DNA of 64,000 nucleotides from Catenuloplanes atrovinosus (GTDB lineage: Bacteria > Actinomycetota > Actinomycetes > Mycobacteriales > Micromonosporaceae). The notes under the pieces are model-generated. The model was not told the DNA's origin and searched no databases. It saw only the letters and a list, made by a program, of their open reading frames with translations. Of this stretch, positions 1-64,000 are shown piece by piece. Location: contig NZ_JAVDYB010000001.1 in assembly GCF_031458235.1 (NCBI RefSeq), forward strand, positions 3,617,001-3,681,000, written 5' to 3'. Numbering within the stretch: the first letter of the stretch is position 1; every line of letters starts with the position of its first letter. The translations under genes were made by a program, and so were the position numbers.

Positions 1-182
1 TCGGCCGGCGCGCCCGGGTCCCGGTAGAGCGTCGCGGACGGCAGCCGGTCGAGCAGCCGCCACAGCGCGAGGTCGTCCGCCGGCACCGGCGCCGGCTGCA
101 GGAGCTGGACGCCGGTGCCGGGCAGCCCGAGCCCGGCGACGAGCGCGGTGGCGTACCCGGCGGCGATGTCGTCAAAGGTCAT
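1..182 (-). CDS. Partial unknown protein, N-terminal 60 residues, paralogue of the next gene
   Basis: The reading frame starts at ATG 182-180 and runs off the left edge, leaving 60 residues that begin MTFDDIAAGY. I do not recognise the family. The visible part aligns with the start of the gene just upstream at 247-1389: both begin M-x-F-x-D, share an AG(Y/F) then ALV then GL pattern, an LLQPA motif near residue 28, an LW pair and a DP pair near residue 56. The two genes lie head-to-tail 64 bp apart, so this looks like a tandem duplication in one operon. No signal peptide or membrane segment is visible in the part present. Function unknown. Confidence 0.7.
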   Translation of the reverse strand, partial: MTFDDIAAGYATALVAGLGLPGTGVQLLQPAPVPADDLALWRLLDRLPSATLYRDPGAPA

Positions 183-246
183 GGTGGCAAACCCCCCGAG
201 TGCGGCGGTGCCGGCGGGTGGGCCGCCGGCACCGCGCGGAGCCCGG

Positions 247-1389
247 TCAGCCGAGGTACTCCTCGGCGCGGAAGACGTTCGCGCCGAGCACGACCGGAAC
301 GCCGGGCTGACTGGTGATGGTGACGGTGAGTTCGCCGCTGTCGGCGAAGTGGAACTGGGTGCGGGTGCCGCTGTCGGAGGCGGACGTGTAGAACGGCCAC
401 AGGCCGCCGCCGGAGTTCGTCCTGATCTCGGTGATGTCGTCGACCGTGAACTTGGCCAGCGAGTGGAACGTGAGGTTGATCGTGTCGACCACGATCAGGC
501 TGGTGAGGAACCGGGCCAGGCTGCCGTTCTGCGGGTCGAACGTGTTGGTCCAGTTCTTCAGCGCGCCCCGCACCCACGGCGGGGTGACGTCCCGCTGGCT
601 GAACGCGATCTGGGTGCCGGCCGAGCTGAACCAGGAGCCGGGCACCGGCGAGAAGACCGTGATGTGGCCGAACGAGCCGCGCATCTCCATCTCGCTCTCG
701 GAGAACACGGTGCTGATCCGCGAACTCGTGGTGGTCCCCCGGTGCAGGCCGAAGAACACGTTGGACCGGCCGCGCGCCCAGGTGTTGCTGATGTTCGTGT
801 TGACCGTCGACTGCTTGTAGTTGAACGCCCGGGACGGTGCCGCGGCGAGCTCGGCCTTGAGCTGGTCGATGCCCTCGTCCCAGTCGGGCTGCCGGTCCGG
901 CACGGGCGGGTCGGCGGCGGGGTCGCCCACGTACGGCACCAGCCGCAGCGCGCCGGAGGCGATCGGGTCCAGCAGCATGTTGGACAGCGCGGTCGCGCCG
1001 ATGTTGGCGTACCGCGGGTGCCGCAGGAACGCCCAGTTCCGGAACAGCGCGGGCAGCTGGCTCAGCGCGGGCGGCGCCGGCCGGTTGAGCAGGAAGTCGA
1101 AGAACTCGTCGCGCACGTTCTGCGGAATCTTGCTCTCGAACTGGCTCTCCGCGTCCGACTGCAACGACGACCACAGCGCCTTGTAGTTGTCGAAGTACTG
1201 CGCGCCGGTGGAAAGCGCCGGATCGCTGAATATCGCTTCCGGCGGAATCAGGTTGAAGTACTGGTTCCACAGATCATTCGTGGTGAGGACCGGAGACGCC
1301 GGCTGAAGCAGCGCGAAGTGCTGCCGCGACAGCCCGACACTGTCCACGAGCGCGTTGTAGAACCCGGCGTTGACGTCTTGGAATGGCAT
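247..1389 (-). CDS. Unknown 380-residue protein, tandem paralogue of the truncated gene at 1-182
   Basis: The start ATG (1389-1387) has a strong GGAGG six bases upstream, which fixes the start. The protein has no signal peptide or membrane segment. The N-terminal half is helical and rich in aromatic residues and mentions of FFDF, LFRNWAFL and an RHPRYANIG stretch. The C-terminal third alternates hydrophobic and polar residues (FGHITVFSPVPGSWF, LIVVDTINLTF, GELTVTITS), which suggests a beta-rich domain. I do not recognise a family and assign no function. Its neighbour downstream shares its N-terminal pattern. Codon use is typical of the window although the protein is richer in Asn, Phe and Ser than its neighbours. 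Confidence 0.75.
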   Translation of the reverse strand: MPFQDVNAGFYNALVDSVGLSRQHFALLQPASPVLTTNDLWNQYFNLIPPEAIFSDPALSTGAQYFDNYKALWSSLQSDAESQFESKIPQNVRDEFFDFLLNRPAPPALSQLPALFRNWAFLRHPRYANIGATALSNMLLDPIASGALRLVPYVGDPAADPPVPDRQPDWDEGIDQLKAELAAAPSRAFNYKQSTVNTNISNTWARGRSNVFFGLHRGTTTSSRISTVFSESEMEMRGSFGHITVFSPVPGSWFSSAGTQIAFSQRDVTPPWVRGALKNWTNTFDPQNGSLARFLTSLIVVDTINLTFHSLAKFTVDDITEIRTNSGGGLWPFYTSASDSGTRTQFHFADSGELTVTITSQPGVPVVLGANVFRAEEYLG

Positions 1390-1870
1390 GGAAATCCTCC
1401 CCTACTCCTGCCATTTCACGGGCGTGGCAGGCCTATGACCTGCCCTTCGACGGGCGGACTGAGCCGCCGCACCGTCCGGGACGCGTGCGTTCACGGGCGC
1501 TGCCGATGGTCATTCATATATGTTTTACGAATGCGGCTCATCGCGGTGGCAGATCTTAATTCCGCCGCGCCGTTTACATCCCAGTAACACAACGTAGAAA
1601 CGGCCAAACATCAAGTCAACGCCCGTCACGGGCCCTTGCGTCATCTGCATGATGCCCGGTACGGCGTATCAACTCGACGCCCCTTTCCACGGCGCGCCGG
1701 ACGAATCCGCCAAATGCCCGACATTCCCCGGTATCCCGATCTCGATGCACGATCGTGGCGCGCCGGCGGGCGACCGCGGCGGCGATTGATATCCGGTCGA
1801 CACGGTGGCCCGCCCTTCGTACCCTCGTGGTCGTCGGGTTGTGATCTTTGGTCTTCGAGGGGAGGACGCC
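1390..1870. other. Intergenic region with an AT-rich promoter island
   Basis: No convincing gene lies here. Bases 1500-1620 are much more AT-rich than the surroundings and include CATTC and GAATG arms flanking an ATATATGTTTTAC core near 1511-1533. This is the likely promoter and regulatory region for the leftward gene at 1389 and for the rightward leader and resistance gene. Frames that stay open across it have arginine and proline-rich shadow composition and no ribosome binding site. Confidence 0.5.
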
Positions 1871-1975
1871 GTGCGCCATCGGACCGCGGCCGTCGTCCCC
1901 GTCTCCCGCTTCGAGCCGATCCTCGTGTCCTCGGTGCCCAGCCCCGGCTGCGCCACCGGGGCTGGACGTGCCTGA
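1871..1975 (+). CDS. Candidate 34-residue leader peptide upstream of the resistance gene
   Basis: A GTG codon at 1871 is preceded by GGAGG at 1861-1865 with a five-base gap, a ribosome site as good as those of the large genes. The frame runs 34 codons to TGA at 1973-1975. Its last third contains a perfect hairpin (1938-1965). The position before an antibiotic-induced ribosomal protection gene, and the overlap with a hairpin, suggest a regulatory leader whose translation controls read-through. This role is inference. It could instead be an untranslated spacer that happens to contain a good ribosome site. Confidence 0.45.
   Translation: MRHRTAAVVPVSRFEPILVSSVPSPGCATGAGRA
1938..1965 (+). promoter_or_regulatory. 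Perfect 10-bp hairpin in the leader of the ribosomal protection gene
   Basis: CCAGCCCCGG at 1938-1947 pairs exactly with CCGGGGCTGG at 1956-1965 around an 8-base loop. It lies inside the last codons of the candidate leader ORF and about 80 bp before the resistance gene. A smaller CTGCG/CGCAG stem follows at 1980-1994. There is no T-rich tract, so any termination would differ from the classical type. Attenuator is the favoured reading. Confidence 0.5.
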
Positions 1976-2047
1976 CCGCCTGCGATCACCGCAGCGCGGC
2001 CGGCCGGGCGCCGTCCCCTGATCGGATCATCCTCGAAGGACAGGACC

Positions 2048-3949
<1,902 letters not shown>

Positions 3950-3961
3950 CGCGCACCTGAC

Positions 3962-3989
3962 GGGGGCGGATCCGATCGGGTCCGCCCCC
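3962..3989 (+). terminator. Hairpin terminator after the ribosomal protection gene
   Basis: A 12-bp stem with one G-T pair (GGGGGCGGATCC against GGGTCCGCCCCC) closes on a GATC loop, 12 bases after the stop codon. The next gene's likely -10 element starts immediately after it. Confidence 0.75.
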
Positions 3990-4003
3990 CTTAGGATCGG
4001 CAC

Positions 4004-4948
4004 GTGGGACGGATAGCGGTGATCGGCGCCGGCGTGATCGGGCTGTCGGTCGCGTACGAGCTGGCCGGTGCCGGCCACGACGTGACCGTGCTGGCGGACC
4101 GGGACCACACCGGCGCGGTCTCCTCGGTCGCGGCCGCGATCTGGTTCCCGCACGCGGTGGACGCGGCGCCGCGCGTGCTGGAGTCGGCCCGGCTGACGCG
4201 TGACCGGCTGGCGTCGCTGGCCGCCGACGCGCGCACCGGCGTCCGGCTGCGCACCGGCACCGTGCTCACCCGCCGCCCGGACCCGGACCTGTCCTGGACC
4301 GCGGCCGTGCCCGGCCACCGCCCCGCCACCGCGGCCGAGCTGCCGCCCGGCGCCGCGGGGGTCACCTGCGAGCTGCCGGTCGCGGTGACGAACGTCTACC
4401 TCGCCTGGCTGCGCGCCTCGGTGCTGGGCCGGGGCGTGGAGATCCGGGCCGTCGCGCTCGGCACGCCGGACGAGGCGGGCGAGGGCTTCGACGCGGTGGT
4501 GGTCGCGGCCGGCATCCGGTCCGGCGCGCTGCTCGGCGGCGACGACCAGGTGTTCCCGATCCGCGGCCAGATCGTCCGGCTGGCCAACCCGGGCCTGACC
4601 CGCTGGCTGCTCGACGACGACAACCCGGACGGGCTCACCTACGTGGTGCCGCGCGACGACGACGTGGTCTGCGGCGGCACCGGCGACGCCGGCTCCTGGG
4701 ACGAGACCGCGGACCCGGACGTCGAGCGGGCCATCCTGCGCCGCGTGACCGCGCTGGTGCCGGAGCTGGCCGGGGCGCCGATCGTGTCGCGCGCCGTCGG
4801 CCTCCGCCCGGCCCGCACCTCCGTGCGGCTGGAGCGCGTGGACGGGTACGCCGTGCCGGTCATCGCCGCCTACGGCCACGGCGGCTCCGGGTTCACGCTC
4901 TCCTGGGGCGAGGCGGCCCGGGTCCGCGAGCTCATCGACGCTCTCTAG
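4004..4948 (+). CDS. D-amino-acid oxidase family FAD-dependent oxidoreductase
   Basis: The product (314 residues) opens with the FAD-binding motif VIGAGVIGLSVAYEL, then shows the DAO family signatures: an AAIWFP stretch near residue 45, TYVVPR around residue 213, GLRPAR near 267 and the C-terminal GHGGSGFTLSWG. In this family the arginine of GLRPAR and the tyrosine before it hold the substrate carboxylate, so oxidative deamination of D-amino acids with release of hydrogen peroxide is likely. The protein is cytosolic. The GTG start at 4004 has no ribosome site. A TAGGAT hexamer six bases upstream suggests a leaderless transcript. The 3' end overlaps the convergent CopD-CtaG gene by 17 bp. Confidence 0.88.
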   Translation: MGRIAVIGAGVIGLSVAYELAGAGHDVTVLADRDHTGAVSSVAAAIWFPHAVDAAPRVLESARLTRDRLASLAADARTGVRLRTGTVLTRRPDPDLSWTAAVPGHRPATAAELPPGAAGVTCELPVAVTNVYLAWLRASVLGRGVEIRAVALGTPDEAGEGFDAVVVAAGIRSGALLGGDDQVFPIRGQIVRLANPGLTRWLLDDDNPDGLTYVVPRDDDVVCGGTGDAGSWDETADPDVERAILRRVTALVPELAGAPIVSRAVGLRPARTSVRLERVDGYAVPVIAAYGHGGSGFTLSWGEAARVRELIDAL

Positions 4949-6824
4949 CGGCCGACGCCAGGAACTCGTTGTACCGCGCGTGCGCCCCGTCGCCGTGCCG
5001 GTCCGCCCGGCGCTGTTCCCGCTCGTCGGACCGGATCCACTGCCGTACCAGCACGATCATCACCAGCGCGGCCGGGATCTCGCCGAACGCCCAGGCGATC
5101 GCCGCGCCCAGCCGCTGATCGTCCAGTGGCGGCGCGGCCCACGGCGGGTGCACCGCCAGGTACCACTCCGGCGCGATCAGGGTGGTGCTCTGCGACAGCG
5201 TCAGCCCGAAGAACGCGTGCACCACCATGGACGCGAAGTGCACCAGCACCAGGATCGGCGGCGCCACCCGCGGCCGGCCCAGGTCCACCCCGATCAGCAC
5301 CCAGAACAGCAGGTACCCGGCGAGCACGAAGTGCGCCAGCATCGCCAGGTGGCCCAGGTGGTAGCGCATCAGCAGGCCGAGCAGCCCGCCGAAGTAGAGC
5401 CCGTACAGGCTGACGCCGTAGACGGCGAGCGCGGACAGCGGGTGGGTGAGCGCGCGGGCGACCCGGCTGTGCAGCACGATCAGCAGCCACTCGCGGACCG
5501 CGCCGGGCGAGGTGCGCAGCGCCAGCGTGACCGGCGCGCCCAGGACCAGCAGGATCGGCACCGCCATGGACAGCAGCATGTGCTGGACCATGTGCACGCT
5601 GAACAGCACGTACGCGTACCGGCCGAGGCCCAGGCCGGTCACCGCCGCCAGCAGCAGCATCCCGGCGACCCAGGCGGCCGTGCGGGTGACCGGCCAGGGC
5701 GCGCGCAGCCGCCGCACCCCGGCCAGGTAGGCGCCGATCCCGACCGCCGCGACCGTGAGGAAGAACAGGTCCGGCAGCGGGTCGCCGAGCAGCCGGGCGG
5801 CGGTGAGCGGCTCCGGCATCGGGAAGCCGATCGTCTCCACGATCGGGTCGTCGCTGACCGTGTCGTCCGGGATCGGCGCCGGGCTGCGGGACAGCGCGGC
5901 GGCCAGCCCGAACGCGGCGCCGAACAGCACCACCTCGCCGGCCGCGAGCCGGATGAACGCGGGACGGCGCAGCATGGCGCGCCGGTGCGCCGCGCCGATC
6001 GCGCCCAGGCCGAGCAGCGCGACCAGCTTCGCCGCCAGCAGCGCGCCGTACGCGGTGCGCCAGTCGCCGCCGAGCCGTACCGCGCCGTTGATCACGCCGC
6101 TGACCGCGACGGCGACGAAGCAGATCAGCGCCAGGTGGCTGTACCGGGCGAGCGCCGCCGGCAACGCCCTGTTCCGCCGGACGGTGAGCAGCGCGATCAG
6201 CCCGCCCGCCCAGAGCGCCGCGCCGAGCACGTGCATGGCCAGGCTGGTCACCGCGAGCTGGTGGTTGCCGGCGCCGGCCGCGTGCCCGGTGAACGCGGGC
6301 GGCAGCACCGCCACCATCGCCACGCCCGCGGCCCACGCGGCCGTGTAGCGGGACAGCGCCACCTGGCACAGCACCGCCACGGCCGCGGCCAGCACCGCCT
6401 GGATCAGCAGCGCCTGCCCCTGCGAGATGGACCCGGCGAAGCTCAGCACGGCCGCGGGCGGCAGCCGGTGCAGGGGCGCGCCGAGCACGTCGGAGAGCGT
6501 GAACGCGATCAGCGCCAGCGCGGTCAGGCTCCACAGCGCGGCGGTCCAGCGCGCCCGCCGCACCATCCGGAACGCGGTCGCGGAGATCGCCCGCCCCTCC
6601 CCCGGCAGCACGAACGCGCCGGTCACCACCAGTCCCGCGGTCACCGTGGCGAGCGCGTCGGAGAGCAGCCGGAGCGCGGGCAGCCCCCACACCGTGGCCG
6701 CGCCCGGCTGCGCCAGCCCCACGATCTCGGTCGTGTCCGCGCCCCCGCCCTGCCACAGGGCCAGGCCGAGCGCGGACACGGCCACGCCCGCCGCGGTCGC
6801 CACCACGTATCCGTTCCAGGTCAC
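4932..6824 (-). CDS. CopD-CtaG fusion: copper uptake domain plus caa3 oxidase assembly domain
   Basis: This 630-residue integral membrane protein has some fourteen or more hydrophobic segments. The N-terminal half (about 1-310) matches the CopD family, with conserved histidine-bearing helices (GHAAGAGNHQLAV, MHVLGAALWAG). The C-terminal half (about 340-600) matches the CtaG/caa3 family, with VHMVQHMLLSM and a late HPPWAAPPLDDQ segment. Family knowledge: this bifunctional architecture is common in actinomycetes and is linked to copper import and delivery to cytochrome c oxidase. The GTG start overlaps no other gene. The Ddn-like gene ends 60 bp upstream on the same strand. No regulator is adjacent. 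Confidence 0.85.
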   Translation of the reverse strand: MTWNGYVVATAAGVAVSALGLALWQGGGADTTEIVGLAQPGAATVWGLPALRLLSDALATVTAGLVVTGAFVLPGEGRAISATAFRMVRRARWTAALWSLTALALIAFTLSDVLGAPLHRLPPAAVLSFAGSISQGQALLIQAVLAAAVAVLCQVALSRYTAAWAAGVAMVAVLPPAFTGHAAGAGNHQLAVTSLAMHVLGAALWAGGLIALLTVRRNRALPAALARYSHLALICFVAVAVSGVINGAVRLGGDWRTAYGALLAAKLVALLGLGAIGAAHRRAMLRRPAFIRLAAGEVVLFGAAFGLAAALSRSPAPIPDDTVSDDPIVETIGFPMPEPLTAARLLGDPLPDLFFLTVAAVGIGAYLAGVRRLRAPWPVTRTAAWVAGMLLLAAVTGLGLGRYAYVLFSVHMVQHMLLSMAVPILLVLGAPVTLALRTSPGAVREWLLIVLHSRVARALTHPLSALAVYGVSLYGLYFGGLLGLLMRYHLGHLAMLAHFVLAGYLLFWVLIGVDLGRPRVAPPILVLVHFASMVVHAFFGLTLSQSTTLIAPEWYLAVHPPWAAPPLDDQRLGAAIAWAFGEIPAALVMIVLVRQWIRSDEREQRRADRHGDGAHARYNEFLASAARERR

Positions 6825-6884
6825 CGCTGGTGGTCGCGCCGGGCGCGGCGGCGGTTCCCGGACGCCCTGTGACGACGGGCTCAG

Positions 6885-7340
6885 TCAGCGCGGTTCCAGC
6901 ACCACCACGGCGGTCTCGGCCGGGCGCAGCGCCGCGTACGCGTCCAGGCTGGCGTCCACGGTGCGGTACAGCTCCCACAGGCGCTCACGCTCCGCGCCCT
7001 CGGCGGCCCGGGCGCGCACCGGACGGCGGCCGCCCGCGACGTCCACGGTGGCCTCGGGGCGGGCGCGCAGGTTCAGCCACCAGGCCGGCTCCGGCGCGCC
7101 CCAGCCGTTCATCGCCAGCGTGACCAGGTTCGGGCCGTCCTCCACGTAGGCCAGGATGACGCCACGCGCGCGGCCGGTGCGCCGCCCGTGGGTGGTCAGC
7201 CGCATCGCGCCCCACCGGCCGTTCCTCGGCCGCCACAGGCCGAGCCGACCGCCGCTGCACCGCACCACCGCGCGGTGCACCGACCAGAACGTCCGAATGA
7301 CCAGGCGCGGCGGAACCCGCACCTCACGTGTCTCCACCAT
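6885..7340 (-). CDS. Ddn-like deazaflavin (F420)-dependent nitroreductase family protein
   Basis: The 151-residue protein matches the small split-barrel family once called DUF385, typified by Ddn of Mycobacterium. Visible signatures are LTTHGRRTGRARG around residue 47, then VILAYVEDG, NGWGAPEPAWWLNLRARP near 78-95 and the VRARAAEGAERERLWELY helix. These proteins bind F420 and reduce varied substrates. The true substrate here cannot be read. The presence of the gene fits an F420-making actinomycete. It lies upstream of the CopD-CtaG gene on the same strand with a 60-bp gap, so co-transcription is possible but unproven. Confidence 0.8.
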   Translation of the reverse strand: MVETREVRVPPRLVIRTFWSVHRAVVRCSGGRLGLWRPRNGRWGAMRLTTHGRRTGRARGVILAYVEDGPNLVTLAMNGWGAPEPAWWLNLRARPEATVDVAGGRRPVRARAAEGAERERLWELYRTVDASLDAYAALRPAETAVVVLEPR

Positions 7341-7407
7341 GCGCCCGACTATCCGGCAGCAACGCTGTGACCCCGCTGAGATCGGGCCGAAGAAGCGACA
7401 ATCGATC

Positions 7408-7458
7408 TTCCCGCTTCCGGCGTGGCCGGGGTCCGCATGCTCCCGCGGGCACCGGTCG
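7408..7458. repeat. Dispersed intergenic repeat, copy 1
   Basis: This 51-bp stretch matches 30059-30109 at 45 of 51 positions without gaps. It starts TTCCCGCTTCCGGCG and ends CTCCCGCGGGCACCGGTCG. A shared CCTCCCTGC follows at the same offset in both copies. Both copies sit between genes rather than in coding sequence. Confidence 0.7.
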
Positions 7459-7541
7459 GCCGTGGCCGGCCTCCCTGCCGGTCCCGCGCGGGGAAAACCC
7501 GGCCGTGGTCGGGACGTGCCCGAGCACGCCGTCGCAGATGA

Positions 7542-7569
7542 CCGCGACCGGCGTCCCCGCCGGTCGCGG
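7542..7569 (-). terminator. Hairpin terminator for the lectin-bearing transglycosylase gene
   Basis: A perfect 12-bp stem (CCGCGACCGGCG against CGCCGGTCGCGG) with a 4-base loop lies 13 bp beyond the stop codon of the leftward gene. Confidence 0.75.
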
Positions 7570-7582
7570 CCTGATCATCGGC

Positions 7583-9211
7583 TCAGCTGGCCCACCACTT
7601 CTGGTTGGTCTCGCCCTTACACGTCCAGAGCTGGAGCGCGGCGCCGTTCGCGTCGTTCCAGTCCACCACGTCGACGCACTTGCCGACCTCCGTGTTGACC
7701 AGGTCGTGCGCGGTGTTCACCTTGAAGCGCTGGGCCCAGCCGCCGTTGCACGTCGCGAGCTGGATGCGGGTGCCGTCGTCGGAGGAGGCCCAGGCCAGGT
7801 CCATGCAGAGGCCCTTGTGCCGGATCGTGCCATTCTCGAAGGTGAACTTCTGCGAGGCGCCGCCGGTGCACGTCCACAGTTGGAGCGTCGCGCCGTCGAC
7901 CGCGGACGGCGCGTCGATGCACTTGTCCGCGTACCCCTTGATCTGATATTGGGTCGGCCCGCCGCTGGTGGGCTGCTGCGCGGGCGGGTCGTTCGCCGCG
8001 GGCGGCGCGGGCTGCTGGCCCTGCTGCTGTGTGGTGGCCCGCTGCGTGGGCGTGGCGTTCGTGCCGGGCGGGGGCGCGGCGAGGTTCGGCGTCGGCGTCC
8101 GGGTCGCCTGCGGGGTGGGCTGGGCGCCGGCCGGCGGCGTGACCGGGCCCAGGCGCGCGTCCTTGGCGTAGTAGGCGGTGTAGTCGAGCACGCGCTGCGC
8201 GAAGTCCTTGACGGTGGGCGAGTCCGGCACGCCCTCGGCCTGGCGGATCGCGGTCGGTCCCCATTGGAACGCGGCCAGCGCCACCGGGTACGGGTCCTCG
8301 GCCAGACCGGACAGTTCCGCGGAGAGCGCGCACATGGTGCGGCCGAGCGTGGGGATGGCCACGGCCGCGTCCCACGGCGACGCGCCGGCCTGGCCGTAGC
8401 GGTTCCAGACCGCGGGCAGGAACTGGGCGATGCCCTGCGCGCCGTCCGTGCCGAGCTTGTTCGCGTTGAACGCGGACGCGGCCATCAGCTGCGCCGCGAT
8501 CTTCGGGCCGGAGACCGCGGCGCACTCCTTGCCCGCGTTCTTCACCAGCTCCACGTACTGGTCCGGGACTGGGACCGGGGCCACGTCCGGGTTCTGCGCG
8601 GGCGGGTCGTCCGGTTCGTCCGCGTCCTCGGTGGCGAAGTCCGGCCGGGCCGCGTACCAGGCCGCGTAGGAGGCGACCTCGTTCACGTACGCGGCGGAGT
8701 CGTTCGGCACGGCCGAACGGGCCAGCACCGTGTCCAGCCCGGAGCGGTGCGCGCCGAGCGCCAGCTCCCACAGGCTGCCGCCGACGTCCCGGTGCCGGAT
8801 CTGCCCGACCATGTCGCACATGTAGTGGGCGAGCGCGAACACGTTCGCCTCCGGGTCGAGCCGCTTCGCGCCGACCCACGGCTTCCACTGCTCCCACACC
8901 TCGTCGGTGAGGCCGGCCAGGCCGGACCCGCCCCGCTCGGTGCGCGCGGCCGCGTCGAACCCGGACTCCGCCATCAGCTGCCCGGCCAGCCGGGACGCGG
9001 TCAGCGACGGGCAGGAGAGCGCGGCCTGCGCGATCATGGGCACCTGCGCGGCCGGCACGGGCACGCCCTCACGCACCGGGCCGGCGGTCGCGGTGCCGGC
9101 GATCGAGCCGGTCACCGCGCCGGCGCCGATCAGCGCCAGCACGACCGCGATGCCGATGGCGCGGCGAGCCACCGGGCGGCGGGTCGCCTCGACGAGTGCC
9201 TGGACTCTCAC
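7583..9211 (-). CDS. Secreted protein with two lytic-transglycosylase-like domains and a ricin-type lectin domain
   Basis: The start chosen is GTG 9211, which has AGGAG six bases upstream. This gives 542 residues. An arginine-rich N terminus and a hydrophobic helix (about 18-42) form a signal peptide or anchor. Two goose-lysozyme/SLT-like domains follow, at about 55-190 and 218-350. The first keeps the catalytic Glu in LMAESGFDA (E82). The second has LMAASAFNA, with Ala at the matching position, so it is probably inactive. A Pro/Thr/Gln linker leads to a ricin B beta-trefoil (about 420-542) with three QLWTC-type repeats and a final QKWW. Peptidoglycan or cell-wall polysaccharide binding and cleavage is the likely role. 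No operon partner is visible. Confidence 0.82.
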   Translation of the reverse strand: MRVQALVEATRRPVARRAIGIAVVLALIGAGAVTGSIAGTATAGPVREGVPVPAAQVPMIAQAALSCPSLTASRLAGQLMAESGFDAAARTERGGSGLAGLTDEVWEQWKPWVGAKRLDPEANVFALAHYMCDMVGQIRHRDVGGSLWELALGAHRSGLDTVLARSAVPNDSAAYVNEVASYAAWYAARPDFATEDADEPDDPPAQNPDVAPVPVPDQYVELVKNAGKECAAVSGPKIAAQLMAASAFNANKLGTDGAQGIAQFLPAVWNRYGQAGASPWDAAVAIPTLGRTMCALSAELSGLAEDPYPVALAAFQWGPTAIRQAEGVPDSPTVKDFAQRVLDYTAYYAKDARLGPVTPPAGAQPTPQATRTPTPNLAAPPPGTNATPTQRATTQQQGQQPAPPAANDPPAQQPTSGGPTQYQIKGYADKCIDAPSAVDGATLQLWTCTGGASQKFTFENGTIRHKGLCMDLAWASSDDGTRIQLATCNGGWAQRFKVNTAHDLVNTEVGKCVDVVDWNDANGAALQLWTCKGETNQKWWAS

Positions 9212-9427
9212 GATCACTCCTAGAAGCACGCGGGGTCAGCCGCGGAGGACTATAGGGGCGACGGCCAGGACACCTGTCACTGGCACGCCATCTCTACGGA
9301 TGGCGCCGCATCCGGTTCAATGTCCGCGGAAGATTTCACGGTCGCCCGGCATCGCGTTGAACTGCGCCCCGCGCCGGCCGTCGTCGTGACGTCGGGGCAC
9401 GTACACATGGGATTTCGGAGGCGTCAG

Positions 9428-10831
9428 GTGGTCCGGTTGTCGCGGGTGCGAAGTGCCGTAGCAGCGCTCGTCGTGGCGGGTGCGGTCGTGCTGCCGGCCG
9501 GGCCCGGGCACGCGGCCGCGCCGGACGAGTCGCGGTACCTGAAGTACTACGAGGTACGCGAGCCGGAGAGCCTGTCGGAGATCGCCGGCCGGCTGCTCAA
9601 CGACCCGGCCCGCGCGGACGACATCTACCACCTGAACGCGGACCGGGTGCAGCCGAACGGCGGGCGGATCATCAGCACCGGCCAGGAGCTGCCCGCGGGC
9701 TGGACGCTGGTGCTGCCCTGGGACGCGGTCGGCGACCAGGTCCGCTACGGCGTGGTGCCCGGCACCGCGCCGTCGTCGGCCGCGCCGTCCCCGTCGCCGT
9801 CGGCGCCGCCGTCCGGCCCGCCGGCCGGATGCAGCACGATCGCGGCCACGGGCGGCGGCTCCACCTGGGCGTACGACACGCTGGCGATCGACGAGGCGTG
9901 GGCGCGCGGCACCGGCGAGGGCGTGCTGGTCGGTGTGATCGACTCGGGCGTGGACGCCGGCCTCGCCGCGCTGGCCGGGCGCGTGGCCCAGGGCGCGGAC
10001 GTGACCACCGGCACCGGCGGCGGCGACCTGGACTGCCTCGGCTCCGGCACCGGCATGGCCTCGATCATCGCGGCGCGCGGCGGCGACGGCGACGGCGCGA
10101 TCGACGGCGTGGCACCGGGCGCCACCATCCTCCCGGTACGCATCGTCGCCACCGCGGACGAGGCCGACCCGGCGGTCGCGGCGACCGGCATCCAGGTGGC
10201 GGTCTCGGCCGGCGCCACCGTGATCGCGCTCGGCTCCTACGTGGACGTCACGGACGAGGCGGTGGCCGCGGCCGTCACCGACGCGATCGACCACGACGTG
10301 GTGATCGTCTGCCCCGCGCCGGTCGACGGCACCGCCACCGACGCCGGCCCGCAGCGCCCCGGCCTGCTCCGCGTCGGCGGCTCCGGCCCGGACGGCCAGC
10401 CCGCCGCGCCGTACCTGCCCGGCGGCGTGGACGTGATCGCACCCGGCATCGACGTGGCCACCTACGGCCCCGGCGGCGTCGGCCCGCGCGCCGGCAGCGG
10501 CACGCAGTACGCGGTCGCGTTCGCCGCCGGCACCGCCGCACTGGTCCGGGCCGCGCTCCCGGACCTGACCGCCGCACAGGTCACCCGCCGCATCGGCAGC
10601 ACCGCCAACCCCGGCGCCCAGGCCCCCCGCGACGACGCCACCGGCCTCGGCATGATCAACCCGCGCGCCGCGGTCATGGTCACCCTCCCCGACGAGGCCC
10701 TCCCCCTGCACGCCGGCTCCGGCCGCGACCTGGGCCCGTACCGCACCGCCGTCCTCGCCGTGATCCTCTCCGTCGTGGTCGCCGCCGTCTGGTTGATCAT
10801 CTGGCGGGTGCGCCGCTTCATGGCCACCTGA
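9428..10831 (+). CDS. LysM plus degenerate subtilisin-like membrane protein (predicted pseudoprotease)
   Basis: GTG 9428 is preferred over upstream starts because GGAGG lies six bases before it. The 467-residue product has a signal peptide (about 1-31), a LysM-like segment (about 38-100, with SLSEIAGRLL and a closing TLVLPWD), a Pro/Ser linker, a subtilase-like domain (about 140-415) and a C-terminal membrane helix (about 438-459). The catalytic Asp is present in VGVIDSGVD (D172). However, the His of the usual GHGT motif is replaced (GSGTGMASII, S206), and the usual GTSxA serine motif reads GTQYAVAF (Q360). The protein is therefore probably not a protease. Its architecture resembles mycosin-type anchored subtilases. 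A scaffold or cell-wall sensing role is inference. Confidence 0.75.
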   Translation: MVRLSRVRSAVAALVVAGAVVLPAGPGHAAAPDESRYLKYYEVREPESLSEIAGRLLNDPARADDIYHLNADRVQPNGGRIISTGQELPAGWTLVLPWDAVGDQVRYGVVPGTAPSSAAPSPSPSAPPSGPPAGCSTIAATGGGSTWAYDTLAIDEAWARGTGEGVLVGVIDSGVDAGLAALAGRVAQGADVTTGTGGGDLDCLGSGTGMASIIAARGGDGDGAIDGVAPGATILPVRIVATADEADPAVAATGIQVAVSAGATVIALGSYVDVTDEAVAAAVTDAIDHDVVIVCPAPVDGTATDAGPQRPGLLRVGGSGPDGQPAAPYLPGGVDVIAPGIDVATYGPGGVGPRAGSGTQYAVAFAAGTAALVRAALPDLTAAQVTRRIGSTANPGAQAPRDDATGLGMINPRAAVMVTLPDEALPLHAGSGRDLGPYRTAVLAVILSVVVAAVWLIIWRVRRFMAT

Positions 10832-10847
10832 TCCCCGCCCGTTGCTG

Positions 10848-10873
10848 TGCGCCACATGGTACTGTGTGGCGCA
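10848..10873 (+). promoter_or_regulatory. PadR operator overlapping a leaderless start
   Basis: TGCGCCACA (10848-10856) and TGTGGCGCA (10865-10873) form a perfect 9-bp inverted repeat with an 8-base centre. The right arm includes the A of the PadR gene's ATG. A -10-like TACTGT at 10860-10865 sits in the centre of the repeat, seven bases before the ATG. A bound PadR dimer would block its own promoter. Confidence 0.7.
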
Positions 10874-11214
10874 TGGTGAGCGATGCCTTCGACAAGCTGG
10901 AGCAGGAGCTCCGGCGCGGCGTCGTCGTGCTCGCGGTGCTCTCCCAGCTTCGCGACCTCCGGTACGGATACGAGCTGCGCCAGTCGCTCGCCGGCCAGGG
11001 GCTGACCATCGAGGAGGGCACGCTCTACCCACTGCTGCGCCGGCTGGAGGGTCAGGGCCTGCTGACCAGCGAGTGGCGCACCACGGAGGGCAAGCCACGG
11101 CGGTACTACGCCCTCAGCACCGACGGCCGCACGCTCTACCAGCGGCTCACCGGCACCTGGCGCGGGCTGAACGAGGCGATGGAGCACCTTCTCGAGGAGG
11201 ACACGCCGACATGA
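10873..11214 (+). CDS. PadR family transcriptional regulator
   Basis: This 113-residue protein is a short PadR regulator: a winged helix with the signatures LSQLRDLRYGYELRQ, IEEGTLYPLLRRLEGQGLL and RRYYALSTDGR, then one dimerisation helix. Family knowledge: such proteins repress their own operon and release DNA on binding a small molecule or envelope stress. No Shine-Dalgarno precedes the ATG, and the operator and -10 element lie directly before it, so a leaderless, self-repressed mRNA is likely. Its stop overlaps the next gene's start as ATGA, giving a PadR/HAAS two-gene operon. Confidence 0.9.
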   Translation: MVSDAFDKLEQELRRGVVVLAVLSQLRDLRYGYELRQSLAGQGLTIEEGTLYPLLRRLEGQGLLTSEWRTTEGKPRRYYALSTDGRTLYQRLTGTWRGLNEAMEHLLEEDTPT

Positions 11215-12068
11215 CCGACGACGAACTCATCTCCCGATACGTGGCCGACGTGATCGCGCTACTCCCCCGCCGGCAGCGCGCCGATGTGGCCCGCGAGCTG
11301 CGCGACCTGCTTCGTGAGGAGCTCACCGGTCCCGACGACACCCGCACGCTGCTCACCCGGTTCGGCCATCCCGCCGAGGTCGCCGCGCGCTACACCGCGC
11401 CCGTGGCGCTGATCGACCCCGCCGACACCCGCCGCTTCCTGCTGCTGGCCGGCGGCGGCGCGCTCCTCGTCCACCTCGGCGGCGCGCTCCTCTCCCCGCA
11501 CGACCTCGCCGCCGCGGCCGAGGTCACCTGGCCCGTCGTCCTCGGCTGGCTCGGCGTGCTCGTCGCCGCGTTCGCCGGCACCGCCTGGTGGCGCCGGCGC
11601 CACACCGGCCCGCCGGCGTGGAAGCCGCGCCCGCCCCTCTCCGATCGTGTCAACCGCGTCGGCCGCACCGCCGCCGTCGCGGTCTTCGCGCTCGGCACGC
11701 TGATCCTGGTCGACCCGGCCGCCGTGATGCACGCGCTGGGCGCCGCCCCCGCCCCGTTCGCGTACCACCCCGATTTCCTGCTGGTCCGCGGCCCCGTGCT
11801 GCTCACGCTGCTGATCCTCGGCCTGGCCCTGCAGACCACGCTCGCCTGGACCGGGCGCTGGACCCGGCCCCTCCACCTCGCCGACCTCATCCACAGCCTG
11901 CTCGTCTGCGCCGCGATGGCCTGGGCGATCAGCGCCGGCCCGGTCTTCAGCGCCGCCCCCACCGACCGCACCACCAAGGCCGCCGCCGCCCTCATCATCC
12001 TCATCACCCTCGCCGACCTCGCCTTCCGCGCCCGCCGCCTGAGCGTCGCCCACGCCCTCGCCTCGTGA
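11211..12068 (+). CDS. HAAS-domain membrane protein, PadR operon partner
   Basis: The 285-residue protein starts with a cytosolic helical HAAS-type domain (about 1-70, VADVIALLPRRQRADVARELRDLL and FGHPAEVAARY). About six membrane helices follow, separated by Arg-rich loops. Proteins of this build are almost always encoded beside PadR regulators and are thought to act as sensors or signal partners, by interaction through the HAAS domain. The ATGA overlap with the padR gene indicates translational coupling. The exact signal is unknown. Confidence 0.75.
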   Translation: MTDDELISRYVADVIALLPRRQRADVARELRDLLREELTGPDDTRTLLTRFGHPAEVAARYTAPVALIDPADTRRFLLLAGGGALLVHLGGALLSPHDLAAAAEVTWPVVLGWLGVLVAAFAGTAWWRRRHTGPPAWKPRPPLSDRVNRVGRTAAVAVFALGTLILVDPAAVMHALGAAPAPFAYHPDFLLVRGPVLLTLLILGLALQTTLAWTGRWTRPLHLADLIHSLLVCAAMAWAISAGPVFSAAPTDRTTKAAAALIILITLADLAFRARRLSVAHALAS

Positions 12069-12134
12069 CCGGTGGACCGGGCTCAGGTCCGTGGGCGGGA
12101 TGCCGATCGTCGCGGTGGAGTGAAGGAGCCCGCC

Positions 12135-12266
12135 GTGGTCAAGCGTGTGATCGGCCTGATGGTGATCGTGCCGCTGGTGGTGCTCGCCCTGCTCTGGGTG
12201 CACCACAACGGGGAGCGGGTCGGCGACGACTTCGCCGACACGATCTGTGAGCTGCGCGCCTGCTGA
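12135..12266 (+). CDS. Small single-pass membrane protein (43 residues)
   Basis: GTG 12135 has AAGGAG six bases upstream, the main evidence for translation. The product has a short basic N terminus, one hydrophobic helix (about residues 6-23, IGLMVIVPLVVLALLW) and a polar tail ending CELRAC. It follows the PadR/HAAS pair by 66 bp and is followed at once by a hairpin terminator, so it may be the last gene of that operon. No family is recognised. Confidence 0.55.
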   Translation: MVKRVIGLMVIVPLVVLALLWVHHNGERVGDDFADTICELRAC

Positions 12267-12277
12267 ACGCACGCGGC

Positions 12278-12309
12278 CGAGCCGCGACCCCGGGCGGGAT
12301 CGCGGCTCG
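12278..12309. terminator. Bidirectional hairpin terminator between convergent genes
   Basis: A perfect 10-bp stem, CGAGCCGCGA against TCGCGGCTCG, closes a 12-base loop midway between the stops at 12266 (+) and 12321 (-). Confidence 0.7.
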
Positions 12310-12320
12310 CGCCGGTGCGG

Positions 12321-13550
12321 TCAGCTGTGCAGGTCGGCCAGGACGGACTCGGGGGCCGGCTTGCCGAGCATCCGGCAGATGGTCACGGTGTCCGCGGCCA
12401 TGACGACCCGGACGTACCGGTTGGCGCCCTCGTTCGGCTCCAGTTCGGCGGGCTCGCCGGTGGAGTCGGTGACCGCGGTACGGCGGCCGTCGGCCGTGGT
12501 GACCGCGGTGCTGTGGTGGCCCAGCGTGTCGCCGCCGTGGCCCCAGACCGTGCCGCAGGGCGAGTCGATCCGGAGCAGGCCGAGGCCGTAGCCGCCGTCG
12601 ATCGGGAACTCGGCCGGCAGCTCGACCGTGGTCTTCATCTCGGCGAGTTGGGCGCGGGACAGCAGCTTGCCGCTGAGCACCGCGGACATGAACCGGGACA
12701 GGTCGTCCGGCGTGGAGATGATCGCCCCGGCCGCGCCGGCCCAGCCGCCGAGCGGGCGGTCGGAGACGTCCACGTACTCGGGCGTGCCGCCGGCGTACGA
12801 GATGGCGTAGCCGTGTGCGTACCCCCGTCCGGTGTTCGTCGCGTACGGGTCGGCGTAGTAGGTGTTCCGCAGGCCGAGCGGCCCGGTGATCCGCTGCCGC
12901 ACCAGGTCCGGCATGCGCGTGCCGGTCAGCTCCTCGAGGATCATGCCGAGCAGCGTGTAGTTCGTGTTCGAGTACGACCAGCCCTGGCCGGGCGCGAAGT
13001 TCGGCTCGTGCGCGAACGCGATGGCGAGCAGTTCCTCCTCCGTGAAGACGTGCTGCGGGTCCTGCTCCATCCGGGAGAAGAACTCCGGGTCGGAGGTGTA
13101 GGAGAACAGCCCGCTGGTGTGGTTGAGCAGCATCCGTACCGTGATGTTCTCGCCGTTCGCCACGATGCCGGGCAGGTAGCGCTCGACCGGCGCGTCCAGC
13201 TCGACCTGGCCGCGGTCGACGAGCTGGAGCACCAGGACGGCCACGAAGGTCTTGGTGTTGCTGCCGATCTCGAACTGGTCCCGCGCGGTGATCGGCCGGC
13301 CGGTCGCGCGGTCGGCGACGCCCGCGGTGGTGACGGCGACCCGGCGGCCGTCGTCGACGCGGGCGACGTAGCCCGGCACGCCGACGCTCAGCACGCTGCG
13401 GGCCACGTCCCGCATGACCCGGTCGTGGCCGGCGTCACCGGCCAGCGCGGCCGTTCCGGACCCGGCCAGCGCGGCCGTCGCGGTCAGCACGATCGCGGCG
13501 CCCCGCAGGGAGCGCGCGGTCCGGTTCGTGATGTTCGTGTTCGTCGTCAT
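12321..13550 (-). CDS. Secreted serine hydrolase of the class C beta-lactamase / DD-peptidase family
   Basis: The 409-residue form starts at ATG 13550. A longer frame exists but begins before the signal peptide. Residues about 12-38 form a signal peptide ending near ALAGDA. The active-site motifs are clear: S97-x-x-K100 in GSNTKTF, Y193-x-N195 in WSYSNTNY, and the late HxG box in WGHGGDTLG. The family includes R61-type D-alanyl-D-alanine carboxypeptidases, esterases and AmpC enzymes. Without further motifs I call it a beta-lactamase-related serine hydrolase acting outside the membrane. The MFS gene lies 71 bp downstream on the same strand. Confidence 0.88.
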   Translation of the reverse strand: MTTNTNITNRTARSLRGAAIVLTATAALAGSGTAALAGDAGHDRVMRDVARSVLSVGVPGYVARVDDGRRVAVTTAGVADRATGRPITARDQFEIGSNTKTFVAVLVLQLVDRGQVELDAPVERYLPGIVANGENITVRMLLNHTSGLFSYTSDPEFFSRMEQDPQHVFTEEELLAIAFAHEPNFAPGQGWSYSNTNYTLLGMILEELTGTRMPDLVRQRITGPLGLRNTYYADPYATNTGRGYAHGYAISYAGGTPEYVDVSDRPLGGWAGAAGAIISTPDDLSRFMSAVLSGKLLSRAQLAEMKTTVELPAEFPIDGGYGLGLLRIDSPCGTVWGHGGDTLGHHSTAVTTADGRRTAVTDSTGEPAELEPNEGANRYVRVVMAADTVTICRMLGKPAPESVLADLHS

Positions 13551-13621
13551 ACGTCGATCCTGCCCGGCTTCTGCCGGTTCGGTCACTGCCGTGTACTACC
13601 CGATCGCGGGTAGGGCCAGCA

Positions 13622-14800
13622 CTACCTCGCCACGCGCAGCGCGCCCACCGCGGCGGCCAGCATGATCGCCGCGAGCACCAGCACGGCCGGGCCCGGCCCG
13701 GCCGCGGCGAGCAGCAGTCCGGCCAGGAGCGACCCGACCGGCATGACGCCCCAGGACAGCGTCATCGACGCGCTGGTCACGCGGCCGAGCAGCTCGTTCG
13801 GGGTGAGCAGCGCGCAGTAGCCGACGATCACCACGTTCCACACCGGGCCGGCGAACGCGCACCCGGCCGCGATCGCACCGAGCTGCCACGGCCCGTCGGC
13901 GAGCAGGAACAGCGGCAGCAGCGCGGCCCAGAACCAGACCACCCCGATGATCACGGTACGGTCCGGGAGGAGCCGGTGCAGCGTGCCCGCCGCGACCGCG
14001 CCCGCCAGCCCGCCGCCGGCGTAGACGCCGAGCATGACGCCGATCTCGCCCGCGGTGGCGCCGCCGTCCCGGGCGAGGACCACGAGCACCAGCCCGAGCG
14101 CCTGGAAGACCAGGTTGCTGACCGCGGTGAGCAGGATCGCGGCCCGGATCAGCGGCTGCCGCCGAATCCAGCGCAGGCCGGTGCGGGTGGCGCGCCACAG
14201 CGGCTCCGGCGGCGCGGTCGGCTCCGGCCGCAGGTTCCCGCGCAGGAACAGCAGCGCGATCGAGGCGGCCGCGTACGACAGTGCGTCCACCGCGAACGGC
14301 AGCGCCCGGTCGAGCCCGAACAGCAGGCCGCCGAGCGGGCCGCCGGCCAGCGCGGCGCCGCGCTCGCGTACCTCGTTCTGCGCGATCGCCCGATGCACCT
14401 GGCCCGCCGGCACGATCATCGGCAGCGCCGCGGACTCGGCCAGGCCGAAGAAGACGAAGCACAGCCCCTGCGCGAACGCGGCCACCGCGAGATGCGCGAC
14501 CGTGAGCGCGTCCAGCCACAGCGCGATCGGCACGGTGGCCAGCACCAGCCCGGCCGTGACCTCGCTGAGCAGCAGAATCCGGCGGCGGTCCCAGCGGTCC
14601 ACCAGCGGCCCGGCCGGCAGGTGCCCGATCAGGTACGGCAGCGTGGCCGCGGCCCCGACCAGGCCGGCGTCCGCGGGCGATCCGGTCATCGCCAGCACGA
14701 GCAGCGGCATCGCGGTGGCGCTCATCCGCGCGCCGAGCGTGGAGACGACCTGCCCGCTCCAGAGCAGGACGAAGTCGCGGTTGCGCCAGAGCGGGGTCAC
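13622..14800 (-). CDS. MFS transporter, drug efflux type, coupled to an ArsR regulator
   Basis: This 392-residue, 12-helix major facilitator protein begins MTPLWRNRDFVLLWSGQ. That is the signature of the actinomycete macrolide/enterobactin-exporter-like MFS group. It has the loop motif GPLVDRWDRRRILLLSE between helices 2 and 3. The GTG start at 14800 overlaps the TGA of the upstream ArsR gene (GTGA), so the two are translationally coupled. The regulator probably senses the compound the pump removes. Substrate cannot be read from sequence. Confidence 0.87.
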   Translation of the reverse strand: MTPLWRNRDFVLLWSGQVVSTLGARMSATAMPLLVLAMTGSPADAGLVGAAATLPYLIGHLPAGPLVDRWDRRRILLLSEVTAGLVLATVPIALWLDALTVAHLAVAAFAQGLCFVFFGLAESAALPMIVPAGQVHRAIAQNEVRERGAALAGGPLGGLLFGLDRALPFAVDALSYAAASIALLFLRGNLRPEPTAPPEPLWRATRTGLRWIRRQPLIRAAILLTAVSNLVFQALGLVLVVLARDGGATAGEIGVMLGVYAGGGLAGAVAAGTLHRLLPDRTVIIGVVWFWAALLPLFLLADGPWQLGAIAAGCAFAGPVWNVVIVGYCALLTPNELLGRVTSASMTLSWGVMPVGSLLAGLLLAAAGPGPAVLVLAAIMLAAAVGALRVAR

Positions 14801-15339
14801 GGCGTCGGGAACGCGTGGAACAGCACGGTCACGTGCCGCCGCCCGGGCCCGGGCTCGCGGTGCCAGCGGGTGAGGAAATCCAGGTACTCCGCGCCGAACC
14901 GGGCCAGTTCCTCCGCGGTCAGCGCGGTCTCGCCGAACGAGTGCTGGGCCGCGTCGGCGAACTCGCCGTGCGCCTCCCGGTCCGCGAGGTAGGCGTGCAG
15001 GTCGGCCTCGGACCGTGCCAGCCACTGCCGGCCGATCTCCGCCGCGACCGCCGCGGCCTCCGGGTCGGCCGCGCGCCGGGGCAGCCGCACGTCCTCGCGT
15101 ACGGCCCGCCAGTACCGCCGCCGCCCGGCCGATGGCGCGGTGTCGTCCTCGACGAACCCGAACCGCTCGAGCTGCCGCAGGTGGTAGCTGGCCGCGCCGC
15201 GGTCGACGCCCAGCTCGGCGGCCAGGTCGGCGGAGGTGGCGGGCCCGTCCCGCCGCAGCCGCGCCAGCATCCGCTGCCGCAACGGGTGGGCGAGCGCCTT
15301 GAGCGCGTCGACGTCGGAGAGGATTCTGGGCTCGGCCAT
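14797..15339 (-). CDS. ArsR-type winged-helix repressor of its MFS operon
   Basis: The 180-residue protein has an N-terminal ArsR-like winged helix (about 5-80: DALKALAHPLRQRMLARL, SADLAAELGVDRGAASYHLRQLERFGFV) and a C-terminal helical region of about 100 residues typical of the DUF5937 and helix-turn-helix 20 relatives. No metal-binding cysteines of the classical ArsR type are present, so an organic ligand is more likely. ATG 15339 lies directly next to a 38-bp palindrome containing a complete promoter, with no room for a ribosome site, so the mRNA is probably leaderless and autoregulated. A TTG-started extension through the palindrome is rejected. Confidence 0.87.
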   Translation of the reverse strand: MAEPRILSDVDALKALAHPLRQRMLARLRRDGPATSADLAAELGVDRGAASYHLRQLERFGFVEDDTAPSAGRRRYWRAVREDVRLPRRAADPEAAAVAAEIGRQWLARSEADLHAYLADREAHGEFADAAQHSFGETALTAEELARFGAEYLDFLTRWHREPGPGRRHVTVLFHAFPTP

Positions 15340-15377
15340 GGTTGAGAAGATATCTTTGCAAAGATTTCTTCTCAACC
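15340..15377 (-). promoter_or_regulatory. 38-bp operator-promoter of the ArsR/MFS operon
   Basis: GGTTGAGAAGA (15340-15350) and TCTTCTCAACC (15367-15377) are perfect arms. Inside them ATCTTTGCAAAGAT (15352-15365) is itself a perfect palindrome. Read leftward, it holds -35 TTGAGA, a 17-base spacer and -10 TATCTT. The A of the start codon follows seven bases later. Repressor binding would cover the whole promoter. Confidence 0.85.
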
Positions 15378-15382
15378 CTCGG

Positions 15383-16210
15383 TCACGTGAACAGCGGCAG
15401 GAGCGGCAGCGCGTTCACCGCGCCGTGCACCGCCACCAGCGGCCAGAACCGGCGGTAGCGCGACCACAGGTAGCCGGTGAACAGGCCGAAGAAGCCCTGG
15501 AACGCCACGATCCCGGCCACCGCCACCCACGGGTGATCGCCGCCGAGGTGGCTCGGCAGGTGCATGGCCGCGAACAGCAGCGACGTCGCCACGATCGCCG
15601 GCCACCGGCCCGCCAGCGCCTCGATCCGGGTCTGCAGCGTGACGCGGTAGAAGAACTCCTCCAGCACGCTCGCGGTCAGGAACGTCACCGTCATCGCGGT
15701 CGCGAGATAGACCCGGTCCAGGTCCTCGTAGGGCGTCAGGTCGGCCGGCACCCGGAACGCCAGGACGCCCCAGCCGACGATCGCCGGAAGGACCCAGAAC
15801 CATCGCACGGGTACGGCCGGCGGCAGCCCGGCCCGGATCAGCCGGGTCACCAGCAGCGCGCCGCCGAGGAACAGCGCGACCTTGATCAGCGGATAGGCGA
15901 GCGACTGCGCACCGGCGATGGCGACCAGCGCCGGGAACGCGACCGCGATCCCCACCAGCCACCGGACCTGCCGCGCGATCGCCGCCCGGTCCGGCGGCTG
16001 CGCCTCCACCGTGGACGGCCGGGACGGCGGCAGCAGCCGGACCAGCGCCATCCCGGCCAGCGCCGGCACTACCGCCGTCCACAGTGGCCGCCCGCCCGCG
16101 CCCTCGTCCGACGAGGTCACGATCTCGGTGTGGCCGGTCAGGAGCAGCAGCAGGGGCGCCAGGACGAACAGGGCGCCACCCGCCGCGGTGAGGACGACAC
16201 GGGGAGTCAT
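15383..16210 (-). CDS. CPBP family intramembrane metalloprotease (CAAX protease / bacteriocin-processing type)
   Basis: The 275-residue protein has about eight hydrophobic segments and the three family motifs: EEFFYR (E184, E185, R189), FAAMH (H217) and a late HGAVN (H262, N266). These residues form the active site of glutamate-type intramembrane proteases in the ABI/CPBP family. Roles range from CAAX-like processing to bacteriocin immunity. No precursor peptide gene is seen next to it. It ends 43 bp before the ArsR gene on the same strand, with the ArsR operator in between, so the two are probably separate transcription units. Confidence 0.85.
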   Translation of the reverse strand: MTPRVVLTAAGGALFVLAPLLLLLTGHTEIVTSSDEGAGGRPLWTAVVPALAGMALVRLLPPSRPSTVEAQPPDRAAIARQVRWLVGIAVAFPALVAIAGAQSLAYPLIKVALFLGGALLVTRLIRAGLPPAVPVRWFWVLPAIVGWGVLAFRVPADLTPYEDLDRVYLATAMTVTFLTASVLEEFFYRVTLQTRIEALAGRWPAIVATSLLFAAMHLPSHLGGDHPWVAVAGIVAFQGFFGLFTGYLWSRYRRFWPLVAVHGAVNALPLLPLFT

Positions 16211-16244
16211 GGTCGTGATTGTGCGGCGCCGGCGCCACCCCCGG

Positions 16245-16760
16245 TCACGGCTCCTCGGGCATCACCTGCAACTTGGTGCGCTGCACCAGGTCGGCCAGCG
16301 ACATGACCTTGTCCATGTCCCACGGCTGCGGCCGCCCGCCCGGCACCGGTTCGTCGCCGCCCTCCACGAACAGGTCCTCCGGCCCGCCCGGCGTGAACAG
16401 GAACAGCGTGCGGACGTCGGTCGTGCCGACGTTGCGGAAGCGGTGCCGGCGCCCGCGCGGGATGAAGACGAACGAACCCGGCTCGCCGATGAACGTCCGG
16501 TCGCCGTCCAGGAACTCCAACTCGCCGTCGAGCAGGAAGAACGCCTCGTCCTCGTCGGTGTGCGCGTGCGCGATCGGCCCGCCGCCGGGCGGCACGACCG
16601 CGTCGATCAGCGCCAGCGATCCGTTCGTGTCGTGCCGCGTCGCCTTGATCGTGTAGATGTCACCGGACACCCACTTGGTCAGCCCCTCGGACGGCGGCAC
16701 GTAGAGCAGGCCACCGCGGGCGCCGCGCGGAGTGTCGAGATCGGGCACGGAGAAGCTCAT
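16245..16760 (-). CDS. Cupin domain protein
   Basis: ATG 16760 gives 171 residues and has GAGGGA upstream. The first cupin motif is plain (PIAHAHTDEDEAFFLLDGELEF), and the second follows (GSFVFIPRGRRHRFRNVG). The histidines and glutamate of these motifs normally bind a metal ion. The family holds dioxygenases, isomerases and storage proteins, so the reaction is open. It is divergent from a MarR gene across a short intergenic region carrying a TGTTTG-CA-CAAACA palindrome, so it is the likely target of that regulator. Confidence 0.85.
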   Translation of the reverse strand: MSFSVPDLDTPRGARGGLLYVPPSEGLTKWVSGDIYTIKATRHDTNGSLALIDAVVPPGGGPIAHAHTDEDEAFFLLDGELEFLDGDRTFIGEPGSFVFIPRGRRHRFRNVGTTDVRTLFLFTPGGPEDLFVEGGDEPVPGGRPQPWDMDKVMSLADLVQRTKLQVMPEEP

Positions 16761-16806
16761 GGGATGACGTCCCTCGCAATCGCATTGATCACTACTTGAG
16801 GCTGTA

Positions 16807-16820
16807 TGTTTGCACAAACA
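16807..16820. promoter_or_regulatory. Probable MarR operator between cupin and marR genes
   Basis: TGTTTG-CA-CAAACA is a perfect 14-bp palindrome in the AT-rich 119-bp gap between the divergent starts, the classic place and form for a MarR box. Confidence 0.6.
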
Positions 16821-16879
16821 AACACTGCGGTCCAGCGTGTCGTGCGGTCGTCCGTACCGCGATTGATAGCGTGCCCAGC

Positions 16880-17374
16880 GTGAACGAGCAGCCGCTGAAC
16901 GCCGACGAGGAGGCCGCCTGGCGCGCCATCGCCCGGGTCGCCACGTTCCTGCCGCGGATCATCGACGCCGAGTTGCTGCGCCTCACCAACCTGACGCTCA
17001 GCGAATACCTGGTGCTGATGCTGCTGTCCGAGGCCCCCGGCCGCTCACTGCGGATGTCCGAACTGGCCGACGGCATCCTGATCAGCTTCAGCGGCCTCAC
17101 CCGCCTGGTCGAGCGCCTCGAACGCGAGAACATGGTGGAACGCATCCGCGCGGAGACCGACGGCCGTGGTCAGCGCGCCGTCCTCACCGACACCGGGTTG
17201 GCCCGCCTCGAGGCCGCCTGGCCCGGCCACCTCGCCAGCGTCCGCCGCGTCGTCATCGATCACCTGGCCGGGCTCGACCTCCCGGCGCTCGCCGCCGCCC
17301 TCAACGCCATCGTCGACGAGAACGCCTCCCGAGGCCCCCGCGGCACCACCGCCCGCCAGCGCCGCCGTCGCTGA
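16880..17374 (+). CDS. MarR family transcriptional regulator
   Basis: The 164-residue protein has the MarR winged helix: LTLSEYLVLMLLSEAPGRSLRMSELAD, ISFSGLTRLVERLE and RAETDGRGQRAVLTDTG with the DxR wing. The C terminus is basic. The start chosen is GTG 16880 because TAGCGT lies seven bases before it, as in other leaderless genes here. GTG 16871 is possible. It probably represses itself and the divergent cupin gene in response to a phenolic or oxidative signal, as known for the family. The ligand is not predictable. Confidence 0.87.
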   Translation: MNEQPLNADEEAAWRAIARVATFLPRIIDAELLRLTNLTLSEYLVLMLLSEAPGRSLRMSELADGILISFSGLTRLVERLERENMVERIRAETDGRGQRAVLTDTGLARLEAAWPGHLASVRRVVIDHLAGLDLPALAAALNAIVDENASRGPRGTTARQRRRR

Positions 17375-17429
17375 TCCAAAGGGTGTGATCCACCCGGTGT
17401 CATTCGGGTGTCGATGGTGGGCGCGCATC

Positions 17430-18371
17430 ATGCGGGCGGTGAGCATCCAGATCAAGCGGGACGGGCGCGTGCTGACCGTGCTCGTCGACGCGCCGCCGCA
17501 CAACTACCTCGACCGGCCGCTCGTGGAGGCGCTGCACGGCGTGCTGCGCCAGGTGGAGCGCGATCCCGGCATCGGTGCGGTGGTCGTGGGGAGCGCGGTG
17601 CCGGGCCGGTACCTGACGCACTGGGACATCGCGGACCTGCTGCACGGCGCGGAGACGTCGCCGCGGCTGCCGATGCCGGTGGCACGCGCGGTGCTGGGGG
17701 CGGTTCGCGGACTGACCGGCCTCGGCGCGGGCCGGCTGCTGGCGCGGTCGCCGCTGGCGGGGGTGTACGCGATGGCGCGGTTCCAGGAACTGGCGCTGCG
17801 GCTGCTGCGCTCCCCCGCGATCTGGATCGCCGCGATCGACGGGCCGTGCGGCGGCGGTGGCCTGGAGCTCAGCGTGTTCTTCGACGTGCGGGTCGCGTCG
17901 GCGCGCTCGTCGTTCCTGGTGCCGGAGCTGACCATCGGGCTGACCACCACGCTCGGCTCGCAGCGGCTGACCCACCTGCTCGGGCCGGCCCGCGCGCTGC
18001 GGCTGCTGCTGGACGCGGAGCCGTGCACGGCCGCGGAGGCGCTGGACGCCGGCCTGATCGACCGGGTCCGCCCGGCCGACCCGATGGCGGAGGCCCAGCG
18101 ACTCGCCCACCGGTACGCACGGCGCCCGCGCGCCCACGTCGGCCGGCAGAAACAGCTGATCAACCGGGCCTACGAGCGGACCGCGCTGCAGACGCTGAAC
18201 GGCGAGGGCGTGTCGCAACTGGTCGGCGTGCCGACGCCGGGCACCCGGGCCGCGATGCGCCGCTGGCTGGAGCTGCGCCGCCCGGACGGGGAGAGCACGT
18301 TCCTCACCGACATGCGCCCATGGGCGGACGGGACGGCGCTGGACCTGAACTCACCGCCGCCGGAACGCTGA
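17430..18371 (+). CDS. Enoyl-CoA hydratase/isomerase (crotonase) family protein
   Basis: The 313-residue protein shows the crotonase core: IWIAAIDGPCGGGGLELSVFFDVRVAS forms the oxyanion hole and the catalytic helix. FLVPELTIGLTTTLGSQRLTHLLG follows, then the trimerisation helices. Between residues 60 and 130 there is an extra helical stretch (LLHGAETSPRLPMPV and what follows) not found in short hydratases. Acid residues at the usual catalytic positions are not obvious, so hydratase versus isomerase or another acyl-CoA reaction is open. Start ATG 17430 is a choice; GTG 17439 is possible. Its end overlaps the convergent GNAT gene by 68 bp. Confidence 0.8.
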   Translation: MRAVSIQIKRDGRVLTVLVDAPPHNYLDRPLVEALHGVLRQVERDPGIGAVVVGSAVPGRYLTHWDIADLLHGAETSPRLPMPVARAVLGAVRGLTGLGAGRLLARSPLAGVYAMARFQELALRLLRSPAIWIAAIDGPCGGGGLELSVFFDVRVASARSSFLVPELTIGLTTTLGSQRLTHLLGPARALRLLLDAEPCTAAEALDAGLIDRVRPADPMAEAQRLAHRYARRPRAHVGRQKQLINRAYERTALQTLNGEGVSQLVGVPTPGTRAAMRRWLELRRPDGESTFLTDMRPWADGTALDLNSPPPER

Positions 18372-18834
18372 ACCGCACGCGCGCGGTGAGCGTGCCCGGC
18401 TCCTCCCGGGACCACTCCGCGCCCAGCCGGGTGAAGACCCGCTTGCCGCGCGCGTTGTCCGCCTCGACCAGCGCCTCGATGCCGCACGCGCCGGCCGCCC
18501 GCGCCTCCCACACCAGGTAGGCCGCCGCGCGCGTGCCGAGCCCGCGCCCCTGCCAGGCGTCCTCGATCAGCAGCCCGGCCTCCCACAGCGCGGCCGGATC
18601 GGTGCCGATCACGTTGACCAGCCCGACCGTGCGCCGCTCCACGGTGACCAGCGCGCTGAACCCGAACGGCGGATCACACAGCGCCGTCCACTCGCCGCGC
18701 CTGATCCGATCCCGCTGCCCGTGATAGCGGGCCCGCCGCGTCTCGGCCGAGCAGCGCGCGTGCATGTCGTTCACCGCGTCGAGATCGGACGCCACGGCCC
18801 GCCGGATCACCGCGAGGTCGCGAACATCGTTCAT
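18304..18834 (-). CDS. GNAT family N-acetyltransferase
   Basis: The 176-residue protein has the GNAT fold landmarks: an N-terminal IRRAVASDLDAVNDMHARC helix, strand 4 near LLIEDAWQGRGLGTRAAAYL with the acetyl-CoA pyrophosphate loop QGRGLG, and EADNARGKRVFTRLGAEW. The substrate is unknown. ATG 18834 was chosen over 18843 because it places the first strand normally. It converges on and overlaps the crotonase gene. Confidence 0.83.
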   Translation of the reverse strand: MNDVRDLAVIRRAVASDLDAVNDMHARCSAETRRARYHGQRDRIRRGEWTALCDPPFGFSALVTVERRTVGLVNVIGTDPAALWEAGLLIEDAWQGRGLGTRAAAYLVWEARAAGACGIEALVEADNARGKRVFTRLGAEWSREEPGTLTARVRFSVPAAVSSGPAPSRPPMGACR

Positions 18835-18927
18835 GCCCCACACGGTGGCCGCCCGGACTGCTCACCCACCAGCCCGCCGCTGTTCAGTCCGCTGCCACCC
18901 GGACCCGGCAGAGGGCCGTGCCCCGGG

Positions 18928-20364
18928 TCAGACGGTGTTGAGCAGGTCGAGGGCGCTCTGCTGGCAACTGTGGTTGGTGTCGACGTACGGGCCGGACCAG
19001 TGGGATCCGTACGCGTCGAAGGAGTTGCGGTTGGCGGCGTGCATGGTGTCGGCGTTGCGGCGCAGCCACGGGGTGTAGGCGCCGCCGGTGGCGCGGTCGA
19101 GGGTGCCGAGGCCGCGGGCGAAGGCACCCTTCCAGGCGGGCTGGTCGCCGGTGCAGGAGTCCTGTTCGCCGGGCTCGCGGAGGATGCCGTTCTGGGTGAG
19201 GCGGCCGGAGACGGTGACCGCGTCGGCGAGGCGGCGGGCGGTGCCGAGCGCGTCGGCGCTGCCGGTGAGCCGATTGAGTTCGGTCAGCGCGTGGATGAGC
19301 ACGCCCTGGTTGTACGTGAGCGGGCCGCTCACCCCGCGGCAGGTCTGGAGGCTGATCCCGTCGATGACCAGGTTGTCGCCGTTGATCATGCCGGTGTTGC
19401 GGAACCAGGCCCAGCCGGCCTCGGCCCGGGCGCGGTACGCGGCGTCGCCGGTGCGCTGCGCGAGCACGGCGTTGAGCTGGATGTAGAGGCTGTTGGCGAT
19501 CGCGTTCTTGTACTGCTTGTCGCTGCGCCACCAGACGCCGCCGCCGCACACGCCGTCCCAGTAGGCGTGCATGTGGTCGGCGTCGGCGCGCGCGGTGTTC
19601 AGGTACCGTACGTCGCCGGTCAGATCGTAGGCGGCCACCCAGGCCAGGCCCCACCAGCCGGTGTCGTCGATGTACTCGTTGCGGAACTGGCCCCACGCGC
19701 CGTTGATCTGCCGGTCGTAGGTGTTCGCGATCGCGTAGCGGTAGCTGCCCATGCCGGAGACGCGGGCGTTCTCGATCAGCGCGGACATGGCGTTCGCGCT
19801 GGTCCACCACGCGTTGCCGTCGAACAGGCCGGTGCTCTGGTCGTACCGCATCATCAGCGCGGTGGCGGCGGCGCGCTTGCGGTCACCGGCGTTCCACGTG
19901 CTGCGCACCCACGGCGTGCAGGCCACCTCGGGCCGGTCGCCGGCCTTGCCGCACGCGCGCAGCACGCCGACGCCGCGCGCGTTCCAGTCGTCGACGTTGA
20001 ACATGCCGGTACGCCAGGCGCGTGAGCCGGCCGGGACCGCGGTCCGGCCGGCCGGCGTCCAGGTGCGGCCGCCGTCGAACGACCGGTCCAGCCACGTCTC
20101 GTCGCCGGCCGCGCCGTTCTCGATGGTCGCCCAGATCATCGTGTCCGGGTCACTGACGTGCGCGCGCAGCGTGCGGCCGTGGACGGCGGCGCTGACCGGC
20201 GCGCGGTCGCCGCCGGCCTGGGCCGGGTCGCGGCCGTCGCAGTGCAGGTTGCAGATCACCGCCGCGGTCTCGAGCTCGGCGGCCGAGCCGGCCGAGGTCT
20301 GTGCCACGAACCCGCCCGCGGCCGTCACCGCGAGCACCACCGCTCCCACGATCTTCCGCTTCAT
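18928..20364 (-). CDS. Secreted GH76 family alpha-1,6-mannanase-like protein
   Basis: The 478-residue protein has a signal peptide (about 1-29) and an N-terminal beta-rich region with paired cysteines (about 35-155). A GH76 (alpha/alpha)6 domain follows (about 160-478). The catalytic Asp pair lies in NEYIDDTGWWG (D233, D234), and the domain shows the repeated W-rich motifs of the family (FDGNAWWTSAN, CGGGVWW). Known GH76 enzymes cut alpha-1,6-mannan, as found in fungal walls or mycobacterial mannans. It stands 86 bp downstream of the TPR gene on the same strand. Confidence 0.9.
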   Translation of the reverse strand: MKRKIVGAVVLAVTAAGGFVAQTSAGSAAELETAAVICNLHCDGRDPAQAGGDRAPVSAAVHGRTLRAHVSDPDTMIWATIENGAAGDETWLDRSFDGGRTWTPAGRTAVPAGSRAWRTGMFNVDDWNARGVGVLRACGKAGDRPEVACTPWVRSTWNAGDRKRAAATALMMRYDQSTGLFDGNAWWTSANAMSALIENARVSGMGSYRYAIANTYDRQINGAWGQFRNEYIDDTGWWGLAWVAAYDLTGDVRYLNTARADADHMHAYWDGVCGGGVWWRSDKQYKNAIANSLYIQLNAVLAQRTGDAAYRARAEAGWAWFRNTGMINGDNLVIDGISLQTCRGVSGPLTYNQGVLIHALTELNRLTGSADALGTARRLADAVTVSGRLTQNGILREPGEQDSCTGDQPAWKGAFARGLGTLDRATGGAYTPWLRRNADTMHAANRNSFDAYGSHWSGPYVDTNHSCQQSALDLLNTV

Positions 20365-20450
20365 CGTCCGCCTCCCACGCGACCGAGCGACCGGATCAGG
20401 CGGACATCATCCCTCGCGTTCCACGCGATGAGGCAGTGATTAGGGTTGAT

Positions 20451-21179
20451 TTAGGCTAAACCCTCGCGGGTCGGGTCGAGCGCGGCACCCGCCCGGTACT
20501 CGCTGGTCAGCGCGGCCTCACCGAGGTGGGCCAGCGCCGCCTCGCGGACGCGGGCCAGCTCCAGCGCGTCGTCCGGGTCCGGGACCTGCCCGAGCCCGGC
20601 GAACGCGCGATCGGCCAGGCCGAGCATGCGCGCGGCGCGGGCGTGGTCGCCCTCGGCCGAGGCCAGCGCCGCCGCGGCCACCACCACGTACGGTACGAAC
20701 GCGTCGTACCCGCGGGCGAAGACCGTCTCCCGGCTGCGGGCGAACAGCTCGCGCGCCCGGTCCAGGTTGCCGAGCCGCAGCTCCGTGAAGCCGAGGTTGT
20801 GCGTCTCGGCGTTGACGTGCTCGGGCCGGCCCAGTTCCTCGTTGAGCGCGATGTTCGCCTCGTAGAGCGTGCGCGCCCCGAGCAGGTCGCCGGAGAGCCT
20901 GGTCACCGCGGCCAGCACGTGCCGGGGGCGTTCCTCCAGCCGGCGCTCACCGGCGCGGACCGCGACCGCCAGTGCCTCGCCGGCCAGCCGCCTGGACTCG
21001 TCCAGGTCGCCGCCGCGCGCCGCGACCCGGGCCAGCGCGTACAGCGCCTCCACCTGGCCGGCCGGGTCGCCTTCCGCGCGGGCGCGCGCGACCTCGGCCT
21101 CGGCCAGCCGGACGACCTCGGCGGTGTCCCCGCGCCGGAACGTGGACCGGATCAGCTCCGCGAAACTCTCGGTGTTCAT
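20451..21179 (-). CDS. TPR repeat protein
   Basis: The 242-residue protein is made of tandem 34-residue TPR-like helix pairs (EALYALARVAARGGDLDESRRLAGEAL; AETHNLGFTELRLGNLDRARELFARS). It has no signal peptide or enzymatic motif. Such proteins are protein-interaction scaffolds. The start ATG 21179 lies 45 bp from the divergent unknown gene at 21225, so the two share a promoter region. What it binds is unknown. Confidence 0.75.
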   Translation of the reverse strand: MNTESFAELIRSTFRRGDTAEVVRLAEAEVARARAEGDPAGQVEALYALARVAARGGDLDESRRLAGEALAVAVRAGERRLEERPRHVLAAVTRLSGDLLGARTLYEANIALNEELGRPEHVNAETHNLGFTELRLGNLDRARELFARSRETVFARGYDAFVPYVVVAAAALASAEGDHARAARMLGLADRAFAGLGQVPDPDDALELARVREAALAHLGEAALTSEYRAGAALDPTREGLA

Positions 21180-21224
21180 GATCCGCACACCGTACCGGAA
21201 CCGGGCCGGTGACATGATGGCGCG

Positions 21225-21770
21225 ATGTTCCAGGCGGGGGTGCGGTCGCGGCAGGTCGGTACGTTCATGCTGGCGGAGGACGAGGTCGCGTTCGGCGAGC
21301 GGCTGGCGCCGGCGATCGCGGAGCTGGGCCGGTGGGAGACGCACGACCGGCACGCCCGCACCGTCACGCTGCACGACTCGCTGCCGGACGCGATGCGCCG
21401 CAGCCGGGGGCAGGCGTTCCTGCGCCCGCGCGGCGAGGACGGCGACCCGGTCGGCCCGCTGATCCAGTACCTGCGCAGCACCACGCTCGCGGACGAGCCG
21501 GGCACGATGCGGCCCGGCCGGCTGGCGCTGCGGTGGTTCCCGGACGACCACGCCGACGGCGTGCGCCGGGACTTCGCGCACCTGGCGGACGCGGCCTGGC
21601 AGGCGTTGCGGGAGGTCACGTCCGCGCACGTGGAGACGGACGCGGGCGAGCCGGCGCGGCGCTACCGGATCGGCGCGGCGGCGACGGCGTGGGCGCTGGC
21701 GCACCCGGACCGGCGCCTGCACGACGGCGGCCGGGCGCTGCGGGTGCGCGCTACTCACCCGGTGCGGTGA
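21225..21770 (+). CDS. Uncharacterised cytosolic protein, divergent from the TPR gene
   Basis: I do not recognise this 181-residue protein. It has no signal peptide or membrane helix, and is rich in His, Asp and Arg. Visible features are FMLAEDEVAFGERL near the start, a central HDSLPDAMRR, LIQYLRST and an ALRWFPDDHADGVRRDFAHLADAAWQAL helix. The coding strand choice rests on codon composition, protein-like hydrophobic pattern and a plausible start. It overlaps the convergent TetR gene by 20 bp. Confidence 0.6.
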   Translation: MFQAGVRSRQVGTFMLAEDEVAFGERLAPAIAELGRWETHDRHARTVTLHDSLPDAMRRSRGQAFLRPRGEDGDPVGPLIQYLRSTTLADEPGTMRPGRLALRWFPDDHADGVRRDFAHLADAAWQALREVTSAHVETDAGEPARRYRIGAAATAWALAHPDRRLHDGGRALRVRATHPVR

Positions 21771-22332
21771 CCGCCCACAGCTCCGGGTGCCGGGTCAGGT
21801 GGACCAGGCGCTCGATCAGCCGGCGCTGCGCCGGGGTGCCGGCCGAGCCGCCCCACAGCGGTGCCGCGCTCAGGCCGTCGGCCGCGGCCACCACCAGGGC
21901 CAGCAGGTCCTCCGGCAAGCCGTCGGCGGCCAGCTCGGCGTCGATCCGCTCGACCTCGGCGCGGGCCAGCGCGGCCACCGCCGGCACGGTCATCAGCTGC
22001 GTGATCAGGCCGATCGACTCGCGGGCGGAGACCTCGTCGTCGGCCAGCACCGAACGCAGGTAGGCGCGCGCCAGCCGGCCCGGCGCCCGGTCCGCCGGAT
22101 CGATCGCCGCGTCCAGACTGGCCTGGAAGACCGCGAGCTGATCCCGGGCCAGCTCCAGGATCAGGTGGTCCTTGCTGGCGAAGTGGTAGATCAGCCCGCC
22201 CTTGGAGACGCCGGCGAACCGGGCGATCTCGTCCAGCGACGCGTGGATGCCGCGCGCGCGGACGGCCGCGCCCGCCGCCGCCAGCAGCGCGCGCCGGGTG
22301 TCCTCCGGTGATCGCCCCGCGGTCCGTCCCAC
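21751..22332 (-). CDS. TetR family repressor of the adjacent MFS exporter
   Basis: The 193-residue protein has the TetR N-terminal helix-turn-helix (RRALLAAAGAAVRARGIHASLDEIARFAGVSKGGLIYHFASKDHLI) and a C-terminal ligand-binding bundle of the kind found in PsrA/AcrR-like members. The gene starts 4 bp after the stop of the MFS gene, forming an exporter-repressor operon. A perfect ACCGAC-CA-GTCGGT site sits just before the MFS start, so autorepression of the operon is likely. Confidence 0.88.
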   Translation of the reverse strand: MGRTAGRSPEDTRRALLAAAGAAVRARGIHASLDEIARFAGVSKGGLIYHFASKDHLILELARDQLAVFQASLDAAIDPADRAPGRLARAYLRSVLADDEVSARESIGLITQLMTVPAVAALARAEVERIDAELAADGLPEDLLALVVAAADGLSAAPLWGGSAGTPAQRRLIERLVHLTRHPELWAVTAPGE

Positions 22333-22336
22333 GCCG

Positions 22337-23830
22337 TCACCGTACCGAGCGGCCGGACGGGATCAGCGCCCACGCCAGCACCGCCGCGCCGGCCGTCAGC
22401 CCGGCCGCGACCAGCGACGTGGTCCGCATGGCCGCGACGAACGCGTCCCGCGCCGCCTCCGCGCCGGGCGACCCGGCCGGCAGCACGCGCAGCGCCGAGC
22501 CGAGCGAGTCGCGCACCGCGGCCGGCGCGCCCTCGTCGATCCGGGCCCGGTACACGGCCGTGAGCAGCGATCCGAGCACCGCGATGCCGAGCACCACGCC
22601 CAGTTCGTTCGCGGTCTCGGTGATCGCCGACACCGCGCCGGCCTTGCGCGGCGGCGCCGCGGAGACGATCGCGTCGCCGGTCAGCGTCATCGACAGCCCG
22701 ATGCCCAGCCCGATCGGGACCAGGGCGAGAGCCAGCCACGGGTACGGCCCGGTCGCCGCCGCCGCGACCCCGGCCAGCCCGGCGCTCGCCACCGCCAGCC
22801 CGAGCGCGATCGCGCGCCCCCGCCCGAGCCGGGTCACGGCCACGCCGATCACCGCGACGACCACCATCGAGGCGAGGGTGGCGGGCAACTCCGCGAGCCC
22901 GGCGCGCAGCGGGTTGAGCCCGCGGGCGAACTGCAGGTACTGCGAGAAGAAGAACAGCAGCCCGGTCAGCGCCACGATGGAGATCACGTTGGCCGCCACC
23001 GCGCCGGAGAAGGCCGGCGCGCGGAACAGCCCCACGTCCAGCATCGGCGCGTCCAGCCGCCGCTGCCGCCGCACGAACAGCACGCCGCCGGCCAGCCCGG
23101 CCGCCAGGCAGCCGAGCGCCACTCCGTCCGGGCCGTACCCGGCGAGGTGCTTGATCGCGAAGATCAGCGGCACGATCGCGGCCATCGACAGCACGGCCGA
23201 GAGCACGTCGAACCGGCCCGGGTCCGGGTCGCGCGACTCCGGCAGCAGCCGGAAACCGGAGATCAGCACCAGCACCATCACGGGTACGTTGATCAGGAAC
23301 ACCGACCCCCACCAGAAGTGCTCCAGCAGCACCCCACCGGTGAGCGGCCCGATCGCGGACCCGGCGCCGAACGCGGTGGACCAGACCGCGATCGCCCGCG
23401 TCCGCTCCACCGGGTCCGGGAAGATGTTGCGGATCAGCGACAGCGTGGACGGCATCAGCGCCGCCCCGGCCACACCCAGCAGCAGCCGCGCGCCGATCAG
23501 CGCCTCCGCGCTGGTGGCGAACGCGGCCAGCAGCGACGCCGCGCCGAACGCGACCGCGCCGATCAACAGCACCCGCTTGCGCCCGAACCGGTCGGCGAGG
23601 TTGCCGGCCGGCACCAGCAGCCCGGCCAGCGCCAGCGAGTAGACGTCGCCGATCCACAGGATCTGCTCCGCGCTCGGCGCGAGGCTCGCGGTCAGCGCGG
23701 GCACGGCCAGCGCCAGCACCGTCCCGTCGATGGCCAGCAGCAGCACGGCCGCGCAGAGCACGGCCAGCGCGGCCCACCGCCGACCCGCGGAGAGCACCGG
23801 CCCGGCCTCGGGCTCCAGCGTCGTGTCCAT
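22337..23830 (-). CDS. MFS multidrug exporter, DHA2 (EmrB/QacA) 14-helix type
   Basis: The start ATG 23830 gives 497 residues with about 14 membrane helices. Motif A is LADRFGRKRVLLIGAVAF between helices 2 and 3, the helix-1 region has the D of AIDGTVLALAVPAL, and motif C is GAGSAIGPLTGGVLLE. DHA2 pumps remove cationic or amphipathic drugs by proton antiport. The upstream longer frame lacks a ribosome site and reads through the operator, so it is rejected. The gene is followed by its TetR repressor. Confidence 0.88.
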   Translation of the reverse strand: MDTTLEPEAGPVLSAGRRWAALAVLCAAVLLLAIDGTVLALAVPALTASLAPSAEQILWIGDVYSLALAGLLVPAGNLADRFGRKRVLLIGAVAFGAASLLAAFATSAEALIGARLLLGVAGAALMPSTLSLIRNIFPDPVERTRAIAVWSTAFGAGSAIGPLTGGVLLEHFWWGSVFLINVPVMVLVLISGFRLLPESRDPDPGRFDVLSAVLSMAAIVPLIFAIKHLAGYGPDGVALGCLAAGLAGGVLFVRRQRRLDAPMLDVGLFRAPAFSGAVAANVISIVALTGLLFFFSQYLQFARGLNPLRAGLAELPATLASMVVVAVIGVAVTRLGRGRAIALGLAVASAGLAGVAAAATGPYPWLALALVPIGLGIGLSMTLTGDAIVSAAPPRKAGAVSAITETANELGVVLGIAVLGSLLTAVYRARIDEGAPAAVRDSLGSALRVLPAGSPGAEAARDAFVAAMRTTSLVAAGLTAGAAVLAWALIPSGRSVR

Positions 23831-23842
23831 ACCCGAAACTTT

Positions 23843-23856
23843 ACCGACCAGTCGGT
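23843..23856 (-). promoter_or_regulatory. TetR operator upstream of the MFS-TetR operon
   Basis: ACCGAC-CA-GTCGGT is a perfect 14-bp palindrome 12 bp upstream of the ATG. The form matches many TetR-family sites, and the TetR gene is in the same operon. Confidence 0.7.
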
Positions 23857-24108
23857 GCAGTTTCCAGCGTGATCCCCGGCTCAGCTCGAGGCGTCCGGCC
23901 GGCACGGTGGACACGACGCCCGCCCCGGGTGCGCGCTCCCACGTACCCGCTGGTCATCGTGGTTCCGATCGGGGGCGCGCGGCCGTCAACCTTTCCGGGC
24001 GCACGGCCGTCTTCCCTCCCGTGGCAGGCGAGGAGCCGGATGGGTGCGAATGACGTGCGGAGGAAAGCGGCGTATCGTGCCCTGTCGGTGATTGGCGGGA
24101 GTGAGTAG

Positions 24109-26790
24109 ATGAGCGGGTACGGCGACAGCGATCGCCCGGACGACTGGTTCGGGCCGAGCACGCCCCCACGTGCCTCCGGCAGCGCCCGGCCCGGTTACCC
24201 CGGCGCATCCGGTCCCAGCAGCGGCAGCGCCCGGCCCGGTTACCCCGGCGCATCCGGTCCCAGCAGCGGCAGCGCCCGCGTGCCGGGTGCCACCCCGGGG
24301 CGCGCCCCGGTGGGCGGCGGCCCGGCCGTCGGCGGTGCGCGGGTGCCGGGCACGGCCAGGGTGCCGGTGAGCGGCAGCGCGCCGGTCAGCGGACGCGCCA
24401 CGCCCGGAGCCGCCGGCATCCGCCCCGTCTCCCCCGCGGGACCGGCCGGGAGCGGACCGGCCGGGAGCGGGAAGGGCCGCCGTGGCCGGCGTGCCGCCGG
24501 GCCGCTCAGCCCCGAGGCGGCCAAGCGTGCCCGGCGCCGGAAGATCGCCAACTGGTCGATCGCCGCGTTCGCGGTCGTCACCCTGGTGGCCGGCGTCAGC
24601 ATCATGGGGCTGACCTACGCCTTCGACGACATCCCGGACATCAACACGTTCGAGCCGGAGACCTCCACCGTCGTGTACGCGGACGGCTCGGAGCTGACCA
24701 AGCTGGGCGCGCAGAACCGCACGCTGGTGCCGGCCGAGAAGATATCCCCGCTGGTCAAGCACGCGGTCGCGGCGGCCGAGGACCAGAAGTTCTACGAACA
24801 CTCCGGCATCGACCTCAAGGGCATCGCCCGCGCCGCGTGGAACAACATCTCCGGCGGCAACACCCAGGGCGCGTCCACGATCACCCAGCAGTACGCGCGG
24901 CACGCCGCGGAGCTGACCGGCATCAACTACAACCGGAAGATCCGCGAGGCGCTGCTGGCCCGCAAGATCGAGGACAGGTACGAGAAGGACGAGATCATCT
25001 CGCTGTACCTGAACGCGATCTACTTCGGCCGCGGCGCGCACGGCGTCGAGGCCGCGGCGAAGGCCTACTTCAACAAGTCGGTCACCGCGATGCCCGGCGA
25101 GAAGGACGCCCTCACCGCGTCCGAGGCCGCGGTGCTCGCCTCCGTGATCAAGCAGCCGGAGCCCGACCCGGTCACCGGCCACCAGGGCTACGACCCGCAC
25201 CACAACGCCGAGGAAGCGAAGATCCGCTGGGGGTACACGCTCGACAACATGGTCGAGGCGGGCTGGATCACCTCGCAGGAGCGGTCCGAGGCGGCGTACC
25301 CGGAGAAGACGCTGGCCGAGTACGACCCGAAGGCCTGCCAGCTCCAGTGCCTCAACGACAAGCCGGTCGGCCTGATCATGGAGTACGTGCGGGCCGAGCT
25401 GGCGGCGATGGGCATCACGGACTGGCAGCAGCGGCCGTACAAGATCCAGCTCTCGATCAACCCGGCCGTACAGAAGGCGGCCGAGGAGGCGGCCTCGCGC
25501 AAGAGCGAGTCCTCGCCGATGCACGAGCTGCCGGAGAACCACCAGGCCGCGCTGGTCGCGATCGACCCGAAGACCGGCCAGGTGCTCGCCTACTACGGCG
25601 GCGACGACGGTGCCGGCTTCGACTTCGCCGGGCTGAACGGCGGTCACTCGCCGGGCTCGACCGCCAAGATGTACACGCTCGCGGCCGCGCTGCGCGAGGG
25701 CATGTCGATGGAGTCGCGCTGGGACTCGACCATCGAGAAGGACGAGGAGCGCGACCGGGAGATCTCCAACGCCGGCCGCACGCCGCCCGCCTGCGCGAAG
25801 TCGTGCTCGCTGGAGGAGATGACCATCCGGTCGTGGAACAGCCCGTTCTACATGATGACCAAGGAGATGGGCCCGGAGAAGGTCGTCGAGGCCGCCCGGG
25901 ACGCCGGCATCAAATCCATGTGGACCAACGACGGCGACGAGATCGACCTGACCGCCGTGGAGCCCACCGCGGTCGCGCCCAGCAAGTTCGACGTGGAGGT
26001 CGGCTTCGGGCAGTACCCGGTGAAGGTGATCGAGCACGTCAACGGCCTCGCCACGCTCGCCGCGGGCGGCGTCCACCGCCAGGCCCACTTCGTGGTCGGC
26101 GTCGAGCGGAAGAACCCGGCGACCGGCGCGTGGGTCAAGGTCGACGGCGCGGAGGTGAAGTCGGAGCAGGCCTTCGAGGAGGAGCAGGTGGCCAGCCTGC
26201 TGGAGGTGCTGCAGAAGATCCCCGCCTCGAGTGACGGCAACGACGTGTCGCTGGACGGCGGCCGGCCCGCGTTCGCCAAGTCCGGCACCTGGGAGCTCGG
26301 CCCGTCCGACCCGACGGCGAACGGCGACGCCTGGTACCTCGGCGCGACCCGGCAGGTGGCGACCGGCGTCTGGGTCGGCACCAGCGGCGACCGGAAGGCG
26401 CTCACCAACCCGGACGGCGAGCCGATCTACGGCGGCCAGGAACCGGCCAGCATCTGGAAGATGTTCATGGACGCCGTCCACGCGCAGCTCAAGCTGGAGG
26501 TGGAGCAGTTCCCGGAGGGTGGGCCGATCGGTGACCCGGCCAAGTTCGCCAACGGTCTCGCCGTGCCCGAGACGCCCGTGACCAGCAGCGCGCCTCCGGC
26601 ACCGGGCAACGGCGGCGACCCGGCCGGCACCCCCGCGACGCCCGACGGTGGCGCGGGCAACCCCGGCGGCCCGGGCGGCGACGAGGACGACGAGCCGGTC
26701 ACACCGACCTCGCCCCCGCCACCGCCGCCCTCCCCGACCGCGGGCGCACCCACCTCCAGCCCGCCGCCGCGCGGTGAGGAGGACGAGTAA
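24109..26790 (+). CDS. Class A penicillin-binding protein (transglycosylase/transpeptidase)
   Basis: The 893-residue protein has a cytosolic Gly/Pro/Ser-rich tail with a 15-residue tandem repeat (about 24-56) and a basic stretch. A single membrane helix (about 150-172) follows. Next is a GT51 transglycosylase (about 195-370; catalytic Glu in AAEDQKFYEH, E224; GASTITQQYARH) and a transpeptidase domain with SxxK in STAKMY (S517, K520), SWN, and KSG (K724). The C terminus is Pro-rich and acidic. It makes and cross-links peptidoglycan at the outer face of the membrane. A strong terminator follows. The short disordered repeat region may vary between strains. Confidence 0.93.
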   Translation: MSGYGDSDRPDDWFGPSTPPRASGSARPGYPGASGPSSGSARPGYPGASGPSSGSARVPGATPGRAPVGGGPAVGGARVPGTARVPVSGSAPVSGRATPGAAGIRPVSPAGPAGSGPAGSGKGRRGRRAAGPLSPEAAKRARRRKIANWSIAAFAVVTLVAGVSIMGLTYAFDDIPDINTFEPETSTVVYADGSELTKLGAQNRTLVPAEKISPLVKHAVAAAEDQKFYEHSGIDLKGIARAAWNNISGGNTQGASTITQQYARHAAELTGINYNRKIREALLARKIEDRYEKDEIISLYLNAIYFGRGAHGVEAAAKAYFNKSVTAMPGEKDALTASEAAVLASVIKQPEPDPVTGHQGYDPHHNAEEAKIRWGYTLDNMVEAGWITSQERSEAAYPEKTLAEYDPKACQLQCLNDKPVGLIMEYVRAELAAMGITDWQQRPYKIQLSINPAVQKAAEEAASRKSESSPMHELPENHQAALVAIDPKTGQVLAYYGGDDGAGFDFAGLNGGHSPGSTAKMYTLAAALREGMSMESRWDSTIEKDEERDREISNAGRTPPACAKSCSLEEMTIRSWNSPFYMMTKEMGPEKVVEAARDAGIKSMWTNDGDEIDLTAVEPTAVAPSKFDVEVGFGQYPVKVIEHVNGLATLAAGGVHRQAHFVVGVERKNPATGAWVKVDGAEVKSEQAFEEEQVASLLEVLQKIPASSDGNDVSLDGGRPAFAKSGTWELGPSDPTANGDAWYLGATRQVATGVWVGTSGDRKALTNPDGEPIYGGQEPASIWKMFMDAVHAQLKLEVEQFPEGGPIGDPAKFANGLAVPETPVTSSAPPAPGNGGDPAGTPATPDGGAGNPGGPGGDEDDEPVTPTSPPPPPPSPTAGAPTSSPPPRGEEDE
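24178..24278 (+). repeat. 45-bp tandem repeat inside the PBP gene
   Basis: Two identical 45-bp copies (24178-24222 and 24223-24267) and the start of a third encode GSARPGYPGASGPSS twice in the cytosolic tail. Exact DNA identity points to recent or gene-converted duplication. Confidence 0.9.
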
Positions 26791-26794
26791 CGAC

Positions 26795-26830
26795 CGAGGG
26801 GGCGAGGCCGGCACCGGCCTCGCCCCCTCG
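26795..26830 (+). terminator. Strong hairpin terminator after the PBP gene
   Basis: A perfect 17-bp stem around CA (CGAGGGGGCGAGGCCGG and its complement) begins four bases after the stop codon. Confidence 0.85.
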
Positions 26831-26909
26831 CGTTCACCGCGGGTTCCGGTCACCGTCTTCGGACGCTCCTACCGTTCGGGGCGCACCGCCCCCGAGCGAA
26901 GGAGAGTCC

Positions 26910-27743
26910 ATGCTGCGTCGCATGTCGACCGTGCTGGCCGTCGCGGCCGCACTCCTCACCGTCACGCAGGCCGCCCCCGCGCAGGCGCACGGCCGCACCG
27001 CGCCGCTGCCCCAGGCGCACGCGCACAACGACTACGAGCACGAGCGGCCGCTGCTGGACGCGCTCGACCACGGCTTCACCAGCGTCGAGGCGGACATCTA
27101 CCTGGTCGGCGGCGAGCTGCTCGTCGCGCACGACCCGGAGGACCTCCAGCCCGGCCGTACGCTGGCGGCGCTGTACCTGGACCCGCTGGTGGAGCGCGTC
27201 CGGGCGAACCGTGGCCGGGTCTACCGGGGCAGCCCGATCTCCCTCCAACTGCTGATCGACATCAAGAACACCGGTGCCGCGACCTACACCGCGCTGGACG
27301 CCACGCTGCGCGAGTACCGCACGATCCTGAGCCGGTACGCGTACGGCCGGGTCACCACCGGCGCGGTCACCGCCGTGATCAGCGGCGACCGCCCGCGCGA
27401 GCTGATGGAGTCGCAGACCGTCCGGTACGCGTTCTACGACGGCCGGATGAGCGACCTCACGGCCGGCGCGCCGGCCGAGTTCATCCCGCTGATCAGCGAC
27501 AACTGGAACAACGTCTTCAGCTGGCAGGGCGACGGCCCGATGCCGGCCGACCAGCGCGCCCGGCTGCGCGAGATCGTCCGTACCGCGCACGAGGACGGCC
27601 GCCGGGTGCGGTTCTGGGCCACGCCGGACACGGCCGGCCCGGCCCGTACCGCGGTCTGGACCGAGCTGCGCCGGGCCGGCGTCGACCACATCAACACCGA
27701 CGACCTGGCCGGCCTGGAGGCGTTCCTCCGCGCGAAGCGCTGA
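26910..27743 (+). CDS. Secreted PI-PLC / glycerophosphodiesterase-like protein
   Basis: ATG 26910 has GAAGGAG upstream. The 277-residue product has a signal peptide (about 1-26, cleaved near AQAHG). A TIM-barrel domain of the PLC-like phosphodiesterase superfamily follows. The catalytic first histidine and acid pair are visible in HAHNDYEHERPL and SVEADIYL, and the second histidine in LLVAHDPE. This matches the AIM6-like branch. A phosphodiester substrate such as a glycerophospholipid head group is expected. Its stop abuts the stop of the convergent methyltransferase gene. Confidence 0.83.
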   Translation: MLRRMSTVLAVAAALLTVTQAAPAQAHGRTAPLPQAHAHNDYEHERPLLDALDHGFTSVEADIYLVGGELLVAHDPEDLQPGRTLAALYLDPLVERVRANRGRVYRGSPISLQLLIDIKNTGAATYTALDATLREYRTILSRYAYGRVTTGAVTAVISGDRPRELMESQTVRYAFYDGRMSDLTAGAPAEFIPLISDNWNNVFSWQGDGPMPADQRARLREIVRTAHEDGRRVRFWATPDTAGPARTAVWTELRRAGVDHINTDDLAGLEAFLRAKR

Positions 27744-28529
27744 TCAGACGGACAGCGGCGGCCGCCGGGCCACGACGCACACGTTGTGCGCGTCGAGCGC
27801 CCCGGCGGCCACCAGCGCGGTCAGGCACTCGTCGATGAACGCGTCCGTGTCGTCGCCGAGCACCTCGGCCTGCGCCGCGAACGTGGCGGCCCGCAGCGTC
27901 GCGCGCAGCCGGTCCAGGTCACCGGCGCCGAGGTCCGGCGCGACCGGTTCGGCCGGCGACACGGCCAGGCCCTCCGCGGCCAGCAGCACCGACACCTCGT
28001 CCGCGGGATGCTGGTAGATCAGGATCGGCGCCTCGCGCAGCCGCTCCCGCCACGCGGGCCGGTCCGCCACCGCGCGCAGCGTGTCGCGCAGTGCGAACCC
28101 GTCCGCGCGCGCCTGCGCGGCGCTGTACTGCAACACCAGCAGGCCACCGGGCGCGACCGCGCGGGCCATGGTCCGTACCGGATGGGTGAAGTCCTCCAGC
28201 CAGTGCAGCATCCACGACGAGTGGACCACGTCGTACCCGCCGGGCTCCAGCGCCAGCCGGCGGGCGTCCCGCTGCTCCACCGTGACCGGCAGCGCCGCGC
28301 ACCGGGCCCGCGCCGCCTCCACCATGGACTCGCTGACGTCGGACGCGTCGACCGTCATGCCGCGCCGGGCCATCGCCTCCGCGACCTCGCCGGACCCGCA
28401 GCCCACGTCCGCGAACCGGCCGCCGCGCGGCACCCCGGCCCGGGCCAGCGCCTTCAGCGCCGCGTGGACCTGCCCGGTGTTCGCCGCCCGGTACGGCTCC
28501 GCCCGCCACTCGTGCCCGGTCCGCGACAT
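27744..28529 (-). CDS. Class I SAM-dependent methyltransferase
   Basis: The 261-residue protein has the Rossmann SAM site FADVGCGSGEVAEAM, the acidic end of strand 2 in VDASDVSESMV and the motif-IV region YDVVHSSWMLHWLEDF, then the APGGLLVLQYS strand. It resembles trans-aconitate/UbiE-like small-molecule methyltransferases. The acceptor is unknown. ATG 28529 has GGGGAG upstream. It diverges from the pptH gene 75 bp away. Confidence 0.85.
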   Translation of the reverse strand: MSRTGHEWRAEPYRAANTGQVHAALKALARAGVPRGGRFADVGCGSGEVAEAMARRGMTVDASDVSESMVEAARARCAALPVTVEQRDARRLALEPGGYDVVHSSWMLHWLEDFTHPVRTMARAVAPGGLLVLQYSAAQARADGFALRDTLRAVADRPAWRERLREAPILIYQHPADEVSVLLAAEGLAVSPAEPVAPDLGAGDLDRLRATLRAATFAAQAEVLGDDTDAFIDECLTALVAAGALDAHNVCVVARRPPLSV

Positions 28530-28604
28530 CGCACTCCCCTTCGTCGATGCCTACGGTCCCAGCTCCGCGCACGGGCCGCCACCCCACGCATACGATGAAC
28601 CACG

Positions 28605-29426
28605 ATGAGTACGCCAGGGTTGTACGCGGTCAGCGACCTGCACGTCACGTACGTGGAGAACAGGGAGATCACGGAGTCGCTGCGGCCGGTCACCCCGGAC
28701 GACTGGCTGATCGTGGCCGGTGACGTGGCGGAGAAGGTCGCCGACATCCAGCGCACGCTGGCGCTGCTGGCCTCGCGGTGGGCGACCGTGATCTGGGCGC
28801 CGGGGAACCACGAGCTGTGGACGGTCCGCGACGACGCGGTGCGGCTGCGCGGCGAGGAGCGCTACCGGCACCTGGTCGAGGTCGCCCGCGAGCTGGGCGT
28901 GCACACGCCGGAGGATCCGTACCCGGTGTGGAACGACGTGGTGATCGCGCCGCTGTTCGTCGGCTACGACTACTCGTGGCGGGTGCCCGGCGTGTCCACG
29001 AAGGAGGAGTCGCTGCGCAACGCGGAGCGGGCGGGCGTGGTCTGCACGGACGAGTTCGTGCTGCACCCTGATCCGTACCCGGGCCGGGACGCCTGGTGCG
29101 CCGCCCGGGCCGCGATCACCGAGGCCCGCCTGGCGGCGATCCCGGACGGCCTGCCGACCGTGCTGGCCAACCACTATCCGCTGGTCCGCGAGCCCACCGC
29201 GGTGCTGTGGAAGCCGGAGTTCGCGCAGTGGTGCGGCACCGACCTGACCGCGGACTGGCACCTGCGCTTCCGCGCCACCGTCATGGTCTACGGCCACCTG
29301 CACATCCCGCGTACCACCTGGCACGACGGGGTCCGCTTCGAGGAGGTGTCGCTCGGCTACCCGCGCGAGTGGCGGCAGCGCGGCTCCGGCACGCCCGCCC
29401 CGGTCCGCCGAATCCTCCCGGCATGA
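28605..29426 (+). CDS. pptH: Metallophosphoesterase, PptH-like phosphopantetheine hydrolase
   Basis: The 273-residue protein carries all calcineurin-like phosphoesterase motifs: SDLH, GDVAEK, GNHELW, ANHYPL and GHLH, which bind the two metal ions. Its stop overlaps the start of the phosphopantetheinyl transferase gene (ATGA). In Mycobacterium tuberculosis the same order is found as pptH-pptT, where PptH removes the phosphopantetheine arm that PptT adds. I infer the same opposing pair here from family and gene order. It is cytosolic. Confidence 0.82.
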   Translation: MSTPGLYAVSDLHVTYVENREITESLRPVTPDDWLIVAGDVAEKVADIQRTLALLASRWATVIWAPGNHELWTVRDDAVRLRGEERYRHLVEVARELGVHTPEDPYPVWNDVVIAPLFVGYDYSWRVPGVSTKEESLRNAERAGVVCTDEFVLHPDPYPGRDAWCAARAAITEARLAAIPDGLPTVLANHYPLVREPTAVLWKPEFAQWCGTDLTADWHLRFRATVMVYGHLHIPRTTWHDGVRFEEVSLGYPREWRQRGSGTPAPVRRILPA

Positions 29427-30049
29427 TCGAACGGCTGCTCCCGCCCGGCATCGCCTGGGCCGAGACGTTCGGCGACGAGGACTGCGCGCTGTTCCCGGCC
29501 GAGGAGGCCGCCATCGCCCGCGCCGTGGACAAGCGCCGCCGCGAGTTCGTCACCGCCCGCTGGTGCGCCCGCCGCGCACTCGCCACGCTCGGCCTGCCCC
29601 CGTCGCCCATCGTGCCCGGCGAACGCGGCGCCCCCGGCTGGCCCCCCGGCGTCGTCGGCGCCATCACGCACTGTCCCGGCTACCGGGCCGCGGTCGCCGC
29701 CCGTACCCCCGCCGTCCGCTCCGTCGGAGTCGACGCCGAACTGCACGAGCCGCTCCCGGACGGCGTGCTCGACCTGGTCAGCGTGCCGGAGGAACGCGCC
29801 TGGCTCGCCGCCGCCCCGGCCGGCACCCACTGGGACCGCCTGCTGTTCAGCGCGAAGGAGTCCGTCTACAAGGCCTGGTTCCCGCTGGCCCGCCGCTGGC
29901 TCGGCTTCGAGGAGGCCCGCCTCACCGCCCTCCCGGACGGCACCTTCCACGCCGACCTCCTGGTCGACGGGCCGGTCACCGCCTTCTCCGGCCGCTGGCT
30001 GACCGCGGACGGCCTGATCCTGACCGCGATCGTCCACACCAGAGCCTGA
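29423..30049 (+). CDS. pptT: 4'-phosphopantetheinyl transferase, PptT/EntD type
   Basis: The 208-residue protein starts inside the previous stop codon. It has the family motifs for CoA and magnesium binding (VGVDAELHEPLPDGVLDL) and for catalysis (FSAKESVYKAWFPLARRW with WLGFEEA). It activates acyl and peptidyl carrier proteins of fatty acid, polyketide and nonribosomal peptide synthases by moving phosphopantetheine from CoA. The spacing and wording match PptT more than the short AcpS family. Coupled translation with pptH suggests balanced supply. Confidence 0.9.
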   Translation: MIERLLPPGIAWAETFGDEDCALFPAEEAAIARAVDKRRREFVTARWCARRALATLGLPPSPIVPGERGAPGWPPGVVGAITHCPGYRAAVAARTPAVRSVGVDAELHEPLPDGVLDLVSVPEERAWLAAAPAGTHWDRLLFSAKESVYKAWFPLARRWLGFEEARLTALPDGTFHADLLVDGPVTAFSGRWLTADGLILTAIVHTRA

Positions 30050-30058
30050 CATGCCATT

Positions 30059-30109
30059 TTCCCGCTTCCGGCGCGGTCACCGTCCGCACGCTCCCGCGGG
30101 CACCGGTCG
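30059..30109. repeat. Dispersed intergenic repeat, copy 2
   Basis: It matches 7408-7458 at 45 of 51 positions with no gaps and starts 10 bp after the pptT stop. The rest of the gap to 30255 holds a 12-bp palindrome at 30154-30165 and a terminator hairpin. Confidence 0.7.
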
Positions 30110-30196
30110 TCGCTTGCGCTCCTCCCTGCACGCTCCGTGGCCGGCCGCGACCCGGCACCGGTGCCGTCTCCCCGCCGCGCGCCGGCTCCTCACCGC

Positions 30197-30240
30197 GAGG
30201 TCTCCGGTGCGTGGTGCGTCGCATCACACACCGGAGCCTC
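30197..30240. terminator. Bidirectional terminator hairpin
   Basis: CTCCGGTG (30202-30209) pairs with CACCGGAG (30229-30236), with further pairing inside and outside one mismatch. It lies between convergent stops at 30049 and 30256. Confidence 0.6.
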
Positions 30241-30255
30241 GTTGCCTGAGGCGCC

Positions 30256-30702
30256 CTAGCAGGTGACGGTGACGCTGCTCGTTCGCCGCTCCTCGTCGTG
30301 GTTGTTCGTGGCCGAGTTCCTCCAGAAGAAGAGTGCCGAGATGACGACGGTCTCGGTCGTGCCTTGGCAGGTGTCGTAACCGGACACCAGGCGTTCCCAC
30401 CGGGAGCTGTAGACGTTGTCGCCCCAACTGTGTCCATCGTCGGCCCGCGCCTCGACGATGTCGACGTCGTAGGCGGTGCCGCCCGCCGCGTCCGTGACCT
30501 CCACCCAGAGGCGGAAGCGGTGGAGCCGATCGTCGTAGTGCAGCTCCATGCAGCGCAGGACCTGCGTGCCGACGCACGTGCCCTCCGGCGGGCGATAGAT
30601 GTGGATCGCGGCCTGGGCGCTCGACGCGCTGACCACGAGGCCCGTTGCGGCCACGGCGACGACGGCGAGCAGCCGCGCCAGCATTCTCGGGACGAGTGTC
30701 AT
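30256..30702 (-). CDS. Small secreted protein of unknown function
   Basis: ATG 30702 has a strong AGGAGGAG two bases upstream. The 148-residue product has a signal peptide (about 1-32, cleavage near AQAAI). The mature part of about 115 residues has four cysteines (CVGTQVLRC early, CQGTTE and a final C) that could form two disulphides, and a beta-rich pattern (FRLWVEVTDAAGG, AYDVDIVEARADDG, ETVVISALFFW). No family is recognised. The composition is less GC-skewed than its neighbours, which may mark a more recent arrival, though this is weak. Confidence 0.72.
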   Translation of the reverse strand: MTLVPRMLARLLAVVAVAATGLVVSASSAQAAIHIYRPPEGTCVGTQVLRCMELHYDDRLHRFRLWVEVTDAAGGTAYDVDIVEARADDGHSWGDNVYSSRWERLVSGYDTCQGTTETVVISALFFWRNSATNNHDEERRTSSVTVTC

Positions 30703-30836
30703 GTCTCCTCCTGCCAACTGTGGACATCCACGATCGCCGTTCGACCGCGGCCCGGCGTCGGCCGCGCCACGCACTTCCGGCTACGTCGTGGCGCGTACGC
30801 GGGACGGCGCCCTACGTGCGGCGGCGTAAACGCGCC

Positions 30837-31625
30837 CTAGCCGCGCAGCGTGGCGAAGACGTCGTCGGTCAGTGGCCGGTTGCGTGGCCGGCCCGGCTCG
30901 ATGAACCACTCCCGGCCCGCGACCGCGGCGAAGATCGGGGCGGGCAGGCCGGCCAGCGCGGCCACGGTCCGGATGCCGGGGCCGCCGGTGGCCTGGCTGG
31001 CGTGGGCGCGCAGCGCGGCCCGCTTCTGGCGGGCGTAGCGGCGCACGTCCACCGCGTGGGTGAGCTGCTCGTGCGGGGTGAACACGGTCGCGGCGCCGTC
31101 CAGCGGCAGCCGCGGCAGCAGCCGGCCGGCGAGGCCGAGCACGGCCAGCAGCGGCCGGAGCGCGCGGCGGTCCACGGTGGCCTCCAGCAGCAGCGGCGTC
31201 CGGGCGAGCCGCGCGGCCACCGGCGCGACGCGGTGCACCTGCACGTGGTCCGGGTGGCCGTAGCCGCCGCGCGCGTCGTAGCCGGTCAGCGCGTCCGCGT
31301 GTTCCTCGCGCAGGATCGCGGCCAGCCGGTGCGCCACCTCCTCGACCGGCGCGTCCGCGAAGCACCCGCCGGTGCCGGCGTGCAGGCCGGAGTCGCGGTA
31401 GCCGAGCACCTCCACCCGCGCGCAGCCCAGCGCCCCGGCCGCGGCCAGCAGCTCCGCGTGCCGGCGGCCGCCCAGCTCGCCGCCGGAGGCGAGCCCGGCC
31501 TCGCCCAGCGTCGCGGTCACCAGCACCACGCGGTGCCCCTCGGCCGCGGCCCGCGCCAGCGTGCCCCCGGTCAGCAGCGTCTCGTCGTCCGGATGCGCGT
31601 GGAAGGACACGATCGTGTAGGTCAT
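30837..31625 (-). CDS. PIG-L / MshB family zinc-dependent deacetylase
   Basis: The 262-residue protein has the zinc site AHPDDE near residue 10 and the downstream GYGHPDHVQVHR motif, diagnostic for N-acetylglucosamine deacetylases such as MshB and PIG-L. It is the third gene of a leftward operon after a YbhN-like flippase and a GT4 glycosyltransferase. A lipid- or inositol-linked GlcNAc made by the GT4 enzyme is therefore the likely substrate. Whether this is mycothiol synthesis itself or a separate glycolipid route is open. Confidence 0.87.
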   Translation of the reverse strand: MTYTIVSFHAHPDDETLLTGGTLARAAAEGHRVVLVTATLGEAGLASGGELGGRRHAELLAAAGALGCARVEVLGYRDSGLHAGTGGCFADAPVEEVAHRLAAILREEHADALTGYDARGGYGHPDHVQVHRVAPVAARLARTPLLLEATVDRRALRPLLAVLGLAGRLLPRLPLDGAATVFTPHEQLTHAVDVRRYARQKRAALRAHASQATGGPGIRTVAALAGLPAPIFAAVAGREWFIEPGRPRNRPLTDDVFATLRG

Positions 31626-31698
31626 GCCGCCCCGTCGCCCGCCAGCTCGCCGCCGGGCATCCGGCCCGCGGCGGCCCGCGCCGGGCCGATCGCCGGCC

Positions 31699-32808
31699 TC
31701 ACACCCGCACCAGCGGGTCGCGGAGGCGGGCGGCGGCGGCGTAGCGGGTGTCGGCGGCGGCGAGGACGGTGTCCCAGTGGAGGCGGGGCACGACCGCGCG
31801 GTTGTGCCGGGCCACGTCCGCGAGCAGCGCGGGTGAGGTCAGCAGGCGCGCGAGCGTGGAGATCAGCTCGGCGTCGGAGCCGACCAGCCAGCCGTCCACG
31901 CCGTGCTCGACGAAGTCCGCGACGCCGCTGCCCTGCCGCGCCACCACGGGCAGGCCGGCGCAGCGGGCCTCGAGCGCGGCGATGCCGAACGACTCGCGCG
32001 GCGCGGGCGCGACGTAGAGGTCCGCGGCGGCCAGCAGCGCCCGGATCTCGTGGCGGGGCAGCGCGCCGGTCAGCCGTACCCCCGAGGTCATCCCCGACCC
32101 GGCGACCTCGGCCCGCAGGCGCGGAAGCTGCGGCCCGTCGCCGACCAGGATCGCGCGGAAGCCGCCGGGGTGCGCGTCGTGCAGCGCCAGCAGCGCGCGC
32201 AGCAGCGGCCGGGGCCGTTTGCGGCGGACCATGCGCATCACGCTGACCACGGTCGGCGGCCCGTCCCGCGGCGCGACCGGCGGGGCCAGCCAGGCGGCCG
32301 GGTCGATGCCGTTGGGCAGCACCGCGACCGGCGTGCCGTCGAGCGCCTCGCGGACCGCGGCGGCCGCGGCGGTGCTGACCGCGGCCCAGTCGACCGGCCA
32401 GCGGGTGGCGCCGCGGCGGCGCGCGTACCAGCGCATCAGCGGGATCACGTCGTGCCACATCGAATGCACGGAGACCACCGTGGGTACGCCGTGCGCGCCG
32501 GCCAGCCGGGCCGCGCTCCAGGCCAGCGGCGAGAACGCGGACACGTGCGCGTGCACCGCCTGCGCGCCGCGCTCCCGCAGCACCCGGCACAGTTCCCGGC
32601 CCCGGACCGCGCGGTACGGCCCGGCGCCGGGCGCGCTCAGCCGAACCACCGGAACCGGCTCGTGCTCCACCGGGGACGGCGACCCGGTCGCGGTGATCAC
32701 GAAGGGGGCGTGGCCGGCCGCGGCCTGCCGGGCGGCGAGGTCGCGGACCTGGAGCTCCACGCCGCCGAGACGGGGCAGGTAGACGTCGGTCACGTGGGCG
32801 ATGCGCAT
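31699..32808 (-). CDS. GT4 family glycosyltransferase
   Basis: The 369-residue protein has the GT-B architecture. The N-terminal domain starts MRIAHVTDVYLPRLGGVE, typical of PimB/MshA-like GT4 enzymes. The C-terminal nucleotide-sugar site includes VMRMVRRKRP, VGDGPQLPRL and the E-x7-E motif in APRESFGIAALEARCAGLPVV. It probably uses UDP- or GDP-sugars on the cytosolic face of the membrane. Between a YbhN-like membrane protein and a PIG-L deacetylase, it likely builds a membrane glycoconjugate. GGAG lies upstream of the ATG. Confidence 0.87.
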   Translation of the reverse strand: MRIAHVTDVYLPRLGGVELQVRDLAARQAAAGHAPFVITATGSPSPVEHEPVPVVRLSAPGAGPYRAVRGRELCRVLRERGAQAVHAHVSAFSPLAWSAARLAGAHGVPTVVSVHSMWHDVIPLMRWYARRRGATRWPVDWAAVSTAAAAAVREALDGTPVAVLPNGIDPAAWLAPPVAPRDGPPTVVSVMRMVRRKRPRPLLRALLALHDAHPGGFRAILVGDGPQLPRLRAEVAGSGMTSGVRLTGALPRHEIRALLAAADLYVAPAPRESFGIAALEARCAGLPVVARQGSGVADFVEHGVDGWLVGSDAELISTLARLLTSPALLADVARHNRAVVPRLHWDTVLAAADTRYAAAARLRDPLVRV

Positions 32809-32833
32809 GGTCGGGTTCTCCGGGGTCGACGGC

Positions 32834-33847
32834 TCACGCCGGTGTCGGGCGGTCGCCGCGACGGCGCGCGGCGAGCCACAGCAGGACCGCGATGCCGCCG
32901 ACCGGGATCTCGGCGGCGAAGACGAGGCCGCGGAAGAGCAGCACCCCGGCGAGCGCGCCGGTGGCGTCCACGCCGAGCCCGATGAGCACCGCGACCGCGC
33001 CGGTCTCGACCAGTCCGGTGCCGCCCGGCGTGAGCGCGGCGAGGGTGAGGCCGCGGGCGGCGGCGAGGCCGGCGAGCAGGACCGGCACCGGTACGGTCAC
33101 GCCGACGGCGGTGAGGCAGAGCCAGAGCAGCACGCCCTCGGACAGGCAGTAGCCGGCCATGCCCGCGGTGAGCGGCCGCCACCGCCGCCGTACCAGCCGG
33201 TCCACGCCGTCCAGGAGCGCCGCGACCGCGCCGGTCCAGCCGGGCGAGGCTCCGCGGGCCAGCCGTTCGGCGAGCGTCACCAGGCGCAGCAGCGGGCGGG
33301 CTTGGCCGAGCGAGGCCGCGACCAGCAGCGCGCCCGCGACCGCGGCGAGCACCGCGACGCCGAGCCACGGCGGCCACGGCCGGAGCCGCCCGGCCGCCAT
33401 CAGCGCCACGACCGCGACCACCGGCAGCATCAGCCGCGCGGCCACGTCCCAGACCTTGGACACCACCACGAAGCGGGCGAAGTCACGGTTCGTGTGTCCC
33501 CAGCCGCGCACCATGGTCAGGTTGAGCACGGTGCCGGCGACGCCGCCGAGCGGCAGCACGTTCGCGACCGCGCTGCCGGAGAGGTTGAGCGTGAGCGCGC
33601 GCAGGTGGGTCAGGCCGGGCAGCGACGCGTCCAGCACGAACGTGTGCACCCAGAGGCCGGCCAGCCAGACGGTGCCGAGCAGCAGCAGCCAGCGCCAGCC
33701 GACCTGGCTGATCGACGCCCAGGCGGCGGTCCAGGAGGCGCCCGCCTCGGCCAGGTGATGCCCGGCCCAGGCCACGACCAGCACGGCCGCCAGCAGCAGT
33801 CCGAGGCGTCGCAGCCGTCCGCGCCGCGACGTCGCGGTCCGCTCCAT
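32834..33847 (-). CDS. YbhN / LPG synthase-like integral membrane protein (UPF0104)
   Basis: ATG 33847 has GGAGGAG upstream, giving 337 residues with about eight membrane helices. The family marks are SGSAVANVLPLGGVAGTVLN and LAALTPGGTGLVETGAVAVLIGLG, as in AglD2/YbhN and the flippase part of MprF. These proteins are thought to move or hold lipid-linked sugars. As first gene of the operon with GT4 and PIG-L, it may flip or supply the glycolipid. It diverges from the cation exchanger gene. Confidence 0.82.
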   Translation of the reverse strand: MERTATSRRGRLRRLGLLLAAVLVVAWAGHHLAEAGASWTAAWASISQVGWRWLLLLGTVWLAGLWVHTFVLDASLPGLTHLRALTLNLSGSAVANVLPLGGVAGTVLNLTMVRGWGHTNRDFARFVVVSKVWDVAARLMLPVVAVVALMAAGRLRPWPPWLGVAVLAAVAGALLVAASLGQARPLLRLVTLAERLARGASPGWTGAVAALLDGVDRLVRRRWRPLTAGMAGYCLSEGVLLWLCLTAVGVTVPVPVLLAGLAAARGLTLAALTPGGTGLVETGAVAVLIGLGVDATGALAGVLLFRGLVFAAEIPVGGIAVLLWLAARRRGDRPTPA

Positions 33848-33976
33848 CCACTCCTCCCCGGCCACCGGTAGATAACTCACGGTAGCCTTCGATGGTGCGT
33901 TTTACGGGTATTTAAGCCGTTTCGGGCACGCGTTGCGGGGCGGTACAAAATCCACTCCGCGGGGTAAACGCCCGGC

Positions 33977-35314
33977 ATGTCCCCCGCACCGTGGCCTCTG
34001 GCCGTGGCGGCTCTGGCCGCCCTCCCCGGCGCCTACGCCGGGCTCGCCGACTACCTCGGCCTGCCGTCCGTCGCACTCACGCCGGTGGTGGCCGCGGTCG
34101 TCTTCGGCGCCGCGATCATCGGCGCCGCGTTCCTGCTCTCCTGGGCCGCGGAGGCCGCGCAGTCCGAGGTGAGCGCCGGGGTGGCGCTCGCGTTCCTGGC
34201 GTTCCTGGCGGTGCTGCCGGAGTACGCGGTCGACTTCGTCTTCACCTGGCGGGCCGGCGAGACGTTCGCGGCCGAGGGGCACTGCGCCCCGGTCGCGGGC
34301 GAGGACCCGTGCGCGCTGGCGCTGGCCAACATGACCGGCGCGAACCGGGTGCTGGTCGGCATCGGCTGGCCGCTGGTGGTGCTGATCGCCGCGCTGGTCG
34401 CCCGCCGCCACCCGCGCCGCGCGGACCGGGAGCCGAGCGTGCCCGCGCCCGGCCACGTACGGCTGGCCCGGCCCATGTCGATCGAGGTGGTCGCGCTCGG
34501 CGTGGCCACCGTCTACTCGCTGACGCTGCCGCTGCGGCACTCGCTCACGCTGGTCGACGCGGCAGTGCTGGTCAGCATCTTCGTCCTGTACGCGTGGCGG
34601 CTGTCCCAGGCCCCGGTCGAGGAGCCGGACCTGATCGGCACCGCCGCCTGGATCGCCGATCGGGGCCGGCGCGCCCGCCGCTGGTGGCTGGCCGGCCTGT
34701 TCGCCGTGGCGGCCGCGGTCATCCTGGTCACCGCGGAGCACTTCGCCGACTCCGTGGTCGGCACCGGCGAGCAGCTCGGCATCGACCGCTTCCTGCTGGT
34801 GCAGTGGGCCGCGCCGGTCGCCAGCGAGGCGCCGGAGCTGATCGTGGCCTGCCTCTACGCGTGGCGGCTGCGCGCCTCGCACGCGCTCGGCACGCTGCTG
34901 TCCAGCAAGGTCAACCAGTGGACGCTGCTGGTCGGCACGATCCCGATCGTGTTCGCCATCTCCTCCGGCAGCCCGCACGGCCTGCCGCTCAGCGGTCACC
35001 AGCGGTACGAGCTGCTGATCACCGCGGCGCAGTCGCTGTTCGCGGTGAGCCTGCTGCTCGACCTGCGGCTCACGCTGTGGGGCTCGGCCGTGCTGATCGG
35101 GCTGTTCGGCGCGCAGTTCACGGCCAGCCTGACGCTCTCCGACGCCGCCAACCGCACCGTGCTGATCGTGCTCTCCGCCGTCTACCTGGCGCTCGCCGCG
35201 ATCATGATGGTGGTCTCCCGGCGCCGCGCGGTCCGCCTGTTCCGGGAGGGCACGGTGGCACGCTTGGACCAGGTCCCCGAGTGGGACCCGGAGGGCGCCG
35301 GGCAGCGCGGATGA
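33977..35314 (+). CDS. Sodium/calcium exchanger (CaCA) family membrane protein
   Basis: The 445-residue protein has about eleven membrane helices arranged as two halves with inverted alpha-repeats: LAVLPEYAVDFVFTW with NMTGANRVLVGIGWP in the first, and APVASEAPELIVACLYAW with KVNQWTLLVGTIP in the second. The acidic residues in PEYA and SEAPEL line the ion path in this family. The ion exchanged could be calcium or another cation. The gene stands alone between a divergent operon and the phosphatase gene 40 bp downstream. Confidence 0.85.
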   Translation: MSPAPWPLAVAALAALPGAYAGLADYLGLPSVALTPVVAAVVFGAAIIGAAFLLSWAAEAAQSEVSAGVALAFLAFLAVLPEYAVDFVFTWRAGETFAAEGHCAPVAGEDPCALALANMTGANRVLVGIGWPLVVLIAALVARRHPRRADREPSVPAPGHVRLARPMSIEVVALGVATVYSLTLPLRHSLTLVDAAVLVSIFVLYAWRLSQAPVEEPDLIGTAAWIADRGRRARRWWLAGLFAVAAAVILVTAEHFADSVVGTGEQLGIDRFLLVQWAAPVASEAPELIVACLYAWRLRASHALGTLLSSKVNQWTLLVGTIPIVFAISSGSPHGLPLSGHQRYELLITAAQSLFAVSLLLDLRLTLWGSAVLIGLFGAQFTASLTLSDAANRTVLIVLSAVYLALAAIMMVVSRRRAVRLFREGTVARLDQVPEWDPEGAGQRG

Positions 35315-35354
35315 CGCACCTATACTTGCCGCTCCGGCGTACGGGGAGGTGACC

Positions 35355-37067
35355 GTGTCACTGTCGGATCCGGGCCGGCTGGACGCGCTGGCCCGTACCG
35401 GGCTGGGCGCCGCACCGGACGAGATGTTCGACCGGTTCGCCGACCTGGTCCGCCGCGTGCTCGGCGTGCCGGTCGCGCTGGTCTCGCTGGTCAGCGACGA
35501 GCGGCAGTTCCTCCCCGGCGCGTTCGGGCTGGCCGAGCCGTGGATGACGCGGCGCGAGACCACGCTGTCGCACGCGTTCTGCCAGCCCGTGGTGCTCAGC
35601 GCCGAGCCGCTGGTGGTCACGGACGCGCGGACCGACCCCCGGGTCACCGGGCACCTCGCGATCGAGGACCTGAACGTGATCGGGTACGCCGGCATGCCGC
35701 TGACCGACGCGGAGGGCCGGGTGCTCGGCGCGCTGTGCGCGATCGACGACGAGTCGCACGCCTGGACCGAGGAGGAGCTGGCGCTGCTGTCCGACCTGGC
35801 CGCCGCCTGCTCGGACAGCCTGCGGTTGCGGATCGCCACCCGGCGCGCCGGCGCCGCCTTCGACCGCAGTCAGTTGCTGCTGCGGGCCAGCACCACGCTC
35901 GCGGACACCAGCACGATCTCGGACGTCGTCGACGCGGTGCGGCACCTGGTGACCGGCACGCTCGACCCGGCCTACGTCGGGCTGTCGCTGACCGACGCGA
36001 GCAGCGTGCACCTGCACAGCGGCGACTCGCTGCCCACCGAGGTGGCCCGCCGGTGGAACCGGTACGACCGCACCGCCACCACCCCGTCCGCGCTCGCCGC
36101 CGACCGCGGCGAGATGGTGCTGCTGCCGGACCCGGCGGCGGTCGCGGCCCAGGTGCCGGACGCGGCGCCGACGTTCGCCGAGATGGGCTGGCAGTCCGGC
36201 GCCAGCGTGCCGCTGCCCGGGCCGGAGGGCCCGATCGGCGCGCTCACGTTCGTCTGGAAGCAGCCCAACCCGCTCGACGACACGGAGCAGGCCGTGCTCG
36301 CCGCGCTGGCCGGCTACGTGGCGCAGGCGCTCGGCCGCGCGGGCACGCTCGCCGACCGCCGGGACGCGGCCTCCACCATGCAGAAGGCGCTGCTGTCCCC
36401 GCTGCCCACGCACGGCCAGGTGCGGATGGCGGCCCGCTACCTGCCCGCCCACCACGCGGACCACGTCGGCGGCGACTGGTACGACGCGATCCGCATCGAC
36501 GAGCACCGGCTCGCGCTGGTGATCGGCGACGTGAGCGGGCACAGCATCCAGGCCGCGGCCGCCATGAGCCAGTTGCGCAGCATCCTCCGCACGCTGCTGA
36601 TCGACCGGCGGGAGTCGCCCGCCGCGGTGCTGCGCCGGCTGGAGCACACCAGCCGGGCGCTGCACGCGCCGGAGCTGACCACGGCCGTGCTCGCGTACCT
36701 GGACCGCACGCCCACCGGCCGGTACGCGCTGACCTGGTCGAACGCGGGCCACCCGCCGCCGCTGCTGGCCGTGGCGGGCGGTGGCGTCGTCGCGCTGGAC
36801 GGCGGCGATCCGCTGCTCGGCGCGTTCCGGCACCCCGCGCGGCGCAGCCAGACCGTGGAGCTGCCGCCGGGCGCGGTGCTGGTGCTGCACACGGACGGGC
36901 TGGTCGAGACGCGCACCGACCCGATCGACGTGGGCCTGGACCGGGTGCGGGAGCTGCTGCGCCGGCACGCCGCCGACGATCCCGAGCGCATCGCGGACAC
37001 GCTGGTCAGCCGCGTCGGCAGCCGGTACGAGGACGACGTGGCGCTGCTCGTGGTGTCCGTGCCGTGA
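35355..37067 (+). CDS. Dual-GAF, SpoIIE-type PP2C serine phosphatase
   Basis: GTG 35355 has GGGGAGG five bases upstream, better than GTG 35349. The 570-residue protein has a GAF domain at about 20-165 (LVSDERQFLPGAFGL, HAFCQPVV), a second GAF at about 175-330, and a PPM/SpoIIE phosphatase at about 345-570. The metal-binding Asp residues of the last are visible in GGDWYDAI, VIGDVSGHS and DGLVET, with YEDDVALLV at the end. Such enzymes dephosphorylate STAS anti-sigma antagonists. A STAS gene (38074) and two HATPase anti-sigma genes lie nearby. A -10-like TATACT is at 35321. Confidence 0.87.
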   Translation: MSLSDPGRLDALARTGLGAAPDEMFDRFADLVRRVLGVPVALVSLVSDERQFLPGAFGLAEPWMTRRETTLSHAFCQPVVLSAEPLVVTDARTDPRVTGHLAIEDLNVIGYAGMPLTDAEGRVLGALCAIDDESHAWTEEELALLSDLAAACSDSLRLRIATRRAGAAFDRSQLLLRASTTLADTSTISDVVDAVRHLVTGTLDPAYVGLSLTDASSVHLHSGDSLPTEVARRWNRYDRTATTPSALAADRGEMVLLPDPAAVAAQVPDAAPTFAEMGWQSGASVPLPGPEGPIGALTFVWKQPNPLDDTEQAVLAALAGYVAQALGRAGTLADRRDAASTMQKALLSPLPTHGQVRMAARYLPAHHADHVGGDWYDAIRIDEHRLALVIGDVSGHSIQAAAAMSQLRSILRTLLIDRRESPAAVLRRLEHTSRALHAPELTTAVLAYLDRTPTGRYALTWSNAGHPPPLLAVAGGGVVALDGGDPLLGAFRHPARRSQTVELPPGAVLVLHTDGLVETRTDPIDVGLDRVRELLRRHAADDPERIADTLVSRVGSRYEDDVALLVVSVP

Positions 37068-37103
37068 GGGCGTGAAACCGCTCATCCGGGGAATGCACGG
37101 GTC

Positions 37104-37997
37104 ATGAACCAGTACACGATCCGTGACCCGCGCAGCCAGTACCCGACGCCCGACCAGCTCACCGGCGGCGACCAGGGCGAGCCCGGCACCACCGGCGAGA
37201 TGCCGGACAAGCCGGACCACGGCGAGGACACCTATCAGGGCTCCGGGCGGCTGTCCGGGCGCCGCGCGGTGATCACCGGCGGCGACTCCGGCATCGGCCG
37301 CGCGGTGGCGATCGCCTACGCCCGCGAGGGCGCCGACGTGCTCATCTCCTACCTGCCCGAGGAGGAGAAGGACGCCGACGACACGGCCGCGCTGATCGAG
37401 AAGGCCGGCCGCAAGGCGGTCAAGGTGCCCGGTGACATCCGCGACGAGGCGCACTGCGGCGAGATCATCAACCGCGCGGTGAGCGAGCTCGGCGGCATCG
37501 ACATCCTGGTCAACAACGCCGCGTTCCAGATGGCCCAGCCCGGCGGGATCACCGACATCACCACCGAGCAGTTCGACAAGGTGATGAAGACCAACCTGTA
37601 CGCGATGTTCTGGCTGTGCCGCGCCGCGGTCCCGCACATGCCGGCCGGCGCGGTCATCATCAACACCGCGTCGATCCAGGCGTACCAGTCCTCCGCGCCG
37701 CTGCTCGACTACGCCACCACCAAGGGCGGCATCGTGGCGTTCACCAAGGCCCTCGCCGAGGACCTGGCGGAGAAGGGCATCCGGGTGAACGCGGTCGCGC
37801 CGGGCCCGATCTGGACGCCGCTGATCCCGGCGACCATGCCGGAGAAGAAGGTGGAGAGTTTCGGCGGGGACACGCCGCTCAAGCGCGCCGGTCAGCCCGC
37901 CGAGCTGGCACCCGCCTATGTGTACTTCGCCAGCCAGGAGTCCAGCTACACCACGGGAGAGGTACTCGGCGTCACCGGCGGTAAGCCGGTGAGCTGA
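37104..37997 (+). CDS. Short-chain dehydrogenase, YghA/stress-type SDR
   Basis: The 297-residue protein has a 45-residue N-terminal extension (YPTPDQLTGGDQGEPGTTGEMPDKPDHGE) typical of the YghA, YhdF and GsiB-like stress SDRs. The Rossmann motif TGGDSGIGR follows, then NNAA, the catalytic Ser in NTASIQAYQ and Y-x3-K in YATTKGG. It uses NAD(P)H. The alcohol or aldehyde substrate is unknown. Members of this group are often under general stress sigma control. The nearby phosphatase, STAS and anti-sigma genes fit that theme. Confidence 0.87.
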   Translation: MNQYTIRDPRSQYPTPDQLTGGDQGEPGTTGEMPDKPDHGEDTYQGSGRLSGRRAVITGGDSGIGRAVAIAYAREGADVLISYLPEEEKDADDTAALIEKAGRKAVKVPGDIRDEAHCGEIINRAVSELGGIDILVNNAAFQMAQPGGITDITTEQFDKVMKTNLYAMFWLCRAAVPHMPAGAVIINTASIQAYQSSAPLLDYATTKGGIVAFTKALAEDLAEKGIRVNAVAPGPIWTPLIPATMPEKKVESFGGDTPLKRAGQPAELAPAYVYFASQESSYTTGEVLGVTGGKPVS

Positions 37998-38073
37998 CAG
38001 TCAGCGTCGCGTCACAATGCTGTCGTATCCCTGGCGTAGGCTCGGGCACACAGCTTCCCGATCGGAGCAGAGT

Positions 38074-38418
38074 GTGACCGGATCCTTCTCAGTGGTGAAG
38101 TCCGAGGACGGCGAGGGCACCATCCGCCTGTCGATCAGCGGCGACGTCGACAACGACGTCGCCCCGGCGCTCACCGACATCATCGCCAACGCGGCGGACC
38201 AGCCCGGCACCGGGCCGATCGTGGTCGACCTCGACCGCGTGTCGGCGCTGACCGCGGCCGGGATCCGGGCCCTGCTGGAGGGACGCGCGGCGGCGGAACG
38301 GTGCGATCGTCCGTACCGGATCGTCAACGTGCACGACGAGACCGCCGGTCACGCGCTGCGCGTCAGCGGGCTCGCCGACATCGCCGAGCCGGTCACCGTG
38401 GTCCACCAGCGACGGTGA
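38074..38418 (+). CDS. STAS domain anti-sigma factor antagonist
   Basis: GTG 38074 has GGAG about seven bases upstream. The 114-residue protein is a single STAS domain, with LSISGDVDNDVAP near the start and VVDLDRVSALTAAGIRALLEG at the usual phospho-site region. The phospho-acceptor would be a Ser or Thr in SALTAAG. It should bind and release an RsbW-like kinase as its phosphorylation changes. The gene converges on a STAS-HATPase fusion, a likely partner. Confidence 0.85.
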   Translation: MTGSFSVVKSEDGEGTIRLSISGDVDNDVAPALTDIIANAADQPGTGPIVVDLDRVSALTAAGIRALLEGRAAAERCDRPYRIVNVHDETAGHALRVSGLADIAEPVTVVHQRR

Positions 38419-38431
38419 CCGGGCGGCCGGC

Positions 38432-39163
38432 TCACCGGTCGATCGGCAGGCCCGCCCAGACCACCTTGCCGCCCGGCGCCGGCAGCACGCCCCAGCGCCG
38501 GGCGATCGCCTCCACCAGCCGCAGGCCGCGGCCGGTGGAGGGCAGCTCCGGCGGGCCCGGGTCCAGCCGCGGCACGCCCGTGGAGCCGTCGCCGACCAGG
38601 ATCAGCAGGTGCCGGCGGCCGAGCGAGACCCGCAGGTCGGCCATGGTGCGCGCGTGCACGATCGCGTTGGTGACCAGCTCGCCCGCGATCATCGCGGCCG
38701 GCACGGACAGCGTCGGCAGGTTCCATCGCACGCAGGCCTGCTCGGTCAGCTCCCGGGCGCGCCGGCTGGCCCCGGCCGTGGGCAGCATCGTGTCGCCGGC
38801 GGTCGGCATCCGGCGCGCCGCCCGCGCGGCCAGCGCCGCCGCCGCGGAGGGATAGACCGCCAGCCGGCCGTACGCGTCGCCGGCCAGCAGGTCCGCGGTC
38901 TCCGGCCGGGGCGCGCACAGCAGCAGCGGCGTGCCCGGCCACACCGCCGCCTGCCAGGCCACGGTACGGAACACGGACAGCGCCACCGGCTCGCGCACGC
39001 GCAGCCCGGCCAGGTCGACGATCAGCGCGTCCGGCACCCCGACCAGGCACTTCGACAGCGCGGCCCGCACCTGCGGCGCGCTGGACAGCGTCAGGTCACC
39101 GGAGAGGCGCACCAGCATCCGGGTCCCGACCTGGTCGACCTCACATCCGAACGGCGGCACCAC
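38432..39163 (-). CDS. STAS-HATPase fusion protein (anti-sigma regulator)
   Basis: The 243-residue protein joins a STAS domain (about 1-115, MLVRLSGDLTLSSAPQVRAAL, LIVDLAGLRVREPVALSVF) to an RsbW-type ATPase (about 130-243). The ATPase N and G boxes are visible in AGELVTNAIVHARTM and STGRGLRLVEAIARRWG. Antagonist and kinase are normally separate proteins that bind each other, so a fusion suggests intramolecular control. Its sigma factor is not in the window. Confidence 0.82.
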   Translation of the reverse strand: MVPPFGCEVDQVGTRMLVRLSGDLTLSSAPQVRAALSKCLVGVPDALIVDLAGLRVREPVALSVFRTVAWQAAVWPGTPLLLCAPRPETADLLAGDAYGRLAVYPSAAAALAARAARRMPTAGDTMLPTAGASRRARELTEQACVRWNLPTLSVPAAMIAGELVTNAIVHARTMADLRVSLGRRHLLILVGDGSTGVPRLDPGPPELPSTGRGLRLVEAIARRWGVLPAPGGKVVWAGLPIDR

Positions 39164-39297
39164 TCCATTGTCGTCCGCCCGCCGGTCCTCCGCCGGGCCG
39201 GGGGCGGATCAGACCCTTCCGGTGACCGGGTACGCCATCCGATGGCCGGGATCCGGCCCCCCGCGAACCGCTTCGGTCACGGTGAGTGGCGCGACGG

Positions 39298-40080
39298 TCA
39301 CTTCGACCCGATCGGGAGGGCGGCCTCGTGCGGGTGGAACAGCAGGTGGAGCGCGCCGTCGAGGTCGAGCCGCCGGATGCCGATGCCGTAGACCGGCTCG
39401 AGGACCGCCGGGTCGAGCACCTCGTCCACGGTGCCGGCCGCGACCACTCCCCCGTCGCCGAGCAGCACGAGGTCGTCGCAGTAGCGGGCGGCCAGGTTGA
39501 GGTCGTGCAGCACCACGACCGCGCAGGTGCGCAGTGACCGGACCAGCCGCAGGATCTCGTGCTGGTAGCGGATGTCCAGGTGGTTCGTGGGCTCGTCGAG
39601 CAGCAGGTGGGTGGCCTGCTGGGCCAGCGCGCGGGCGATCAGCACCCGCTGCCGCTCCCCGCCGGACAGCCCGGCGAACGGCCGCGCGCCCAGGTGCGCC
39701 GCGCCGACCCGGTCCAGGCAGGCCACGGCGATCTCGCGGTCGGCCCGGCCGGTGCGCTGGAAGGTGCCGAGGTGCGGGCCGCGGCCGAGCAGCACCAGCT
39801 CGCCGACGGTCAGCGCGGTCTCGCCGCCGGTCTCCTGCACCACCACGGCCAGCCGGCGCGCGGCCTCGCGCGCCCCGAGCCCGGCCAGCGGGTCGCCGTC
39901 CACCGTGACCGTGCCGGCCGGTGCGCGCAGCGCGCCGTAGAGCAGGCGCAGCAGCGTGGTCTTGCCGCTGCCGTTCGGGCCGATCAGCCCGAGCACGCGG
40001 CCGGGGCGCGCGGTGACGCTGACGCCGTCGATCACGGGGTTCGCGCCGTAGCGCCAGGAGACGCCGGCCGCCTCGATCAC
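39298..40080 (-). CDS. ABC transporter ATPase, FecE/BtuD type
   Basis: The 260-residue ATPase has Walker A GPNGSGKTT, Q-loop VVQETGG, the signature LSGGERQR, Walker B LLLDEPTNHLD and the switch His in VVLHDLNLA. It is the last of three genes (permease, binding lipoprotein, ATPase). Its GTG start overlaps the TGA of the binding protein gene. It powers uptake of a metal chelate or cobalamin-like compound. Confidence 0.9.
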   Translation of the reverse strand: MIEAAGVSWRYGANPVIDGVSVTARPGRVLGLIGPNGSGKTTLLRLLYGALRAPAGTVTVDGDPLAGLGAREAARRLAVVVQETGGETALTVGELVLLGRGPHLGTFQRTGRADREIAVACLDRVGAAHLGARPFAGLSGGERQRVLIARALAQQATHLLLDEPTNHLDIRYQHEILRLVRSLRTCAVVVLHDLNLAARYCDDLVLLGDGGVVAAGTVDEVLDPAVLEPVYGIGIRRLDLDGALHLLFHPHEAALPIGSK

Positions 40081-41042
40081 GCGCCGGCCCCGAACCGGGC
40101 GACGATCCGCTCCAGGCCGTCGACGGAGAGCGGCGACGGCGGCTCGGTGAAGTTGAACAGCTGCGTCATCACGTCGCCGTTCCGGACCGCGGTGAGCTCC
40201 GCCGAGCCGGGCAGGTCGGTGAGCGCCCGGCGCACCGCGTCCGGGTCCCCGTCGCTGTGCAGCAGGATGATCACGTCGGGGTTCCGGCCGAGCAACTCCT
40301 CCAGCGTGATCTCGAAGACCCGCTCGGTGGAGTCGCCGAACACGTTGCTGAAGCCGGCCGCGGTGACCTGCGGGTGCGCCATGCTGGTGCTGCCGTACGC
40401 GTACGTGACGCCGCCGCCGGCCGTCGGGTAGAGCACGGCCGCGGTGCGCCCGGACGGCGTACCCACGGCGGTCTGGATCTCGTTCATCCGCTCCCTGAGC
40501 GCCTCGGTCGCGGCCCGCGCCTCGGCCGGGCGGCCGAACACCCGGCCGTAGGTCTCCAGCTGCCGGTAGACGTCGTCGAACGTCGGCACCGCCGTGCTGC
40601 CCGGGCACATGGCCGGCTCCTCCAGCAGCGGGATGCCGACCGCGGCGAGCGCGTCGCGGGAGAGGTTCTCGACCTCGCCGAGCACCAGGTCCGGCTGCTG
40701 GGCGATCACCGTCTCCTTGGAGATCCGCAGGTGGCCGCTGGTGTCCATCTCGTCCGTGAGCAGCGGGATCCGGTCCAGCTCGGCGAGCGTGGCCGGGTCG
40801 TAGTACTCCGCCGGGTACACGCCGGCGCGCGCGGTGACGCGGTCCATCACCCCCAGCTCGTGGAGGTACGGCACGGCCGCGCTCTTGAGCAGCACGACGC
40901 GTCGCGGCGTCGCGCCGAACGTGACGTCGACGCCGCAGTTGCTGACCGTGACGGCCCGCGGCCCGGCCGGTGCGCCGCCGGCTCCGCAGGCCGTGGCCAG
41001 CATCAGCGTCGCGGTCAGGATCGCTGCCAGGGGTGCCTTCAT
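40077..41042 (-). CDS. ABC transporter substrate-binding lipoprotein, FecB/BtuF type
   Basis: The 321-residue protein has a lipoprotein signal with lipobox LATAC near residue 19. A two-lobed helical-backbone (class III) binding domain follows. Visible features are VVLLKSAAVPYLHELGV at the first lobe and ELLGRNPDVIILLHSDGDPD at the hinge. The family binds Fe-siderophores, haem, cobalamin or nickel chelates. GGAG lies seven bases before the ATG. A Nur-like box ahead of the operon hints at nickel or a nickel chelate, but this is inference. Confidence 0.87.
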   Translation of the reverse strand: MKAPLAAILTATLMLATACGAGGAPAGPRAVTVSNCGVDVTFGATPRRVVLLKSAAVPYLHELGVMDRVTARAGVYPAEYYDPATLAELDRIPLLTDEMDTSGHLRISKETVIAQQPDLVLGEVENLSRDALAAVGIPLLEEPAMCPGSTAVPTFDDVYRQLETYGRVFGRPAEARAATEALRERMNEIQTAVGTPSGRTAAVLYPTAGGGVTYAYGSTSMAHPQVTAAGFSNVFGDSTERVFEITLEELLGRNPDVIILLHSDGDPDAVRRALTDLPGSAELTAVRNGDVMTQLFNFTEPPSPLSVDGLERIVARFGAGA

Positions 41043-41053
41043 CGTGGGTCTCC

Positions 41054-42115
41054 TCAGCCGGTGGCGTGCAGGCGGCGGATCAGGATCAACAGGAACGGGG
41101 CGCCGAGCAGCGACGTGACGATGCCGATCGGGATCTCCTGCGGCGCGAGCAGCACGCGGGCCACCACGTCCGCCCAGACCAGCAGGATCGCGCCGAGCAG
41201 CGCGGCGACCGGCACCACGCGCACGTGCGCGGCGCCCACCAGGCGGCGGGCCAGATGCGGCACGACCAGTCCGGCGAAGCCGATGCTGCCGGACGCGGAC
41301 ACCAGCACGCCGACCGCGAGCGACACGATCACCAGCAGCCGCATCCGGAATCGGTCCGGCGAGACGCCCAGCGTGTGCGCGGTCTCGTCGCCGACCGCGA
41401 GCACGTCCAGCCGGCGTCCGAGCACGGTCAGGTAGAGCGCCGTGCCGATCACCACGATCGCGGTGACCGCGAGCAGCGGGTCCCAGCGGGCCAGGCCGAG
41501 CGAGCCGAGCAGCCAGAACATCACCGACCGGGAGCCCTCGGCCGAGCCGGACGCGAAGATCAGGAAGCTGGTCGCGGCGTAGAGCGCGTAGCCGACCGCG
41601 ACGCCGGCCAGCAGCAGCCGGATCGAGGTGATCCGCCCGCCGCTGCGCGCGATCACGAAGACCAGCAGCGAGGCGGCGAGCGCGCCGGCGAACGCGCTGC
41701 CGGAGAGCGCGTACTGGCCGAACCCCGCGCCCGCGCCGAACAGCAGCGCCGCGGCGGCGCCGCTGGACGCGCCGGAGTTGATGCCCAGCAGGTACGGGTC
41801 GGCGAGCACGTTGCGGACCATGGCCTGGAGCGCGACGCCGCAGATCGCCAGGCCGGCGCCGACCGTCATGCCGAGCAGGACGCGGGGCAGGCGCACCTGC
41901 CAGACGATCGCCTCGTGCGGCGGCGCCCACTCCGTCCCGGACGGGAGGCCGGTGAGCCGGTGCGCGATGATCCGGGCCACCGTGACCGGGTCGATCGCGA
42001 CGGCGCCGGTCCCGACCGCCACCAGACCGGTGAGGACCAGCGCCGCGCTCAGGCCGGCCAGCCACCCGGCGGTGCTGCGCCGGCGCGCGCCCACGCCCAG
42101 CGGGTCGGAGGACAC
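41054..42115 (-). CDS. ABC transporter permease, FecCD type
   Basis: The 353-residue protein has about ten membrane helices and the FecCD/BtuC marks LPRVLLGMTVGAGLAICG, ADPYLLGINSGASSGAA and GFAGLVVPHLARRLVG. The GTG start has GGGAG upstream. It opens a three-gene operon behind a 33-bp inverted repeat that contains a TTGCAA-N5-TGGCAA element. It forms the membrane channel for the binding lipoprotein next to it. Confidence 0.9.
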   Translation of the reverse strand: MSSDPLGVGARRRSTAGWLAGLSAALVLTGLVAVGTGAVAIDPVTVARIIAHRLTGLPSGTEWAPPHEAIVWQVRLPRVLLGMTVGAGLAICGVALQAMVRNVLADPYLLGINSGASSGAAAALLFGAGAGFGQYALSGSAFAGALAASLLVFVIARSGGRITSIRLLLAGVAVGYALYAATSFLIFASGSAEGSRSVMFWLLGSLGLARWDPLLAVTAIVVIGTALYLTVLGRRLDVLAVGDETAHTLGVSPDRFRMRLLVIVSLAVGVLVSASGSIGFAGLVVPHLARRLVGAAHVRVVPVAALLGAILLVWADVVARVLLAPQEIPIGIVTSLLGAPFLLILIRRLHATG

Positions 42116-42133
42116 CGGCCGCTCTCCCGTCGC

Positions 42134-42166
42134 CTACGTTGTTGCAAAAGACTGGCAACAACGTAG
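42134..42166 (-). promoter_or_regulatory. Long inverted repeat with Nur-like box before the ABC operon
   Basis: CTACGTTGTTGC and GCAACAACGTAG are perfect 12-bp arms with a 9-base spacer. The centre reads TTGCAA-AAGAC-TGGCAA (42142-42158). This is one base from the actinomycete Nur box as I recall it (TTGCAA-N5-TTGCAA), used by the nickel-sensing Fur-family protein. It lies 18 bp upstream of the permease start. Confidence 0.6.
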
Positions 42167-42174
42167 CAGCAAGA

Positions 42175-42588
42175 TCAAGGCGCCGGGAAGCCCCGGAGAT
42201 CGGTGAGCAGCGTCTCCACCCGGCGGCGGATCTCGTCCCGGATCGGGCGGACCGCGGCCACGTCCCGGCCCGCCGGGTCGTCCAGCTTCCAGTCCTCGTA
42301 GCGCTTGCCGGGGAACACCGGGCAGGCGTCGCCGCAGCCCATGGTGATGATGACGTCGGAGGTGCGCGCGGTCTCGTACTCCAGCAGCGTCGGCGTCCCG
42401 CCGCTGATGTCGATGCCCACCTCGCGCATCGCCTCCACCGCGGCCGGGTTGACCGCCTCGGCCGGCTCCGACCCCGCGGAGCGCACCTCGACCGCGTCAC
42501 CGCCCAGGTGACGCAGCCACCCGGCCGCCATCTGCGAGCGCCCGGCATTGTGGACGCAGACGAACAACACGCTGATCTTGTCGGTCAT
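42175..42588 (-). CDS. arsC: Arsenate reductase, LMW phosphatase (thioredoxin-type) family
   Basis: The 137-residue protein has the P-loop FVCVHNAGRSQMA (Cys-x5-Arg) and the late KLDDPAG that supplies the acid Asp. Cysteines at CGDACPVF give the relay for thiol exchange with thioredoxin or mycothiol. It reduces arsenate to arsenite for export by the Acr3 pump encoded just before it. Start and stop overlap as ATGA. Confidence 0.92.
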   Translation of the reverse strand: MTDKISVLFVCVHNAGRSQMAAGWLRHLGGDAVEVRSAGSEPAEAVNPAAVEAMREVGIDISGGTPTLLEYETARTSDVIITMGCGDACPVFPGKRYEDWKLDDPAGRDVAAVRPIRDEIRRRVETLLTDLRGFPAP

Positions 42589-43718
42589 CGAGACCCCCTG
42601 GTCACTGTCGTCGGATCGGTGGGGAAGAATCGCCGGCGCGCCCAGAGCGACACGTAGACCAGCGCGACCAGCACCGGCACCTCGATCAGCGGCCCGACCA
42701 CGCCGGCCAGCGCCTGCCCGGAGGTGAGGCCGAACGTGCCGATCGCGACCGCGATGGCCAGCTCGAAGTTGTTGCCCGCGGCGGTGAACGCCAGCGTGGT
42801 GGTGCGCGCGTAGGTGAGCCCGATGGCCCGGCCGAGCAGGTACGACCCGGCCCACATGATCGCGAAGTAGGCCAGCAGCGGCAGCGCGATGCGGGCCACG
42901 TCCCACGGCCGGCCGAGGATCGCGTCGCCCTGGAGCGCGAAGAGGACCACGATCGTGAAGAGCAGGCCGTAGAGCGCGGCCGGGCCGATCGCGGGCAGCA
43001 GCCGGCTCTCGTACCAGTCGCGGCCCTTCGCGCGCTCGCCGAGCACGCGGGTCAGGTATCCGGCGGCCAGCGGGATGCCCAGGAAGATCAGCACGTTGCC
43101 GGCGATCGCCCATCCGGAGACCTCCAGCGCGGCGCCGGCGAACCCGAGCCAGCCCGGCAGCACGGACAGGTAGAACCAGCCCAGCAGCCCGAACGCGAGC
43201 AGCTGGAAGACCGAGTTGAGCGCGACGAGCACCGCGGCCGCCTCCCGGTCGCCGCAGGCCAGGTCGTTCCAGATGATCACCATGGCGATGCAGCGGGCCA
43301 GGCCCACGATGATCAGCCCGGTCCGGTACTCCGGCTGGTCGGGCAGGAACAGCCAGGCCAGCGCGACCATCAGCGCCGGCCCGGCCACCCAGTTCAGCAC
43401 CAGGGACGAGACGAGCAGCCGGCGGTCGGCGGTGACCGTGTCCAGCCGGTCGTACCGCACCTTGGCCAGCACCGGATACATCATGATCAGCAGCCCGGCC
43501 GCGATCGGCAGCGACAGCCCGCCGACCCGCACCGCGTCCAGCGCGCCGGCCAGGCCCGGCACGGCGCGGCCGAGCAGCAGGCCCGCGGCCATGGCGACGC
43601 CGATCCAGACGGGCAGCCACCGGTCCAGCCGGGACAGGCGCGCCACGACGGCGGTTTCCGCACCGGTCATGTCGACATGGTGCCGCGCCCGGGCCGGAAG
43701 CGATGGCTCAACGTTCAT
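42585..43718 (-). CDS. acr3: Acr3 family arsenite efflux permease
   Basis: The protein (377 residues from ATG 43718) has about ten membrane helices and the Acr3 marks LVLNWVAGPALM, the key Cys in GLARCIAMVIIWNDLA, and FTAAGNNFELAIAVAIG with its conserved Glu. It exports arsenite, and in some members antimonite. A start at 43670 would remove a polar lead and is also possible. It is coupled to arsC. The short palindrome TAGAC-N4-GTCTA is in the divergent promoter region. Confidence 0.92.
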   Translation of the reverse strand: MNVEPSLPARARHHVDMTGAETAVVARLSRLDRWLPVWIGVAMAAGLLLGRAVPGLAGALDAVRVGGLSLPIAAGLLIMMYPVLAKVRYDRLDTVTADRRLLVSSLVLNWVAGPALMVALAWLFLPDQPEYRTGLIIVGLARCIAMVIIWNDLACGDREAAAVLVALNSVFQLLAFGLLGWFYLSVLPGWLGFAGAALEVSGWAIAGNVLIFLGIPLAAGYLTRVLGERAKGRDWYESRLLPAIGPAALYGLLFTIVVLFALQGDAILGRPWDVARIALPLLAYFAIMWAGSYLLGRAIGLTYARTTTLAFTAAGNNFELAIAVAIGTFGLTSGQALAGVVGPLIEVPVLVALVYVSLWARRRFFPTDPTTVTRGSR

Positions 43719-43742
43719 CACGGTGATTTCTATCAGCTTACT

Positions 43743-43756
43743 TAGACGGCTGTCTA
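43743..43756. promoter_or_regulatory. Candidate ars operator in the divergent promoter
   Basis: TAGAC-GGCT-GTCTA is a short perfect inverted repeat in the AT-rich 105-bp gap between acr3 and the divergent flavoprotein gene. The sensing repressor is not next to it. Confidence 0.4.
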
Positions 43757-43823
43757 GGTTGACATCTCTCTAACCAGCGGGCAGTCTCTGATTCGACGAT
43801 CATCGAGATAGGGAGATGAGACT

Positions 43824-45113
43824 ATGTACGAGCACCCGATCGTAGTGATCGGCGCGGGGCCGGTCGGCCTGGCCGCCGCCGCCCACCTGCACGAGCGCGG
43901 CCTGCCGTTCCTCGTCCTGGAGGCCGGCGACGGCCCCGGCGCGGCCGTGCGGCAGTGGGCCCACGTGCGCCTGTTCTCGCCGTGGCGCCACGACGTCGAC
44001 CTCGCCGCCGGCCGGCTGCTGGGCGCGGCCGGCTGGACCGCGCCCGACCCCGACGCGCTGCCCACCGGCGGGCAACTGGCCGCCGACTACCTGCGGCCGC
44101 TCGCCGCCCTGCCCGCGCTCGCGCTGCACCTCCGCTACGGCGCGCGGGTCGTCGCGGTGACCCGGCAGGGCATGGACCGCCTGCGCACCGCCGGGCGGGA
44201 GAACGCGCCGTTCCTGATCCGGCTCGCCGACGGCACCGACGTGCTGGCCGGCGCGGTCATCGACGCCTCCGGCACCTGGGCCACGCCGAACCCCCTCGGC
44301 GCCGCGGGCATCCCCGCGCACGGCGAGGCGGAGGCGGCGGCGTTCATCGGCCGGGCCCTGCCCGACGTGCTGGGCGCCGACCGTGGCCACCACGCGGGCC
44401 GGCACACGCTCGTGGTCGGCGCCGGCCACTCCGCCGCGACCACGCTGCTGGACCTGGCCACGCTCGCGGACCGGGCGCCCGGCACCACGGTGACCTGGGC
44501 GATCCGGGCCGGCGACCCGGCGCGCACCTACGGCGGTGGGGCCGCCGACGCGCTGCCCGCCCGCGGCGCGCTCGGCAGCCGGCTGCGGCGGCACGTGGAG
44601 TCCGGCCGGATCACGCTGCTGACCGGCTTCGCCGTGCGGGCGCTCGCGGTGGCCGGCGACCGGGTCGAGGTCTCCGACGGGCGGCGTACCGTCACCGCGG
44701 ACCGGATCGTGTCCGCGACCGGCTTCCGGCCCGACCACACGATCGTCGCCGAGCTGCGGCTGGACCTGGACCCGATCCTGGGCTCCACGCGTACGCTGGC
44801 GCCGCTGATCGACCCGAACGAGCACTCCTGCGGCACGGTCCCGCCGCACGGCATCGACGCGCTCGCGCACCCGGAGGCCGGCTACTACGCGGTCGGCGTC
44901 AAGAGCTACGGCCGCGCGCCGACGTTCCTGCTCGCCACCGGGTACGAGCAGGCCCGCTCCGTCGTCGCCGGGCTGGCCGGGGACTGGGACGCGGCCCGGG
45001 ACGTACGGCTCGACCTGCCCGAGACCGGCGTGTGCGGCTCCGGCCCGGAGCCCGCGGACGACTGCTGCGGCACCGCGCTGCCCACCCTGATCCGGATCGG
45101 CGGCGCCCGCTGA
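43824..45113 (+). CDS. Flavin-dependent NAD(P)-binding oxidoreductase linked to the ars operon (ArsO-like)
   Basis: The 429-residue protein has an FAD site VVIGAGPVGLAAAAHL, a second Rossmann motif TLVVGAGHSAATTLLDLA for NAD(P)H, and the ATGFRP signature of flavin monooxygenases. Cysteines cluster at the C terminus (VCGSGPEPADDCCG), which could bind arsenic or a metal. The gene is divergent from acr3-arsC, and relatives are often found in ars islands. A role in arsenic (perhaps organoarsenical) metabolism is inferred. GGGAG precedes the ATG. Confidence 0.78.
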   Translation: MYEHPIVVIGAGPVGLAAAAHLHERGLPFLVLEAGDGPGAAVRQWAHVRLFSPWRHDVDLAAGRLLGAAGWTAPDPDALPTGGQLAADYLRPLAALPALALHLRYGARVVAVTRQGMDRLRTAGRENAPFLIRLADGTDVLAGAVIDASGTWATPNPLGAAGIPAHGEAEAAAFIGRALPDVLGADRGHHAGRHTLVVGAGHSAATTLLDLATLADRAPGTTVTWAIRAGDPARTYGGGAADALPARGALGSRLRRHVESGRITLLTGFAVRALAVAGDRVEVSDGRRTVTADRIVSATGFRPDHTIVAELRLDLDPILGSTRTLAPLIDPNEHSCGTVPPHGIDALAHPEAGYYAVGVKSYGRAPTFLLATGYEQARSVVAGLAGDWDAARDVRLDLPETGVCGSGPEPADDCCGTALPTLIRIGGAR

Positions 45114-45114
45114 C

Positions 45115-45600
45115 TCACGCCCGGCGCTTGCGCGGCGCCGCGGAGCGGGGCGGCTGGGTGCGCATGTGGTCGCGGACCCGGGCCATGATGTCGCCGAGGT
45201 GGCGCAGGTCGTCCGGGCCGAGCGGGGCGAACAGCAGCTCGCGGGTGACCCGCACGTGCCCGGGCAGCACGCGCTGCAGCAGCGCGAGGCCGTCGTCGGT
45301 GATGGTGACCAGGGTGGCGCGCTCGTCGTCCGGGCAGGGCCCGCGGGTGATCAGGCCGGCCTTCTCCAGCAGGCCGGCCTGATAGGTCAGGCCGCTGCGG
45401 CTGTAGACGACGCCGTCGGCCAGCTCCGTCATGCTCAGCCGCCCCTTGGCGTCGGCGAGCCGCGCGAGCAGCTGGAACTGGACGTAGCTGAGCCCGCCCT
45501 CGGCGCGGAGCTGCTGCTCCACGTGGTGCTGGAGCAGGCCGGCGGCCTCCATCAGCGCGAAGTACGTCTGGAGCTGGTCGGGTGCGAGCCCTTCGTCCAC
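45115..45600 (-). CDS. MarR family transcriptional regulator
   Basis: The 161-residue protein has a MarR winged helix (LSYVQFQLLARLADAKGRLSMTELADGVVYSRSGLTYQAGLLEKAGLI, PDDERATLVTITDDG) between long dimerisation helices. The C terminus is basic. The start GTG 45600 has TATCGT six bases upstream and no ribosome site, so a leaderless mRNA is likely. It lies convergent to the flavoprotein gene with one base between stops. Its target is unclear. Confidence 0.86.
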   Translation of the reverse strand: MDEGLAPDQLQTYFALMEAAGLLQHHVEQQLRAEGGLSYVQFQLLARLADAKGRLSMTELADGVVYSRSGLTYQAGLLEKAGLITRGPCPDDERATLVTITDDGLALLQRVLPGHVRVTRELLFAPLGPDDLRHLGDIMARVRDHMRTQPPRSAAPRKRRA

Positions 45601-45631
45601 GCCTACACGATACAGGTTGGAATTTGAAGCA

Positions 45632-46243
45632 TCAGGGACGCAGCAGCGTACGGACCGCGGCCTCGCGCAGCCACGCCTCCGCCTCGGCCTCGGTCCAGGT
45701 GGCGTCGCGGAGCAGCCGCGGCCAGGAGTAGATGCCGAACAGGTACCACAGCACGTCGGTGGCCCGCTCCACGGAGACGCCGTCCGCGAGCACGTCCAGC
45801 GTGGCCAGGCGCCGGGCCACCGCCGCGATCGCGGTGCGGTAGTCGTCGTTGGCGTCGGTGAGCAGCGTGCGGGCGAACGGCTCGGAGGCGGCCGTGTCGA
45901 GCAGCAGCCCGATCACGGCCGCGTGCTCCCGGTAGCTGGCCGCGGTCCCCCGCGCCAGCAGCTCGATCACCTCGTGCCCGGTGGCGGCGGCCTCGACCCG
46001 GCGCAGCGTCTCGGCCACCTCCGCGTCCTCGACGCCCTGCCGGACCAGGTGTTCCAGCAGCACGGGCTTGCCGCCGACGCTGGTGTAGACGGTCGCGACG
46101 ACCACGCCGGCGGCCTTGGCGATGTCGTTGACGGTGGCCTTCGCGTACCCGTCGGCGGTGAAGCGCTCGCGCGCGGCCCGCAGGATCAGCTCGCGGGTCT
46201 GCTCCGCCGCCTGCGCGCGCCGGGTGTTCGGGTTCGCGGCCAT
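45632..46243 (-). CDS. TetR family regulator, partner of the GT1 glycosyltransferase
   Basis: The 203-residue protein has the TetR helix-turn-helix (TRELILRAARERFTADGYAKATVNDIAKAAGVVVATVYTSVGGKPVLLEHL) and a variable ligand domain. It follows the glycosyltransferase gene by 33 bp in one operon. Two CAGAAT-N3-ATTCTG palindromes at the operon start are the probable binding sites. A role in sensing a macrolide-like or polyphenol compound is inference. Confidence 0.87.
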   Translation of the reverse strand: MAANPNTRRAQAAEQTRELILRAARERFTADGYAKATVNDIAKAAGVVVATVYTSVGGKPVLLEHLVRQGVEDAEVAETLRRVEAAATGHEVIELLARGTAASYREHAAVIGLLLDTAASEPFARTLLTDANDDYRTAIAAVARRLATLDVLADGVSVERATDVLWYLFGIYSWPRLLRDATWTEAEAEAWLREAAVRTLLRP

Positions 46244-46276
46244 GTGCTCCGCCTCTGCTCGCCGTGGTGCCCCAGC

Positions 46277-47401
46277 CTAGATCGCGCCGGAGAGCGCCGC
46301 CGCGACCTCCTCCGGCGACGGCATGGCGTCGATCTGCTTGCGCACGTCCGCGGCCGCGGCCGCGTAGGCCGGATCCTCGAGGACGGTACGCACGGCCGCG
46401 CGCAGCCGCTCCGGATCGGGCCGGCCCGGCGCGGTGGCGACGCCGCACCCGGCCGCGGTGACGGCCGCGGCCTGGATGAACTGGTCCGCGCCCTGCGGCA
46501 CGACCACGACCGGCAGCCCGAGCGAGAGCGCGCCGAGCACCGTGCCGGCGCCGCCGTGCGTGACCACCGCGGTGACGCCGGCCAGCAGCCCGGCCATCGG
46601 CTGGAACGGCACCAGCCGCGGCTCGGCCGGGCCGGCGCCGGGCAGCGCGGTGCCGACGAACTCCGCGTCGACGCCGTCCCGCATCGCGGTCAGCAGGTCG
46701 AGGACGATCTCCGGGTCGCCGAAGTGCGAGCCGAACGTGACCAGCACGCGTGGGCGGCCGGGCGCGGGCGGCGCGAGCGCGGGCGTGACGTCGCCGTCCG
46801 GGCCGCGGTGCGCCTCGGGGCGCAGCGGCAGCCGGGTCACGCCGTCCGGGATGCCGACCGGGCCGAGCGCGTCCGGGCACAGGTCGAGCAGCCAGCGGCC
46901 GGCCGGCAGCGTGGCCGGGGCGTCCAGGCCGCGCGCGGTGAAGTGCGGCGCCGTGCTCGCCGCGATCGCGGTGCGGAACTCGGCCGGCACGCCGGGGCCG
47001 AACGAGAGCGTGGCCAGCGGTGCGCCGAGCACGGCCGCGACCAGCGGGCCGACCGTGTCGGTCAGCTCGTTGACGACCAGGTCCGGCGCCCACTCCCGGG
47101 CCACCGCGACCGCCTCGTCCGCCGTGGTGTCCAGGCGGATCTCGCCGAAGAACGCGGAGACGCTCTCCGGCGTGGGGTCGGCCGCCGCGTCCTGGCCGGT
47201 GCGCGCCGCGGCCTCGGCGAACAGCGCGTCCGGCATCGGCCCGGCCGGCAGGTGGTCGAAGCCCTCGGCGGCCAGGACCGGGGTCATGCCGGCCGCGGTC
47301 ATGAACGCGACCCGGTCGCCGCGCCGGGCGAACGCGCGGGCCAGGGGCAGGAGCGGATACGTGTGCCCGATCGCGGGCACGCAGCTGAACAGAACTCGCA
47401 T
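46277..47401 (-). CDS. GT1 family glycosyltransferase (macrolide/polyketide inactivating or tailoring type)
   Basis: The 374-residue GT-B enzyme begins MRVLFSCVPAIGHTYPLLPLA. It has the C-terminal donor site VTFGSHFGDP and VTHGGAGTVLGALSLGLPVVVVPQGADQF, as in OleD and MGT macrolide glycosyltransferases. Short length and TetR pairing suggest a drug-inactivating or detoxifying enzyme rather than a biosynthetic one, since no synthase is nearby. ATG 47401 is preferred because TATTCT is seven bases upstream, overlapping the operator. ATG 47407 is the alternative. Confidence 0.85.
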   Translation of the reverse strand: MRVLFSCVPAIGHTYPLLPLARAFARRGDRVAFMTAAGMTPVLAAEGFDHLPAGPMPDALFAEAAARTGQDAAADPTPESVSAFFGEIRLDTTADEAVAVAREWAPDLVVNELTDTVGPLVAAVLGAPLATLSFGPGVPAEFRTAIAASTAPHFTARGLDAPATLPAGRWLLDLCPDALGPVGIPDGVTRLPLRPEAHRGPDGDVTPALAPPAPGRPRVLVTFGSHFGDPEIVLDLLTAMRDGVDAEFVGTALPGAGPAEPRLVPFQPMAGLLAGVTAVVTHGGAGTVLGALSLGLPVVVVPQGADQFIQAAAVTAAGCGVATAPGRPDPERLRAAVRTVLEDPAYAAAAADVRKQIDAMPSPEEVAAALSGAI

Positions 47402-47404
47402 ACC

Positions 47405-47442
47405 CATCAGAATACAATTCTGATGACCAGAATGCCATTCTG
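47405..47442 (-). promoter_or_regulatory. Two tandem TetR operators 20 bp apart
   Basis: Site 1 is a perfect 9-bp-arm palindrome around ACA (47405-47425). Site 2 repeats the core CAGAAT-GCC-ATTCTG (47428-47442). The centres are 20 bp apart, two helical turns, so two dimers could bind the same face. The -10 element TATTCT (47409-47414) lies inside site 1. Confidence 0.8.
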
Positions 47443-47478
47443 ATGAGATGCCCGCACGAAAGTCGCCCGATCCGGCGC

Positions 47479-47502
47479 GTTGATCCGCGCCGTTTCGGGT
47501 AG
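47479..47502 (+). promoter_or_regulatory. Possible stress-sigma promoter before the anti-sigma gene
   Basis: GTTG, a 14-base spacer and GGGTAG resemble the actinomycete SigB-type consensus (GTTT, 14-16 bases, GGGTAT). The element ends 9 bp before the start of an RsbW-like gene. Weak match. Confidence 0.35.
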
Positions 47503-47511
47503 AAGACGGCG

Positions 47512-47958
47512 GTGGGGAATCTGAGCACGTCGCTTCCACCCTCGGACGCGACAGAGGTACGGGTGTGGACCTTGCACACCCCTGAAGAGCTGCGCAAACT
47601 ACGAGCCGGGCTGGGCGAGATCATCGCCGATGCACCGTGGCGGGACGGGGACGCGCTGGCGGACGTACCGGAACGAATGGTCCTGGTCGCCAGCGAACTC
47701 GCGACGAACGCGATCCGGCACGGCCAGCCGCCCACGGAGGTGCGACTGCTGCGTACCGACGCCGAATTCGTCCTGGACGTGCTCGATCACGACCCGGACA
47801 CGCCGCCGGAGCCGTCCGACGCGTCCACCTTCGCCTCCGGCGGGCGCGGGCTGCAGATCGCGCAGCGGCTGTCCCTGGACGTCGGCTGGTACACGGCCGA
47901 CGAGTCCAAGCACGTCTGGGCCAGCTTCCCGATCAGCGCCGAGCCGGCGGCGGAATGA
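47512..47958 (+). CDS. RsbW-like anti-sigma factor / ATP-binding protein
   Basis: The 148-residue protein is a single HATPase_c_2 domain, with the N box VLVASELATNAIRHG, the G1 region LDVLDHDPDTPP and the G2 region ASGGRGLQIAQRLS. Such small kinases bind a sigma factor and phosphorylate a STAS antagonist. Neither partner is adjacent, which is normal for the many copies in Streptomyces and relatives. Confidence 0.83.
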   Translation: MGNLSTSLPPSDATEVRVWTLHTPEELRKLRAGLGEIIADAPWRDGDALADVPERMVLVASELATNAIRHGQPPTEVRLLRTDAEFVLDVLDHDPDTPPEPSDASTFASGGRGLQIAQRLSLDVGWYTADESKHVWASFPISAEPAAE

Positions 47959-47962
47959 GGTT

Positions 47963-47993
47963 CCACCGGCGCCCGGAGCCCGGGCGCCGGTGG
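47963..47993. terminator. Bidirectional hairpin terminator
   Basis: A perfect 14-bp stem (CCACCGGCGCCCGG and complement) around a 3-base loop fills the gap between convergent stops at 47958 and 47995. Confidence 0.8.
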
Positions 47994-47994
47994 G

Positions 47995-48984
47995 TCACCG
48001 GACCGGCGACGGCACCGCCGGGCGGCGGCCGAGCGCCGAGATGCCGAGCGCGGTGGCGAACAGCAGCCCGGCCAGCACCGCGAACGGACCGTAGTTCGCC
48101 ATGGTCAGATCGGTCCAGAACGGGTAGGCGGGGTCGTAGCCACCGCGGGCCAGCTCCGGCAGGTAGCCTCGCGCGCCGTGCACCGGCGGCCAGAGCAGCG
48201 GCAGCCCGATCCAGGCCGCGGCGCCGGCCAGCACGGACGCGGAGGCCCGGCCGTCGGACCGGCGGCTCGCCCAGCCCACGACCAGCCAGGTGACCGCCGC
48301 GCCGAGCAGGCCGGCGGCCAGCGTGACCGCGGAGATCCACGCCGGCTCCGCCGCGTTCACGGAGACGATCAGGAAGTCGTCGCCCTGCTCGGGGTGGTAG
48401 TTGTCCCCCACGCTCAGGATCAGCCCGTCCCGGCGCGCGCTCAGGAACTGCCGGTCGCCGACCTCCCGGCCCAGCGTGGCGTCGTGGGCGTTCATCGTGC
48501 CCTGATCGACGATCTCCCAGCCGGCCGCGGCCAGCCTCGCCCGCAGGCCCGCCATGTACGCCGTCACCTGCCGCGTCTCCGGCGTGCCGGGCATCCGGTC
48601 GTACAGTCGCCGGGCGGTGAGCTGCTCGCCGGGCGGGTAGCCGAACGGCTGGTCACCCTGCGCCTCCAGCTCCACGCCCGGCGCGATCAGCTCCGCGATC
48701 CGGCCCGCCGCCGCCTCGTCCGGCAGCCCCGGCCCGGCCTGCCAGGCCAGCCGGTTGGTCGCGGACGCGGCCACGAACCCGCCGGCGAACGCGAGGAGCA
48801 GACTCAGCACCACGACGGTACGGCTGCGCGGGTGACCCAGCCGGGCCCGCAGCCCGTGCCGCACCAGGTTGACCGCGCGCGGGCGCGCTCCCCCGGCCTC
48901 CGCCGCCATGGCCAGCGTGTCCAGCACCTCGTCCCGGCGCGGACCCTTCGGGTACGCCAGGAGCAGCAACCGATTCCACATCAC
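47995..48984 (-). CDS. Uncharacterised multi-pass membrane protein
   Basis: GTG 48984 is chosen because a TATATT element lies seven bases upstream. The 329-residue product has an N-terminal cytosolic helical part (about 1-55, with a LVRHGLRARLGHP motif seen in actinomycete membrane regulators), one helix, a large outside domain of about 130 residues and four more helices. The layout recalls HAAS-type PadR partners, but no PadR gene is next to it. Function unknown. Confidence 0.65.
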   Translation of the reverse strand: MMWNRLLLLAYPKGPRRDEVLDTLAMAAEAGGARPRAVNLVRHGLRARLGHPRSRTVVVLSLLLAFAGGFVAASATNRLAWQAGPGLPDEAAAGRIAELIAPGVELEAQGDQPFGYPPGEQLTARRLYDRMPGTPETRQVTAYMAGLRARLAAAGWEIVDQGTMNAHDATLGREVGDRQFLSARRDGLILSVGDNYHPEQGDDFLIVSVNAAEPAWISAVTLAAGLLGAAVTWLVVGWASRRSDGRASASVLAGAAAWIGLPLLWPPVHGARGYLPELARGGYDPAYPFWTDLTMANYGPFAVLAGLLFATALGISALGRRPAVPSPVR

Positions 48985-48991
48985 GCGACCC

Positions 48992-48997
48992 AATATA
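48992..48997 (-). promoter_or_regulatory. -10 element for the leaderless membrane protein gene
   Basis: TATATT, read leftward, ends seven bases before the GTG at 48984, in a 25-bp AT-rich gap. No clear -35 is seen. Confidence 0.5.
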
Positions 48998-49009
48998 AAG
49001 ATAATCTGA

Positions 49010-49657
49010 CTATCGGGCCACCCCGCCGACGATCAGTTCAGTGTCCGCGTCGTGCTCCAGGTGCGGCGGCCCGGCGACGATCGCGGTGGCGCGGTCCCAC
49101 GGCCGCTCGCGCGCCATGAACGGCAACTCCTCCCGCAGCCAGCTCGCCACCTGCTCGCGCTGCCCGGCCGAGTCCCCGTCACGCGCCGCCAGCAGCCGTT
49201 CCTGCGCGCCGAGATCCCCCTGGAGGTAGACGGACGCGTCCAGCCACGGCGCCAACTCCTCCCGGATCACGCCGGTCCCCTCCACCCAGACCACCTCCGC
49301 ACCCGCGGGCACGCTGATCGACCCCGGCCGCCCGCGCGCGATCCAGGCCTCGGGCCGGTAGTCGACCGCCTCCCCCCGGTGCAGCGGCCGCAACACGTTC
49401 TCCACCAGCAGCCCGCCCCAGTCGAAGCAGGCGTGATGCCACGCCACATCGTCGGTGTGCACGACCGCGGACCCCGGCACCAGCCGCCGGAACCGCTCCG
49501 CCAGCGTCGACTTCCCCGCCCCACCACGCCCGTCGATCCCGATCACCCTCGGCCGCCCCACCACCGTCCCCGCCGCATCCCACAACCACCCGACGACCTC
49601 CCGCGCCGCCACCACCCGCCACCCACCGACCTCCACCTCACCCGGACGCAGACGCAT
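49010..49657 (-). CDS. Uridine kinase-like P-loop kinase
   Basis: ATG 49657 has GGAGG upstream. The 215-residue protein has Walker A GIDGRGGAGKSTLA near residue 45, then a DDVAWHHACFDWGG substrate loop, a Walker-B-like VVWVEG and a lid region rich in Arg (REELPFMARERPWDR). It resembles uridine kinase and related small-molecule kinases of actinomycetes. The substrate is not certain. It is cytosolic and stands alone. Confidence 0.75.
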   Translation of the reverse strand: MRLRPGEVEVGGWRVVAAREVVGWLWDAAGTVVGRPRVIGIDGRGGAGKSTLAERFRRLVPGSAVVHTDDVAWHHACFDWGGLLVENVLRPLHRGEAVDYRPEAWIARGRPGSISVPAGAEVVWVEGTGVIREELAPWLDASVYLQGDLGAQERLLAARDGDSAGQREQVASWLREELPFMARERPWDRATAIVAGPPHLEHDADTELIVGGVAR

Positions 49658-49955
49658 CGGCCACCCCCTCCAGAAAGGACCGGTCACCTCACCCTACGAA
49701 ACAGCGCGGCAGGCCGGGGCCATGCAGGAATCCGGCGCGACCGGTGAGCCAGCACTACGAACGGGCGGTCGCTGACCCGGGGGGATCGGGCGCGCGCCAG
49801 GAGCTGGCGCCGCACCTTCGGCGGCATTTCCACGCGCAGGGCGGCCACGCCGGAAAACGCGTTGCGGCCGTGAGCCGGGGACGGTCATGATCTCGGCATG
49901 ACGTACTGACGGACCACCCCGACGGCCCCGTGGCGATCTCGCCCGGCGGTGCCGC
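49658..49955. other. Intergenic region before rtcB
   Basis: About 300 bp between divergent genes. I see no small gene with a good ribosome site. A possible -35 TTGCGG near 49862 lies upstream of rtcB, but no convincing -10 follows. Confidence 0.4.
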
Positions 49956-51083
49956 ATGTCCGCGTCTTTCCGCCAGCTACGTGAAGTGAGCGAATCCTTG
50001 TCTTCCCAGCACGCCAGTGTGTCCGTTTTCGCGTCGGAGTCGAGTTGGATCGAGTCGGATGCGCTCGACCAGTGTCGCCAGGTGGCGGCGCTCGACGGCA
50101 TGGTGCACGTCGCCGCCATGCCGGATCTGCATCCGGGTAAGGGGGCGCCGATCGGGGCGGCGATGTCGTCTCGGGTGCTGTATCCGTTCCTGGTGGGGTC
50201 GGACATCGGGTGCGGGATCGCGGTGTTCCCGATCAGGGTGAAGCGGCCGGTGCCGGAGCGGCTGGCGGCCAGGTTCCCGGACCTGGACCGGCCGCTCGAT
50301 CCGGACGACGTGGAGAGCGAGATTCCCGCGGGGTACGTGGAGCAGCTCGGCACGGTCGGGCGCGGCAACCACTTCGTCGAGCTGGCGCGGGTGCGGCAGG
50401 TGCACGACGAGGCGCACGCCGCGCGGCTCGGGCTCGGCGCGGACGACCTGGTGCTGATCGTGCACAGTGGATCGCGCGGCCTCGGCGAGCGGATTCTGCG
50501 CGCGCACACCGAGGTGCACGGCGCCGGTCCGGCCGCGGACGTGCACGGCTACCTCGCGGCGCACGACGACGCGGTCCGGTGGGGTTCGCTGAACCGGCGG
50601 CTGATGGCGGCGCGCGTCGCGGAGGCGCTGGGCGCCGCGGTGGAGGACCCGATCGTGGACGAGTGCCACAACTCCGTGTCCGTGGTGGACGGCCGTTACC
50701 TGCACCGGAAGGGCGCGGCGAACGGCGACGGGCGGGACGTGCTGGTCGCGGGCACCCGCGGTACCGCCTCCTACCTGGTGGCCGCGCACGCGGGCCCGGA
50801 CGCGAACTACTCGGTCGCGCACGGCGCCGGGCGCAAGATGTCGCGGGCGGACGCACTGCGCCGGGGTAGGGCGAAGCACACGGTGGAGGAGCTGCGGCGC
50901 ACGCCGGTCGGGTCCTACGTGGTGTGCGGCGACCGGCAGCTGCTGTTCGAGGAGGCGCCGACCGCGTACAAGAAGATCGAGCGGGTGATCGACGACCTGG
51001 TGGAGTTCGGGCTGGCCACGCCCGTGGTCAGCACCCACCCGGTGGTCACCTACAAGACCGCGGACCGGGGTGGCCGGCGATGA
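49956..51083 (+). CDS. rtcB: RtcB-type RNA ligase (short, PrfH-linked form)
   Basis: The 375-residue protein has the RtcB active-site motifs: MPDLHPGKGAPIG (D57, H59), the metal Cys in GSDIGCGIAVFP (C86), GRGNHFVEL, HSGSRGLG, and the guanylylated His in VAHGAGRKMSR (H289). It joins RNA 2',3'-cyclic phosphate or 3'-phosphate to 5'-OH ends using GTP and manganese. ATGA coupling to prfH marks it as the RtcB2-type partner for ribosome repair rather than tRNA splicing. The start is uncertain: GTG 49986 is also possible. Confidence 0.9.
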   Translation: MSASFRQLREVSESLSSQHASVSVFASESSWIESDALDQCRQVAALDGMVHVAAMPDLHPGKGAPIGAAMSSRVLYPFLVGSDIGCGIAVFPIRVKRPVPERLAARFPDLDRPLDPDDVESEIPAGYVEQLGTVGRGNHFVELARVRQVHDEAHAARLGLGADDLVLIVHSGSRGLGERILRAHTEVHGAGPAADVHGYLAAHDDAVRWGSLNRRLMAARVAEALGAAVEDPIVDECHNSVSVVDGRYLHRKGAANGDGRDVLVAGTRGTASYLVAAHAGPDANYSVAHGAGRKMSRADALRRGRAKHTVEELRRTPVGSYVVCGDRQLLFEEAPTAYKKIERVIDDLVEFGLATPVVSTHPVVTYKTADRGGRR

Positions 51084-51670
51084 ACCTGCTGGTGTCGGCG
51101 GGCCGCGGGCCGCTGGAGTGCTCGTGGGCGCTGGCGCACCTGGTGCGCCGCCTGGAGGCGGAGGCGGCGCGCCGGAAGGTGACGGTCACCCGCGTGCAGG
51201 AGGTGCCCGGGGATCGGCCGGGTACCTACCGGTCGATCCTGCTGTCCGTGTCGGACCCGGCGTTCGCGGCGGCGTGGACCGGCACGCTGTGCTGGCAGGC
51301 GCCGTCGCCGTTCCGGTCCACGAGCCGCAAGAACTGGTACGTCATCGCCGCGCCGGTCGCCACCGCGGCCGAGCGGACCGTGTTCGACGAGGCGGACGTG
51401 GAGATCGTCCCGATCCGCACCGGCGGGCCCGGCGGCCAGCACCGCAACAAGGTCAGCTCCTCGGTGCGCGCCACGCACCGCCCGACCGGGCTGGTGGTGG
51501 TCGCGGACACCGAGCGGCGCTTCGGGCTGAACCGGCAGGCGGCGCTGCGCCGGCTGCGGGAGCGGATCGAGGCCGGCGATGCCGCGGCCGGCGAGCGGCT
51601 GAAGACGCGGCGCTGGGAGGTCCACGACGACCTGATCCGCGGCAACCCGATCCGTACCGAACGGCCGTAG
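51080..51670 (+). CDS. prfH: Peptide chain release factor H homologue (ribosome rescue)
   Basis: The 196-residue protein has the class I release factor catalytic loop RTGGPGGQHRNKVSSSV (GGQ at 118-120) and the following ATHRPTGL, but lacks the stop-codon-reading domain of RF1 and RF2. The N-terminal region (about 1-95) matches PrfH. It is translationally coupled to rtcB. Family knowledge: RtcB-PrfH pairs free and mend ribosomes cut in the 16S decoding centre by ribonuclease toxins such as colicin E3. The same role is likely here. Confidence 0.9.
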   Translation: MNLLVSAGRGPLECSWALAHLVRRLEAEAARRKVTVTRVQEVPGDRPGTYRSILLSVSDPAFAAAWTGTLCWQAPSPFRSTSRKNWYVIAAPVATAAERTVFDEADVEIVPIRTGGPGGQHRNKVSSSVRATHRPTGLVVVADTERRFGLNRQAALRRLRERIEAGDAAAGERLKTRRWEVHDDLIRGNPIRTERP

Positions 51671-51690
51671 CCGCGCCTACGCTGCATGGC

Positions 51691-52959
51691 GTGGTCCTCA
51701 GTATCGACTTCGGCACGTCGCACACCACGGCCGCGGTGTCCACACCGGAGGGCGGCGCGACGCCCGTGCTGTTCGACGGCTTCCCGCTGCTGCCGTCCGC
51801 GGTCTGCGCGGCCGGGGACCGGCTGTTCACCGGCCGGGACGCGGTGCAGTGGGGCGGCAGCCGGCCTGAGGCGTTCGAGCCGTGGCCGAAGCGGCGCGTC
51901 GACGACGGCGTGCTGCTGCTCGGCGACCGGGAGGTGCCGGTCGCCGAGGCGATCGGCGCGGTGCTGGCCCGGGTCGCGGCGGAGCATCGCGGCGGCGTGG
52001 GCGAGCTGGTGCTGACCCATCCGGCCGCGTGGGGCCCGCACCGGCGGGCGGTGCTGACCGCGGCGGCGCACCGGGCGGGCCTGCCCGCGCCGCGCCTGGT
52101 GCCGGAGCCGGTCGCGGCCGCGCAACGGCTGGTCACGACCGGCCACGACGTGCCGGCCGGGCACTGCGCGATCGTGTACGACTTCGGCGGCGGCACCTTC
52201 GACGCCACGGTCCTCACCCGTACCGCCGGCGGTTTCGCGGTGGTGGCCAGCGAAGGGCTGCCGGACGCGGGCGGGCTCGACGTGGACGAGGCGGTGCTCG
52301 GCGTGCTCGCCGCCACGCTGCCGGACCCGGACGGGCGGTGGCCGCGGCTGCTGGCGCCGTCCGGCCCGGCGGACCGGCGGGCCGCGCGGCAGCTGCGCGA
52401 GGAGGTGCGCGGCGCCAAGGAGATGCTGTCCCGCACCGCGTCCGCGTCGGTGTACGTGCCGCTGCTGGACCGCGAGGCGGTGCTGGGCAGGCCGCAGTTC
52501 GAGCTGGTGGCCCGGACCGTGATCGAGCGGACCGTGACGGCCACCCGGTCGGCGCTGCGGGCGGCGGGCCCGGACGCGGGCCCGCTGGCCGCGATCTTCA
52601 TGGTGGGCGGGTCGAGCCGGATTCCGCTCGCCGCCACGATGCTGCACCGGGCCTTCGACGTGGCGCCGGTCGTGCTGGACCAGTCGGAGCTGGTGGTGGC
52701 GCTGGGCGCGGCCGAGCCCGGCACATCGCCGCCATCCTCGCCGCCGGCGGAGAGGCCGGCGGAGAGGCCGGCGGAGAGGCCGGTGGAGAGGATGGCGGCA
52801 GAACCGGCGGAGAGACCCGTGGAGAGGCCGGCGGAGGAACCCGTGGAGGCGCCCGCACCCCGGCCCCCCGAACCCTCGATCGGACGGGACTTCGCCGTGC
52901 TGTTCGGGCTGATCGTGCTGTTGTTCGCGATCATCTGGCTGGTGACGCGGGAGAGCTGA
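51691..52959 (+). CDS. Hsp70-like ATPase with proline-rich tail and C-terminal membrane anchor
   Basis: The 422-residue protein has a DnaK-type actin-fold ATPase (about 1-340): phosphate 1 motif SIDFGTSHTTAA, phosphate 2 YDFGGGTFDATVL and adenosine motif MVGGSSRIPL. There is no substrate-binding domain. A low-complexity AERP/VERP-rich tail (about 343-395) and a membrane helix (about 400-417) follow. It is probably tethered to the inner face of the membrane. GTG 51691 has TACGCT seven bases upstream and no ribosome site, so it may have its own leaderless promoter only 20 bp after prfH. Its link to prfH is unproven. Confidence 0.78.
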   Translation: MVLSIDFGTSHTTAAVSTPEGGATPVLFDGFPLLPSAVCAAGDRLFTGRDAVQWGGSRPEAFEPWPKRRVDDGVLLLGDREVPVAEAIGAVLARVAAEHRGGVGELVLTHPAAWGPHRRAVLTAAAHRAGLPAPRLVPEPVAAAQRLVTTGHDVPAGHCAIVYDFGGGTFDATVLTRTAGGFAVVASEGLPDAGGLDVDEAVLGVLAATLPDPDGRWPRLLAPSGPADRRAARQLREEVRGAKEMLSRTASASVYVPLLDREAVLGRPQFELVARTVIERTVTATRSALRAAGPDAGPLAAIFMVGGSSRIPLAATMLHRAFDVAPVVLDQSELVVALGAAEPGTSPPSSPPAERPAERPAERPVERMAAEPAERPVERPAEEPVEAPAPRPPEPSIGRDFAVLFGLIVLLFAIIWLVTRES

Positions 52960-52966
52960 ACCACTT

Positions 52967-52990
52967 GTTGTATGCATCGTTGCATACAAC
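52967..52990 (+). promoter_or_regulatory. 24-bp operator before the MFS gene, regulator not identified
   Basis: GTTGTATGCA and TGCATACAAC are perfect 10-bp arms around TCGT. The site ends 18 bp before the MFS ATG and just before a TAGCGT -10-like element. GntR, MarR or TetR families could bind it. No such gene is adjacent. Confidence 0.65.
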
Positions 52991-53008
52991 CCGGTAGCGT
53001 CGTGGCAC

Positions 53009-54226
53009 ATGACGGCGACGCTCACCGCCCCGGCCCCCGCGCTCACGATCACCGCACAGCGGCGCCCGTGGATCTCCGTATACGCCGTCATGTTCTTCTC
53101 CACCTGGGCCGGCAACCAGTTCAGCCCGCTCCTGCTGCTCTACAAGCAGCGTGAGCACTACTCCGCGCTCGCCGTCAACGGCTTCCTCGGCGTCTACGTG
53201 CTCGGGCTCGCGCCCGCGTTCGTGCTCAGCGGCGCGCTCTCCGACCGGTACGGCCGCCGCCCGGTCATGTTCGGCGGCGTGCTGGCCGCGCTGGCCGCCA
53301 GCACCGCGCTGGCGTTCGGTGGGACCGGCCCGGTGATGATCTGCGTCGGGCGGCTGCTGGCCGGCATCGCGGTCGGCACCGCGACCTGCGTCGGCACCTC
53401 CTGGCTGAAGGAGCTGTCGCAGGGCGTCTACGACCCGCGCGCGGACGCCGGCGCCGGTGCCCGCCGCGCCACCACCTCGTTCTCACTCGGGTCCGCCGCG
53501 GGCGCGCTGGTCGCGGGCCTGTTCGCACAGTGGGGCCCGTGGCCGCTGCAACTGCCGTTCGTGATCCACGTGCTGCTCACACTGCCGTTCGCCTGGCTGG
53601 TGCTGCGTGCGCCGGAAACCGCGGTCACCGTCGGCGCGCCCACGCGGTCGCGGGTGCCCACCGCCGGGCACCCCCGGTTCGTCCGGGTGGTGATGGTGGC
53701 CGCGCCGTGGCTGTTCGTGGCGCCGTCGGTCACGTTCGGATACCTGCCGGTGCTGCTGGAGGAGACCACGCCCGGCGCCGGCATCGCGTACGCCACGCTG
53801 CTCACCGTCCTGGCGCTCGGCGTCTCCGCCCTCATCCAGCCGTGGGCGAAACGCCTGGTCACGACGCGCACCGGTCCCGGCCTGGTGGCCGCGATCCTGC
53901 TGATCACCGCGGGCGTGACGCTGGCCGCGATCGCGGACCACGCGCGCTCCTGGCCACTCGGCCTGCTCGTGGCCGTGGTGATGGGCTGCGGCATCGGCGT
54001 CGGCATGGTCTGCGCGATCCTCGAGGTGCAGCGCATCGCCGGTCCGGGCGACCTGGCCGCGCTCACCGGCGTCTTCTACGCGATCGCGTACACCGGCTTC
54101 CTGACGCCCGCCGTGCTGGCCGCGCTCACCGGCGCACTCGGCAGCACCGCACCGCTGCTCGGTGTGGCCACGCTCGGCCTGCTCAGCGCCCTGCTCCTGA
54201 TCATCGCCCACCGCCGGACCCGCTGA
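53009..54226 (+). CDS. MFS transporter
   Basis: The 405-residue protein has 12 membrane helices and the MFS motif GALSDRYGRRPVMFGG between helices 2 and 3. A long central loop is near residue 150. It begins with a Thr/Ala-rich tail. No ribosome site precedes ATG 53009, but a TAGCGT element is eight bases upstream, so the transcript may be leaderless. A large palindrome covers the promoter, so expression is probably repressed until an inducer arrives. The substrate is unknown. Confidence 0.83.
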   Translation: MTATLTAPAPALTITAQRRPWISVYAVMFFSTWAGNQFSPLLLLYKQREHYSALAVNGFLGVYVLGLAPAFVLSGALSDRYGRRPVMFGGVLAALAASTALAFGGTGPVMICVGRLLAGIAVGTATCVGTSWLKELSQGVYDPRADAGAGARRATTSFSLGSAAGALVAGLFAQWGPWPLQLPFVIHVLLTLPFAWLVLRAPETAVTVGAPTRSRVPTAGHPRFVRVVMVAAPWLFVAPSVTFGYLPVLLEETTPGAGIAYATLLTVLALGVSALIQPWAKRLVTTRTGPGLVAAILLITAGVTLAAIADHARSWPLGLLVAVVMGCGIGVGMVCAILEVQRIAGPGDLAALTGVFYAIAYTGFLTPAVLAALTGALGSTAPLLGVATLGLLSALLLIIAHRRTR

Positions 54227-54414
54227 ACGACCACACGAGCATCCACCGGTACGAACGCCCACCGTTCCACGCGGCACGGAGCCTCCCCGGCCGACATCCT
54301 TCGATGGATGCCGGAACGCGTGGTACGGACGGCCGACCCTGCGCGGGCGACATCGCGTCACCGTGCCCCGACCACTCAGTTGGGCGGGCGAGGGACGGTC
54401 GCGACGACGGTGGG
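54227..54414. other. Intergenic region
   Basis: About 190 bp with no clear gene, terminator or promoter that I can support. Confidence 0.3.
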
Positions 54415-54894
54415 GTGTGGGCAGACGTGGGCTTGTGGCGGCGCGGCGGACACCGGACCAAGGGCGAGCACGACGAGGTGGTGATCCTCGGGCGCGAGGT
54501 CATCGCCGGTGCGTACCCCGCCGAGTTGGTCGCCTTCGACGACGTGGCCTGCGAGCTGCGCCGCGGCCGGGCCTCGTCCGCGCGACGGCCACGCCCACCG
54601 GTCGCCGCGTCCGGCTCGATATCCCCCGCGCTGCTCGGCGTGCTCCAGGCGCTGTCCGCCGCGTTCGGCACCGGCACCCCCGGCCCGCTCCCCGAACCGG
54701 CCCGCCGCCGCGTGGCCACGCTGCTCAACCGCCGCCCCGGCGCGACCGCCCTCACCCCCGCCGAGGAGACCGCGGTCCGCGACACCCTGGTCGAGGCCGC
54801 CGTCTCCCGCCACTCCCTCAGCCGCGACGACGCGGAACGCCTCGGCAGCGCCGTCATCGCCACCCTCCGCCTCCGCGGCGACTGCCGCCGCTGA
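54415..54894 (+). CDS. Uncharacterised 159-residue protein
   Basis: I do not recognise this product. The start GTG 54415 is a choice without a strong ribosome site. Visible parts are a hydrophobic segment VVILGREVIAGAYPAELVAFDDVACELRRG near residues 21-50, a basic linker rich in Arg, Pro and Ser, and a helical C terminus (ALLGVLQALSAAFG, TPAEETAVRDTLVEAAVSRHSLSRDDAERLGSAVIATLRL). The helix-rich end argues for a real gene. Antisense frames look like shadows. Confidence 0.45.
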   Translation: MWADVGLWRRGGHRTKGEHDEVVILGREVIAGAYPAELVAFDDVACELRRGRASSARRPRPPVAASGSISPALLGVLQALSAAFGTGTPGPLPEPARRRVATLLNRRPGATALTPAEETAVRDTLVEAAVSRHSLSRDDAERLGSAVIATLRLRGDCRR

Positions 54895-54907
54895 CCACTC
54901 CCGGCCG

Positions 54908-56008
54908 TCACGGCCCCAGCCTGCGGGCGGCGATGCGGACCAGGTCGTGGAGCCGGTACCGCCCGTCCGCCGCGGGCGCGAGCAGCCCGGCGCCGCGCAG
55001 TTCCTCGATCGCGGGCGAGGCCTCGGCGGGCACCTGACCGGGCGCGTGCGCCAGGCGGTGGATCACCGACCGGGCGTGCGCGGAGAGCCGGCCGAACGAC
55101 GTCGCGAGCGCGGCCTCGACGGACAGGTCACCGGCGGACAGCACCGCGAGCCGCCGGTCCTCGTCGGCGAGCCGGTCCGCCAGGTGGGCCGCCGTCCCGC
55201 CCGGCCGCCCGGTGAGCCGGTTCCCGGCGATCCGCAGCGCCAGCGGCAGGTGCCCGCAGTAGTCCGCGACCGCCGCCATGGCCGCATCGGCGGGCGCGCC
55301 GGTGATCGCCGCGAGCAGCGCGACCGATTCGCCCGCGGGCAGGGGGCCCAGCGGAATCCGCACCGCGCCGTCGATCCCCGGCAGCGGCGACCGGCTGGTG
55401 ATCACCAGGGCGGCGCCGGCCCGCGGCGGCTCCGGCGGGAGGTCCCCGGCGACGTCGTCGAGGACGATCAGCCGGCGGCCCCGTGCCCCGGCCGCGAGCG
55501 TCCGCCGCAGCCGCCCGGCCACGTCGACCGCTCCACCGGCCTCCGCGCCGGACCGCGACGGCCGGGTGCCCCGGCAGTCGAGGAACGAGACGCCGCCCGG
55601 AAACCGGCCGGCCGTCCGGGACACGGTGTGCACCACCAGCGCGGTCTTGCCCACCCCGGCCATCCCGTGCACGATCACCGGGGCGCCGTCCCGCACCGCC
55701 CGCGCAAGCAGCTCGGCCGGTTCCGTACGCCCGGTGAAGTCGGGCACGGCGCGCGGCAGCGCGAACGCGTCCTCCGGCACCGCCCGCGCGACCGCCGCGG
55801 CCTCGGTCAGGACCGCGCGATCGTCCGCGCCCAGTCCGAGCGCGCCCGCGAGCGCGTCGAGCGTACGGTCCCGGGCCGTGCTCTGCCCGCGCTCCAGGTC
55901 GCCGAGGGCGCGCACGCTGATGCCGGACGCGGCGGACAGCTCGTGCAGCGTCAGGCGGGCCGCGTGCCGGTGGGCGCGGATCAGCACGGCGAGGGGTGGC
56001 GGGTGCAC
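54908..56008 (-). CDS. XRE-HTH STAND ATPase regulator, short form
   Basis: The 366-residue protein joins an XRE-type helix-turn-helix (about 8-65, LHELSAASGISVRALGDLERGQ) to a STAND/NB-ARC ATPase with Walker A VHGMAGVGKTAL, Walker B RRLIVLDDVAG, and GHLPLALRIAGNRL. It ends after a winged-helix-like piece, without the TPR sensor repeats of full AfsR-like proteins. It is a paralogue of the gene at 61549-62775. Such regulators are thought to switch on a signal that opens the ATPase. Its targets are unknown. Confidence 0.82.
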   Translation of the reverse strand: MHPPPLAVLIRAHRHAARLTLHELSAASGISVRALGDLERGQSTARDRTLDALAGALGLGADDRAVLTEAAAVARAVPEDAFALPRAVPDFTGRTEPAELLARAVRDGAPVIVHGMAGVGKTALVVHTVSRTAGRFPGGVSFLDCRGTRPSRSGAEAGGAVDVAGRLRRTLAAGARGRRLIVLDDVAGDLPPEPPRAGAALVITSRSPLPGIDGAVRIPLGPLPAGESVALLAAITGAPADAAMAAVADYCGHLPLALRIAGNRLTGRPGGTAAHLADRLADEDRRLAVLSAGDLSVEAALATSFGRLSAHARSVIHRLAHAPGQVPAEASPAIEELRGAGLLAPAADGRYRLHDLVRIAARRLGP

Positions 56009-56115
56009 ATCGGCTTCCTGGGTTCTCGGAGGGGCTCCGCCAGCCTGCCGGGACGGTACGCTCCCGGGCTTGAGTACGACGACTGCGCCCGCTACTGCGA
56101 TGGCAGAATGACGTC

Positions 56116-58836
56116 GTGCCCGCCGCCTCCGACCCGCTCCTGTTCGGACGCGACGACGAGCTGTCGGTGCTGGAGCGGCTGGCCGCCGACGCGGCCGGGG
56201 GCCGGGGTGGCGCGCTGGTCATCCGCGGCGAGCCCGGCATCGGCAAGACCGCGCTGCTCGACGCGCTGGAGAGGGCGGCGGCGCGGCACGGCATGCGGGT
56301 GCTGCGGGCGGCCGGGACGGAGAGCGAGTCCCGTCTGCCGTACGCCGCGATCCACCAGCTCATCCACCCGCTGAGCGCGCGCGTCGGCGACCTGCCGCCC
56401 GCGCACCGGGCCGCGCTGCGCACCTCGCTCTGGCTGGAGGACGGCGAGCCGGACGTGTACGCGGTCGCGCTCGCGCTGCTCGAACTGATCACCGAGGTCG
56501 CCGCGGACCGCCCGGTCGCACTGCTCCTCGACGACCTGCACTGGCTGGACCGGGCCAGCCTGGACGTGCTCGGCTTCGTGGCCCGCCGGGTGGCGACCGA
56601 GCCGGTCCTCGCGGTCGGCGCCACCCGCACCGTCGCGCTGGACGGCCCACGGCGCCGCACCGGCCTGCCGGACACCGAGCTCGGCCGGCTCGACAGCGTG
56701 GACGCGGCCGCGCTGCTGGACGCCCGGGCGCCACGACTGCCGCACGCGGTCCGGCAGCGGCTGCTCGCCGAGGCCGCCGGCAACCCGCTGGCGCTGGTCG
56801 AGCTGTCCAAGACCGTGGCCGCGGAGACGCCGGCGGACGGCACGTTGCCGCTGAACCACCGGCTGGAGGCCGCGTTCGCCGCCCGCGCCGCCGGGCTCGG
56901 CGCGCGCGCCGCCGCGCTGCTGCTGGTGCTGGCCGCGGACACCACGTGCGACCTGCGCCGGCTGCTCGCGGCCGCGTCCGCCATCCGCGGCGAGGAGGTC
57001 GGGCTGCCCGACGCGCAGGACGCGATCGACGCGGGCCTGATCGAGGTCGCCGGCGCGGCCATGCGGTTTCGGCACCCGCTGATGCGCTCGGCCGTCTACC
57101 AGCGGGCGTCCATGGTGGACCGGCTGGCGGCGCACCGCGCGCTCGCGGCCCAGCTCACCGCCGTGCCGGACCGTCGCCTGTGGCACCTGGCCGCGGCCGC
57201 GATCGGCACCGACGAGTCGCTCGCCCGCGAGCTGGCGCAATACGCCGACCGGGCCCACCTGCGCGGCGGCACCATGTCGGCGGTCGCCGCGCTGCGCCGG
57301 GCCGGCGAGCTGACCGACGATCCGCGTACCGCCCGGTCGCTGTTGCTTCGCGCGGCCGAACTGGCCAGCGAGGTCGGCGCCCGGTACGAGGTCGAGCAGC
57401 TGCTGGCCGGCGGCGACCTGACCGGGCTCGGGCCGGTCGAGCAGGCCCGGCTGACGAACGTGACGGAGGTGGTCCGGTACGGCCGCTACCGGGACCCGCT
57501 GCAGCGCGTGCGCGACCTGACCGGCATCGCGGTCGCGGCGCACCGGGCCGGCCGGCCGGAACTCGCCATGCAGGTGCTGTGGCGCGCCGCGTCCCGCTGC
57601 TTCTTCCAGGCGACCGGGCCGGAGACCGCGGAGGCCCGGGCCACGGTCGCCGCGCTGGTCGACGACGCGGCGCCGGGTCCGGACGACCCGCAGGCGCTGG
57701 CGATCCTGGCGTACACGGTGCCGGAGGAGCGCGGCCACGAGGTGCTGGAGCGGCTGCGGCGCGCCACCGCGGACGGCCCGGACGCGATGCGCTTCCTGGG
57801 GAGCGCATCGCTGGTGCTGGGCGACTTCGCCCGCAGCTGCGAGTGCATCGACGTGGCGGCCGCCGACGCGCGCGCCCAGGGCCGGCTCGGCGTGCTGGCC
57901 CGGCTGCTCGGCGGCGGCAACTGGGGCCGGCTGTGGCTCGGCCAGTGGGACACCGCGCACGCGGAGCTGACCGAGGCCCGGGCGCTCGCCCAGGAGACCG
58001 GCGAGGCGTTCTACGAGGTCGCCGCGCAGACCAGCATCGCCGCGATCACGGCCATGCGCGGCGACCTCGACCACGCCACCGCGCTGCTGGACGAGGTCGC
58101 GGCCAGCCCGCTCGCGGCCGGCATGCGCTACATCCAGGTCGCTCTGGCCCAGACGCGCGGCCTGGTGCACCTGTTCCGGGGAGACGCGCGGGAGGCGTAC
58201 GCGACGCTGGCGCGGACGTTCGATCCGGCGCATCCCAGCTACCACCGGTACATGCGCTGGTGGCTGGTGCCCGACCTGCTCGACGCGGCCGTGGCCGCCG
58301 GCCGCCTGGACGACGCCCGTGCGCTGATCGCCGGGCTGCCCGAGCTGGCCGGCCGCGTCGGCGCGCCGATCCTGGTGGTGGCCGCGCAGTACGCGGCCGT
58401 CGTCACCGGCCCGGACCCGGAGCCGGACGTCTTCACCGGCGAGCTCGCGCGCTGGCCGGTCTACCGGGCGCGCCTGCAACTGCACCTCGGCGGCCGGCTG
58501 CGCCGCCGGCACCACACCCGGGCCGCGCGGGATCTGCTCCGCGCGGCCCGGGACACGTTCGACGCGCTCGGCGCCGGCCCGTGGTCCGAGACCGCCCGGG
58601 CCGAGCTGCGCGCCACCGGCGAGCAGAGCCGCCGGCGCGTCTCATCGGCGCGGGAGCAGCTCTCCCCGCAGGAGCTCCAGATCGCCACGCTGGCCGCCGA
58701 GGGGCTGACCAACCGCGAGATCGCCGAGCGCCTGTTCCTCTCGCACCGGACGATCGGCTCCCACCTGTACCGGATCTACCCGAAGCTGGGCGTCACCCGC
58801 CGCGCCCAGCTCGCCGCGGTGCTCGACGGCGGGTGA
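56116..58836 (+). CDS. Large LuxR-family ATPase regulator (LAL type)
   Basis: The 906-residue protein has an N-terminal STAND ATPase (LFGRDDELSVLERL; Walker A IRGEPGIGKTALL; Walker B VALLLDDLHWLD), a long middle of TPR-like helices, and a C-terminal LuxR helix-turn-helix (about 842-900, LSPQELQIATLAAEGLTNREIAERLFLSHRTIGSHLYRIYPKLGV). LAL regulators activate secondary metabolite or catabolic operons on binding a ligand. It diverges from the STAND gene at 56008 and is followed by a strong terminator. Confidence 0.92.
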   Translation: MPAASDPLLFGRDDELSVLERLAADAAGGRGGALVIRGEPGIGKTALLDALERAAARHGMRVLRAAGTESESRLPYAAIHQLIHPLSARVGDLPPAHRAALRTSLWLEDGEPDVYAVALALLELITEVAADRPVALLLDDLHWLDRASLDVLGFVARRVATEPVLAVGATRTVALDGPRRRTGLPDTELGRLDSVDAAALLDARAPRLPHAVRQRLLAEAAGNPLALVELSKTVAAETPADGTLPLNHRLEAAFAARAAGLGARAAALLLVLAADTTCDLRRLLAAASAIRGEEVGLPDAQDAIDAGLIEVAGAAMRFRHPLMRSAVYQRASMVDRLAAHRALAAQLTAVPDRRLWHLAAAAIGTDESLARELAQYADRAHLRGGTMSAVAALRRAGELTDDPRTARSLLLRAAELASEVGARYEVEQLLAGGDLTGLGPVEQARLTNVTEVVRYGRYRDPLQRVRDLTGIAVAAHRAGRPELAMQVLWRAASRCFFQATGPETAEARATVAALVDDAAPGPDDPQALAILAYTVPEERGHEVLERLRRATADGPDAMRFLGSASLVLGDFARSCECIDVAAADARAQGRLGVLARLLGGGNWGRLWLGQWDTAHAELTEARALAQETGEAFYEVAAQTSIAAITAMRGDLDHATALLDEVAASPLAAGMRYIQVALAQTRGLVHLFRGDAREAYATLARTFDPAHPSYHRYMRWWLVPDLLDAAVAAGRLDDARALIAGLPELAGRVGAPILVVAAQYAAVVTGPDPEPDVFTGELARWPVYRARLQLHLGGRLRRRHHTRAARDLLRAARDTFDALGAGPWSETARAELRATGEQSRRRVSSAREQLSPQELQIATLAAEGLTNREIAERLFLSHRTIGSHLYRIYPKLGVTRRAQLAAVLDGG

Positions 58837-58846
58837 CGCCGGCACG

Positions 58847-58882
58847 CCACGGGCCGCGCGAACGGACTCGCGCGGCCCGTGG
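58847..58882. terminator. Bidirectional hairpin terminator
   Basis: CCACGGGCCGCGCGA pairs perfectly with TCGCGCGGCCCGTGG around a 6-base loop, between convergent stops at 58836 and 58894. Confidence 0.85.
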
Positions 58883-58893
58883 TCACGAGCGGG

Positions 58894-59688
58894 TCAGCGC
58901 GCGTGGCGCTGCGCCCAGTCAAGGGCGGTGTCGGCGATCCGCTCCCAGCCCGGCTCGGCGCACGTCCAGTGCGAGCGGCCCGGGAACTCGACGTAGTCTG
59001 TGACCGTGCCCTCGCCGCGGTAGTGGTGGGCGTTGGAGCGGTTCACCGACGGCGGCATGATGTGGTCCGCGCCGCCGGCGATGAACAGCAGCGGGGCCCG
59101 ATTCGGGTTGCGGTAGTCGACCCAGGTCTCCTGCCTGCCCGGCTTGAAGTTGGCGATCAGGCCGTACGACCAGACCCAGCTGCCCGGCGCCGGGATCGCG
59201 TACCGCTCGTAGGCGGCGCGCGAGTCCGCTTCGGACAGCGTGTTGGTGAACGCGTACCGCCACTGCTCGTGGGTGAAGCCGGCGGCCCGATGGCGCTTGG
59301 CCGGATTGTTCAGGATCGGGAACAGCGACCGGATCTGCGACGGCGGCGTGACCCGGATGCCCTCGGTCGGCGCCGAGTTGATCACCACGCCGGCGGCGCC
59401 GTGGCCGCGATCCAGGAGCAGCTGCGTCAGCGTACCGCCGAAGGAATGGCCCATGATGATCGGCTTTTCCGGCAGCGCGGTGATCACTTTTTCCAGGTGG
59501 GCGACGGTGTCCGGCACGGTCAGCGTAGCGATCGGCGTCGGGTCCGCGCGCAGCGCCTCGACCTCCACCTCGAAGCCGGGGTACGCCGGGGTGATCACGG
59601 TGTGGCCCTTCGCCTCGAAGTGCCGGACCCACCCCTCCCAGCTGCGCGGCGTCACCCACAGCCCATGAACCAGAACAATGGTGCTCAT
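58894..59688 (-). CDS. Alpha/beta hydrolase (lipase/esterase-like)
   Basis: The 264-residue protein starts at ATG 59688 (MSTIVLVHGLWVTPRSW), with the oxyanion HGLW stretch, the nucleophile elbow GHSFGG, a GGADHIMPP segment carrying the acid Asp and the late His in PGRSHWT. It is cytosolic. A longer frame that adds 46 residues reads through the 74-bp repeats and is rejected. The start overlaps the stop of a repeat-encoded mini-ORF as ATGA, so translation may be coupled. It is the last of three tandem hydrolase genes. Confidence 0.87.
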   Translation of the reverse strand: MSTIVLVHGLWVTPRSWEGWVRHFEAKGHTVITPAYPGFEVEVEALRADPTPIATLTVPDTVAHLEKVITALPEKPIIMGHSFGGTLTQLLLDRGHGAAGVVINSAPTEGIRVTPPSQIRSLFPILNNPAKRHRAAGFTHEQWRYAFTNTLSEADSRAAYERYAIPAPGSWVWSYGLIANFKPGRQETWVDYRNPNRAPLLFIAGGADHIMPPSVNRSNAHHYRGEGTVTDYVEFPGRSHWTCAEPGWERIADTALDWAQRHAR

Positions 59689-59762
59689 GCCGTACACCCC
59701 TCCTCGCTGCCGATACGCCGTGGTCGGCGCTGAGCCGATGATTCGCTCGCAAGCTCGCTCAT
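59685..59762 (-). CDS. Repeat-encoded mini-ORF, copy 2 (25 codons)
   Basis: ATG at 59762 opens a 25-codon frame beginning [13 protein letters not shown] that ends in TGA at 59687-59685. Both ends overlap neighbours as ATGA: its start with the stop of copy 1, and its stop with the start of the hydrolase gene. It differs from copy 1 at a few positions. Whether the peptide matters or only the coupling does is unknown. Confidence 0.5.
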   Translation of the reverse strand: MSELASESSAQRRPRRIGSEEGCTA

Positions 59763-59836
59763 GCCGGACCCCCCTCCACGCTCCCGATACGCCGTAGTCG
59801 GCGCTGAGCCGATGATTCGCTCGCAAGCTCGCTCAT
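59689..59836 (-). repeat. Two tandem 74-bp direct repeats between hydrolase genes
   Basis: Units run 59836-59763 and 59762-59689 (leftward). The first 40 or so bases (ATGAGCGAGCTTGCGAGCGA onward) are identical and the rest differ at a handful of positions. The period of 74 is 25 codons minus the one base lost in each ATGA overlap, so each added unit keeps the stop/start chain intact. Confidence 0.9.
59759..59836 (-). CDS. Repeat-encoded mini-ORF, copy 1 (25 codons)
   Basis: ATG at 59836 overlaps the TGA of the upstream hydrolase gene (stop at 59835-59833). The 25-codon frame begins [13 protein letters not shown] and ends in TGA at 59761-59759, overlapping the start of copy 2. Confidence 0.5.
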
Positions 59837-60651
59837 GCCGTCCACTCCCTTAGAAACGCGAGCAGGTCGGCGCCGAGCTGCTCCTTGTGGGTGTCGGTGA
59901 TGCCGTGCGGTGCGCCGGCGTAGACGATCAGCTCGGCGTCCTTGATCAGGGCGGCGGACCGCTTGCCGCCCACGTCGAACGGCACGACCTGGTCCGCGTC
60001 GCCGTGGATGACCAGCGTCGGCACGTCGAACCGGGCGAGGTCGTCACGGAAGTCGGTGGCCGAGAACGCGGCGATGCACTCGTAGGCGTTGCGGTGCCCG
60101 GACGCCATCGACTGCAGCCAGAACGCGTCCCGCACGCCCTGCGACGCGGCGCCGCCGAAGAACGGCCCGGCCGCCAGATCACGATAGGTCTGCGACCGGT
60201 CGGCCAGCGACCCGGCGCGGATCGCGTCGAACACCGTGACCGGCACGCCCTCCGGGTTGTCCGGCGTGCGCAGCATGAACGGCGGCACCGCGGAGACCAG
60301 CACGGCCTGCGCGACCCGGCCGGTGCCGTGCCGCCCGATGTACCGCGCCACCTCGCCGCCGCCGGTGGAGAACCCGACCAGCGTCGCGTCCCGCAGGTCC
60401 AGCGAGTCCAGCAGCGCGGCGAGATCGTCCGCGTAGGTGTCCATCTCGTTGCCGTGCCAGGTCTGCGTGGATCGGCCGTGCCCGCGCCGGTCGTGCGCGA
60501 TCACCCGGTAGCCGTGCGCGGCCAGGTACAGCGCCTGCGCCTCCCAGCTGTCGGAGTTGAGCGGCCAGCCGTGCGACAGCACCACCGGGCGGCCGCTCCC
60601 CCAGTCCTTGTAGAAGATCTGCGCGCCGTCCTCGACGGTGACGAAAGGCAT
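59833..60651 (-). CDS. Alpha/beta hydrolase, cofactor-free haloperoxidase/arylesterase type
   Basis: The 272-residue protein starts [18 protein letters not shown], a hallmark of the non-haem chloroperoxidase and arylesterase group. The catalytic triad is visible: Ser in VGFSTGGGE, Asp in [10 protein letters not shown] and His in APHGITD. It likely acts on esters, and can make peracids in relatives. The ATG follows the TGA of the previous gene by two bases. Its own stop overlaps the first 74-bp repeat unit. Confidence 0.88.
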
Positions 60652-60653
60652 GA

Positions 60654-61469
60654 TCAACGACCCTTCGAGACGGTACGGGCGGCGAGCGCGATCAGGTCGG
60701 CCGTGACCCGCGGCTGGGAGATCATGGCGACGTGCGAGGCGCGGATCTCGACGGTGCGCGCCCCGGCCCGCGTCGCCATGAACCGCTGCGCCGCGGCCGG
60801 GATGAGCTGGTCGTCGCGCGCGACGAGGTACCAGGACGGAACCTGCCGCCAGGCCGGCGCGCCGGACGGCTCGCTCAGCGTGCGTGTGTCACCGGGCCGC
60901 TGCGTCGCCCACATCAGGTCGGTGGTGGCGGTCGGCAGGTCACCGGCGAACACCTCGCGGAACGCGGCGGCCTTGACGTACCCGTCGTACCCGCCGGGGT
61001 GCGGCCGGACGTCCAGCTGCGCCTCGCCGAGCCTGGTGCCGGGGAACAGCACCTGGAGGTCGTGCACGGTCTCGCCGGCGTCGGGCGCGAACGCGGCCAC
61101 GTAGACGAGCGCCTTCACGTTCGCGTTGCCGGTGGCCGCGTTCGTCAGCACGAAGCCGCCGTACGAGTGCCCGGCCAGCACGATCGGGCCGGGCACGGTG
61201 GTCAGGAAGTCCGCCAGGTAGGCGGCGTCGGACGCGACGCCGCGCAGCGGATTCGGCGGTGCCAGCACCGGGTAGCCGTCGCGGCTCAGGCGGCGGATCA
61301 CCTCGGTCCAGCCGGACGCGTCCGCGAACGCGCCGTGCACCAGCACGACAGTGGGTTTGGGCCCGGTGCCGCCCGCCGCGGCCGGGACCGCGGTCGTGGC
61401 GGTGAGGACGCCGGCGGCCACGACGGCCGCCGAGCCGGCCAGCACCGTACGCCGGGGTAGTTCGCTCAT
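60654..61469 (-). CDS. Exported (Tat) alpha/beta hydrolase
   Basis: ATG 61469 has AGGAG upstream. The 271-residue protein has a twin-arginine signal ([18 protein letters not shown]) and an alpha/beta hydrolase domain with HGAF, the nucleophile in AGHSYGG, and an RDDQLIP acid and late SHVAM His region. It resembles the EstC-like esterases annotated beside haloperoxidases. It begins the three-gene hydrolase operon, with the STAND regulator gene 79 bp upstream on the same strand. Confidence 0.87.
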
Positions 61470-61548
61470 GAAATCGCTCTCCTGAGGCGTCTGCGATCGA
61501 TACGAGCCACATGCAACCAGCGGACGCACCGGCGAACCATGCGGAACA

Positions 61549-62775
61549 TTAGGCGGAATGGGAGCGGTGCCACGGCTCCTCGGCGCGCAGCCGGCCCGCC
61601 GCGTACAGCCGGATCAGCTCGTGCATGCGGTAGCGGTCCGCGCCCTCCGGCTGCAGCAGCCCCGAGTCGAGCAACTCCTCCAGCAGGTCCTCCGCGGTGA
61701 GCGGGTCGTACCCGGCCAGGTCGGCGGCGCCGAACGGCTCGGTCGGCACCCACGCCAGCCGCCGGAACAGCGTCCGGGCCGGCCCGCCGAGCCGTTCATA
61801 GGAGACGGCGAACGCGGCCTCGACGCCGGTGTCCTCCGTGCTCAGTGCCGTCAGGCGGCGATCCGCGTCGGCGAGTTCCGCGATGAGCCGGCCGGTGCCG
61901 CCGCCGGCCAGCCGATTCGCCGCGAGCCGCAACGCCAGCGGGAGATGCCCGCAGAGCCGGGCGACCGCGACGAGTTCCTCCTCCGTACCGGGTTCAGCGC
62001 CGGCCGTGCGCAGCAGCGCGACCGCATCCGCGAGCGGCAGCGGCGTCACCGCGCACCGCCGGACCGCCGCCAGGCCGCCCAGCGGGCGCCGGCTCGTGAT
62101 CAGCACGCTGCCCGCGCCCGGCAGCAGCTCGCGGACCTGCGCCTCACCGGCCGCGTCGTCCAGGACGAGCAGGCACCGCCGCCGGCCGAGGAGCGCGCGC
62201 AGCTGCCCGGCCCGCTCGTCCGCGTCGGCCGCGATCCGTCGCGGCGGCACGCCCAAGGCCCGGAACAGCACCGCCTGCACGTCACCGGGCGCGGCCGGTT
62301 CCGGCGCGGTGCCGCGCAGGTCCACGTGCAGCGCGCCGCCCGGGAACCGGTGCCGGTGCAGCTCCGCCGCGCGGATCGCCAGCGCGGTCTTGCCCACCCC
62401 GGGCGGCCCGTGCAGCACCGTGACCGACGCGGGCGCCTCGGTCGTGACCCGGTCGCCGAGCACGGCCAGTTCGGCCTCCCGGCCGACGAACTCGGCGGTA
62501 CGCCTGGGCAGCTCACCGGCGCGCGGCCGGCCCGCCGGCACGCCCGGGTCCCAGCCGGCGCGGGCCAGCGCGGCGAACGCGGCCGCGTCGCCCGGGCCCA
62601 GCCGGAGCGCCGCCGCCAGCGCCGCGACCGTGCGGGCCCGCGGTGCCCGGTTGCGGCCGCGCTCGGTGTCGCTGATCGCGCGCACACTCACGCCGGACGC
62701 CCCGGCGAGCGCCTCGATCGTCAGGCCCGCCCGGATGCGCAGGTCACGAAGCCGATCCCCGAACACGTCGTGCAC
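61549..62775 (-). CDS. XRE-HTH STAND ATPase regulator, second paralogue
   Basis: The 408-residue protein has an XRE helix-turn-helix (about 5-62, LTIEALAGASGVSVRAISDTERGR), the linker PRRTAEFVGREAELAVL, Walker A HGPPGVGKTALA, Walker B RCLLVLDDAAG, GHLPLALRLAANRL and a short winged-helix end (YRMHELIRLYAAGRL). Like its paralogue at 54908-56008 it lacks the TPR sensor. It lies directly upstream of the hydrolase operon and may control it. Confidence 0.82.
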   Translation of the reverse strand: MHDVFGDRLRDLRIRAGLTIEALAGASGVSVRAISDTERGRNRAPRARTVAALAAALRLGPGDAAAFAALARAGWDPGVPAGRPRAGELPRRTAEFVGREAELAVLGDRVTTEAPASVTVLHGPPGVGKTALAIRAAELHRHRFPGGALHVDLRGTAPEPAAPGDVQAVLFRALGVPPRRIAADADERAGQLRALLGRRRCLLVLDDAAGEAQVRELLPGAGSVLITSRRPLGGLAAVRRCAVTPLPLADAVALLRTAGAEPGTEEELVAVARLCGHLPLALRLAANRLAGGGTGRLIAELADADRRLTALSTEDTGVEAAFAVSYERLGGPARTLFRRLAWVPTEPFGAADLAGYDPLTAEDLLEELLDSGLLQPEGADRYRMHELIRLYAAGRLRAEEPWHRSHSA

Positions 62776-62835
62776 CGGACGACGCTATCGGCGGACGACC
62801 CCGGCGCCCTCGGCCCTCGCTGCGCGACCGTCGGC

Positions 62836-63822
62836 TCACCGTGCATGATCATCACCGGGCGGCCGGCGCAGCGCGCTGGGCAGCACGCCGTACCGTGCCT
62901 TGAACCGGCGGGTGAAGTGGGTCGGGTCGCGGAACCCCCAGGCGCGCGCGATCGCCGCCACCGACCGTCCCCGGCTCTCCGGCCGCAGCAGCTCGTGCCG
63001 CGCCGCGCGCAGCCGCTCCCCGATGATCCACTGCTCCAGGCTCAGCCCCGCGTCCGCGCACACCTGGTAGAGGTGCCGCGGCGACACGTGGTGCGCCGCC
63101 GCGATCATCGCCGGGGTCAGGTCCGGGTCCGCGAGCCGGGCCCGCACGAACGCCCGCACCCGCGTCAGCAGCGTCTCCGCCATCGCCCGCCGCGTGCCCG
63201 GCCCCGGCCGCGCCACCGAGGCCAGCAGCGCCCGCACCAGCTCCACGCTCGCCGTGGCCACCCCGGCGTCGCCGGCCAGCCGCGCCGGATCGCGGGCCAG
63301 ATGTCCCACGTGGTCGGTCACCATCCGGTAGTACGGCGACGACCTGATCTGGGGCACCGCGCCGCGCACCACGTCCACCGGCAGTCCCAGCCGGTCGAAC
63401 GGGATCTGCACCGCGCCCGCCGCCCCGTCCCCCGACCACGAGTAGTCGTACGCCCCCGACAGGTCGACCGCCAGCAGTTCCCCCGCCGGCACCCGCCACC
63501 GCCGACCCGCCTGCTCGATCCGCCCCTCCGCCGTCAACTGCACCGACAGCGCCAGGACCGGCATCGCCTCCCGCCGCGCCAGCCGCTCCGTCCGCAACAG
63601 CCGAATCCCCGACGACCGGTGCGTGAACACGTTCCCGTCGCCGTGCTCCCACACCTCCAGCCGCGCATGCCCCGGCCCCGCCTCGTCCTCATGAATCACC
63701 CGGCACGGCGCCGACGCGTACATCATCGCCGCGTACACCGCCTCGGCCCGCTCCCCGGGCGTCAGCCCCTCGGTATCCAGAACAAACGTCATCGTGGCCG
63801 CCTCCGCCGTCGCCCGAGCCAT
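62836..63822 (-). CDS. AraC family transcriptional regulator
   Basis: ATG 63822 has GGAGGG upstream. The 328-residue protein has an N-terminal ligand domain of the AraC-binding-like 2 type (LSVQLTAEGRIEQAGRRWRVPAGELLAVD) and two C-terminal helix-turn-helices (LTPAMIAAAHHVSPRHLYQVCADAG; SVAAIARAWGFRDPTHFTRRFKARYGVLPS). These are typical activators of catabolic or stress genes. It precedes the STAND gene on the same strand by 60 bp. Confidence 0.9.
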   Translation of the reverse strand: MARATAEAATMTFVLDTEGLTPGERAEAVYAAMMYASAPCRVIHEDEAGPGHARLEVWEHGDGNVFTHRSSGIRLLRTERLARREAMPVLALSVQLTAEGRIEQAGRRWRVPAGELLAVDLSGAYDYSWSGDGAAGAVQIPFDRLGLPVDVVRGAVPQIRSSPYYRMVTDHVGHLARDPARLAGDAGVATASVELVRALLASVARPGPGTRRAMAETLLTRVRAFVRARLADPDLTPAMIAAAHHVSPRHLYQVCADAGLSLEQWIIGERLRAARHELLRPESRGRSVAAIARAWGFRDPTHFTRRFKARYGVLPSALRRPPGDDHAR

Positions 63823-63912
63823 AGTCTGCACCCTCCGCGCGGGCCGGACGCACGGGCCGCGAGCCCGCAGCGTTGTCCGGCCGATTCAGCAATCGGGGAA
63901 GGGAAGATCACC

Positions 63913-64000
63913 TCAACGGGTGAACAAGGCCAGGCCGATGTCATCAATGGCGTCCGCGCTGACCGTCATGGTCGCCCACAACGGGCGACTCGCTCGGCAC
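63913..64000 (-). CDS. Possible C-terminal end of a gene cut by the right edge
   Basis: An open leftward frame enters at the right edge and ends in TGA at 63915-63913, with a protein-like end (TVSADAIDDIGLALFTR). Only about 28 residues are visible, so no family can be given. Confidence 0.35.
   Translation of the reverse strand, partial: CRASRPLWATMTVSADAIDDIGLALFTR

What the first reader, a model, noticed from the sequence alone, without database searches (positions are those of the whole stretch)
59685..59836. 74-bp repeat that extends a stop/start-coupled operon by whole mini-ORFs
Between two alpha/beta hydrolase genes lie two 74-bp direct repeats. Each is a complete 25-codon ORF ([13 protein letters not shown]...). 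The upstream gene's stop, both mini-ORFs and the downstream gene's start are joined by ATGA overlaps at 59836, 59762 and 59688. A 74-bp period is just what keeps this chain when a unit is added. The unit could be a mobile or expandable translational coupler, a small-peptide family, or a repeat that inserts at ATGA junctions. I know of no described element of this kind, though related sequences may be annotated as protein N termini.
Basis: partly seen in the sequence, partly recalled or inferred. Interest (0 to 1): 0.75.

Follow-up and report, generated by a model that had tools for sequence, protein, structure and literature searches.

The report
MIRU-like mobile repeat coupling operon genes
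Two copies of a short repeat that carries its own mini-gene sit between two genes here; the repeat belongs to a large, apparently mobile family in many actinobacteria that sits where one gene ends and the next begins, so that ribosomes could pass through it, much like the MIRU repeats of mycobacteria.

Summary
In detail: two 74-bp direct repeats on the minus strand, each a 25-codon ORF, joined to the flanking alpha/beta-hydrolase genes by ATGA overlaps. They belong to a dispersed family: 134 core matches in this genome, reversed-pattern control 0; matches in 57 of 300 family genomes; exact copies in other actinobacterial genera. In 59 arrays of this genome the downstream gene is in frame with the chain in 53 of 53 clear cases and the upstream gene stops at the first ATGA in 42 of 47 clear cases. 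Congeners show empty sites: at this junction this genome has two units, one congener one, three only the overlap. Arrays of 74-bp period keep start, stop and Shine-Dalgarno; 75-bp arrays read through as one ORF and mostly lose the internal start and Shine-Dalgarno. Best reading: a mobile, expandable translational relay, the same kind of element as mycobacterial MIRUs (described 1997). Sequence homology to MIRUs was tested and not shown. The mobilising enzyme is unknown; Y1/RAYT transposases, the only kind looked for, were absent from 5 genus genomes. Translation was not measured.

The parts
59763..59836 (-). repeat unit 1 (74 bp): ATG start overlapping the upstream gene's TGA, 25-codon ORF, Shine-Dalgarno-like GGAGG near the 3' end
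59689..59762 (-). repeat unit 2 (74 bp), 93% identical to unit 1; 25-codon ORF whose stop overlaps the downstream start
59833..59836 (-). ATGA overlap: stop of upstream hydrolase / start of unit 1 ORF
59759..59762 (-). ATGA overlap: stop of unit 1 ORF / start of unit 2 ORF
59685..59688 (-). ATGA overlap: stop of unit 2 ORF / start of downstream hydrolase
59833..60657 (-). upstream gene, alpha/beta hydrolase (Abhydrolase_1)
   Evidence: E 6.8e-34
58894..59688 (-). downstream gene, alpha/beta hydrolase (Abhydrolase_6)
   Evidence: E 3.1e-19; scanned as 58894-59682
60654..61529 (-). next gene upstream, a third alpha/beta hydrolase; as called by the ORF listing it overlaps the following ORF by 4 bases (60654-60657)

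Best explanation
Each unit is a short mobile element that acts as a translation relay. It begins with a start codon overlapping the upstream stop (ATGA), carries an open frame of about 25 codons, a Shine-Dalgarno-like stretch near its 3' end, and a stop overlapping the next start (ATGA). A ribosome finishing the upstream gene can re-initiate on the unit, cross it, and re-initiate on the next unit or the downstream gene, so insertion at a stop/start overlap or start codon leaves downstream translation coupled. Copies then multiply in tandem. Where the period is 75 bp the units read as one ORF, and the internal start and Shine-Dalgarno are mostly lost while the array still ends in a coupled stop or runs into the gene. 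Shown here: anatomy, position, orientation, frame maintenance, presence/absence between congeners, array classes. Inferred: ribosome transit, near-neutrality, direction of the change (gain), and transposition by an unidentified enzyme.
For: Genome-wide family, control 0. Of 59 arrays, the downstream coding frame matches the chain in 53, is unclear in 6 and wrong in 0; the upstream gene stops at the first ATGA in 42, is in another frame in 5, unclear in 12. Background by a rough gene caller: -4 overlaps in 7 of 36 near co-directional pairs of the window, 73 of 232 in 52 array-bearing loci, a biased set. Junctions of period 2 mod 3 keep start+TGA in 44 of 44 (23 arrays); 75-bp junctions lose it in 30 of 35; the five others (72, 64, three of 73 bp) keep it. 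Mean anti-SD energy by array: -8.2 in 74-type internal units (23 arrays), -7.65 in terminal units (48), -3.2 in 75-type internal units without start (12), random 19-mers -3.6; Mann-Whitney p 3.7e-5 and 1.9e-5 against the 75-type. All 15 all-75 arrays are open in the unit frame up to the array's own stop or into the next ORF. Six junctions in four congeners: 6 of 24 comparisons show a unit-like insert, 18 do not. At nuoI-nuoJ, of 25 matches without a unit 24 have the nuoI stop in ATGA or GTGA, so empty is probably ancestral. In 120 loci, 116 of 140 uncut copies end in a -4 overlap; clear upstream frames stop at the ATGA in 82 of 85.
Against: No expression or ribosome data. The chain test alone (59 of 59) is weak because chance ORFs are long in GC-rich DNA; the frame test carries the weight. 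Twelve arrays have no clear upstream gene and five one in another frame, so some units sit in leaders or gaps. L069 and L092 have irregular periods and L092 no coding signal downstream. One of 86 74-bp units has an in-frame stop. In 3 of 8 paired 75-type arrays (both in L107, and L118) the terminal Shine-Dalgarno pairing is weaker than the internal one. 52 of 144 named-record copies have an unclear upstream frame, 2 short ORFs end without overlap, and 2 off-frame downstream calls are not explained by a following unit. No mobilising enzyme was identified; only PF01797 was searched for.
Confidence: 0.83

Rival explanations
1. The units encode a conserved small-peptide family (MSELASES...) that is itself functional; coupling is incidental.
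For: With one unit from each of 50 arrays, synonymous changes exceed a base-matched expectation: 196 against 161 (sd 11); in the 3' half 120 against 92 (sd 8).
Against: The 3' half of the peptide differs widely within and between genera. The 5' half is conserved at DNA level, codons CTT and GAA included. 75-type arrays fuse the peptides, and some copies become N-termini of genes. The phase bias in entropy is small.
Confidence: 0.08
2. The units are regulatory DNA or RNA (promoter, attenuator, structured RNA) between operon genes.
For: PMC4213456 (passages read) says that MIRUs in the senX3-regX3 intergenic region can drive senX3-independent regX3 expression.
Against: No sigma-70-like promoter or terminator at the locus (other promoter types not covered), no Rfam match, and the two units fold no better than shuffles (192 and 184 of 200 shuffles fold at least as well). 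Frame maintenance is not expected of a promoter.
Confidence: 0.05
3. REP/RAYT-type or IS200/IS605-type elements moved by a Y1 transposase.
For: Short, dispersed, non-autonomous; insertion at a fixed tetranucleotide is reminiscent (recalled).
Against: Y1_Tnp (PF01797) matches in 0 of 5 genus genomes; it rings in 5 of 14 control genomes. No inverted repeat of 8 bases or more at the locus.
Confidence: 0.03

Closest known systems
MIRU, mycobacterial interspersed repetitive units (Supply et al. 1997; not held, known here through PMC12548453)
   Same: [quoted passage not shown] MIRU-like units fetched here from mycobacterial genomes have ATGA ends, a GAGGAGG stretch and tandem copies.
   Different: Different sequence: profiles in either direction give no significant match (best E 1; best E 0.039 for a search of 71 units). 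The new units are mostly 77 or 74 bp, the MIRU-like ones parsed here mostly 53; 77-bp MIRUs are also known (PMC2453075, passages). A shared GAGCGnAGCG motif lies in codon phase 0 in 18 of 19 MIRU-like units but in phase 2 in 34 of the 42 new-family units that have it (of 73). Much wider host range.
REP/RAYT elements (recalled)
   Same: Short dispersed non-autonomous repeats.
   Different: No inverted repeat at the locus, no Y1 transposase in the genus, reading frame maintained.
Coupling uORFs that deliver ribosomes to the next gene (PMC12548453, passages)
   Same: A short ORF joined to the start of the next gene.
   Different: Here the ORF is a dispersed repeat, present or absent between congeners.

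Membership tests
MIRU | Unit contains a small ORF coupled at -4 with its neighbours | tested here: met
MIRU | Same orientation as the adjacent genes (recalled as defining) | tested here: met
   53 of 53 clear downstream genes on the unit's strand, 6 unclear
MIRU | Sits at start codons or stop/start overlaps, with empty counterparts | tested here: met
   18 of 24 congener comparisons without a unit
MIRU | Dispersed and tandem copies in one genome | tested here: met
   39 of 59 arrays have 2-7 units
MIRU | Sequence similarity to MIRU units | tested here: not met
   no M. tuberculosis copy was compared
MIRU | Host range within mycobacteria | tested here: not met
REP/RAYT | Y1 transposase present in the genome | tested here: not met
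   0 of 5 genus genomes
REP/RAYT | Palindromic unit | tested here: not met
   no inverted repeat of 8 bases or more in the two window units; other units not scanned
Translational coupler | Ribosome re-initiation through the unit | not testable with these tools
   needs ribosome profiling or reporters

The most novel reading that the evidence does not exclude
An Actinobacteria-wide class of non-autonomous mobile elements has a body built as a translation relay and is targeted by an unknown enzyme to stop/start overlaps, so that it spreads through operons without breaking them; distinct sequence families (the MSELASES type, MIRUs, and a 65-bp MTERAGAG type seen once) use the same design, and arrays switch between a chain of mini-ORFs and one fused ORF.
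Probability: 0.4. Interest if true: 0.75.

Novelty: new member of a known kind. Interest (0 to 1): 0.52.

Why it matters
How MIRU-type units move, and why they are tolerated, was not settled in the passages read here. A family with over 100 copies per genome in non-mycobacterial actinomycetes, with empty sites between congeners, gives a system in which mobility and the effect of unit number on downstream translation can be tested. It also bears on annotation: some proteins that begin MSELASES have an N-terminus derived from the repeat.

Tried and rejected
Rfam, promoter and terminator scans negative. RNA folding: no unusual stability. No inverted repeats. Homology to MIRU not shown in either direction. 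The MIRU parser placed 19 of 43 printed hits as ATGA-to-ATGA units in its one assumed frame; 24 did not fit, some because their ATGA lies in another frame, so MIRU-like copies are less uniform than the new family. The MIRU pattern search had 1 control match in 60 genomes. Papers: 9 of 10 searches used. No title or abstract start shown in the listings aimed beyond mycobacteria (1 of 1; 20 of 123; 5 of 5; 20 of 134) describes such an element outside mycobacteria; most hits were not opened. Supply et al. 1997 is not held; what goes beyond the review is recalled. Pfam scans of 30 flanking proteins gave a match in 25, e.g. nuoI-nuoJ and ABC transporter pairs.

Rows dropped: one search listed 146 core hits; three weak ones were left out (two by the mismatch filter, one), leaving 143 units in 59 arrays. 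One search listed only part of its 134 matches and at least one further copy (8330575) was not fetched, so 59 arrays is a lower bound. My first count of named loci used the 80 listed; the 40 unlisted loci of the same scan were added and brought two exceptions.

Full report
Observation. On the minus strand two 74-bp direct repeats (93% identical) lie between two alpha/beta-hydrolase genes. The ATGA overlaps at 59836, 59762 and 59688 join upstream stop, two 25-codon ORFs and downstream start. A 30-base pattern finds 2 matches in the window against 0.00 expected.

Family. The genome (8.9 Mb) has 134 core matches with up to 3 mismatches, 65 and 69 by strand; the reversed pattern has 0. With up to 2 mismatches the core occurs in 57 of 300 genomes of the bacterial family, 10 of 44 genera, up to 129 copies in one genome. 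The window's genus is not told; Catenuloplanes is a guess from the likeness of unit sequences in L141 and congener locus L277.

Position and frame. From 53 regions, 59 arrays with 143 units were analysed: 20 singles and 39 arrays of 2-7 units. With a codon model trained on 102 long ORFs, the downstream gene is on the same strand and in frame with the chain in 53 arrays, unclear in 6, elsewhere in 0; the upstream gene stops at the first ATGA in 42, is in another frame in 5, unclear in 12. A rough gene caller finds -4 overlaps in 7 of 36 near co-directional pairs of the window and 73 of 232 in the other 52 loci. In the 120 loci from named records, of 144 exact cores 116 start short ORFs ending in a -4 overlap, 22 run into a longer ORF, 4 are cut, 2 end otherwise. 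Upstream frames stop at the ATGA in 82 of 85 clear cases (52 unclear, 7 cut). For the 116, the downstream frame is in frame in 75, off in 8 (6 of these followed by another unit), unclear in 30, untested in 3; the codon model came from the window's genome. Lengths of the 74 in the first 80 loci are mostly 77 (44) and 74 (18); the other loci agree (22 and 12 of 42).

Two array classes. Junctions with period 2 mod 3 keep a start codon overlapping TGA in 44 of 44 (23 arrays); 75-bp junctions have lost it in 30 of 35; five junctions of 72, 64 and 73 bp keep it. The 15 all-75 arrays are open in the unit frame: 11 end in a coupled stop and 4 run into the following ORF. Anti-Shine-Dalgarno pairing is strong in 74-type internal and terminal units and near random in 75-type internal units without start; within the same array the terminal unit pairs better in 5 of 8. 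So start, stop and ribosome-binding stretch tend to be kept or lost together, which is the main argument that they act in translation. Units within an array resemble each other, as tandem duplication would give (by eye).

Empty sites. At nuoI-nuoJ, G000 has two units, G004 one, G002 a 77-bp unit of another subtype, and G001 and G003 only the ATGA. Of 29 printed matches from 28 genomes, 25 have no unit, and in 24 of these the nuoI stop lies in ATGA or GTGA; L292 has an unclassified insert of 101 bp. Two of the 31 searched genomes gave no match and one only short pieces. A single unit before an ABC permease is absent in four of four congeners. A 374-bp array before a PHO4 transporter corresponds to 59- and 62-bp inserts in two congeners and to none in two. 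At the window junction G001 has one 74-bp unit and G002, G003 and G004 none. At L119 8347351, G004 has a 65-bp insert of different sequence and three congeners have no unit (in G002 the site differs by 21 bases); at L119 8344019 none of four shows a unit, but the alignment there is not clean. In all, 6 of 24 comparisons show a unit-like insert. That these are gains rather than losses is an inference, best founded at nuoI-nuoJ.

Peptide or relay. In-frame stops occur in 1 of 86 74-bp units, against 11 of 86 in frame 1 (first ATGA left out) and 37 of 86 in frame 2; synonymous excess is modest, 196 against 161 (sd 11). The 5' core keeps codons CTT and GAA, which suggests constraint at DNA or RNA level (inference; that these are rare codons here is recalled).

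Relation to MIRU. The review PMC12548453 (passages) states that MIRUs appear mobile, insert at start codons and couple at -4. PMC2453075 (passages) reports 77- and 53-bp units at MIRU04. PMC4213456 (passages) says those of the senX3-regX3 gap exist only in M. leprae and the M. tuberculosis complex; remnants that look similar were seen by eye in a few of 20 mycobacterial loci. A pattern from one of them matched 31 of 60 genomes of the genus, control 1 match; 19 of 43 hits in 30 loci parsed as units, 13 of them 53 bp, six from one array. L350 shows MIRU-like units at 51-bp spacing read through into a gene, so fused arrays are not unique to the new family. Profiles of the two families do not match significantly. 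It works like a MIRU; common descent is not shown.

Verdict. A new, widely distributed family of MIRU-type elements; mobility is supported by comparative sites, relay function by frame maintenance, the enzyme is unknown. On re-checking, two exceptions among the named loci and the 3-of-8 Shine-Dalgarno result lowered confidence slightly.

Noticed in passing
L331 and L338 (congener G004), same junction as L119 array 8347351: A 65-bp insert of different sequence (MTERAGAGSDDGRRGSAAEETA) with ATGA ends occupies the same junction, suggesting a second element family with the same design.
   Followed up: partly
L350 and the mycobacterial hits: MIRU-like hits recur at spacings of 50, 51, 53 and 54 bp; L350 (51 bp) is read through into a gene, so MIRUs may also switch between chained and fused arrays.
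   Followed up: partly
L205:1664-1806: In Actinophytocola algeriensis a core-like stretch recurs with a 30-bp period, an expanded repeat at the start of one ORF.
   Followed up: no
L159 (Acidimicrobiales MAG): Core with units of 101 and 95 bp in a distant lineage; horizontal transfer or a binning error are possible.
   Followed up: no
L292 (order-level relative), nuoI-nuoJ gap: A different insert of 101 bp containing GAGCGCAGCGAA and ending at ATGA lies at the same junction.
   Followed up: no
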